Part shown: positions 1 to 33,172 of the stretch, one piece after another
Layout of the letters: every line of letters starts with the position of its first letter
Numbering within the stretch: position 1 is the first letter of the stretch
Source: Pseudomonadota bacterium
GTDB lineage: Bacteria; Pseudomonadota; Gammaproteobacteria; Burkholderiales; Ferrovaceae
Direction of reading: 5' to 3'
Assembly (NCBI GenBank): GCA_021850135.1
Contig: JAJZRV010000015.1
Coordinates: forward strand, 1 to 33,172
Length of the DNA: 33,172 bases
The notes under the pieces: generated by a model
The model's database searches: none
Seen by the model: only the letters and a program-made list of their open reading frames with translations
What the model was told of the DNA's origin: nothing
Position numbers and translations under genes: made by a program

Positions 1-1
1 A

Positions 2-484
2 GGCATCATCCTCGACCAGTTCAACAACCCGGACAATCCACGGGCCCATTACGAGACCACCGGCCCTGAAATCTGGCGCGACACGGCGGGAAAGATCACG
101 CATTTCGTGGCCACCATGGGGACCACGGGCACCATCATGGGCGTGGCACGCTACCTCAAGGAGCAAAACCCCGCCATCCAGATCGTGGGCGTGTATCCCG
201 CCGAGGGGGCCAGCGTGCCAGGCATTCGCAAATGGCCTGAAGCCTACCTGCCAAAAATTTTCGACCGCAGCCTGGTGGACCAGATCCTGGAAGTCACCCA
301 GCAGGATGCCGAAGAAACCATGCGGCGTCTTGCCCGTGAAGAGGGCATTTTTGCCGGAGTCTCGTCGGGAGGCGGCTGCTGGGCGGCATTGCAGGTTTCA
401 AAAACCGTGCAGAACGCCGTGATCGTGCATGTAGCCTGCGACCGCGGCGATCGCTACCTGTCCACGGGAGTCTATCCGGCATGA
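2..484 (+). CDS. cysM: Cysteine synthase B, C-terminal part (partial at window edge)
   Basis: This is the C-terminal half of a PLP-dependent O-acetylserine (thiosulfate) sulfhydrylase, which makes cysteine from O-acetylserine in the cytoplasm. The reading frame is open from base 2, so the N-terminus with the PLP lysine lies outside the window. Visible family motifs are the glycine-rich phosphate-binding loop MGTTGTIMG, the VGVYPAEG stretch, the IPGI-like segment SVPGIRKWPEAYLP that is typical of CysM, and the C-terminal GVSSGGGCWAAL motif. The W/P-rich insertion favours CysM over CysK. Its stop overlaps the start of the next gene by four bases (ATGA), which suggests translational coupling. 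A CysK-like paralogue is the main alternative. Confidence 0.9.
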   Translation, partial: GIILDQFNNPDNPRAHYETTGPEIWRDTAGKITHFVATMGTTGTIMGVARYLKEQNPAIQIVGVYPAEGASVPGIRKWPEAYLPKIFDRSLVDQILEVTQQDAEETMRRLAREEGIFAGVSSGGGCWAALQVSKTVQNAVIVHVACDRGDRYLSTGVYPA

Positions 485-1263
485 TGCCGGTCTTGGTCTT
501 TGATATCGAGACCATTCCCGACTGTGACGGCCTGATCAAGCTCCACGACCTCGACCCGGCCACGCCGCACGCCGAAGTTGCCGCGAAGGCCTTTGCCGAG
601 CGGCGCGAAAAAACCGGTTCCGATTTTTTGCCGCATTACCTGCACCGGGTGGTGGCCATTTCCTGCGCGCTGCGCAACCGCGACGGCTTCCGGATATGGA
701 CGCTGGGTGCCGCCGAAGATCCCGAGGCCAGCATCATCCAGCGCTTCTACGACGGGGTGGACAAATACACGCCCCAACTCGTGTCCTGGAACGGCAAGGG
801 CTTCGATGCCCAGGTGCTGCATTACCGTTCGCTTATTCATGGCATTACGGCGGCGCGCTACTGGGACATGGGCGAGGACGACAAGGACTTCAAGTGGAAC
901 AACTACCTGTCGCGCTACCATCCCCGCCACCTGGACCTGATGGACGTGCTGGCCCTCTACAACAATCGGGCCAATGCGCCGCTGGACGCGCTGGCCAAAC
1001 TCATCGGTTTTCCAGGCAAGCTCGGCATGGACGGCAGTGCCGTCTGGCAGTCCTACCAGGACGGTGACGTCGCTGGCATCCGAGACTACTGCGAAACCGA
1101 CGTGCTCAATACCTATCTGCTCTACACCCGGTTTCAACTGGTGCGCGGGCAGTTCACGCCAGCCCAGTACCAGGAGGAGCTGGCGTTCATTCGCGACAAC
1201 ATCGCGGGCCTCGAGGGCCAGCACTGGAAGGAATTTCTGGAGGCATGGAAGTCCGCAAGCTGA
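481..1263 (+). CDS. Predicted 3'-5' exonuclease, PolB-like (DEDDy type)
   Basis: A 260-residue protein resembling the stand-alone 3'-5' exonuclease family related to the proofreading domain of DNA polymerase B (Pfam DNA_pol_B_exo2). The three exonuclease motifs are visible: motif I FDIETIPD near residue 7 with Asp and Glu metal ligands, motif II VSWNGKGFDAQVL near residue 100 with Asp, and motif III YCETDVLNTY near residue 205 with Tyr and Asp, as in DEDDy nucleases. It presumably degrades single-stranded DNA or RNA ends using two metal ions. The start overlaps the cysM stop by four bases and the end overlaps the Smr gene. The physiological substrate is unknown; family assignment is firm, role is inferred. 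Confidence 0.85.
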   Translation: MMPVLVFDIETIPDCDGLIKLHDLDPATPHAEVAAKAFAERREKTGSDFLPHYLHRVVAISCALRNRDGFRIWTLGAAEDPEASIIQRFYDGVDKYTPQLVSWNGKGFDAQVLHYRSLIHGITAARYWDMGEDDKDFKWNNYLSRYHPRHLDLMDVLALYNNRANAPLDALAKLIGFPGKLGMDGSAVWQSYQDGDVAGIRDYCETDVLNTYLLYTRFQLVRGQFTPAQYQEELAFIRDNIAGLEGQHWKEFLEAWKSAS

Positions 1264-1712
1264 TGGGCCTGTGCCCCGACTGCGGCAATCTTCGCGATGC
1301 CCTGGAAGACTGCTGCCCCTTCTGTGATTGCCTGGAATCTCCGCTACCCAATCCGGACCTGACCGACAGGATTTTTGTCATTGACCTTGAAGCCGGCATG
1401 CCCACCGTGGATGACGCATTGGCCCGGCTGGACGAGCTCCTGCGCCGCGCCCAGGGCGCCGGCATCCGGATGGTCAAGGTGATTCACGGCTACGGGTCTT
1501 CCGGCAAGGGCGGGCTGATCCGTGCGGCGTTTCGCGAAGCGCTTCTGTTCCATCGCTGGGCGGACCGGATCCGCGAGGCGCTCCCGGGCGAGACCTTGAA
1601 GCCCGGAAGTGCCGCGTTGCAGGGGCTGTCCCGGCACCATCTGCAACTCATCAAGACTCTGGGCGGTGGCAACCAGGGCAATCCGGGCATGACCATTCTG
1701 GTCCTGGCCTAG
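1245..1712 (+). CDS. Smr-domain protein with N-terminal zinc ribbon
   Basis: A protein of 155 residues, or 149 if the ATG at 1263 is used. The N-terminus carries two CxxC pairs (CPDCGN and CCPFC), a likely zinc ribbon. The rest is a Smr domain: FVIDLEAGMPTVDDALARL is the usual opening beta-alpha unit, and KVIHGYGSSGKGGLIR is the H-G-x-G-x-x-x-G-x-I/L-R core that in Smr endonucleases forms the nucleic-acid-binding and cleavage site. MutS2 and SmrB proteins carry this domain; SmrB cleaves mRNA at collided ribosomes, but that role is not shown here. The GGAGG at 1239-1243 is only one base from the first ATG, so the start is uncertain. The gene overlaps the exonuclease gene, suggesting a common nucleic-acid role. 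Confidence 0.8.
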   Translation: MEVRKLMGLCPDCGNLRDALEDCCPFCDCLESPLPNPDLTDRIFVIDLEAGMPTVDDALARLDELLRRAQGAGIRMVKVIHGYGSSGKGGLIRAAFREALLFHRWADRIREALPGETLKPGSAALQGLSRHHLQLIKTLGGGNQGNPGMTILVLA

Positions 1713-1787
1713 CCCCCTTCCCAATTGCTTCCCGGCTCACTATGATGGGCGAAGTTGCACTTTGCTTATCAAGCGAGGGAGGGCGCC

Positions 1788-2234
1788 ATGCTGGAACTGC
1801 TCATCAACGGCCGTGTCGCACGGGTCGATGTCGAACCGGAAATGCCCCTGCTGTGGGTCCTGCGGGATCATCTGGGGCTGCCTGGAACCAAGTACGGGTG
1901 CGGCATCTCCGCCTGTGGCGCCTGCACCGTGCACCTGGATGGGCAGGCCGTCCGCTCCTGTACCCTGCCAGTGTCCGCGGCGCAGGGAAAAAAGATCACC
2001 ACCATCGAAGGGCTGTCCAAAAACGGCCTGCACCCCGTCCAGAAGGCGTGGATCGAACATGAAGTGCCGCAATGCGGCTATTGCCAGACCGGTATGATCA
2101 TGACCACCGTGGCCCTGCTGGAAGCCCACCCCCATCCCACCGATGCGCAGATTGACGAGGCCGTCACCAACCTGTGTCGCTGCGGCACCTACGCGCGGGT
2201 GAGGAAAGCCATCCATGCGCTCGCCAAATCCTGA
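1788..2234 (+). CDS. Isoquinoline 1-oxidoreductase-type [2Fe-2S] subunit (IorA-like)
   Basis: Small electron-transfer subunit of a molybdenum hydroxylase of the xanthine oxidase family, 148 residues. It contains a plant-type [2Fe-2S] cluster motif with Cys38, Cys43, Cys46 and Cys58, and a second cluster domain with Cys96, Cys99, Cys130 and Cys132 (QCGYCQTG ... CRCG), the standard two-cluster arrangement. I chose the ATG at 1788 because GGAGG ends five bases before it; an in-frame ATG at 1755 has no comparable site and adds an unconserved extension. It has no export signal of its own and probably travels out folded with the Tat-tagged large subunit encoded 11 bases downstream. Substrate is unknown: isoquinolines, aldehydes or other N-heterocycles are possible. 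Confidence 0.88.
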
Positions 2235-2245
2235 GGAGCGCCGCC

Positions 2246-4429
2246 ATGACCTCCGTCGTCTCCCGTCGTGATTTTCTCAAGGCTTCCGCCGTGCTCGGCG
2301 GCGGTTTTGCGCTCGAGTTCTCCTTTCCCGTCCTCTCGCGTGCCGTCAGCGGCGGCCCCAGCACCGAAGTCAACGCCTGGATCGTGATTCATCCCGACGA
2401 TCGCGTGGTCATCCGCATCGCCCGTTCCGAAATGGGGCAGGGCACCTTCACGGCCCTTGCGCAACTGGTGGCCGAAGAGCTCGATTGCGACTGGGCCAGG
2501 GTGAGCGCCGAGTATGCCTCGCCCAACGAGAACTTCCGCAGAAATCACGTCTGGGGCGCCATGTCCACCGGCGGCAGCAGGGGGGTACGCACGTCGCAGG
2601 ACTATGTGCGCAAGGCGGGTGCCAGTGCGCGCGAAATGCTGGTCACTGCCGCGGCCGAACAATGGCGCGTGCCCGCGGCCACATGTACCGTGGAGCGCGG
2701 CGTCATCACGCATCATCCAAGCGGCAGAAAACTGCGCTACGGGCAGGTGGCTGCGGCAGCGGCCAAATTGACGCCACCCAAGGACGTGACCCTGCGCGAT
2801 CCCAAGGACTGGAAGATTGCCGGCAAGCCGTTGCACCGCCTCGACATTCCCGACAAAGTGCGGGGCAAACCCGTTTTTGGCGTGGATGTGTCTCTGCCCG
2901 GCATGCTGCATGCGTCCATTGCGCAATGCCCGGTGTTTGGCGGCAAGCTTGCCAGTGTGGACTCGCGCGCCGCAGAGCAGATGCGCGGCGTGAAGAAAAT
3001 CGTGCGCGAGGAGAGTTTCGTCGCCGTGGTGGCCGACAGCTGGTGGCGTGCCAACGAAGCCCTGAAGGCCCTCGTCGTCCAGTGGGATGCGGGGGCCTAC
3101 GCGCATGCCGACAATGCCTCCGTCACCGCCATGCTGCGTGAGGGTCTGGATGCCAAAAACCTGCCCCAGGCGCGCAAGATCGGCGATACGGCGGCAGCCC
3201 TTCAGGGGGCGGTGAAAGTGGTCGAGGTGGAATATCACTCGCCTTACATCAACCACGCGACGCTCGAGCCGCAGACCTGCACGGCATGGCTCAAGCCGGA
3301 GGGGTTTCTGGATGTCTGGACCTCCACGCAGGATGGCGAGGCCTCCATGATCGCCGCATCGGCGGCCTCCGGTCTGCCGCTCGAGAAGGTGGAGGTGCAC
3401 AAGATGATGCTGGGTGGCGGTTTTGGCCGCCGCGGCGGGCCACAGGATTTCGTCACGCAGGCCGTCCTGATTGCCAGGGCGATGCCGGGGGTGCCGGTCA
3501 AGCTGATGTGGTCGCGCACCGAGGACATGCAGCATGGTTTCTATCGCCCGGCCAGCATCGTACGCATGAAAGCGGGGCTCGACGAGCAGGGGCGTCCCGT
3601 CGCGCTGCACAGCACGGTGGCATGCCCGTCCATTCTGAAAGTGCTGCGTCCCCAGGCCCTTCCCAAGGATGGCGTGGACCCCACTGCCGTGCGCTCCCTC
3701 TACGACATGCCCTACACGATCCCCCACCAGCAGGTGGATTACGCCATGCGCAACGGTCATGTGCCGGTGGGATTCTGGCGCGCACCCGGACAGCAGAACG
3801 CTTTTTACCGCGAATGCTTCATTGACGAGCTCGCTGCCATGGCCGGCCAGGATCCGGTGGCCTACCGCCTGGCCATGTTGAAGGCGGGCGACAAAAATCG
3901 CCTGGTGCTGGAAGCGGTGACCCGGGCTGCAGGCTGGGGTACGCCGCTGCCGTCAGGCAGGTATCGCGGCGTTGCCGTGGCCGACGGCTTCGATAGCTTC
4001 ACTGCCACGGTGGCGGAGGTGTCCGTGGATGAAAAAGGCGAACCCCGGGTGCACCGCGTCGTCATCGCCATCGATTCGGGCTACGTGGTCAATCCGGACA
4101 CCTGCCGCGCTCAGGCGGAAAGCAACGTGATCTTCGGCCTGGGCAGTATCCTTTATCAGGAAAACAACCTGAAGAACGGCAGCATCGTGGAATCGAATTT
4201 CAACGACTTCCGGTTGCCGCAGATGGCCGAGATGCCAGTGGTGGAAACCCTGCTGGTGCCCACCGGCGGGTTCTGGGGCGGGCACGGCGAGCCAGCCATT
4301 CTTGCGCTGGCCCCGGCCGTGTGCAACGCGATCTTCCAGGCCACGGGCACGCGCATCCGCTCGTTACCGCTCAAGCACCACGACTTACAGCGGCACGCCC
4401 GCCTTGGCGATCTGGCTGGCGTCGCCTAA
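2246..4429 (+). CDS. Molybdopterin-binding aldehyde oxidase/xanthine dehydrogenase subunit (IorB-like), Tat-exported
   Basis: Large catalytic subunit, 727 residues, of an isoquinoline 1-oxidoreductase-type molybdenum hydroxylase. The N-terminus SRRDFLKAS followed by a hydrophobic stretch is a textbook twin-arginine signal, so the enzyme should act in the periplasm. The molybdopterin-binding glycine motif GGGFGRRGGPQDF is near residue 390, FWRAPGQQNAFYRECFIDEL near residue 510, and GGHGEPAILALAP near residue 675 supplies the conserved catalytic Glu of the family. The ATG at 2246 was preferred over an upstream in-frame start at 2174 because it begins exactly at the signal peptide and has GAGGAG upstream. 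It partners the preceding Fe-S subunit. No cytochrome c subunit or XdhC-type maturation gene is adjacent. The last 45 bases overlap the convergent MmgE/PrpD gene. Confidence 0.88.
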   Translation: MTSVVSRRDFLKASAVLGGGFALEFSFPVLSRAVSGGPSTEVNAWIVIHPDDRVVIRIARSEMGQGTFTALAQLVAEELDCDWARVSAEYASPNENFRRNHVWGAMSTGGSRGVRTSQDYVRKAGASAREMLVTAAAEQWRVPAATCTVERGVITHHPSGRKLRYGQVAAAAAKLTPPKDVTLRDPKDWKIAGKPLHRLDIPDKVRGKPVFGVDVSLPGMLHASIAQCPVFGGKLASVDSRAAEQMRGVKKIVREESFVAVVADSWWRANEALKALVVQWDAGAYAHADNASVTAMLREGLDAKNLPQARKIGDTAAALQGAVKVVEVEYHSPYINHATLEPQTCTAWLKPEGFLDVWTSTQDGEASMIAASAASGLPLEKVEVHKMMLGGGFGRRGGPQDFVTQAVLIARAMPGVPVKLMWSRTEDMQHGFYRPASIVRMKAGLDEQGRPVALHSTVACPSILKVLRPQALPKDGVDPTAVRSLYDMPYTIPHQQVDYAMRNGHVPVGFWRAPGQQNAFYRECFIDELAAMAGQDPVAYRLAMLKAGDKNRLVLEAVTRAAGWGTPLPSGRYRGVAVADGFDSFTATVAEVSVDEKGEPRVHRVVIAIDSGYVVNPDTCRAQAESNVIFGLGSILYQENNLKNGSIVESNFNDFRLPQMAEMPVVETLLVPTGGFWGGHGEPAILALAPAVCNAIFQATGTRIRSLPLKHHDLQRHARLGDLAGVA

Positions 4430-5860
4430 CTGCGCCACCTGCCAGCAGGCCGCCATCAGCTTCCGGGTCTGCGCCTGCGTGAGGATGCCCTCGGCGAGAT
4501 CCTCGAATTTCGCCTCCAGCTGTTGATCGGTCATCGGCACTTCGACGCTGCCGATGGCATGCGCAATGAACTTGTGCAGCTTGCGCCCGTCTTTTAGCGT
4601 GATCGTCATGTCAACCTGTTCCGGCAGGATTGCCGGATCCACGGTTGCGCTGACCCGATCGCGCAGGGCAACGGTTTTGGGGTCCGTTACGGCGCGGTCG
4701 CTGAATTGCTTTTCGCCTGCGGCGCCGTCAATGAGGGCCACCGCCACGGCATGGTAAATGCTGAACTTCCCTTCCAGACCCACATGCGGCGTCTTCTTGC
4801 CCGTGAGCTCCAGGACCAGGGGGTTGACGCGCAACGCGACGCCTGCGATCTCTTCGGCCTTCAGGTGATACTGGTTGCGGAGCTGGATGGCGGCGTCAAT
4901 GGCAGGATGGATGACGATGCCGCAGGCAAAAGGCTTGTAGGTATTGAGGGCGGCCTCGAAGCGTTGCCCCAATCCCTCGGTGATTTCCCGATAATCCTGC
5001 TTGGTGCTGATGGTGCGCGCCCAGCCGCGTTTGGCCTCGATCATGCCGTCCGAGCTTGTGAAGTTGCGTGCCGCCAGGAGCGCTGCGAATAGCCCGTTGC
5101 TTGCCGCGCGTCCGGGATTGAAGCTCTTGTTCATCGAGCCGAACGATTCGCGCAGGCCCACCGGTTGCGATGCTGCAAGACCCAGCGCCCAGACCATCTG
5201 CTGCTCACTCAGTTGCAGGATCTTTCCCGCACCGGCTGCCGCACCAAACACGCCGGCCGTGCCGGTGATGTGCCAGCCCACGTCGTAGTGATTGGGGTAG
5301 ACCGCATTGCCGATCCGGCAGGAGGTTTCGATGCCCAGCACCAGCGCGTTGAGAAAGTCCTTGCCCGAGACGGGGTGATACTCCGACAGCGCCAGCAGGG
5401 CGGAGACCACCGGTCCCGCAGGGTGGATGATGGTTTTGAGGTGGGTATCGTCGTAATCGAAGATGTGGCTGCTCACGCCATTGATGAATGCGGCATTCAT
5501 GACGTCGAAGCGTTCGTGCCGTCCCAGCAGTGTCGCTTGCGGCGGGCCTGAAAACGGCGCGAGGGCGCTCACAGCGCATTCGACGGTCTCGTGCCTGGAG
5601 CCGCCAACCGCCACGCCCACCCAGTTCAGGAGCGTTCGGGTGCCTTCCTTGCGCACGTTATCCGGCAGGTCTTCATAGCGAGCGTTGACGAGATAGCGGG
5701 CGAGGGTATGGGTGACGCCCTGTGCTGCCGCCGGGTTGTCCGCGACCACCGGGGCAGGAGGAGGGGTGCCTGCAGCCTGTGCAAGCCCCAGGACACCCGG
5801 TCCGGCCACCGCAGTGGCGGCGCTGATTTTCAGGAATTGGCGGCGATGCGAATCGTCCAT
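4385..5860 (-). CDS. MmgE/PrpD family protein with a Tat signal peptide
   Basis: A 491-residue member of the MmgE/PrpD family, which includes 2-methylcitrate dehydratase and cis-aconitate decarboxylase. Family features include the opening TLARYLVNARYEDLPDNV, the GVSSHIFDYDDTHLKTIIHP motif with the active-site Asp/His region, and GWHITGTAGVFGAAAGAGK. The N-terminus HRRQFLKISAATAVAGPG is a good twin-arginine signal, unusual because the characterised enzymes are cytoplasmic. I placed the start at 5860, where AGGAG lies eight bases upstream; an in-frame start at 5911 would bury the signal and overlap marC. The gene follows marC by 40 bases on the same strand. No prpB, prpC or acnD is nearby, so methylcitrate cycling is not supported and the substrate is unknown. 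Confidence 0.85.
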   Translation of the reverse strand: MDDSHRRQFLKISAATAVAGPGVLGLAQAAGTPPPAPVVADNPAAAQGVTHTLARYLVNARYEDLPDNVRKEGTRTLLNWVGVAVGGSRHETVECAVSALAPFSGPPQATLLGRHERFDVMNAAFINGVSSHIFDYDDTHLKTIIHPAGPVVSALLALSEYHPVSGKDFLNALVLGIETSCRIGNAVYPNHYDVGWHITGTAGVFGAAAGAGKILQLSEQQMVWALGLAASQPVGLRESFGSMNKSFNPGRAASNGLFAALLAARNFTSSDGMIEAKRGWARTISTKQDYREITEGLGQRFEAALNTYKPFACGIVIHPAIDAAIQLRNQYHLKAEEIAGVALRVNPLVLELTGKKTPHVGLEGKFSIYHAVAVALIDGAAGEKQFSDRAVTDPKTVALRDRVSATVDPAILPEQVDMTITLKDGRKLHKFIAHAIGSVEVPMTDQQLEAKFEDLAEGILTQAQTRKLMAACWQVAQLGDASQIAKAGVPL

Positions 5861-5900
5861 GCAGAGGTCTCCTATTTTATTTGAAAGTGGGCCGATGGAT

Positions 5901-6539
5901 TCAGTTGCCACGCAGCCCCGGCAACAGAACCAGCAGGCCGCTGGTGAAAATTTCCACGGCCACGGCCGCGAGCAACAATCCCATCAGGCGTGTGGCAATG
6001 TTCACGCCGGTCTCCCCCAGCCATTTTCTGGCGGGCATGGCAAGGCGCAGGGCCAGCCAGGTGGTGAGGGCCACCAGCAGGCAGCACAGGATGACGGCGG
6101 CCAGATGTTGCGGTGAAGCGCTGTCCGTGGCGTAGATGATGGTGGTGGAGATGGCGCCAGGGCCCGAAAGCAGGGGAATCGCAAGCGGCACCACGGCGAT
6201 GTTTTCCTTGTGCGAGGCTTCCCGTGCTTCTTCCGGCGTCTGGCTTTCCCGGCTGGGCAGGGCGTGCATCATCGAAATCGCCATGAGCAGGATCAGGATG
6301 GCGCCCCCCACCTTGAACGATGCGACGGTGACGCCAAACAGCATGAGCACCGGCTCGCCGATGACGGCAGAGAGGACCAGGACCACGGCCACAGAAATGC
6401 TGGCCGTTCGCGCAATGTTTTTTCGTTCCCGCTCGGTATTTCTGGACGTCAGGGTGACGAAGATGGGCACGGCGCTGACCGGATTGACGATCACGAGCAG
6501 CGCCATGAAAATTTTTGCGTACTCAACCCAATGATGCAT
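5901..6539 (-). CDS. MarC family integral membrane protein
   Basis: A 212-residue polytopic inner-membrane protein of the MarC/UPF0056 family. About six hydrophobic segments are visible, starting with IFMALLVIVNPVSAVPIFV, which contains the family's conserved N-P-x-x-x-x-P motif, and including IPLLSGPGAISTTIIY, the second family signature. The function of MarC proteins is not established; the early link of E. coli MarC to antibiotic resistance was not upheld. A GGGGAGGA ribosome site precedes the ATG. It lies between an Lrp-type regulator and the MmgE/PrpD gene on the same strand, so a three-gene transcript is possible. Confidence 0.88.
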   Translation of the reverse strand: MHHWVEYAKIFMALLVIVNPVSAVPIFVTLTSRNTERERKNIARTASISVAVVLVLSAVIGEPVLMLFGVTVASFKVGGAILILLMAISMMHALPSRESQTPEEAREASHKENIAVVPLAIPLLSGPGAISTTIIYATDSASPQHLAAVILCCLLVALTTWLALRLAMPARKWLGETGVNIATRLMGLLLAAVAVEIFTSGLLVLLPGLRGN

Positions 6540-6597
6540 GCGTGCTGTCCTCCCCGGTTTTTTTTGTGATGGACGGGAATGGCCTTACTCTACCACT

Positions 6598-7056
6598 TCA
6601 GAGCACGGGGATCGCCGTTTTGTCCACCACGCGGCGCAGCACGAAGCTGGAAAGGACGCCGGTGACGCCATTTATCCGGGTGATGCGGTTCAGCAAAAGA
6701 TCCTGGTAGGACGCCATGTCCCGGGCCACGACCTTGAGCTGGTAATCCGCCGATTGGCCGGTGATCATCAGGCATTCCATGACTTCCGGAATCTCGCCGA
6801 TAGCCGATTCAAAATGATTGAAGCGTTCCGGCGTGTGCTGGTCCATGGAGATCTGGATCAGGGCCATCAGGGTCAGTCCCAGTGCTTCGCCGTTGACCAG
6901 GGCGCGGTAACCCGTGATCACCCCGGATTCTTCCAGGGCGCGGACCCGGCGCAGACAGGGCGAGGGCGAGAGCCCGATGCGGTCGGCGAGCTCCTGGTTG
7001 CTGATCCGTCCTTCCTGCTGCAGCACCTGTAAAATCTGGCGGTCGAAGCGATCCAT
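6598..7056 (-). CDS. Lrp/AsnC family transcriptional regulator
   Basis: A 152-residue feast/famine regulator. The N-terminal helix-turn-helix is evident (DRQILQVLQQEGRISNQELA ... LSPSPCLRRVRALEESGVI) and the remainder is the RAM/AsnC ligand-binding domain that oligomerises and senses amino acids (for example MECLMITGQSADYQLKVVAR and the GVTGVLSSFVLRRVV strand). It is transcribed divergently from leuA, separated by an AT-rich 158-base region, so control of leuA and of itself is a reasonable inference. A liv-type transporter elsewhere in the window could also be a target, but nothing in the sequence shows that. The ribosome-binding site is weak. Confidence 0.92.
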   Translation of the reverse strand: MDRFDRQILQVLQQEGRISNQELADRIGLSPSPCLRRVRALEESGVITGYRALVNGEALGLTLMALIQISMDQHTPERFNHFESAIGEIPEVMECLMITGQSADYQLKVVARDMASYQDLLLNRITRINGVTGVLSSFVLRRVVDKTAIPVL

Positions 7057-7214
7057 TTCAATGATATTGCTCTATGTGTTTAGATTATGGAATAAAACCA
7101 ATCAAATTATGATTATATAGAAATAATATGCCAAAAAGTACGTGTTTATGACATGGAATAGCAAGCGCCTGCTGCCCTGATTTGCGTATCATGGACTTTC
7201 AGGAGACGAAACCC
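7057..7214. promoter_or_regulatory. AT-rich divergent control region between the Lrp-type regulator and leuA
   Basis: The 158 bases between the two divergent starts are strikingly AT-rich in the middle (about 7055-7135) compared with the GC-rich coding DNA around them. The hexamer GATTAT occurs twice (near 7083 and 7111) and several A/T tracts are spaced along the region, as expected for DNA bound and bent by Lrp-family octamers. A TAATAT at 7124-7129 is a possible -10 element for leuA, but no good -35 lies at the right distance. AGGAG at 7201-7205 is the leuA ribosome-binding site. Confidence 0.5.
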
Positions 7215-8897
7215 ATGTTGAAAGACCCTTCCCGCAAGTATTCCCCTTTTCCACCCGTAGCGCTGGCAGATCGGCAGTGGCCCAACCGGAGCCTCCGGGT
7301 GCCGCCGATCTGGATGAGCACCGACCTGCGCGACGGCAACCAAGCCCTGTTCGAGCCCATGAACGCCGATCGCAAAATGCGCATGTTCCGCACGCTCTGC
7401 GACATCGGCTTCAAGGAAATCGAGGTGGCCTTTCCGTCTGCATCGCAAACCGATTTCGATTTCGTGCGCCAACTGATCGAAGGCCGCCATGTGCCGCAGG
7501 ACGTCACCATCGAGGTGCTCACCCAGGCCCGGGAACATCTGATCCGTCGCACCATGGAGTCGCTCAGGGGCGCGCGCCGGGCCATCGTGCATGTCTACAA
7601 TGCGACTTCAAAGCCGTTTCGGGACATCGTGTTCGGCATGAGCCGGGCAGAGGTGGTGGCGATGGCCGTTTCCGCGGTGCACCTGATCAAACAGCTTGCC
7701 CGGGAACATCCTGATACCGAATGGATCCTCGAATACAGCCCGGAAACCTTTTCTTCCACGGAGCTGGATTTCGCCCTTGAAATCTGCGATGCCGTGACGG
7801 CGGCCTGGGGGGCGACGCCCGACGACAAGGTCATCCTCAACTTGCCGGCCACGGTGGAGTCGGCCACCCCCAACATCTACGCCGACCAGGTGGAGTGGAT
7901 GCACCGGCATCTGGCGCGTCGCGACAGCGTGATCCTGAGCGTCCACCCCCACAATGATCGCGGCACGGCGGTGGCTGCCGCCGAGCTGGCCCTGATGGCC
8001 GGGGCTGATCGCGTGGAAGGCTGCCTGTTCGGAAACGGGGAGCGCACGGGGAATGTGGACATCGTGACGCTGGCGCTCAACCTCTATACCCAGGGCGTGG
8101 CGCCGGGGCTGGATTTTTCGGACATCAATGCGATCGCGCGCACCGTGGAGCACTGCAACCAGCTGCCGATCCATCCGCGCCACCCCTACGTGGGTGACCT
8201 CGTCTTCACCGCCTTTTCCGGTTCGCACCAGGATGCCATCAAAAAGGGGTTTGCCGTGCAGCGGCCCAATGCTCCCTGGAACGTGCCCTACCTGCCCATT
8301 GATCCGGCCGACGTGGGGCGCAGCTACGACTCGGTGATCCGGGTCAACAGCCAGTCCGGCAAGGGCGGGATTGCCTACCTGCTGGAGGCGGAATACGGTG
8401 TGGTTTTGCCGCGCCGCCTGCAAGTGGAGTTTTCGGGGGAAGTGCAGCGCCACACGGATGCCCATGGGGGAGAGATGAGCGCCGCCCAGATATGGCAATT
8501 GTTCTCGCAGCACTACCTGGTTCCTGAAATCCCCTTGCGCTATGTCGAACACCATCTCTTCGAACACGGCCGCGGCCAGGGTATCCGCCTGCGCGTGGCG
8601 TCGCAGGGCAAGGTGCACTTGCTGGCTGGCGAGGGCAATGGCCCCATTGACGCCGCGGTGCATGCGCTTCGGGCGCTCGACCTGGACCTCCAGGTGCGCA
8701 GCTACGAAGAGCGTTCAATGGGAAAGAGCAGGGAAGGCGGCAACGCGCAGGCCTGCGCGTTCATGGAAGTAACGCGCCCCGGGAGCGGGGTCGAGTGCTT
8801 CGGGGTGGGTCTGGATACCAACATCGTCACCGCCTCCATCAAGGCGCTGGTGAGCGGCGTCAATCGTCTGGAGGCGCGCCATGGGCAGGCGGTTTGA
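7215..8897 (+). CDS. leuA: 2-isopropylmalate synthase (type 2 LeuA)
   Basis: First committed enzyme of leucine biosynthesis: condenses acetyl-CoA with 2-oxoisovalerate to 2-isopropylmalate in the cytoplasm. At 560 residues it matches the longer LeuA class. The N-terminus has the DRQWPNRSL segment, the catalytic [11 protein letters not shown] loop with the metal-binding Asp and catalytic Arg, and the metal-binding HPHNDRG motif near residue 240, followed by [19 protein letters not shown]. The C-terminal part (after about residue 400) is the leucine-sensing LeuA dimer domain. The ATG at 7215 has AGGAG nine bases upstream, so I prefer it to the in-frame ATG at 7182. Feedback inhibition by leucine is expected from the family. 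The 3' end overlaps the next gene by 17 bases. Confidence 0.95.
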
Positions 8898-9417
8898 TGC
8901 GTTGTCGCAGCATCATCGGGAATTCATCGCCCAGCAGAAAATTTTCTTTGTGGGAACCGCAACAGCGGACAGTCGCGTCAACATTTCTCCCAAAGGGATG
9001 GATTCGCTTCGGGTGGCAGGCGATAACCGCGTCCTGTGGCTCAACGTCACGGGTAGTGGCAACGAGACCTCTGCCCATGTTCAGCGCCAGCCGCGCATGA
9101 CGCTCATGTTCTGCGCCTTCGACGGTCCGCCGATGATCCTGCGGCTCTACGGCAATGCACGGGTCATCCACCGGAACGACCCGGCATGGGCGGAGGCCTT
9201 TTCCGGCTTCGCGCCACTTCCTGGAGCGCGTCAGATCTTCGACCTCGCCATTGACCTGGTGCAAACCTCTTGCGGCACGGCCGTGCCCCGTTATGCCTAT
9301 GTGGAAGATCGGCAGCAGCTCAACGAATGGGCCGCCAAAAGGGGCGATGAAGGGTTGCGTCAGTACTGGGAAGAAAAAAACAGGTTCAGCATTGACCGTA
9401 TTCCCACAAACATTTGA
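8881..9417 (+). CDS. Pyridoxamine 5'-phosphate oxidase-like FMN-binding protein
   Basis: A 178-residue split-barrel flavoprotein of the PNPOx-like superfamily. The N-terminal half fits the family pattern: a strand [20 protein letters not shown], the [16 protein letters not shown] segment and the barrel strand [19 protein letters not shown], then the charged region [11 protein letters not shown]. Such proteins bind FMN or F420 and reduce or sense small molecules; the substrate cannot be told from sequence. It is not the biosynthetic PdxH, which carries different C-terminal motifs. The start lies inside the leuA 3' end (17-base overlap), so translation is probably coupled to leuA although no shared pathway is apparent. 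Confidence 0.82.
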
Positions 9418-9460
9418 CGAGGTGTAGACTGGGTTGATAGCCACGTCATGGGGGTGCATC

Positions 9461-9790
9461 ATGCTTCGTAAATCAAAGGGCATCGTACTGTGGGTCTTGC
9501 TTGCCGCCCTTGCTGAAGCCCACGCCGACCCGGTTCAAAGCACTTCGCGGGGCGAGATGCTGTACACCACGCATTGCATCGCCTGCCACAATGCCCAGGT
9601 GCACTGGCGCGACAAAAGGCTTGCCCGGGACTGGACCACTCTTCAGGCCGAGGTTCAGCGCTGGCAGAAATTCACCGGGCTGGGGTGGGCGCATGACGAC
9701 GTCGTTGTCGTGGCGCAGTACCTCAACACCCTCTACTACCGATTCCCCATGGAAGAAGGCCCCGGTGAGGGGGCCCATAGTTCCTACTAG
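9461..9790 (+). CDS. Small periplasmic monoheme c-type cytochrome
   Basis: A 109-residue protein with a signal peptide (MLRKSKGIVL then a hydrophobic stretch, probable cleavage after HA-like residues near 22) and one haem c attachment motif CIACH at residues 39-43. The mature part is rich in Trp and Tyr (HWRDKRLARDW, LNTLYYRFP). A Met near residue 98 (FPMEEG) could be the distal haem ligand, but this is not certain. I chose the ATG at 9461 because it begins directly at the signal sequence; the upstream in-frame start at 9434 lacks a ribosome site. It ends 10 bases before the convergent mtoC/cymA-like gene, so it may be a soluble electron carrier for the same chain. The specific role is unknown. 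Confidence 0.82.
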   Translation: MLRKSKGIVLWVLLAALAEAHADPVQSTSRGEMLYTTHCIACHNAQVHWRDKRLARDWTTLQAEVQRWQKFTGLGWAHDDVVVVAQYLNTLYYRFPMEEGPGEGAHSSY

Positions 9791-9800
9791 AAAGAAAGAT

Positions 9801-10397
9801 TCACTCGTCCGGCTCTTCGTATTCCTTGGGCAAGTGGTGGGCAATGCCCTTGTGGCAGTCAATACAGGTCTTGCCCTCTTCCTTGGCCTTCATATGCTTC
9901 TTGTAAGGCGTCTGCTTCTGAAGCTCGCTGCTCATGGCGTCGAAGTTGTGGCAATTGCGGCACTCGCGTGACCCGGAGGCTTTCATCCGCTCCCACTCTT
10001 CCGAAGCCAGACGCATGCGATTGGCTTCAAATTTTTCTCGGGTATCGATGACGCCGGTGATCTTGCCCCAGATCTCGAACGAGGCCTTGGCTTTCCGGAT
10101 CAGCTTGTGAGTCCAGTCCTTCGGCACATGACAGTCGGAGCACACCGCACGTACCCCGGTACGGTTGCTGTAGTGGATCGTTTCCTTGTATTCCTGGTAG
10201 ACGTTATCGCGCATTTCATGGCAGCTGATACAGAACGACAGGGTATTGGTTGCCTCCATGCCCGTATTGAAGCCGCCCCAGAATATGATGCCCCCAAAGA
10301 TGCCCACCACCAGCAAGGTGAGCACCGAGTACTTTGCGCTGGGTTTTCGGAGCGCGGACCAGCAGCGTTTGAGGGCGTTAGGTTTTTCGGCTTGCAT
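9801..10397 (-). CDS. mtoC: NapC/NirT/CymA-type tetraheme quinol-cytochrome c oxidoreductase
   Basis: A 198-residue membrane-anchored tetraheme cytochrome of the NapC/NirT family. A single N-terminal transmembrane helix (about residues 23-43) is followed by a periplasmic domain with four haem c motifs: CISCH (56-60), CSDCH (86-90), CRNCH (146-150) and CIDCH (178-182). Length and haem number match CymA/NapC, which exchange electrons between the quinone pool and periplasmic partners. It is the last gene of a minus-strand cluster mtoD-mtoA-mtoB-mtoC, the same order described for Sideroxydans lithotrophicus. In an iron oxidiser it would run in reverse, feeding electrons from periplasmic cytochromes into quinones; the direction cannot be read from sequence. 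GGAGAA precedes the ATG. Confidence 0.9.
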   Translation of the reverse strand: MQAEKPNALKRCWSALRKPSAKYSVLTLLVVGIFGGIIFWGGFNTGMEATNTLSFCISCHEMRDNVYQEYKETIHYSNRTGVRAVCSDCHVPKDWTHKLIRKAKASFEIWGKITGVIDTREKFEANRMRLASEEWERMKASGSRECRNCHNFDAMSSELQKQTPYKKHMKAKEEGKTCIDCHKGIAHHLPKEYEEPDE

Positions 10398-10431
10398 GCC
10401 TTTTCTCCATTCAGGGAACGATCAGGTTGGT

Positions 10432-12840
10432 TTATCTGAAGCTGTAGTTATAGACCGCAAACACCGTGCTCGCACTGTAGCTTGGCGGCTGCTGATTGGT
10501 CGGCATCATGGACAGCGGCGTGTACCCCATCTGGTAAGCGTTGTAGTAGTAGTCGTTGGAGTCCAGGCGTTGGTAGATGAAGCCCATGACCACCTTGCTG
10601 ACGCGGTCCAGCGCATAATCGCCTGTCAGTTTGAGCTGAAGCAGTCTGCTGGAAATATCCGGCAAGGTACCGCAGGCATAACCGCTGTTGCTCGGCGTGG
10701 TGCAGGATGCGCTGACATAGTTGAGCGAAGTCGAGTAGGTGGACTGTCCGAGGGAGTACGTCAGATCGCCGGAAAGATTGAGCTTGCCGCCCAGCAATCC
10801 CCCCTGTTTGACGTTCAGCCCGGCCGTGTAGTCATCGTTGTCCAGGCTGTTCGACCAGGTTTGGGTTTGCGGTGCAAAGTACGTCGTGGTCGAGTGGTTC
10901 CATGCCGCATTGAGCAGTTCACGCTGCCTTTTCTGAACGCTCAGGTAGGCAGAAGCAGAACTCTTGTCGGAGAAACTGTAAGTGCCGTCCAGGTTGGTGC
11001 TCCAGGTCGTGCCGTTCTGCACCCCCAATGTCGAGTCGTCATAGTTGTCGTAGGTATAACGGCCATTCCAGCTCACGTTCAGCTTTTCGGACACCTGCCA
11101 GTTCACGCCTGCCTTGACCATCTGTTCCGTGCGCGCGGCATCGAAATAGGCGATGTAGCCCGGAAGCTCATAGCCTTCGCGGTTGGCCTGCATGGGGTTG
11201 TAGAACGAGCTGTTGACGGTGGCCGTACGGTTGGCGTAGGCGTAACCTACGTTCATGGTGAGGCTGTCCGTGGCCTTGAACTTGTAGTTGCCGAACAGCT
11301 TGTTTTCCTGGGTTTCCGGCACCTGGACGCAGGAGGCCGAGGTGTAGTACGCGGTGGCCGCCGTGGAAGGGCCGCCAGGCCCCGGGCCCTGGGCGTTATT
11401 GGACAGGGAGCTGTTGCACCAGCGGCGGATCTGCTCGAATTCGTAGCCCAGGTTGAGGTTCTGGCGACGGTCAATCCGGTAATCCCCGTCCACGTCGAAT
11501 TGCAGCTTGCTGTTGCTCATGGGGGTACTGACGGCTGTTTCCGCGCCACCACCCAGGTCGTAGAACTTGTAGACGTTCGCCGCGGTGCGATTGTCGCGTT
11601 CGTTGTACTTCACGCCGACATTGAGCGTCAGGTCCTTGGTGGTTTGATTGGTGAGCTTGAGATCGCCGTGGGTGATGATGACCAGCCCATTGAGCGAGGA
11701 CTGGGGCAACCCGCCTGCCTGCATCTGGTCGCTGTTGACGTAACTGTCGTTTTGCGTGTTGCGGCCATAGGAAAAACCGCCTGCCAGTTTGGTCGCGGAC
11801 GAGAAATTGTAGCCGCCCGTGAAGTTCAACTGATGGAACTGGTTGTCCGGCGGGGTGCTCAACATATCCACGGGGAAGGGCACTGCGGGCACCGTCCCGG
11901 TGACCGGGTTGGTGGCAGGGGGCGTGGCATTGCCGACGTAGGGGTTTGAGAAGCTGATGCCGTTGTACGCGTTCTGGAAGAGCGAACCGTAGTAGCTCCC
12001 GGTGAAATGCCCCTTTTCACCCACCCAGTTGAGCGCCATGTTGACGGTGTCCGTGGTGTAGTTGGTGGGGTTCATCAACATGGTGATGTTCTCGCCGCGG
12101 ACGTTGTAACCCGTCATTTTGATATTGACGTCGCTGCCCGAGGAGATCAGTTTGGCGCCGTCCTGGGCGAGGTGGTTGAATTCGAACTTGAAACTCCACT
12201 CCCGGTCGAGGTTGCGGCTGGCGCTCAGGCCGGTGTTTCTGCGGCCGGAAGAGACGTCGGTCGTATTGAAATACGACTGCTGGGCGGGAGTCAGGGCCTG
12301 GGTGCCATAGGGCGGGATGATGCCCCCTATGGCGGCAGGCTTGGTCTGGGTATTGATGACCCCGAAGGCCTGCGGCAGGAGGAACGAGTTCCCCCCCATG
12401 GCCCCCTGCATGGGCGTCTGATACGTGTCGGTGATGTAATGGCGCAGTTCGTCGTATTTGATACCCAGGCTCCAGCTGCCCTGCTCGCTGGCCGTCGCGC
12501 CGAGGGCGCGGGAGGTCAGACCCAGATCGGAGCCCTCGATGCCCCACCGCATGGTGCCGCTTTCCATGCCGTAGGAGTCGCCGCCGCGCACGCTGAAATT
12601 GCCCAGGATGTCCGCGCCGGAGGGGTGCAATCCCATGCCGCTGTATTCACCGTACTTGTAAGCGCCGCGTGCCGTATTGGCTGCGCCGATTTCGACGAAG
12701 TTGATGGGTTTGGTCAATGCGTCAATGTCTTCCTGGCCTTCCGCAAGGGTCAGCGCCGGCATGACTGCCATTGCTGCCAAAGCGCCTTGTACTGCAAGCG
12801 TCACCAAGCTGACGGCCAGATTCCTTTTAGATGCTTTCAT
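10432..12840 (-). CDS. mtoB: MtrB/PioB-family outer-membrane beta-barrel porin for a decaheme cytochrome
   Basis: An 802-residue outer-membrane protein of the MtrB/PioB family, the sheath that holds a decaheme cytochrome across the outer membrane. The N-terminus is a signal peptide (MKASKRNLAVSLVTLAVQGA, hydrophobic to about residue 33), and the early mature region NFVEIGAANTARGAYKYGEYSGM is the family's characteristic start. The rest alternates aromatic beta strands and polar loops (for example YDELRHYITDTYQTP, GGYNFSSATKLAGGFSYGR), ending VFAVYNYSFR. There is no N-terminal CxxC, which is present in Shewanella MtrB. The only cysteines are at about 475, 504, 713 and 723, in loops. It lies directly after the decaheme gene with 20 bases between; AGGGAG serves as ribosome site. 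Confidence 0.9.
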   Translation of the reverse strand: MKASKRNLAVSLVTLAVQGALAAMAVMPALTLAEGQEDIDALTKPINFVEIGAANTARGAYKYGEYSGMGLHPSGADILGNFSVRGGDSYGMESGTMRWGIEGSDLGLTSRALGATASEQGSWSLGIKYDELRHYITDTYQTPMQGAMGGNSFLLPQAFGVINTQTKPAAIGGIIPPYGTQALTPAQQSYFNTTDVSSGRRNTGLSASRNLDREWSFKFEFNHLAQDGAKLISSGSDVNIKMTGYNVRGENITMLMNPTNYTTDTVNMALNWVGEKGHFTGSYYGSLFQNAYNGISFSNPYVGNATPPATNPVTGTVPAVPFPVDMLSTPPDNQFHQLNFTGGYNFSSATKLAGGFSYGRNTQNDSYVNSDQMQAGGLPQSSLNGLVIITHGDLKLTNQTTKDLTLNVGVKYNERDNRTAANVYKFYDLGGGAETAVSTPMSNSKLQFDVDGDYRIDRRQNLNLGYEFEQIRRWCNSSLSNNAQGPGPGGPSTAATAYYTSASCVQVPETQENKLFGNYKFKATDSLTMNVGYAYANRTATVNSSFYNPMQANREGYELPGYIAYFDAARTEQMVKAGVNWQVSEKLNVSWNGRYTYDNYDDSTLGVQNGTTWSTNLDGTYSFSDKSSASAYLSVQKRQRELLNAAWNHSTTTYFAPQTQTWSNSLDNDDYTAGLNVKQGGLLGGKLNLSGDLTYSLGQSTYSTSLNYVSASCTTPSNSGYACGTLPDISSRLLQLKLTGDYALDRVSKVVMGFIYQRLDSNDYYYNAYQMGYTPLSMMPTNQQPPSYSASTVFAVYNYSFR

Positions 12841-12860
12841 GGTCTTGATCTCCCTGGACT

Positions 12861-13868
12861 CTATCTATGCAAAAAGGCGCCAGCCGGGCTGTTCGAGCCG
12901 TGAATCATGACGTGGCAGTTCATGCAGGCACGTCCAACGGCGTTGGAGTTCGGGGCCTTGGGATTGGTCGCGTTTGCGACAAAGCCTGCGCCGGCCTGGA
13001 TGCCCGCAGCATTGACGCCGTAGGGCGCCTGGCTGTTGTGGGGGCCGTCATGGCATTCGTCACACAGGAATGGCGCACGAGACTTCAGCAGCGGCGAGAT
13101 GTTGGAGCCATGCGGGGTATGGCAGTTCGTGCAGTCCTCGGTGGCGGGCTGGTGCTCCCACAGGAACGGGCCGCGTTTTTCTGCATGGCAGGTGTAGCAG
13201 GTTTCGGTGACGGTGTTTTTCCTGAGCATCCTTGGGCCTGCCGAGCCATGGGGATTGTGGCAGTCCGAACACACCACCTTGCCGATGTCGATCGGGTGGC
13301 TCGAAATCTTGTGGCTGTCTGCGCGCTGATCCTTGTGGCAGGTAAAGCACACCGCCGTCTGGGTTTTCTTCTGCTGCACCGGGTCGGCAGGCTGGTGCGT
13401 TTTGTGGCAATCGTTGCAGGCAAGCTGGTTTCTCTGGTGCAGGCCGCCATCCCAGTTGGTGCGTTCGGTGCCCTTGTGGCAGGTCAGACACTGGCTGGAG
13501 CGCAGCTTGTCATCCGAGACGCCGTAGACGCCTTTCTTGAAAACCACGTCGGGAGCGGCGCGCCCCTTAACGCTCGGATCACCCTTGAGGTGTTTTTCGC
13601 TCTCACCATGGCAGGACTGACAGGTGGGGGTGCGAGGATCGCCCTTGACCCCGTGCTTTGTCTGGTAGATGGACAGAATGGGCGTTTGCTCGCTTTCATC
13701 ATGGCAACGCGTGCAGAGGGCGTCCTGCATCAATGCATTCTTGGCAATGCCGGATTTGGCCTGCTCCTGTTTGGGCTGTGCGGGGGCGTCGGCGGCTTGG
13801 GCAGAAGCGAGCCAACACGCCCCAGCAAGCACCACGGTGAAAGCCATTAATCGCTGCACGAGTTTCAT
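12861..13868 (-). CDS. mtoA: Decaheme c-type cytochrome MtoA/MtrA/PioA family
   Basis: A 335-residue periplasmic/outer-membrane-embedded cytochrome with ten haem c motifs, all CxxCH: starting at residues 52, 83, 127, 151, 174, 200, 224, 246, 269 and 315. A signal peptide occupies roughly residues 1-25 (LMAFTVVLAGACWLASAQA). The length and haem count match MtrA (about 333 residues) and MtoA. Inside the MtoB barrel it conducts electrons through the outer membrane; purified MtoA of Sideroxydans has been shown to oxidise Fe(II). The long open frame continues upstream to 14087, but the signal peptide begins at the ATG at 13868, which has AGAGG nine bases before it. PioA has a long N-terminal extension that is absent here, so MtoA/MtrA is the better label. 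Confidence 0.93.
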   Translation of the reverse strand: MKLVQRLMAFTVVLAGACWLASAQAADAPAQPKQEQAKSGIAKNALMQDALCTRCHDESEQTPILSIYQTKHGVKGDPRTPTCQSCHGESEKHLKGDPSVKGRAAPDVVFKKGVYGVSDDKLRSSQCLTCHKGTERTNWDGGLHQRNQLACNDCHKTHQPADPVQQKKTQTAVCFTCHKDQRADSHKISSHPIDIGKVVCSDCHNPHGSAGPRMLRKNTVTETCYTCHAEKRGPFLWEHQPATEDCTNCHTPHGSNISPLLKSRAPFLCDECHDGPHNSQAPYGVNAAGIQAGAGFVANATNPKAPNSNAVGRACMNCHVMIHGSNSPAGAFLHR

Positions 13869-13938
13869 TTTGACGATCCTCTCTAGGTTGTCATGGTTAT
13901 CTGTAATGGGGATCCAGGTGCGGGTGATTGCGAGGGTG

Positions 13939-13978
13939 CCCGGGCCGCCAGACCGCGTGTTGGCGCGGCATGCCCGGG
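13939..13978 (-). other. Potential intercistronic hairpin between mtoD and mtoA
   Basis: The 124-base gap between mtoD and mtoA contains complementary arms CCCGGGC (13939-13945) and GCCCGGG (13972-13978), with further imperfect pairing of GCC..CA against TGGCGCGGC inside. On the mtoD-mtoA transcript this would form a GC-rich stem. No U-tract follows on the minus strand, so it does not look like an intrinsic terminator. It could shield the mtoD message from 3' exonucleases or partly attenuate transcription, which would set different levels of MtoD and MtoAB. This is inference from base pairing only. Confidence 0.35.
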
Positions 13979-13992
13979 GTGCGGCCCACGGG

Positions 13993-14340
13993 TCACAGGG
14001 AAAGAATCCACTGCACGAGATTCTTGATCTGATCCATATCCTTTGGCGGAGAGGTCTTGACGATCTTGTGTTCCTCTTCGTGACCATCGGGGAACTTGGC
14101 TTTCTCGCCAGAGGTGATGTGCTCGATCAGGCGGGCTTCTGCGTTGGCCTTGCCTTTGTACTTTTCAGCCACCTTCTTGTAGGCCGGGCCGTCCTTTTCC
14201 TTCTCGACGGAGTGGCATTTGAAGCAGTTGTTTTGTTTGGCCAGGGCTTTGGCTGCTTCGGCATCCACGGCATGGGCCAGGGGAGAAGCAAGGAAAATGG
14301 CTGCGGCAAGCAGGGAAGCAGGGGCGAATGGGCGTTTCAT
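13993..14340 (-). CDS. mtoD: Periplasmic class I monoheme cytochrome c (MtoD-like)
   Basis: A 115-residue cytochrome with a signal peptide (MKRPFAPASLLAAAIFLASPLAHA, cleavage probably after Ala24) and a single haem motif CFKCH at residues 39-43. The mature protein of about 91 residues has the class I pattern GPAYKKVAEKYKGK after the haem and a Met at 102 in SPPKDMDQIKNLVQWI, the likely sixth ligand, followed by the C-terminal helix. It is first in the mtoDABC cluster, the same position as MtoD of Sideroxydans lithotrophicus, a small periplasmic cytochrome proposed to carry electrons between MtoA and inner-membrane or other periplasmic acceptors. The start at 14340 was preferred to an upstream in-frame start at 14373, which would precede the signal peptide without purpose. 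Confidence 0.88.
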   Translation of the reverse strand: MKRPFAPASLLAAAIFLASPLAHAVDAEAAKALAKQNNCFKCHSVEKEKDGPAYKKVAEKYKGKANAEARLIEHITSGEKAKFPDGHEEEHKIVKTSPPKDMDQIKNLVQWILSL

Positions 14341-14416
14341 TTGGGTCCTCGATCTCAAGAAAGTCGTAATCAAAAAATCAGCCAGTAGAACAATTGCCTA
14401 GGGAACTTTGGGGGGG

Positions 14417-14461
14417 ATGTTATTCTTTTGCGGCGCGGCATTTTTTGACGTGCGTCAAAAA
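14417..14461 (-). promoter_or_regulatory. Crp/Fnr/FixK-type palindrome and putative -10 element of the mto operon
   Basis: A perfect inverted repeat TTTTTGACG-TG-CGTCAAAAA lies at 14442-14461. Its core TTGAC-N4-GTCAA (14445-14458) has the 5-4-5 geometry of Crp/Fnr-superfamily sites, close to the FNR consensus TTGAT-N4-ATCAA and to FixK/Dnr variants with C/G at the inner position. On the minus strand a TAACAT hexamer at 14422-14417 could be the -10 box; a start about seven bases further would be near 14410, placing the palindrome centre about 41 bases upstream, the usual class II activator position. The transcription start is inferred, not measured. Confidence 0.5.
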
Positions 14462-14717
14462 TGTAAAAATAAGTAACAATTTGTTTGAATATGTACTCTT
14501 TGAGACACATGCATGGGTCTGCGAACCGCCAATGGCCCAAAGAAGGCGGAATAAAGGCCCTTTCTGGAAAGTCTGGGGAAGATCGCCAGATCGCACTGAT
14601 CCCGGCGACTGCGGCCCGGGATGGGGATAAACTGCGTCTTCTGGGAGGTTTCCGATAAATCCGGCGCTGTGCTGCGCCACGGCATGGCGGTCCGTCGAAC
14701 GTCGGGGAGACAGCGGA
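14462..14717 (+). other. Structured leader region upstream of the GGDEF-EAL gene
   Basis: No gene is visible in this stretch. Its first 50 bases are AT-rich (likely promoter DNA), then come three consecutive potential hairpins: CCGCC (14526-14530) with GGCGG (14545-14549); TCTGG (14572-14576) with CCAGA (14586-14590); and ATCCCGG (14599-14605) with CCGGGAT (14616-14622). GGGGAGA near 14704-14710 is the ribosome site for the gene at 14718. If transcription starts in the AT-rich part, the leader is about 200 bases long and structured. I do not recognise a known riboswitch class; it lacks the c-di-GMP-I aptamer core that I would expect to spot. Confidence 0.35.
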
Positions 14718-17516
14718 ATGCATTTGAAGCACCCAACCCGTCACGCAGTGACGCGATATGGCGTTGCCCTTTTTCTCGTGGTCCTGGCGGCGGGTCTGCG
14801 CAGATGGCCCCTGCAAATGCTCGGGGCGGATATGGAGTGGCTGACGTTCTACCCGGCGGTGATGTTTGCCGCAATCTATGGCGGGCTGTATCCCGGCATC
14901 GTGGCGATGGTGCTGTCCTGCATCGTGGTCACTTTTTTCTGGCCCGTCATCACCAGGACGCCCCTGGAAATGAATTTTCCGTACTGGCTCGGCCTGTCCG
15001 TCTTTGGGCTGAATGGCGGGCTGGTCTCCGGTTTTGCCGAAGTTGCATTCCGGGCGCAAGTGCGCGCAGTCAAGACGCAGGAACAGGTCCGTGCAGCGGC
15101 GCAGGCGCATGCGCTGTTTGAGCACTCGCCCACGGCCATGGTCTCCATCCATCCGGTTCAGGGGCGCATTCTCCAGGCCAACCGCGTTGCATTGGATATG
15201 TTCGGCTACGATGCCGCGGAAATTCTGACGCTCTCCATCGCCGACCTGACGCATCCGGAAGACCTGGCAGAATCGGAACGGCGTCACAAGATGCTTTTTA
15301 CAGGGCAGGCGCAGCAACTGCATTTCGAAAAGCGCTACCTCAGGAAAGACGGCAGCAGCTTCTGGGCGGAAACCTCCGTTTCCTCACTGAAGGACGGTCA
15401 GGGCGAAGTCGGGTTACTGGTCGGCAACATCGTGGACATCACCGAGCGCAGGAGAGCCGCACAGACGCTGAAAAGGGAAAGCGAAAAAAACGCGCTCCTC
15501 CTGCACAATGCCAGTGATGGCATTCATATCCTCGATGCGCAGGGCCATATCATCGAAGCCAGCGACTCGTTTTGTGCCATGCTGGGCTACCGGCGCGACG
15601 AGGTGATCGGGATGAATGTCTCCGGCTGGGATGCCCAGTGGGCTGACGCGGAACTGGCCCAGCTCGTCCGGCAACGGCATGCGCAGGAAGGGCGTTCGCA
15701 GTTCGAAACCCGGCACCGGCGCAAGGACGGAACCATCTTCGATGTGGAAGTCAGCGTGTTTCCCCTCGAGCTGGATGGCAACCCCATCCTGTTCTGTTCA
15801 TCTCGCGACATCACGGAGCGGAAAAAAACCGAGGCCGAGGTGCAGGTTGCCGCAACCGCTTTCGAGTCCCAGGAAGGCATGCTGATCACGGACGCAGACG
15901 GCGTGATTTTGCGGGTGAACCACGCCTTTACCGACATCACGGGGTACAGCGCCGAGGAAGTCATCGGCAGGAATCCGCGTCTGCTGAGCTCGGGCCGGCA
16001 TGATGCAAATTTTTATGCCGCCATGTGGAAAAGCATTCATGGCTCGAATATCTGGAAAGGGGAGATCTGGAACCGGCGCAAGAATGGAGAGGTTTATCCG
16101 GAGTATCTCACCATCACTGCCGTGAAAAATCCCCGGGGCGTCGTCACGAATTATGTGGCGACACTCACCGACATCACGTTGCGCAAGAACTCGGAAGAGG
16201 AGATCAAGCATCTCGCGTTTTTCGACCCCTTGACCCGGTTGCCCAACCGGCGCCTGCTCACCGACCGACTGCAGCAGGCCCTGTCTTCCAGCGCCCGCAG
16301 CGGGCACGCCGGGGCGCTCCTGTTCATCGATCTGGACAACTTCAAGACGCTCAACGACACGTTGGGTCATGGGGTGGGGGACGTCCTGTTGCAGCAGGTG
16401 GCACAGCGGCTGGCTTCCTGCGTCCGCGAGGGAGACACCGTGGCACGCATCGGCGGCGACGAATTCGTGGTCATGCTGGAAGACCTGAGCAGCCTGGACG
16501 TGGATGCCGCCACCCAGACGGAGACTGTCGGCGGAAAAATCCTTGCGGCCCTGAGTCAACCTTACGCACTTCCCACCCAGGATTACCGTAGCAGCAGCAG
16601 CATCGGTGCAACCCTGTTCAGCGGCCATAAGCAGGGGATCGAGGTGCTGCTGAAACAGGCCGACATTGCCATGTATCAGGCCAAGAAAGCCGGGCGCAAC
16701 ACGCTGCGCTTCTTCGATCCGCAGATGCAGGAAAGCGTCACTGCCCGCGCGGTCCTGGAGGAGGAGTTGCGCAGGGCGATCGAACTCGGGCAATTCCATC
16801 TGTACTACCAGATCCAGACGGATAGCCTTCATCGTGCAACGGGCGCAGAAGCACTGATCCGCTGGGCCCACCCGGAGCGCGGCGTCATCGCACCAGGGCA
16901 TTTCATTGCCCTGGCGGAAGAAACGGGCCTGATCCTGCCCATCGGGAAGTGGGTGCTGGAGGCCGCGTGCGCCCAGCTCAGGATCTGGCAGGACTCGGAT
17001 CTGACGCGCCATCTCGTCCTGTCCGTCAACATCAGCGCCAGGCAATTCCGTCAGGCCGATTTTGTGGCGCAAGTGGAGGCTACCGTCCGCCACCATGCCA
17101 TCCATCCGGATATGTTGAAATTCGAACTGACGGAAAGCACCTTGCTGGAAAACATCGAGGAAACGATTGCGACGATGAATGCCCTGAAGGCCATCGGGGT
17201 CCGGTTGTCGCTGGACGATTTCGGCACGGGTTACTCGTCGTTACAATACCTCAAGCGTCTGCCGCTCAACCAGCTCAAGATCGATCAGTCGTTCGTACGC
17301 GATCTGGCCGTGGACAGCAGTGATAAAGCCATTGTCCGAACCATCGTCGCCATGGCGCAAAGCCTGAACCTGGACGTCATTGCCGAGGGCGTTGAAACCG
17401 AGGAACAGCGTCAGTTTCTCCTGAGCACGGGATGCACGCATTACCAGGGGTATCTGTTCGGAAAACCGTTGCCGATCGGACCATTTGAAAACGTATTGAA
17501 GCAGGTTCAAGCCTAG
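14718..17516 (+). CDS. Membrane-bound PAS-GGDEF-EAL cyclic-di-GMP enzyme
   Basis: A 932-residue signalling protein. The N-terminus (about residues 12-115) is hydrophobic with roughly four transmembrane segments resembling the KdpD-type DUF4118 domain. Three PAS domains follow (about 130-250, 258-375, 378-495). The GGDEF motif at residue 579 is intact (ARIGGDEFVVML) and has an RxxD inhibitory site (REGD) five residues before it. The EAL domain (about 675-925) is intact: EALIRW at 711, VNISARQF, ELTEST, DDFGTGYSSL, LKIDQSFVRDL, IAEGVETEEQ and THYQGYLFGKPL carry the metal and catalytic residues. It could therefore both make and degrade c-di-GMP; the net activity is unknown. It is divergent from the mto operon and followed by a PaiB-like gene after 10 bases. 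Confidence 0.93.
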   Translation: MHLKHPTRHAVTRYGVALFLVVLAAGLRRWPLQMLGADMEWLTFYPAVMFAAIYGGLYPGIVAMVLSCIVVTFFWPVITRTPLEMNFPYWLGLSVFGLNGGLVSGFAEVAFRAQVRAVKTQEQVRAAAQAHALFEHSPTAMVSIHPVQGRILQANRVALDMFGYDAAEILTLSIADLTHPEDLAESERRHKMLFTGQAQQLHFEKRYLRKDGSSFWAETSVSSLKDGQGEVGLLVGNIVDITERRRAAQTLKRESEKNALLLHNASDGIHILDAQGHIIEASDSFCAMLGYRRDEVIGMNVSGWDAQWADAELAQLVRQRHAQEGRSQFETRHRRKDGTIFDVEVSVFPLELDGNPILFCSSRDITERKKTEAEVQVAATAFESQEGMLITDADGVILRVNHAFTDITGYSAEEVIGRNPRLLSSGRHDANFYAAMWKSIHGSNIWKGEIWNRRKNGEVYPEYLTITAVKNPRGVVTNYVATLTDITLRKNSEEEIKHLAFFDPLTRLPNRRLLTDRLQQALSSSARSGHAGALLFIDLDNFKTLNDTLGHGVGDVLLQQVAQRLASCVREGDTVARIGGDEFVVMLEDLSSLDVDAATQTETVGGKILAALSQPYALPTQDYRSSSSIGATLFSGHKQGIEVLLKQADIAMYQAKKAGRNTLRFFDPQMQESVTARAVLEEELRRAIELGQFHLYYQIQTDSLHRATGAEALIRWAHPERGVIAPGHFIALAEETGLILPIGKWVLEAACAQLRIWQDSDLTRHLVLSVNISARQFRQADFVAQVEATVRHHAIHPDMLKFELTESTLLENIEETIATMNALKAIGVRLSLDDFGTGYSSLQYLKRLPLNQLKIDQSFVRDLAVDSSDKAIVRTIVAMAQSLNLDVIAEGVETEEQRQFLLSTGCTHYQGYLFGKPLPIGPFENVLKQVQA

Positions 17517-17526
17517 GGGCATTTTC

Positions 17527-18201
17527 ATGTATCTTCCCGCAGCCTTTCACGAAACCCGGATCGAGGTCATGCATGGCCTGATGCGCTCCCATCCGCTGGC
17601 CATGTTGATCACGGGTGGCGAGCGCGGGCTCGATGCATCACCCCTGCCTTTCCTGATCCATGCCGGAGAAGGGGAGTTCGGGACGCTCCGTGCCCATATG
17701 GCCCGCGCGAATCCGCACTGGCAGGCTTTGCAGGATGCGCCGGAGTGCCTCGTCGTGTTTCAGGGAGAACAGGGCTACGTGACGCCCTCGTGGTATCCCA
17801 CCAAACAGGCCACGCATAAGGTGGTCCCCACATGGAACTACGCCACGGTGCATGCCTGGGGGCGACCCCGTGTCATCGAGGAAGCGCTCTGGTTGCGGCA
17901 GCTGCTGGAAGACCTGACCCGCGCCCAGGAGGGACGACGCGCCCAGCCCTGGAACGTGGGCGAAGCCCCCGCGGATTTCATTGAGGCCCAGATGAGGGCG
18001 ATCATCGGCATCGAGATTTCCATCGGACGCATCGAAGGGAAGTGGAAGATGAGCCAGAATCGCCCTGCGGCAGATCAGGCCGGGGTCGTGGCGGGCCTGC
18101 GCGCCGGGGACGATGTCCACCGAAACGCGGTCATGGCCGAAATGGTGGCCGACCGATGCTTTACGCAAGGCCCGGTTGGCAGTACGATGCCCAAACGATG
18201 A
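17527..18201 (+). CDS. PaiB-like FMN-binding protein
   Basis: A 224-residue protein of the PaiB family (FMN-binding split barrel, annotated as negative transcriptional regulator after Bacillus PaiB). Typical stretches are the N-terminal MYLPAAFHE, the conserved LPFLIHAGEGEFGTLRAHMA, the YVTPSWYPTKQATHKVVPTWNY segment with the PSWY and TWNY signatures, and the C-terminal GIEISIGRIEGKWKMSQNR. The family's biochemical role in Gram-negatives is not well settled; FMN or haem binding and small-molecule handling have been proposed. It starts 10 bases after the GGDEF-EAL gene on the same strand and may be cotranscribed with it. Confidence 0.88.
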   Translation: MYLPAAFHETRIEVMHGLMRSHPLAMLITGGERGLDASPLPFLIHAGEGEFGTLRAHMARANPHWQALQDAPECLVVFQGEQGYVTPSWYPTKQATHKVVPTWNYATVHAWGRPRVIEEALWLRQLLEDLTRAQEGRRAQPWNVGEAPADFIEAQMRAIIGIEISIGRIEGKWKMSQNRPAADQAGVVAGLRAGDDVHRNAVMAEMVADRCFTQGPVGSTMPKR

Positions 18202-18229
18202 CCGGTTTCGTCCTAATCAGGGGGATGTC

Positions 18230-18493
18230 ATGACGACAAGCGCGATCAGCGGTGCCAGCAATACCCTGCTGCAATTGCAGCAAGCCCAGCAGGCCCAGGA
18301 TGCCCAAAATGCCGAGCAGGAAAGACAGGCCCAGCGGGCGCAGCAGCAGGAGCAGGCCAGGGCGGCGCAACAGGCCCGGCAGGAACAACAGGCACAACAG
18401 GATCAGCAGGCCCAGCAGTCCCAGCGGGCGCATCAGGCCCAGCAGTCCCAGTTGGGCCAGTCCGTCGGCACCAACGTCAATATCATGATCTAG
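18230..18493 (+). CDS. Glutamine/alanine-rich low-complexity small protein
   Basis: An 87-residue protein of no family I recognise. After a short ordinary N-terminus (MTTSAISGASNTLLQL) nearly all of residues 17-77 consist of Gln, Ala, Arg and Ser in repeats of the AQQ/QAQ type, ending with GQSVGTNVNIMI. The composition predicts a long, highly polar helix or coiled coil, or an intrinsically disordered segment. It has no signal peptide. AGGGGGA at 18219-18225 gives a good ribosome site for the ATG at 18230, it lies 28 bases after the PaiB-like gene, and a strong terminator follows 33 bases after its stop, which together support a real gene at the end of an operon. A function cannot be given. 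Confidence 0.65.
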   Translation: MTTSAISGASNTLLQLQQAQQAQDAQNAEQERQAQRAQQQEQARAAQQARQEQQAQQDQQAQQSQRAHQAQQSQLGQSVGTNVNIMI

Positions 18494-18526
18494 CTGCAGG
18501 TTCCGTCCGTAATCTGCAGACCTTGT

Positions 18527-18564
18527 CATGAAAAAGCCCCGCAAGGTTGCGGGGCTTTTTCATG
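18527..18564. terminator. Strong bidirectional intrinsic terminator
   Basis: A perfect 38-base palindrome: arms of 18 bases (CATGAAAAAGCCCCGCAA and its complement) around a two-base centre GG. In RNA it forms a GC-rich stem GCCCCGCA/TGCGGGGC flanked by A5 and T5 runs, so it ends transcription on the plus strand after the Gln-rich gene and could act on the minus strand also. It separates the c-di-GMP/PaiB/Gln-rich group from srkA. Confidence 0.9.
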
Positions 18565-18577
18565 GGCTGTGTATAAT
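18547..18577 (+). promoter_or_regulatory. Putative srkA promoter
   Basis: A perfect TATAAT at 18572-18577 lies just after the terminator. The best -35 candidate is TTGCGG at 18547-18552, inside the terminator's right arm, with a rather long 19-base spacer. Transcription would begin near 18584, which rules out the upstream GTG start at 18569 and supports a start at 18623/18626 for srkA. Confidence 0.5.
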
Positions 18578-18625
18578 CCGCTTCATGTTTCCAACACTTC
18601 TCGCGTCGCCCAGGGTGAAACTGTG

Positions 18626-19603
18626 GTGACCCCTGATTACGCTTCATTGACCCCGGATTGCATACTGAACGCCATGGAGAGCATCGGCCTCCTGGGCGAC
18701 GGTCGGCTGCTGGCGCTTAACAGCTACGAAAACCGCGTCTACCAGGTCGGCATGGAACAGGGCACCCCCCTGGTGGCAAAATTCTATCGGCCTGGGCGCT
18801 GGTCCGATGAGGCCATACTGGAAGAGCATGCCTTCCTGCAGGAGCTCGTCGAACGCGAAATCCCCGTGGTCCCGGCGTTGGTACAAAACGGAAAGACGCT
18901 GCATGCCTTCGAGGGCTTTCGTTTCTCGGTATCCAGAAAGCATGGCGGGCGGGCTCCCGAACTCGATCGCCCCCAGACGCTGGAGTGGATGGGGCGTTTT
19001 CTCGGGCGAATCCATGCCATCGGCGCGCTCCGGCCATTCCAGCACCGCCCGGAAATCAGCATCGAGACGTTTGGCACGGTACCGCGGGATTTTCTCCTGG
19101 CGCACGGTTTCATCCCTGACGACTTGCTGGCGGCCTACACGAGTGTGGCCGACCAGGCGCTGGCGGGGGTGCGTTACTGTTATGAGCGCGCCGGGCAAGT
19201 GCGTATGCTGCGCCTGCACGGCGACTGTCATCCGGGCAACGTGCTGTGGACGGACGAAGGCCCGCATTTTGTGGATTTTGACGATAGCCGCAAGGGGCCG
19301 GCCGTACAGGATCTGTGGATGCTGCTTTCAGGCGAGCGCGCCGACATGGCGCGGCAGTTGAGCGACGTGCTGTCGGGTTATGAGGACTTTTACGACTTCG
19401 ACGAACGCGAACTCCATCTGATCGAGGCACTGCGTACCCTGCGCCTGATCCACTATGCGGCCTGGCTGGCGCAGCGCTGGGAAGATCCCGCATTCAAGAA
19501 GGCTTTTCCCTGGTTCAATACCCAGCGTTACTGGCAGGACCGGATTCTGGAGTTGCGCGAGCAGATTGCATTGATGGAGGAGCCGCCGCTCTTGTCAGCG
19601 TGA
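18626..19603 (+). CDS. srkA: Stress response kinase A (SrkA/YihE/RdoA)
   Basis: A 325-residue Ser/Thr protein kinase of the SrkA (YihE/RdoA) family, an aminoglycoside-phosphotransferase fold kinase that in E. coli counteracts stress-induced death. The length fits E. coli SrkA (328). Visible motifs are the N-terminal LNSYENRVYQVG, the VAKFYRPGRWSDEAI stretch with the ATP-binding Lys, the catalytic LHGDCHPGNVLW with Asp and Asn, and FVDFDDSRKGPAVQDLWML with the metal-binding Asp. I prefer the GTG at 18626 (or the adjacent one at 18623): AGGG lies a suitable distance before it and the TATAAT box lies upstream. The frame is open to 18569, inside the promoter. Usually linked with dsbA in enterics; no dsbA is seen here. 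Confidence 0.92.
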   Translation: MTPDYASLTPDCILNAMESIGLLGDGRLLALNSYENRVYQVGMEQGTPLVAKFYRPGRWSDEAILEEHAFLQELVEREIPVVPALVQNGKTLHAFEGFRFSVSRKHGGRAPELDRPQTLEWMGRFLGRIHAIGALRPFQHRPEISIETFGTVPRDFLLAHGFIPDDLLAAYTSVADQALAGVRYCYERAGQVRMLRLHGDCHPGNVLWTDEGPHFVDFDDSRKGPAVQDLWMLLSGERADMARQLSDVLSGYEDFYDFDERELHLIEALRTLRLIHYAAWLAQRWEDPAFKKAFPWFNTQRYWQDRILELREQIALMEEPPLLSA

Positions 19604-19725
19604 TTGTGAGCAGGCCCTTGACCTTCAAAAGCATTGGGGTGAGGATGGAGCAGGCCGTACCGCGGAGTGGCCTTTCGCCGTTCTGGTCGGCAGAATTCAT
19701 GGTTAATCGATCGGAGATTAGCGTC

Positions 19726-20085
19726 ATGCAAAACCCACTGCAAATCACCATTCACAATGTGGATCAATCCGAGGCGCTGGAAGCGCATATTCGCGCCAAG
19801 GCCGAGAAGCTCGATGAATTTTTCCAGCATATCCAGTCCTGCAGGGTCGTGGTCGAGATGCACGACAGGCACCATCACCAGGGCCGGCAATTCACGGTCC
19901 GCATTGACCTCAGGGTCCCGCCCAGCCACGAGATCGTGGTGGATCGCAACCATCATGAAGATGTCTACGTGGCCCTGCGCGATGCCTTTGATGCGGCCAA
20001 GCGCCAGCTCGAGGAGTACGCGCGCGTGCTGCGCGGCGACGTCAAGACGCACGCGCCCAAGCGCACGACCCCTGATGTGCCGTGA
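19726..20085 (+). CDS. HPF/RaiA-type ribosome hibernation factor-like protein
   Basis: A 119-residue protein with the sigma-54 modulation/ribosomal S30EA fold: LQITIHNVDQSEALEAHIRAKAEKLDEFF is the standard opening beta-alpha unit, split over residues 5-33, followed by CRVVVEMHDRHHHQGRQFTVRIDL and the second helix DVYVALRDAFDAAKRQLEEY. Such proteins bind the decoding region of the 30S subunit and idle ribosomes in stationary phase. Short length means no C-terminal dimerisation domain, so it is of the short HPF/YfiA kind. The chosen ATG at 19726 has GGAG ten bases upstream; an open frame to 19600 has no support. The stop overlaps the arfB start. Confidence 0.85.
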   Translation: MQNPLQITIHNVDQSEALEAHIRAKAEKLDEFFQHIQSCRVVVEMHDRHHHQGRQFTVRIDLRVPPSHEIVVDRNHHEDVYVALRDAFDAAKRQLEEYARVLRGDVKTHAPKRTTPDVP

Positions 20086-20492
20086 GCATGCGTCCGCGGC
20101 TGACCATTTCGCCAGAAGAAGTCGAAATCAGCGCGATCCGGGCGCAAGGCAGCGGTGGACAGAACGTCAACAAGGTTTCCAACGCTGTGCATCTGCGCTT
20201 CAATGTGGCCACTTCATCCCTGCCCGAAGCGGTTCGGGAACGCCTGCTGAAACTGGGCGATCAGCGCATCAGCAAGGACGGGGTGGTGGTCATCAAGGCG
20301 CAAAAATTTCGGAGCCTTGAAAAAAACCGCATTGAAGCGCTGCGTCGGCTGCAGGATCTGGTGGAAAGCGTGGCTGTAGCCCCCAGGCTGCGACGGCCCA
20401 CCCGACCCAGCAGGGGCGCCGTCGAAAGGCGCATGCAAAGCAAGGCCATGCGCGCAAAGGTGAAGGCAGGGCGCGGAAGGATTTGCGAATAG
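20082..20492 (+). CDS. arfB: Alternative ribosome-rescue factor ArfB (YaeJ), peptidyl-tRNA hydrolase
   Basis: A 136-residue protein (134 from the ATG at 20088) with the class I release-factor catalytic domain. The GGQ loop is present in AQGSGGQNVNKVSNAVHLRF near residue 25; this motif hydrolyses peptidyl-tRNA on stalled ribosomes. The C-terminal tail is strongly basic (RRPTRPSRGAVERRMQSKAM, then KAGRGR), which in ArfB enters the empty mRNA channel. There is no codon-recognition domain, separating it from RF1/RF2. The GTG at 20082 overlaps the hibernation-factor stop by four bases (GTGA), so translation is coupled. Confidence 0.93.
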   Translation: MSMRPRLTISPEEVEISAIRAQGSGGQNVNKVSNAVHLRFNVATSSLPEAVRERLLKLGDQRISKDGVVVIKAQKFRSLEKNRIEALRRLQDLVESVAVAPRLRRPTRPSRGAVERRMQSKAMRAKVKAGRGRICE

Positions 20493-20519
20493 ATTGTCCA
20501 CAAGCATCCGGGAGGCAGC

Positions 20520-21008
20520 ATGAACCTGGTCTCGAGCACCTTTGATCCGTTCGGAAACATCCCTGGCCTGCACACATGCGAGGGGAAGGATTATCCGCCG
20601 ACGCTGACCTGGGCGGGTGTTCCTGCAGGGGCAAAAAGCCTTGCGCTCATCGTGGATGACCCGGATGCCCCCGACCCGGATGCACCCAGGATGACCTGGG
20701 TCCATTGGGTCCTGTACAACATGGACCCCCAAGCCGGGGGCATCGGCGTTGCCTCCTCCGGGATCGCGCAGTTGCCGCATGGCACGCTGGAGGGGCTCAA
20801 TGACTGGAAACAGACGGGATACCGCGGTCCATGCCCGCCCATCGGCCGGCACCGGTACTTCCACAAGCTCTACGCGCTCGATGTCGTCCTGCCGGTGCTG
20901 CAACCGGCAACCAAGGCTGCCCTGGTGAAGGCGATGGAAAATCACATCCTGGCACAGTGTGAACTGGTGGGGTATTACCAGAAAGGGAATGGAAGCGCTT
21001 CGGGCTAA
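20520..21008 (+). CDS. YbhB/YbcL family PEBP (Raf-kinase-inhibitor-like) protein
   Basis: A 162-residue phosphatidylethanolamine-binding-protein fold. The family's two ligand-site motifs are clear: DDPDAPDPDAPRMTWVHWVL (residues about 47-66) and GYRGPCPPIGRHRYFHKLYALD near residue 100. There is no signal peptide, so it is probably cytoplasmic like E. coli YbhB. The natural ligand in bacteria is unknown. GGAGG lies four bases before the ATG. Its stop overlaps the stop region of convergent livF by four bases. Confidence 0.92.
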   Translation: MNLVSSTFDPFGNIPGLHTCEGKDYPPTLTWAGVPAGAKSLALIVDDPDAPDPDAPRMTWVHWVLYNMDPQAGGIGVASSGIAQLPHGTLEGLNDWKQTGYRGPCPPIGRHRYFHKLYALDVVLPVLQPATKAALVKAMENHILAQCELVGYYQKGNGSASG

Positions 21009-21718
21009 ATCCCGAGGTAAGCGCGCTTCACTTCGGGGTCTTCCGACAGCGCCTGTGCGGTGCCGGATTGCGTGACGGTGCCGGTTTCCATCACATATCC
21101 GCGATCGGCCACCTCCAGTGCGGCAAAGACGTCCTGTTCCACCAACAGGACCGTCACGCCCTGCTTGCGGATCGTGGAAAGCACCTCGAGCAGCTGATCA
21201 ACGATCACCGGTGCCAGCCCCAGGCTCATTTCGTCCACCATCAGCAGCCTGGGCATCGCCATCAGCGCGCGGCCGATGGCGCACATCTGCTGTTCCCCGC
21301 CGGACAGGCTGCCGGCACGCTGGGTGCGCCGCTCGTAAAGTTTCGGAAAGAGTTCATAGACGGAGGCAAGCGTCTCCTGGATTGCTTTCCTGTCGCGACG
21401 CGCGAAAGCACCCATCATGAGATTTTCAAGTACCGTCATCTGGTCGAACAGTTGGCGGCCCTCCGGAACCTGCACGATGCCCAGTTTGAAGACCTGTTCC
21501 GGCGTGAGGCAGGACAGGTCACGGCCTTCGAACGTGAGCTTGCCGGTACCGGAAAGCACGCGCGAGAGGGCGCGCAGCAGGGTGGTCTTGCCCGCGCCGT
21601 TGCTGCCGACGAGCGCAACGATCTCGCCGCGCCCGACCGCGATATGAACATCCCGCAGCACCGGAACTTCGCCGTACCCGGCAAACAGGCCCTGCACCTC
21701 CAGAAGATTTCCGCTCAT
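21005..21718 (-). CDS. livF: Branched-chain amino acid-type ABC transporter ATP-binding protein LivF
   Basis: A 237-residue ATPase of the LivF class. Walker A is GSNGAGKTTLL, the ABC signature LSGGEQQM, Walker B LLMVDEMSLGL, and the switch His-containing region follows (VLLVEQDVFAALEVADRGYVME). It pairs with LivG to power the LivHM permease for import of branched-chain or other hydrophobic amino acids or related acids. It is the last gene of the minus-strand cluster and overlaps livG by four bases. In the switch position a Gln (EQD) replaces the usual His, as is common in LivF proteins. Confidence 0.93.
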   Translation of the reverse strand: MSGNLLEVQGLFAGYGEVPVLRDVHIAVGRGEIVALVGSNGAGKTTLLRALSRVLSGTGKLTFEGRDLSCLTPEQVFKLGIVQVPEGRQLFDQMTVLENLMMGAFARRDRKAIQETLASVYELFPKLYERRTQRAGSLSGGEQQMCAIGRALMAMPRLLMVDEMSLGLAPVIVDQLLEVLSTIRKQGVTVLLVEQDVFAALEVADRGYVMETGTVTQSGTAQALSEDPEVKRAYLGI

Positions 21719-22455
21719 GCCCTGCGCCGTCCAAGATAGGCTTCGATGACCCGGGGGTCTTCCAGCACTTCCTCCGGCTTGCCCTCGATGATTTGCTGTC
21801 CATGATGCAGTACCAGAAGACGGTCCGACAGGCGCTGAATGACCTTGATCACGTGTTCGATCACCAGCACGGAAATGCCGGTGCGCCGCACCTTTTTGAT
21901 GGCTTCGATCACGTCGTCGATCTCGGCATGATTGAGTCCCGCCATGACTTCATCGAGCAGCAGCAGCTTGGGTTTCATTGCCATCGCCTTGGCCAGTTCG
22001 AGACGCTTGCGGTCCGGTCCGCCCAGTTCGTCTGCGCGCTGATCGGCGTGATGCTGCAGTTCCATGAGCTCCAGCCATTCGCGCGCCTCCTCGCGTGCCG
22101 TCTGCAGGGCTTTTGCCGTAGTGGAGGTTCCAAATAGCGCGCCGACGGCAATATTGTCCAGTACGCTCAGGCCCGGGAAGGGCTTCATGATCTGGAAGGT
22201 ACGGCCAATGCCGGCCCGCGCCCGCTGGAATGCCGGAAGATGCCTGATCGAGGCGCCTTCAAACAGGATGTCGCCGGTGGTCGGCGTGATGCTGCCGCTG
22301 ATCAGGCTGACAAGGGTCGTCTTGCCGGCGCCGTTGGGTCCAATCAGTCCCAGCGTTTCGCCGGGCGCGATGCTGAAATTGACGTCGCTGACCGCGACCA
22401 GGCCGCCAAAACGCTTGCTCAGTCCGCGAATTTCCAGGATGGGCGTCGTCTTCAT
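21715..22455 (-). CDS. livG: Branched-chain amino acid-type ABC transporter ATP-binding protein LivG
   Basis: A 246-residue ATPase of the LivG class with Walker A GPNGAGKTTLVSLISG, the Q-loop region RTFQIMKPFPGLSVLDN, Walker B LLLLDEVMAGLN, and switch His in VIEHVIKVIQ. The signature motif reads ELGGPDRKRLELAKAM instead of the canonical LSGGQ-type sequence; a deviating signature is seen in some LivG subfamilies. It heterodimerises with LivF. Four-base overlaps on both sides (with livM and livF) indicate strict translational coupling. Confidence 0.93.
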   Translation of the reverse strand: MKTTPILEIRGLSKRFGGLVAVSDVNFSIAPGETLGLIGPNGAGKTTLVSLISGSITPTTGDILFEGASIRHLPAFQRARAGIGRTFQIMKPFPGLSVLDNIAVGALFGTSTTAKALQTAREEAREWLELMELQHHADQRADELGGPDRKRLELAKAMAMKPKLLLLDEVMAGLNHAEIDDVIEAIKKVRRTGISVLVIEHVIKVIQRLSDRLLVLHHGQQIIEGKPEEVLEDPRVIEAYLGRRRA

Positions 22456-23402
22456 AGGCGGTGACTTCTGACGTTTTCGCTGAAATAGCGCCAGCCCGTT
22501 TTGCGAAAACGGCGTATCAGGTCGGCCAGACCGCGCGGCATGAAGATCACCGCGGCGACGATGACCATGCCGAAAAAGAGGCTGGCCACGCTGGAGACTT
22601 CCGTGGACAGGGTTTCTGAAATGGCGGACAGCACGAAGGCGCCGATCACCGGCCCCAGCACGGAGCCCGGACCACCGAATACCGTCATGATGATCATTTT
22701 GACGTTCAGGCTCAGATCGAAGGCGCTGACCGGATCGATGAAGGTGATCCAGTAGGCGTGGATGCCGCCGGCAAGCGCGCTGAAGATGCCTGCCAGGGCA
22801 AATGCCAGGACCTTGTAACGCGTGGTGTCGATGCCCATGGATGCGGCGGCATCCTCGTTTTCGCGGATGGCGATCAGCCCGAAGCCAAAGCGGCTGCGCG
22901 AGATCCAGAAAATGGTCAGCGTGGCCAGCACCAGCACCGCAAGCGACAGTTCATAAAAGAGTGCGTCGCCGTTCAGGAGCGGCAGGACGAGGCCGATGTT
23001 GCGTCCCGCAATCTCTAGGTTGGAGACGATCGCGGTCATGACCTGCGACAGCGCCAGCGTGGCGATGGCGAAGTAATGGCCACGCAGACGCAGCACCGGT
23101 ATGCCCATCACCAGCGCAAACAGGACGGAGAGCAGGACGCCAAAGGCCAGTCCCACGCCGAACGGCAGTTGCCATTGCACCATCGCGATGGCCGTGCCGT
23201 AGCTGCCCAACCCGAAAAATACGGAGTTTCCGAACGAGGCGTAACCGGTGAAGCCGCCGATGATGTTCCAGCCCTGCGCGAGCGTTGCAAGCAGGAGCGT
23301 GGCAATGCCGAACTGGACGAGGGTGGGCGGCGCAAACCACGGCAGTGCGGCCAGTACCAGCGTTGCGGCAAGCGCCAGGACGAATTTGGTCCGCAGCGTC
23401 AT
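22452..23402 (-). CDS. livM: Branched-chain amino acid-type ABC transporter permease LivM
   Basis: A 316-residue inner-membrane permease with about eight to ten hydrophobic segments. Family motifs include GFTGYASFGNSVFFGLGSYG near residue 49, LRLRGHYFAIATLALSQV, the cytoplasmic loop SRFGFGLIAIRENEDAAASMGID that contacts the ATPases, and the late GGPGSVLGPVIGAFVL. The start at 23402 overlaps the livH stop by four bases (ATGA); the frame is open further upstream but that part reads as shadow of livH. Confidence 0.92.
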   Translation of the reverse strand: MTLRTKFVLALAATLVLAALPWFAPPTLVQFGIATLLLATLAQGWNIIGGFTGYASFGNSVFFGLGSYGTAIAMVQWQLPFGVGLAFGVLLSVLFALVMGIPVLRLRGHYFAIATLALSQVMTAIVSNLEIAGRNIGLVLPLLNGDALFYELSLAVLVLATLTIFWISRSRFGFGLIAIRENEDAAASMGIDTTRYKVLAFALAGIFSALAGGIHAYWITFIDPVSAFDLSLNVKMIIMTVFGGPGSVLGPVIGAFVLSAISETLSTEVSSVASLFFGMVIVAAVIFMPRGLADLIRRFRKTGWRYFSENVRSHRL

Positions 23403-24274
23403 GTGGTTGACCCCAGCAGGCCGTTGGGACGGAAGATCAGCACGAGCACGAGGATGCCGAAGCTGGCCACGTCCACAAAGGTGGGTCCGATGTAGAGCGC
23501 CGTGAGCGATTCGACGATCCCAAGGAAGATCCCGCCGACGACGACGCCCAGCGGGCTCTCCAGGCCGCCAATGATGGCGATGGCAAATGATTTGGCGGTC
23601 AGCGTGGCGCCAATGTAGGGGTTGATCTGGGACACCACCCCGTACAGATCCCCGGCCCCGCCGGCAAGTGCTGCGCCGATGCCAAAGGTGAGGGCGTAGA
23701 TGCGTTTTGGCGACACGCCGTAAAGGCGCGCGGCGCCCAGGTTTTGCGCGGTGGCGCGAATGCCCCGACCCAAACGCGTGTGCAGGAGGAACAACCACAT
23801 GGCCAGTGTCAGCAGCAAGGCCACTGCAAAGGCCAGCACACGCACCCAGGGCAGGGTGATCCCGAACAGCATGAAGTTTGCCCCGGCATAACCCGGATTG
23901 ATGGTGCGGTAGTCGGCGCTAAAGAGCATCTGGGCCAGCTGCGTCAACACCACGTCGATGCCGAAGGTGATCAGGAGCGTGTTGAACATGGCGGCCCGGG
24001 CGATCAGGTTCAGTATGCCGGCCTGCAGAAGATAACCCACGCAAAACAGTACGACCATGGCGATCGGCAATGCAATGAAGGGATCCACGTCGAGCAGGGT
24101 GAACAGGTAGTAGCCCACGTAGGCCCCCAGCATGATCAGGGCGCCATGGGCCAGATTGACGATGTTCAGCACGCCCCAAACCAGGGCAAGCCCAAGCGCC
24201 ATCAGCGCGTACAAGCCGCCGAGGAGCACGCCGTTGACAAGAACCTGCGCAAGCAATTGCATCGCGTGGATCAA
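23399..24274 (-). CDS. livH: Branched-chain amino acid-type ABC transporter permease LivH
   Basis: A 291-residue permease partner of LivM. The start LLAQVLVNGVLLGGLYALMALGLALVWG and the VNLAHGALIMLGAYVGYYLF segment are classic LivH, as are the loop RLGRGIRATAQNLGAARLYGV and the late motif VVGGIFLGIVESLTALYIG. The first codon could be TTG at 24274 with GGCGGG just upstream, or the ATG four codons later at 24262. It follows the substrate-binding protein gene after 38 bases. Confidence 0.92.
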   Translation of the reverse strand: MIHAMQLLAQVLVNGVLLGGLYALMALGLALVWGVLNIVNLAHGALIMLGAYVGYYLFTLLDVDPFIALPIAMVVLFCVGYLLQAGILNLIARAAMFNTLLITFGIDVVLTQLAQMLFSADYRTINPGYAGANFMLFGITLPWVRVLAFAVALLLTLAMWLFLLHTRLGRGIRATAQNLGAARLYGVSPKRIYALTFGIGAALAGGAGDLYGVVSQINPYIGATLTAKSFAIAIIGGLESPLGVVVGGIFLGIVESLTALYIGPTFVDVASFGILVLVLIFRPNGLLGSTT

Positions 24275-24312
24275 CCCGCCTTGAAAAAGAAGCCTGTAGG
24301 GGCGCCCAGAAG

Positions 24313-25506
24313 CTAGCGTTTGTCCCAGTGGGGCATCGGGTATTGGGGGGCGGCCAGCATTCCGCTTTGCGAATAGATGGCCTTCACCTGGTCGTTCTGC
24401 ACCTGAATCACGGTTTGCGGCAGGCTGATCTGCCCCGACGCATTGAATGCGATGGTGCCGTACAGGCTGGGGAAATTGACCTGGGAAATGGCATCACGCA
24501 CTTTTGTCGGCTCCAGCGTGCCGGCAACTTCGATGGCTTTGACAAAGGCTTCCACGTCGGCGACTGCCGAGGCGGAATGGTAGTCCGGGTCGTAGCCGAA
24601 GCGTGCCTTATAGGCTTTGGCAAAATCCTCGGCGTTACCGAAGTATGCGTCCTTGTTGGCCGACGAGATGACCCAGGGCGTCATGCCGAAGGCGTAGTTC
24701 GAATCCTTTCCGAGCGCCTTGCGAAAATCGGCGGTCGGCACGCCCACCGTAAACGAATACATCAGGGGGTTGAGGTTCAGGCTCTTGGCCTGGCGCACAA
24801 AGTTTAGCGCCTCGGTCTCGTGGCCGGAAACCAGGATCACATCGGGATTGCCCGATTTGAGTTGCGAGATCAGCGTGCTGAAGTCGCTGGTGTTGCTGCT
24901 GTAACGCTGGTCCAGCACCAGCTTGAGTCCTGCTTTCTGGATCAGCTCGCGCGTGCCGTTGGCTACGGACACGTCAAAGGCGTCATCGGCGTAGAGAAGC
25001 GCCACGGATTTTGGAGCTGGCTTGAGCTTGCCCATCATTGCGATGGTGCTTTCAAAGTATTTGCTGGCCACGGGCAGGGTACCGAAAATGTATTTGTAGC
25101 CCCTGTTGAAAATCTGGTCCGAAGCGCCGCCGCCCTGGATCATGGGCACCTGATACTTTTCGGCTACGGAAGAATCCGCCAGGGCGAAGTCGCTGGCGAA
25201 AGGTCCCAGCAGGAAGTTGACCTTGTCCTGTGTCAGCAATTGCACATACTGGCGCACGCTCAGGTTGCTGTCCGACTGGTTGTCGAGAATTTTCAGACCC
25301 AGCGTGTAGGTTTTACCGCCGACCTTGACGCCGCCGCGCTCGTTGATCCTTTCCACGGCGAAATTGTAGCTGTCGCGATAATACCGGCCGGTATTGGCGA
25401 GGGCTCCTGTTTCCTGGACCGAGGCACCCAGAGTGATCGTGTCCTGGGCAAGCGCGGAAACGCACATTGCCAGTGTGACAGCCATGAACCCTAACGCTCG
25501 TTTCAT
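24313..25506 (-). CDS. Periplasmic substrate-binding protein of a Liv-type ABC transporter
   Basis: A 397-residue periplasmic binding protein of the LivK/amino-acid receptor family (type I fold). A signal peptide [21 protein letters not shown] precedes the mature start [20 protein letters not shown], which is the standard ligand-site beginning; [23 protein letters not shown] and [17 protein letters not shown] are other family landmarks. It captures the substrate for LivHMGF encoded downstream. The ligand cannot be deduced: this family also takes up amides, aromatic acids and short-chain acids. An excellent AGGAGG lies six bases before the ATG. Position at the head of the cluster makes it the probable first gene of the operon. 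Confidence 0.92.
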
Positions 25507-25592
25507 TTACGGCCTCCTCTCTGTGTCGTTATTTTGCGGGCCTGGTGGGCCGGGCCACGAATATATAGCAAGCAGTATACGAGATTGATGAT

Positions 25593-25639
25593 AATTCCTG
25601 AAAGCACAGTGCGCCTATTTTCAGAATTTCTGCTATAGT
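25593..25639 (+). promoter_or_regulatory. Possible operator/promoter of the copper efflux cluster
   Basis: In the 141-base gap between the liv binding-protein gene and the efflux cluster an imperfect inverted repeat, AATTCcTGAAA and TTTCAgAATT (about 25594-25628), surrounds 15 bases, and a TATAGT hexamer at 25634-25639 could be a -10 box. It is not a recognisable CueR or CusR box. If TATAGT is the true -10, the transcript would begin almost at the first start codon (25648), which makes the assignment uncertain. Confidence 0.3.
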
Positions 25640-25647
25640 TTGCAATC

Positions 25648-26052
25648 ATGTGCAAGAAGATGCGTTCCAGGGTTTCGCTTTTTGCGCTCATCGCTCTGGT
25701 GCTCAGCCAGTTCATGACCGCGGCGCACGCCTGTCAGCAACTGGCTCCCTTCGCAGCGCCCCCTGTTCCCGTGGCGGCACCCATGCCCGCAGACTGTACC
25801 GGTATGGATGGTGCTCCCATGACCGATGACGCACCTTCGCCGCTGTGCCTTGCGCATTGCGAACATGCGGCACAATTCCACCAGAACGCGGTGCCGGACA
25901 TTCCGGCCGCGGTCCGGGTCGTTCTTTTTGAAGTGCTCCACCCGGACATGGCGGGCAACGCGACGTCCGGTGTTTTTGCCCATCCCCTTTTCCTCTCCCT
26001 GACGGACGGCTCACCGCCGTTGCGCATCCAGTACCAGGTTTTTCGCATCTAG
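25648..26052 (+). CDS. Small secreted Cys/His/Met-rich protein heading the efflux cluster
   Basis: A 134-residue protein of unrecognised family. The N-terminus is a signal peptide (SLFALIALVLSQFMTAAHAC). The mature part has potential soft-metal ligands clustered between residues 50 and 78: Cys50, Met53, Met58, Cys67, His70, Cys71, His73 and His78, including the CLAHCEH motif, followed by a plain C-terminus. Similar small DUF2946/CopL-like proteins precede heavy-metal efflux operons in other proteobacteria, so a periplasmic metal-binding role is a reasonable inference, not shown. It lies 75 bases before the CusC-like gene on the same strand. An ATG at 25660 is an alternative start. Confidence 0.7.
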   Translation: MCKKMRSRVSLFALIALVLSQFMTAAHACQQLAPFAAPPVPVAAPMPADCTGMDGAPMTDDAPSPLCLAHCEHAAQFHQNAVPDIPAAVRVVLFEVLHPDMAGNATSGVFAHPLFLSLTDGSPPLRIQYQVFRI

Positions 26053-26127
26053 GTCTTCTCCCCGAATCCAGGGCGTGTCGCTGCACTTGCGGCACGGATT
26101 GCTGTCATTTGCTGGAGAAAGTCCATC

Positions 26128-27378
26128 ATGTCTGGAATATCGGAATGGCCTCGCCGACGCTTCGCGCTGGCGATCGCGCTGGTCCTCTGGGCCCCGGCCG
26201 GTCGTGCGCTGACCTTTGACGAGGCGCTCAACATTGCTGAAACCCGCGCTTCTGAAATCAGGGCGCGTCAAAACACGGTCACGGCCGCGCGCGCGGCGCG
26301 GGTGGCGGCAGGCGAATTGCCTGATCCCAAGCTCGTGATGGGGGTGGACAATCTCCCGGTGCAGGGTTCGGAAGCCTGGAATACGACACGCGATGCCATG
26401 ACGATGCAGCGCATCGGGGTGATGCAGGAAATTACCGATGGCGACAAGCGGAATGCTGCACGCCGGCTGGCCGAGGCCAACATTGCACGGGCCGGTGCCG
26501 AGCTGGAGATCGAGCGCTTGTCCGTGAAGCGACAGACCCTGCTGGCCTGGCTCAAGGTCTATTTCCTGCAGCAACAGCGCTTCCTGCTGGACCAACTGGA
26601 TGCCGAAAACCGCCTTCTGTCCACTGCAGTGACCACGCGGCTGGCATCGGGGCATGGCAGGGGGAGCGAGAGCCTGTTGTCCCGACAGGAGGCCATGGCG
26701 CTGGAAGACCGGCGTGACGATCTGGAAAGGGATTTGGGAAAGGCGCGGGCCGACCTCGCGCGCTGGGTGGGCACGGTAGCCAGCGAGCCGCTGACCGGTG
26801 CGCCCCCGGCTTATCCCACCCGCCCGGAACATCTTCGTCATAGCCTGGACCGTCATCCGGACCTGGCCATTTTCAATGTGCAGGAGGCTTCGGCAAGCGC
26901 GGAGGTGGCCCTGGCCGAGGCAGCCAAAAAGTCCGACTGGGGCGTCGAAATGGATTACCAGCACCGCGGCCCGGCCTTCGGCGACATGGTCTCGGTCCAG
27001 TTGACCTTCGATCTTCCGATCTTTACCCGGACCCGCCAGAACCCCCAGATTGCTGCCCGGCAGCAGGATCTCGAACGCGTTCGTGCCGAACGCGAATCCA
27101 TGGTGCGCCAGCACACGGCCGAACTTGAGGCCATGTTGGCGGAGCAGGCTGCGCTTACGCGCCAGATCGAACGCATCGATCGCGAGTGGCTGCCTCTGGG
27201 CCAGCAGAAAGTCGATCTTGCCCTGGCAGGTTACCGTGCAGGCCAGGAGCCGCTCCCGGCGGTGATTGACGCGCGCAGGTTCCTCATCGACACCCGCATG
27301 AAACGCATTGATCTGGAAGCGCGGCGCACCGCGGTGGAAGCAAGCCTGCACTACCTGTCTGAAGAGGTTCAGCCATGA
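26128..27378 (+). CDS. TolC-family outer-membrane efflux protein (CusC/CzcC-like)
   Basis: A 416-residue outer-membrane channel of the TolC/OEP family, the exit duct of the tripartite efflux pump. A signal peptide (RRRFALAIALVLWAPAGRA) is followed by LTFDEALNIAETRASEIRARQ, the usual first helix, and two long alpha-helical repeat blocks with heptad patterns (for example RQQDLERVRAERESMVRQHTA). No lipobox Cys is seen, unlike E. coli CusC. GGAGAAAG lies before the ATG at 26128. The stop overlaps the start of the adaptor gene by four bases. Confidence 0.88.
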   Translation: MSGISEWPRRRFALAIALVLWAPAGRALTFDEALNIAETRASEIRARQNTVTAARAARVAAGELPDPKLVMGVDNLPVQGSEAWNTTRDAMTMQRIGVMQEITDGDKRNAARRLAEANIARAGAELEIERLSVKRQTLLAWLKVYFLQQQRFLLDQLDAENRLLSTAVTTRLASGHGRGSESLLSRQEAMALEDRRDDLERDLGKARADLARWVGTVASEPLTGAPPAYPTRPEHLRHSLDRHPDLAIFNVQEASASAEVALAEAAKKSDWGVEMDYQHRGPAFGDMVSVQLTFDLPIFTRTRQNPQIAARQQDLERVRAERESMVRQHTAELEAMLAEQAALTRQIERIDREWLPLGQQKVDLALAGYRAGQEPLPAVIDARRFLIDTRMKRIDLEARRTAVEASLHYLSEEVQP

Positions 27379-28601
27379 TCGCGAAACGAATGGGGTGGAT
27401 GACGCTTGCCGGCCTGACCCTGGCCTTGCTCGGTGCCGTGACGGGCTACGAGATGGCCCGGCGTGATCAAGCCATCACGCCGGCCCCCGTCCCTGCGGAA
27501 CGCAAAATACTGTATTGGTACGACCCCATGAAACCGGAGCAGCATTTCGACAAACCCGGCAAATCCCCCTTCATGGACATGGACCTCGTTCCCATGGTGG
27601 ACGAGCCCCGCGCCGGGGACAATGGGGTGCGCATTGATCCCCGGCTCCTGCAGAACACCGGTGTCAGGCTGGCCACGGTGGAGAAGGGGCGGCTTGCACG
27701 CGATCTGGAGGTCGTGGGGATGCTTGCCTATGACGAACGCCTCGTGACGGTGGTCCAGGCGCGTACGGGCGGACTGGTGGAACGCGTTTACGCCCGGGCG
27801 CCCAACGACGTGATTCCCGCAGGCGCACCGCTGGCTGATTTGCGCGTGCCGGAATGGTATGGCGCGCAGGCCGAATACCTGTCCCTGCGACGGACAGGCG
27901 AGACCCCGCTGACAGAAGCTGCACGCACACGCTTGCTGCAATTGGGCATGAGCGAATCCCTGGTGGCTCAGGTGGAAAAAAGCGATGTGCCCCGGGCCGT
28001 GGTGACCGTGACGGTACCGCAAGGAGGCGTATTGCTGGAGCTGGGCGTGCGTGAAGGCATGACGATCACGCCCGGCCAGACCCTGGCCCGCATCAATGGC
28101 CTGGGCAGTGTTTGGCTGGAGGCCGAAGTGCCGGAGGCGCAGGTGGCGGGGATTGCCGTGGGACAACCGGTATCGGCCACATTTACCGCCTGGCCAGGGC
28201 ATCCCCGGACGGGCCGCATCTACGCGCTGTTGCCGGCGCTGGATCGGGATGCCCGCACGCTCCGGGTCCGGACGGAGTGGCCCAATCCTGACGGCCGGCT
28301 GCGGCCGGGAATGTATGCCCACGTCGTGCTGCAGAAATCTGCGGGACCGGAGCGGTTGCTGATCCCCTCGGAAGCTGTCATCGCGACGGGCGAGCGGAAC
28401 CTGGTCATCGTGGCGGGCGATGCCGGCCATTTCATTCCCACCGAGGTGACTGTCGGTCGCGAAAGCGAGGGCAGGGTGGAGATCCTCCAGGGATTGCAAC
28501 AGGGCGCGCAGATCGTCGCTTCAGGCCAGTTCCTGATTGATTCCGAGGCAAGCCTCAAGGGGGTACTGGCACGCATGGGGCAGACGGGAGAGCGCAAATG
28601 A
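27375..28601 (+). CDS. cusB: RND efflux periplasmic adaptor with heavy-metal-binding domain (CusB-like)
   Basis: A 408-residue membrane-fusion protein. After an N-terminal membrane anchor ([20 protein letters not shown]) comes a heavy-metal-binding domain (about residues 38-78): [12 protein letters not shown] ... [15 protein letters not shown], with the Met-rich pattern YDPM and MDMDLVPM characteristic of Cu/Ag adaptors. A lipoyl/beta-barrel core follows ([35 protein letters not shown]-like [20 protein letters not shown]). It links CusA to the outer-membrane channel and in E. coli receives Cu(I)/Ag(I) from CusF. It overlaps the upstream and downstream genes by four bases each. Confidence 0.92.
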
Positions 28602-31600
28602 TGGCGCGTCTCATCACATGGTCCATTCGCAACCGGCTCCTGGTATTGCTTGCCACGGGACTGCTGACGGTCTGGGGTCTTTGGGCCGTGCGCACCACAC
28701 CGGTGGATGCCTTGCCGGATCTGTCCGATGTGCAGGTCATCATCCGCACCGCCCTGCCGGGGCAGGCGCCGCAGATCGTCGAAGACCAGGTCACCTATCC
28801 GCTGGCAACCACCATGATGTCCGTGCCCGGAGCAAGGACGGTGCGCGGCTATTCCTTTTTCGGGGACTCATTCGTTTATGTCCTGTTTGAAGACGGCACC
28901 GACCTGTACTGGGCCCGCTCGCGCGTCCTGGAATATCTCAATCAGGTCCAGGGACGGTTGCCTGCCGGGGCGCGGACCGCTCTGGGTCCGGATGCCACGG
29001 GCGTGGGCTGGATTTTTGAATACGCACTGGTGGACCGTACCGGCCGCCACGATCTGTCCGATCTGCGGGCCCTGCAGGACTGGTTTCTCAAATATGAGCT
29101 GAAAAGCCTGCCCAACGTGGCCGAAGTGGCTTCCGTGGGGGGCATGGTGCGCCAGTACCAGATCGTGCCGGATCCGGTAAAACTGGCCGCTTACCGCGTG
29201 ACCCACGGACAGATCATCGAAGCCATCCGAAACGGCAACCAGGAGGCCGGCGGGGCCGTGGTGGAACAGGGCGAGGCGGAATACATGGTGCGCGCCACCG
29301 GTTACCTGCAGTCCCTGGAGGATTTCCGCAATATTCCCGTGGCCGCACCCCGCGCCGGCGTTCCGGTACGCCTGGGCGATGTGGCCCGAGTGCAAGTGGG
29401 TCCAGAAATGCGTCGCGGGGTTGCCGAACTCGATGGCCAGGGCGAAGTGGCCGGGGGCATCGTCATCCTGCGCGCCGGGAAGAACGCGCGCGAGACCATT
29501 GCCGCTGTGCGTGCGAGGCTCGACATGCTGGGAAAAAGCCTGCCGCAAGGGGTGGATATCGTGACCACCTACGACCGGAGCCAATTGATCGACCGTGCCG
29601 TGGAAAACCTCAATCACAAACTGGTCGAGGAGTTCATCGTGGTGGCGCTGGTTTGCGTCCTTTTCCTGCGACATCTTCGATCAGCGCTGGTGGCCATCAT
29701 TTCGCTGCCGCTGGGCGTGTTCACTGCATTCATTCTGATGCGCTACCAGGGCATCAACGCCAACATCATGTCCCTGGGTGGCATTGCCATTGCCGTGGGG
29801 GCCATGGTGGATGCCGCCGTGGTGATGATCGAGAATGCCCACAGAAAGATTGAAGCCTGGCGCCGTCAGCATCCGGGCATGGCGCTGGAAGGAGAGGCGC
29901 ACTGGCAGGTGATCACGCAGGCCGCAACGGAAGTAGGTCCGGCGCTGTTCTTCAGCCTGATCATCATCACGTTGTCCTTCCTGCCGGTATTTACGCTGGA
30001 GGCACAGGAAGGGCGGATGTTTGCGCCGCTGGCCTTCACCAAAAGCTATGCAATGGCGGGTGCCGCGGGGTTGGCCGTGACCCTGGTTCCCATCCTCATG
30101 GGATACTGGATTCGTGGACGCATTCCGGACGAGCGGGACAACTTCCTCAATCGCGCCCTGATTGCGGTCTATCGCCCCATGCTGGATGCCGTGCTGCGCC
30201 GCCCCGGAACCACGCTGTTCATCGCACTGGCCGTGCTGGCCACCGTGTCATGGCCCGTCTCGCGAATGGGCGGGGAATTCATGCCGCCGCTGGACGAGGG
30301 CGATCTGCTCTATATGCCTTCCGCCCTGCCAGGGTTGTCAACGGCCAAGGCTGCCGAACTGCTGCAGCAGACGGACCGTCTTATCATGAGTGTGCCGGAA
30401 GTGTCGCAGGTCTTCGGGAAGGCGGGGCGGGCTGAAACGGCGACCGATCCGGCGCCCATGGAGATGTTCGAAACCACGATCCAGTTCAAGCCCCGCAAGG
30501 CATGGCGTCCTGGCATGACCCCCGAAAAACTGGTGGCAGAACTGGACCGTGTGGTCCGGGTTCCGGGCCTCTCCAACCTCTGGGTGCCCCCCATTCGCAA
30601 CCGCATTGACATGTTGGCCACCGGAATCAAAAGTCCCATCGGCGTGAAGGTTTCCGGTGCGGACCTTGCCTCTGTCGAGCGTGTGGCGCTGGCAGTGGAA
30701 CAGGCCGCAAAATCGGTGCCCGGGGTGTCCTCCGCCTTTGCCGAACGGCTTTCCGGCGGGCGTTATATCACGGTCGCCATCAACCGGGCGGAAGCCTCGC
30801 GCTACGGCCTCAATATCAGCGAGGTTCAGTCGGTGGTCACGGCCCTCATCGGGGGAGAGAGCGTGGGTGAGACGGTGGAAGGCACGGCGCGTTACCCCAT
30901 CAGCGTGCGCTATCCCCGTGAGGAGCGGGATACGCTGCAGGCCTTGCAGAAGCTGCCGATCGTCACGTCAGGCGGACAGTGGATCACGCTCGGAACCGTT
31001 GCAGTGTTGCGTTACAGCGACGGCCCTCCCATGCTGCGCAGCGAAAATGCGCGGCTGGCCAGCTGGGTTTATGTGGATGTGCGCGATCGCGACCTCGTGT
31101 CCGTGGTGCGCGGCCTGCGCCAGGCGGTGGGCCGTGATGTCCATCTGGCACCAGGGGTGAGCATTGCCTATTCCGGTCAGTTCGAGTTTCTGGAACGTGC
31201 CAATGCGCGCCTCAAGATCGTGGTGCCGGGCACGTTGTGCATTATTTTCCTGCTGCTCTACCTCACCTTCAGGCAGGTGGATGAGGCTTTGCTCATCATG
31301 GTCACCGTCCCCTTTGCGCTGGTGGGGGGCGTCTGGCTGCTCTACCTGCTGAACTACAACTTTTCGGTGGCCGCCGGGGTGGGGTTCATTGCCCTGGCCG
31401 GCGTTGCCGCGGAATTTGGTGTCGTGATGCTGCTCTATCTTCGCCAGGCGCTGTCAGCACGGCTCGATGCAGGCGCGCCGCTGACCCGTGCGATGCTGGA
31501 GGAGTCCATTCGCGAAGGCGCGGTGTTGCGGGTCCGTCCCAAGGCCATGACGGTGGCAGTGATTCTGGCCGGGCTCATGCCCATCATGTGGGGAGGAGGA

Positions 31601-31759
31601 ACCGGGTCTGAAATCATGAGCCGCATCGCCGCGCCGGTGGTGGGGGGCATGTTGACGGCCCCACTGCTCTCCCTGTTTGTCATTCCTGCCGCTTATCTGT
31701 TGTTGCGCCTGCCGCGGGCTGGAAAAAACAATTCCATCAATCCAACCCAAAGGAAATGA
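28598..31759 (+). CDS. cusA: Cu(I)/Ag(I) efflux RND transporter permease (CusA)
   Basis: A 1053-residue inner-membrane proton-driven pump of the heavy-metal-efflux RND family, normal length. Features: TM1 [34 protein letters not shown] (split here as the usual start), the [18 protein letters not shown] motif with the proton-relay acidic residues in TM4, and the late [21 protein letters not shown]. The three-methionine Cu/Ag site of E. coli CusA appears conserved: Met in [10 protein letters not shown], in PMEMFET and in [10 protein letters not shown], which favours Cu/Ag over Zn/Co/Cd (CzcA). It overlaps the CusB gene (ATGA) and ends at the CusF gene. Confidence 0.94.
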
Positions 31760-31764
31760 ACATC

Positions 31765-32127
31765 ATGAAAAAATTGCACCGCTTTTATCTTCTGGTCGTG
31801 GCGTCAGGGCTGCTTGGCGCGGGACTGGCCCTGGCAGACGGCATGGACCGCATGGAGGGGCCGATGGCGGCGCGGGTGTCCGGGCAAACGCAAGGGTCGC
31901 TCCACCACGGCGAGGGTGTGGTCCAGAAGGTGGATTTGATCGGCGGAAAAGTCACCATTGCGCATGGCGCCATCAACAGCCTGCGCTGGCCGGCCATGAC
32001 CATGGGGTTTACCGTGCAGGACAGGAAATTGCTCGAGCGCGTGGTCGCCGGAGAACGGATCGGGTTTGACCTGTTGCATACAGCACAAGACCAGTACGTA
32101 ATCACCCGGATCATGCCGATTCAATGA
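31765..32127 (+). CDS. cusF: Periplasmic copper chaperone CusF-like protein
   Basis: A 120-residue periplasmic protein with a signal peptide (MKKLHRFYLLVVASGLLGAG, to about residue 24) and a CusF domain at the C-terminus: GEGVVQKVDLIGGKVTIAHG followed by LRWPAMTMGFTV. The His, Trp, Met and Met of the Cu(I)/Ag(I) site (H ... W-x-x-M-x-M) are all present. It delivers metal to the CusB/CusA pump. The start at 31765 is favoured because AAGGAA at 31750-31755 is correctly spaced for it, while the ATG at 31756 is too close; the latter would overlap the cusA stop. No cusRS or cueR regulator gene is in the window. Confidence 0.92.
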   Translation: MKKLHRFYLLVVASGLLGAGLALADGMDRMEGPMAARVSGQTQGSLHHGEGVVQKVDLIGGKVTIAHGAINSLRWPAMTMGFTVQDRKLLERVVAGERIGFDLLHTAQDQYVITRIMPIQ

Positions 32128-32187
32128 GTGCTGGGCGTTCATTTATACTGGCCGCACATTCTTTGCGTATGCGAGGTGCCAGTCCGT

Positions 32188-32907
32188 ATGAAATCCAGTG
32201 CTCACGCGGCCTCAGGGCCGAATGCCTCGCACGGCCCGCTACCGGGGTTGCTGCTTGCCCTGACCATGGTGACCGGCGTGGTGGATGCCATCAGCTATCT
32301 CAAATTGGGACACGTCTTCGTGGCGAACATGACCGGGAACATTGCATTCCTGGGTTTTGCCGTTGCCGACGCGCGGGAGTTTTCAATCACGGCTTCCCTG
32401 ACCGCAACGGTGGCGTTCCTCGCCGGCGCGCTGGCCGGGGGCCGCCTGGGATCGGAGCTGGGCCATCACCGCGGCCGCTTTCTGGTGTTCTCGATTTTCG
32501 TCGAGACGGCCATTGTGGGCGCAGCGCTGGGCGCCTGGATCCTGGCGCTCGATCCCGACGGGGATGCCGTCCGCTATGAACTCATCGTGCTGCTGGCGCT
32601 GGCCATGGGGTTGCAGAACGCGACGGCCCGGCGCCTGGGCGTGCCCGACCTGACAACGACGGTATTGACGATGACGCTGACGGGGTTCGCGGCGGACTCG
32701 AGCCTGGTGGGGGGTAAAAACCCGCGTCCCGGTCGCCGCCTCGCCGCGACGGGCGTCATGTTTCTTGGGGCGGCCATGGGCACCTTCGTGATCTTCCACT
32801 TCAGCCTGGGCGCCGTTCTTGCGCTGGTATTGATGCTGTTGCTGGGCAGCGGCATTGCCGCGCTCCGGTTTTTCCTGTCGTCAGACCCCTGGACCACGGG
32901 GACCTGA
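32188..32907 (+). CDS. DUF1275 (YoaK) family membrane protein
   Basis: A 239-residue integral membrane protein of the YoaK/DUF1275 family. The start of the core, LLLALTMVTGVVDAISYLKLGHVFVANMTGN, with the D-x-x-S-Y and F-V-x-N-M-T-G-N signatures, is diagnostic, as is GLQNATARRLGVPDLTTTVLTMTLTG (both written here as family landmarks at about residues 20-54 and 150-178). About six hydrophobic segments are visible. Function is unknown. I chose the ATG at 32188, with GAGG 11 bases upstream; the frame is open to a GTG at 32128, next to the cusF stop. Cotranscription with the copper cluster is possible but no link in function is known. Confidence 0.88.
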   Translation: MKSSAHAASGPNASHGPLPGLLLALTMVTGVVDAISYLKLGHVFVANMTGNIAFLGFAVADAREFSITASLTATVAFLAGALAGGRLGSELGHHRGRFLVFSIFVETAIVGAALGAWILALDPDGDAVRYELIVLLALAMGLQNATARRLGVPDLTTTVLTMTLTGFAADSSLVGGKNPRPGRRLAATGVMFLGAAMGTFVIFHFSLGAVLALVLMLLLGSGIAALRFFLSSDPWTTGT

Positions 32908-32935
32908 TGATCGCCGGGCCGGACCTGGGTCGTTT

Positions 32936-33172
32936 CTAGAGTGCCAGCACGCCGCCAGGGCAGGATTGCGCCTGTTCCAGGCGCGACAGGGTGGGCAGGA
33001 GGTTCAGTCCGGTCATTTCCTTCAGCCGGTGCGCCTGATCCCGAAGATCGTCCAGGGTGACGCACACGGGGCCGCCCACTGCGGCAAAAGCGATCACATT
33101 GCCGCTGTCGCAGGACGGAAAGGCGAGGCAGCGGCCGTCAAACGCTTCGCTGATGCGCTTGAAACTGTCCGT
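32936..33172 (-). CDS. C-terminal end of a probable spermidine synthase-like protein (partial)
   Basis: The minus strand is open from the window's right edge to a TAG at 32936-32938, encoding the last 78 residues of a protein. Visible text includes FKRISEAFDGRCLAFPSC, DSGNVIAFAAVGGPVCVTL, and the helix DQAHRLKEMTGLNLLPTL, ending PGGVLAL. The pattern EAFDGR-hydrophobic-CDSGNVIAFA resembles the C-terminus of bacterial spermidine-synthase-like aminopropyltransferases, where this region follows the decarboxylated-SAM-binding Rossmann fold. The catalytic part is outside the window, so identity is tentative; another SAM-dependent methyltransferase-fold protein is possible. It converges on the DUF1275 gene with 28 bases between. 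Confidence 0.5.
   Translation of the reverse strand, partial: TDSFKRISEAFDGRCLAFPSCDSGNVIAFAAVGGPVCVTLDDLRDQAHRLKEMTGLNLLPTLSRLEQAQSCPGGVLAL

Follow-up and report, generated by a model that had tools for sequence, protein, structure and literature searches.

The window analysed here, a stretch of 33,172 nucleotides, is contig C21 of a 1.78-Mb Ferrovaceae MAG bin (G000) that is 87.5% complete. Its minus strand carries an operon in which mtoD is followed by genes for the decahaem cytochrome MtoA, the MtoB barrel and a NapC/NirT-family cytochrome, and a palindrome lies in the promoter of this mtoD-mtoA-mtoB-cymA operon. The best solved relative of the mtoD product is 4xxl, which we take to be MtoD of Sideroxydans. 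The features of the locus are as follows.

14442 to 14461, no strand: candidate FNR-type operator, the palindrome TTTTTGACG-TG-CGTCAAAAA, with the core TTGACGTGCGTCAA at 14445 to 14458
13993 to 14340, minus strand: mtoD, which opens the operon and encodes a monohaem c-type cytochrome
12861 to 13868, minus strand: mtoA, DmsE/MtoA-family decahaem cytochrome
10432 to 12840, minus strand: mtoB, MtrB/PioB outer-membrane barrel
9801 to 10397, minus strand: cymA/imoA, NapC/NirT-family cytochrome
14718 to 17516, plus strand: divergent gene for a PAS-GGDEF-EAL protein, its putative control by the operator being unsupported

The original prediction pointed out that the palindrome also lies upstream of the divergent c-di-GMP gene, but control of that gene is unsupported. 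The GGDEF/EAL gene starts 257 bases beyond the end of the site, there is no conserved block near it, and conservation with the sister species (G004) falls off beyond about position 14500, toward the divergent gene. Furthermore, in a Ferrovum sp. MAG that is 99% complete (G008) the divergent neighbor of mtoD is a gene for a TPR protein. On these grounds we rejected operator control of the GGDEF/EAL gene.

Direct reading of positions 14442 to 14461 gave TTTTTGACG TG CGTCAAAAA, two nine-base arms around a two-base spacer, confirming the 20-base perfect inverted repeat described originally. Perfect repeats as long as this are not rare in themselves, and the palindrome alone is unconvincing. A scan of the window (arms of at least 9 bases, spacers of 0 to 8, nested frames counted) yielded nine frames at four distinct places, with the palindrome among them, and ten Markov controls of the window yielded 0 to 4 frames each. 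The strongest inverted repeat in the window lies elsewhere, at 18527-18564, and is a terminator-like, 18-base perfect inverted repeat with a 2-base spacer. The core, TTGACGTGCGTCAA, is the single mismatch-free occurrence of TTGAC-N4-GTCAA in the window. The CRP operator consensus is TGTGA-N6-TCACA, and identity as a CRP operator was rejected on the half-sites, which are TTGAC and GTCAA. The core is two-fold symmetric and agrees at 8 of 10 positions with the FNR consensus TTGAT-N4-ATCAA, as expected of an FNR box; that TTGAC half-sites fit the Escherichia coli consensus less well than TTGAT half-sites does count against FNR.

The genome-wide motif search that had been suggested gave a divided answer. 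The strict motif TTGAC-N4-GTCAA stands at background in the whole bin (three occurrences versus two for the reversed control pattern), and because of this its count proves nothing about an operator and was discarded as proof. The wider FNR-type motif TTGAY-N4-RTCAA, however, is enriched in our bin (17 versus 7 for the control) and in two near-complete relatives, the sister species (20 versus 3) and the Ferrovum MAG (16 versus 3), and it precedes ccoN and hemN. Most of these sites are intergenic (12/17, 15/20 and 10/16, respectively), while noncoding DNA makes up about 13% of the stretches fetched, a bias with binomial probabilities of 4e-9 to 3e-6. Genes for this comparison were called with a purpose-written script that scored codon use. 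By always choosing the earliest start codon, the script scored as coding a site on contig C14 of our bin (L009) that lies 65 bases upstream of the Cyc2 start; counting this site as intergenic gives 13/17.

Stronger evidence comes from comparison with related promoters. In the sister species the core at the same place is TTGATGTGCATCAA, a canonical FNR box with a 10/10 match to the consensus. It differs from the 14-mer in the window at only two positions, 5 and 10, where the C/T and G/A changes are symmetric, and such a paired change is typical of operators bound by dimeric proteins. The Ferrovum MAG has TTGATCTGCATCAA upstream of mtoD, likewise a 10/10 match. In all three species a TAnnAT hexamer follows the box at 22 nt, TAACAT in the window (minus strand, 14422-14417) and TAATAT in the other two. 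A distance of 22 nt between box and hexamer places the center of the box at -41.5 if +1 is 14410, and the arrangement therefore has the sequence features of a class II FNR promoter. This agrees with the original prediction, in which TAACAT on the minus strand put the palindrome about 41 bases before the start. The promoter features are as follows.

14417 to 14422, minus strand: TAACAT, the predicted -10 hexamer, following the operator core at 22 nt
14410, minus strand: predicted transcription start (+1), placed from the box-hexamer spacing, with the mtoD ATG after a leader of about 70 nt
14470 to 14487, no strand: A+T-rich block TAAGTAACAATTTGTTTG, conserved with the sister species, centered at about -70

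The same spacing recurs beyond these three promoters. We took FNR-type sites oriented to a gene start 30 to 200 nt away, from the three genomes together with cyc2 and mto sites elsewhere, and scored TAnnnT at offsets from 14 to 33. Offset 22 accounts for 14 of the 48 sites, and each of the 19 other offsets accounts for 0 to 2. Because some of the sites are related, for example those of G025 and G028, the 14 are not independent events; the peak is clear despite this kinship. Taken together, the symmetric change, the 22-nt spacing in three promoters and the peak among the 48 sites support the proposal of a Crp/Fnr-type operator in a class II position. The intergenic region itself measures 377 bp, versus 375 bp in the sister species, and aligns at 61% identity overall. 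Conservation is concentrated at about 14412-14488, with 14 to 18 identical positions per 20 bases versus 9 to 15 elsewhere in the region. The A+T-rich block within this segment may be a UP element or a site for a second regulator. It includes AACAATTTGTT, an 11-base inverted repeat (AACAA-T-TTGTT, 14475-14485) that is conserved with the sister species and centered at about -70 from the predicted start.

The host encodes a suitable regulator. An FNR orthologue (L005:2730-3485) scores 233.6 bits against NF008365 (Fnr; cutoff, 228), and its four cluster cysteines and E-T-V-S-R helix align with those of the solved FNR 5cvr, so that the genome carrying the palindrome also carries an FNR with the E-x-x-S-R recognition helix. 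Orthologues were found in 32/32 Ferrovaceae genomes searched. The same protein reaches only 85 bits against a FixK cutoff of 300 and does not qualify as FixK, and FNR fits better than FixK or Dnr as the regulator.

Other boxes in the bin precede ccoN (TIGR00780) and hemN (TIGR00538), and the Ferrovum MAG has three boxes between hemN and cydA. Unexpectedly, a box in the bin also precedes the gene for a protein with the heme and porin pattern of Cyc2. The published Cyc2 signature is AXPXFAR[QK][TY] plus CXXCH (available text of PMC8406198), and the boxed protein, with AVPLYARQT-GQK-CVACH, fits it except for Y in place of F. It matches no Pfam or NCBIfam model, shares 60 to 64% identity with several canonical Cyc2 copies from Ferrovaceae and has homologues in 29/32 genomes of the family. 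A tree was built from 37 Cyc2 sequences, several of them partial; in it, nine rows with the variant motif A-[VI]-P-[LVI]-Y-A-R-Q-T-G-[QE] fall into two neighboring groups of three and six. A perfect box precedes seven of these nine paralogue members, and all seven boxes have TAGATT, TAGACT or TAAAAT at 22 nt. The boxed members are listed here.

L012:1501-1514 and 1585-2982 (G000:C27); L184 (G004); L213, L214, L239, L243 and L248: boxed Cyc2 paralogue loci

Two results run the other way: the remaining two members (G001 and G002) have a 9-of-10 site only, and the canonical Cyc2 clade also has three perfect boxes in 21 rows (G000 C14, G021 C122 and G006 C1a), TAnnnT at 22 nt being absent at all three. 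Two more distant g7 sequences (G027 C26 and G024 C92) are also boxed, without TAnnnT at 22 nt. These figures come from 42 loci examined out of 49 match rows, the other seven rows being mostly short fragments. Among the 42, the heme motif was not found by pattern in five (G028 C15, G010, G027 C105, G024 C85 and G015 C171), G011 C96 has no start, and the upstream stretches of G009 (64 bases) and G008 (228 bases) are short. As a separate observation, a TPR-protein gene similar to the one divergent to mtoD in the Ferrovum MAG (L056:7870-8619) is divergent to the boxed cyc2 in our bin (left gene of L012) and in the sister species (left gene of L184), and in all three genomes an FNR box lies between the TPR-protein gene and an iron-oxidation gene.

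From the sequence evidence we consider it very likely that the palindrome is an FNR operator serving class II activation of mtoD-mtoA-mtoB-cymA at low oxygen. At low oxygen the [4Fe-4S] cluster of the host FNR would stay intact, and the protein would dimerize, bind the palindrome centered at -41.5 and, in class II fashion, contact the RNA polymerase that occupies the -10 hexamer TAACAT, switching the operon on. A rise in oxygen would destroy the cluster, and mto transcription would fall. Since the same arrangement precedes the second Cyc2 paralogue and ccoN, both conduits and the high-affinity cbb3 oxidase would probably be raised together at low oxygen. The oxygen- or redox-dependent control of the electron conduit put forward originally is supported by the bona fide FNR gene, the conserved spacing and the boxes before ccoN and hemN.

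Four other explanations were weighed. One accepts the operator and concerns physiology: the FNR box might serve respiration of Fe(III) or another anaerobic respiration, with the Mto-like conduit working outward. FNR is classically an activator of anaerobic respiration, in favor of this idea, and sequence is a poor guide to what such genes do, according to the available text of PMC13390463. We nevertheless regard an outward conduit as unlikely, as no MtrC-like or DMSO reductase family protein was detected among the nine window proteins scanned and the same promoter type stands before the Cyc2 paralogue and ccoN, a combination pointing to Fe(II) oxidation with little oxygen.

Alternatively, the site might be bound by another Crp/Fnr protein and the signal might be something other than oxygen sensed by FNR. 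The bin has three PF00325 proteins, FNR and the products of L004 and L006, the latter two with an N terminus that is Cys-rich in a manner unlike that of FNR; they or a Dnr/Nnr-like NO sensor would be the candidates. The L004 and L006 products have an E-E-T-V-S-R helix of the E-x-x-S-R class, which should read TTGAY-N4-RTCAA, and both genes adjoin genes that we recognize as, presumably, NrfD-like. Against these candidates, FNR is present throughout the family genomes searched, and the box targets include hemN and ccoN. The Ferrovum MAG keeps the mtoD box, yet FNR is the sole PF00325 protein encoded there, and the helix of the other strong HTH_Crp_2 protein is the CRP-like RESVSR. Because the box is retained there without an L004/L006-type paralogue, FNR appears to be the simplest binder of the mto box, and a different Crp/Fnr protein seems decidedly improbable.

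A third possibility is a repressor operator. A repressor bound at the palindrome would cover a possible promoter, TTTACA-16-AAAAAT (minus strand, 14467-14440), that a simple promoter scan matched at 9 of 12 positions; chance alone would give about 0.5 matches of this quality in the region, however, and this one is not kept in the Ferrovum MAG, whereas TAnnAT at 22 nt is kept in three species and 14 of the 48 sites have TAnnnT at the same distance, all of which makes a repressor operator very improbable. That the palindrome arose by chance or forms an mRNA hairpin, in either case with no part in regulation, as the repeats in the Markov controls and the lack of enrichment of the strict motif might suggest, is scarcely credible given the symmetric substitution, the conserved block, the fixed spacing and the boxes before mtoD in other genomes, and the palindrome would not be in the transcript, because the predicted +1 lies downstream of it.

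Of 79 related mto loci, 16 were dropped before counting, 12 without mtoD upstream of mtoA and 4 with no start or fewer than 120 bases upstream; these 4 include L078, the record of the Ferrovum MAG, whose own copy has the box. A perfect box lies upstream of mtoD in 9 of the 63 usable loci, compared with 1.3% of stretches drawn at random from these loci, and 11 control patterns score 0/63 each. The nine boxed loci, which include the sister species (L071), are scattered over the MtoA tree, from Ferrovaceae to Methylophilaceae, Dokdonella and Oleiagrimonas, and none of the eight boxed loci of the 63-locus set outside the genus of the window (the Ferrovum record not counted) has TAnnnT at exactly 22 nt. 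The occurrence of the box across other mto loci is therefore sporadic. The refuting test proposed originally, a lack of conservation upstream of orthologous mto operons, gave a mixed outcome: the box is conserved within the Ferrovaceae genera g1 and g5 and missing from 54 of the 63 loci, and we rejected general conservation. Seven other loci (L084, L107, L110, L111, L112, L113 and L114) have a different palindrome upstream of mtoD, CCTAT-N4/5-ATAGG, and no mto locus has both it and the FNR box. In L107 and L055 (the G016 copy of L084), the two loci checked, the region upstream of mtoD encodes a PAS/dCache histidine kinase together with a LuxR-type response regulator. The same conduit thus seems to answer to different regulators from one lineage to another. 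The bin also contains a second mto operon (L050, G000:C63), which is 98.2% identical over 3,752 bases to that of G028, a genome of another genus. Because the bin's own C14 cyc2 is only 75 to 80% identical to two genomes of that genus, contig C63 is probably mis-binned, although it is possibly a recent transfer, and for this reason we did not use it to argue for dual control within a single cell.

The proposed switch resembles known ones. The available text of PMC3050613 places pioABC of Rhodopseudomonas palustris TIE-1 under FixK, with a TTGA-N6-TCAA box, and reports anaerobic expression; as at mto, a Crp/Fnr-family class II box precedes a PioAB/MtoAB-type outer-membrane conduit. In contrast, the pioABC regulator is an alphaproteobacterial FixK under FixLJ, acting at boxes centered at -44.5 and -137.5 in a photoferrotroph (PMC3050613), while Ferrovaceae mto has a single box at -41.5 and an FNR whose cluster cysteines would let it sense oxygen directly. 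We therefore rejected FixK-pio control proper, similar as it is in its working, since the L005 regulator scores as Fnr and not as FixK. A second parallel is cld of Ideonella dechloratans, where FNR was shown to be required; one half-site of its box, TTGACTTAAATCAA, is TTGAC (available text of PMC7349173). Like mto, cld and the synthetic FF-41.5 promoter have TTGAY-N4-RTCAA at -41.5 and a -10 hexamer at -12 to -7 (available parts of PMC7349173 and PMC4505428); cld differs in its target genes and in that its FNR dependence was established by experiment, that of mto being predicted.

The mto operon of Sideroxydans lithotrophicus ES-1 has the same genes, mtoD, mtoA, mtoB and cymA/imoA, and MtoA and CymA/ImoA were detected there with magnetite but not with Fe(II)-citrate, oxygen being 2% in both cases (available text of PMC12016527). 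That text contains neither "regulat" nor "promoter" and presents no work on promoters or regulators. PMC13390463 describes Mto and Cyc2 in Ferrovaceae; its available text has no occurrence of "regulat" or "FNR" and, for the choice between Cyc2 and Mto, suggests only different geochemical or environmental conditions. FNR does not occur in the available text of PMC8805035, which mentions mtoA, mtoB and promoter, and fnr occurs only within a reference in that of PMC7236192. No paper joining Sideroxydans, FNR and mto was found in the literature searched, most subscription journals lying outside it. The best reading is that low-oxygen activation of mto by FNR would be a known kind of switch, as in FixK control of pioABC, acting on a target set, Mto plus a Cyc2 isoform, for which we found no report.

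Ferrovaceae are a betaproteobacterial family, mostly nonphototrophic. Because the same type of box, at the same promoter distance, precedes a second iron-oxidation gene, our data suggest that iron-oxidation machinery in this family is switched by oxygen level. An evenly balanced proposal, for which we see as much against as in favor, is that FNR runs a low-oxygen iron-oxidation set in Ferrovaceae, in which the duplicated Cyc2 isoform, Mto in some species and the cbb3 oxidase would be class II targets, and canonical Cyc2, mostly without such a promoter, would be the ordinary oxic enzyme, so that oxygen would decide which of the outer-membrane iron oxidases the cell produces. With a conserved class II FNR promoter before both mto and the Cyc2 paralogue, the choice between Cyc2 and Mto becomes directly testable, with oxygen as the variable. 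Set beside FixK and pioABC, the Ferrovaceae case suggests that low-oxygen control of iron conduits by Crp/Fnr-type regulators arose, or was kept, in separate lineages.
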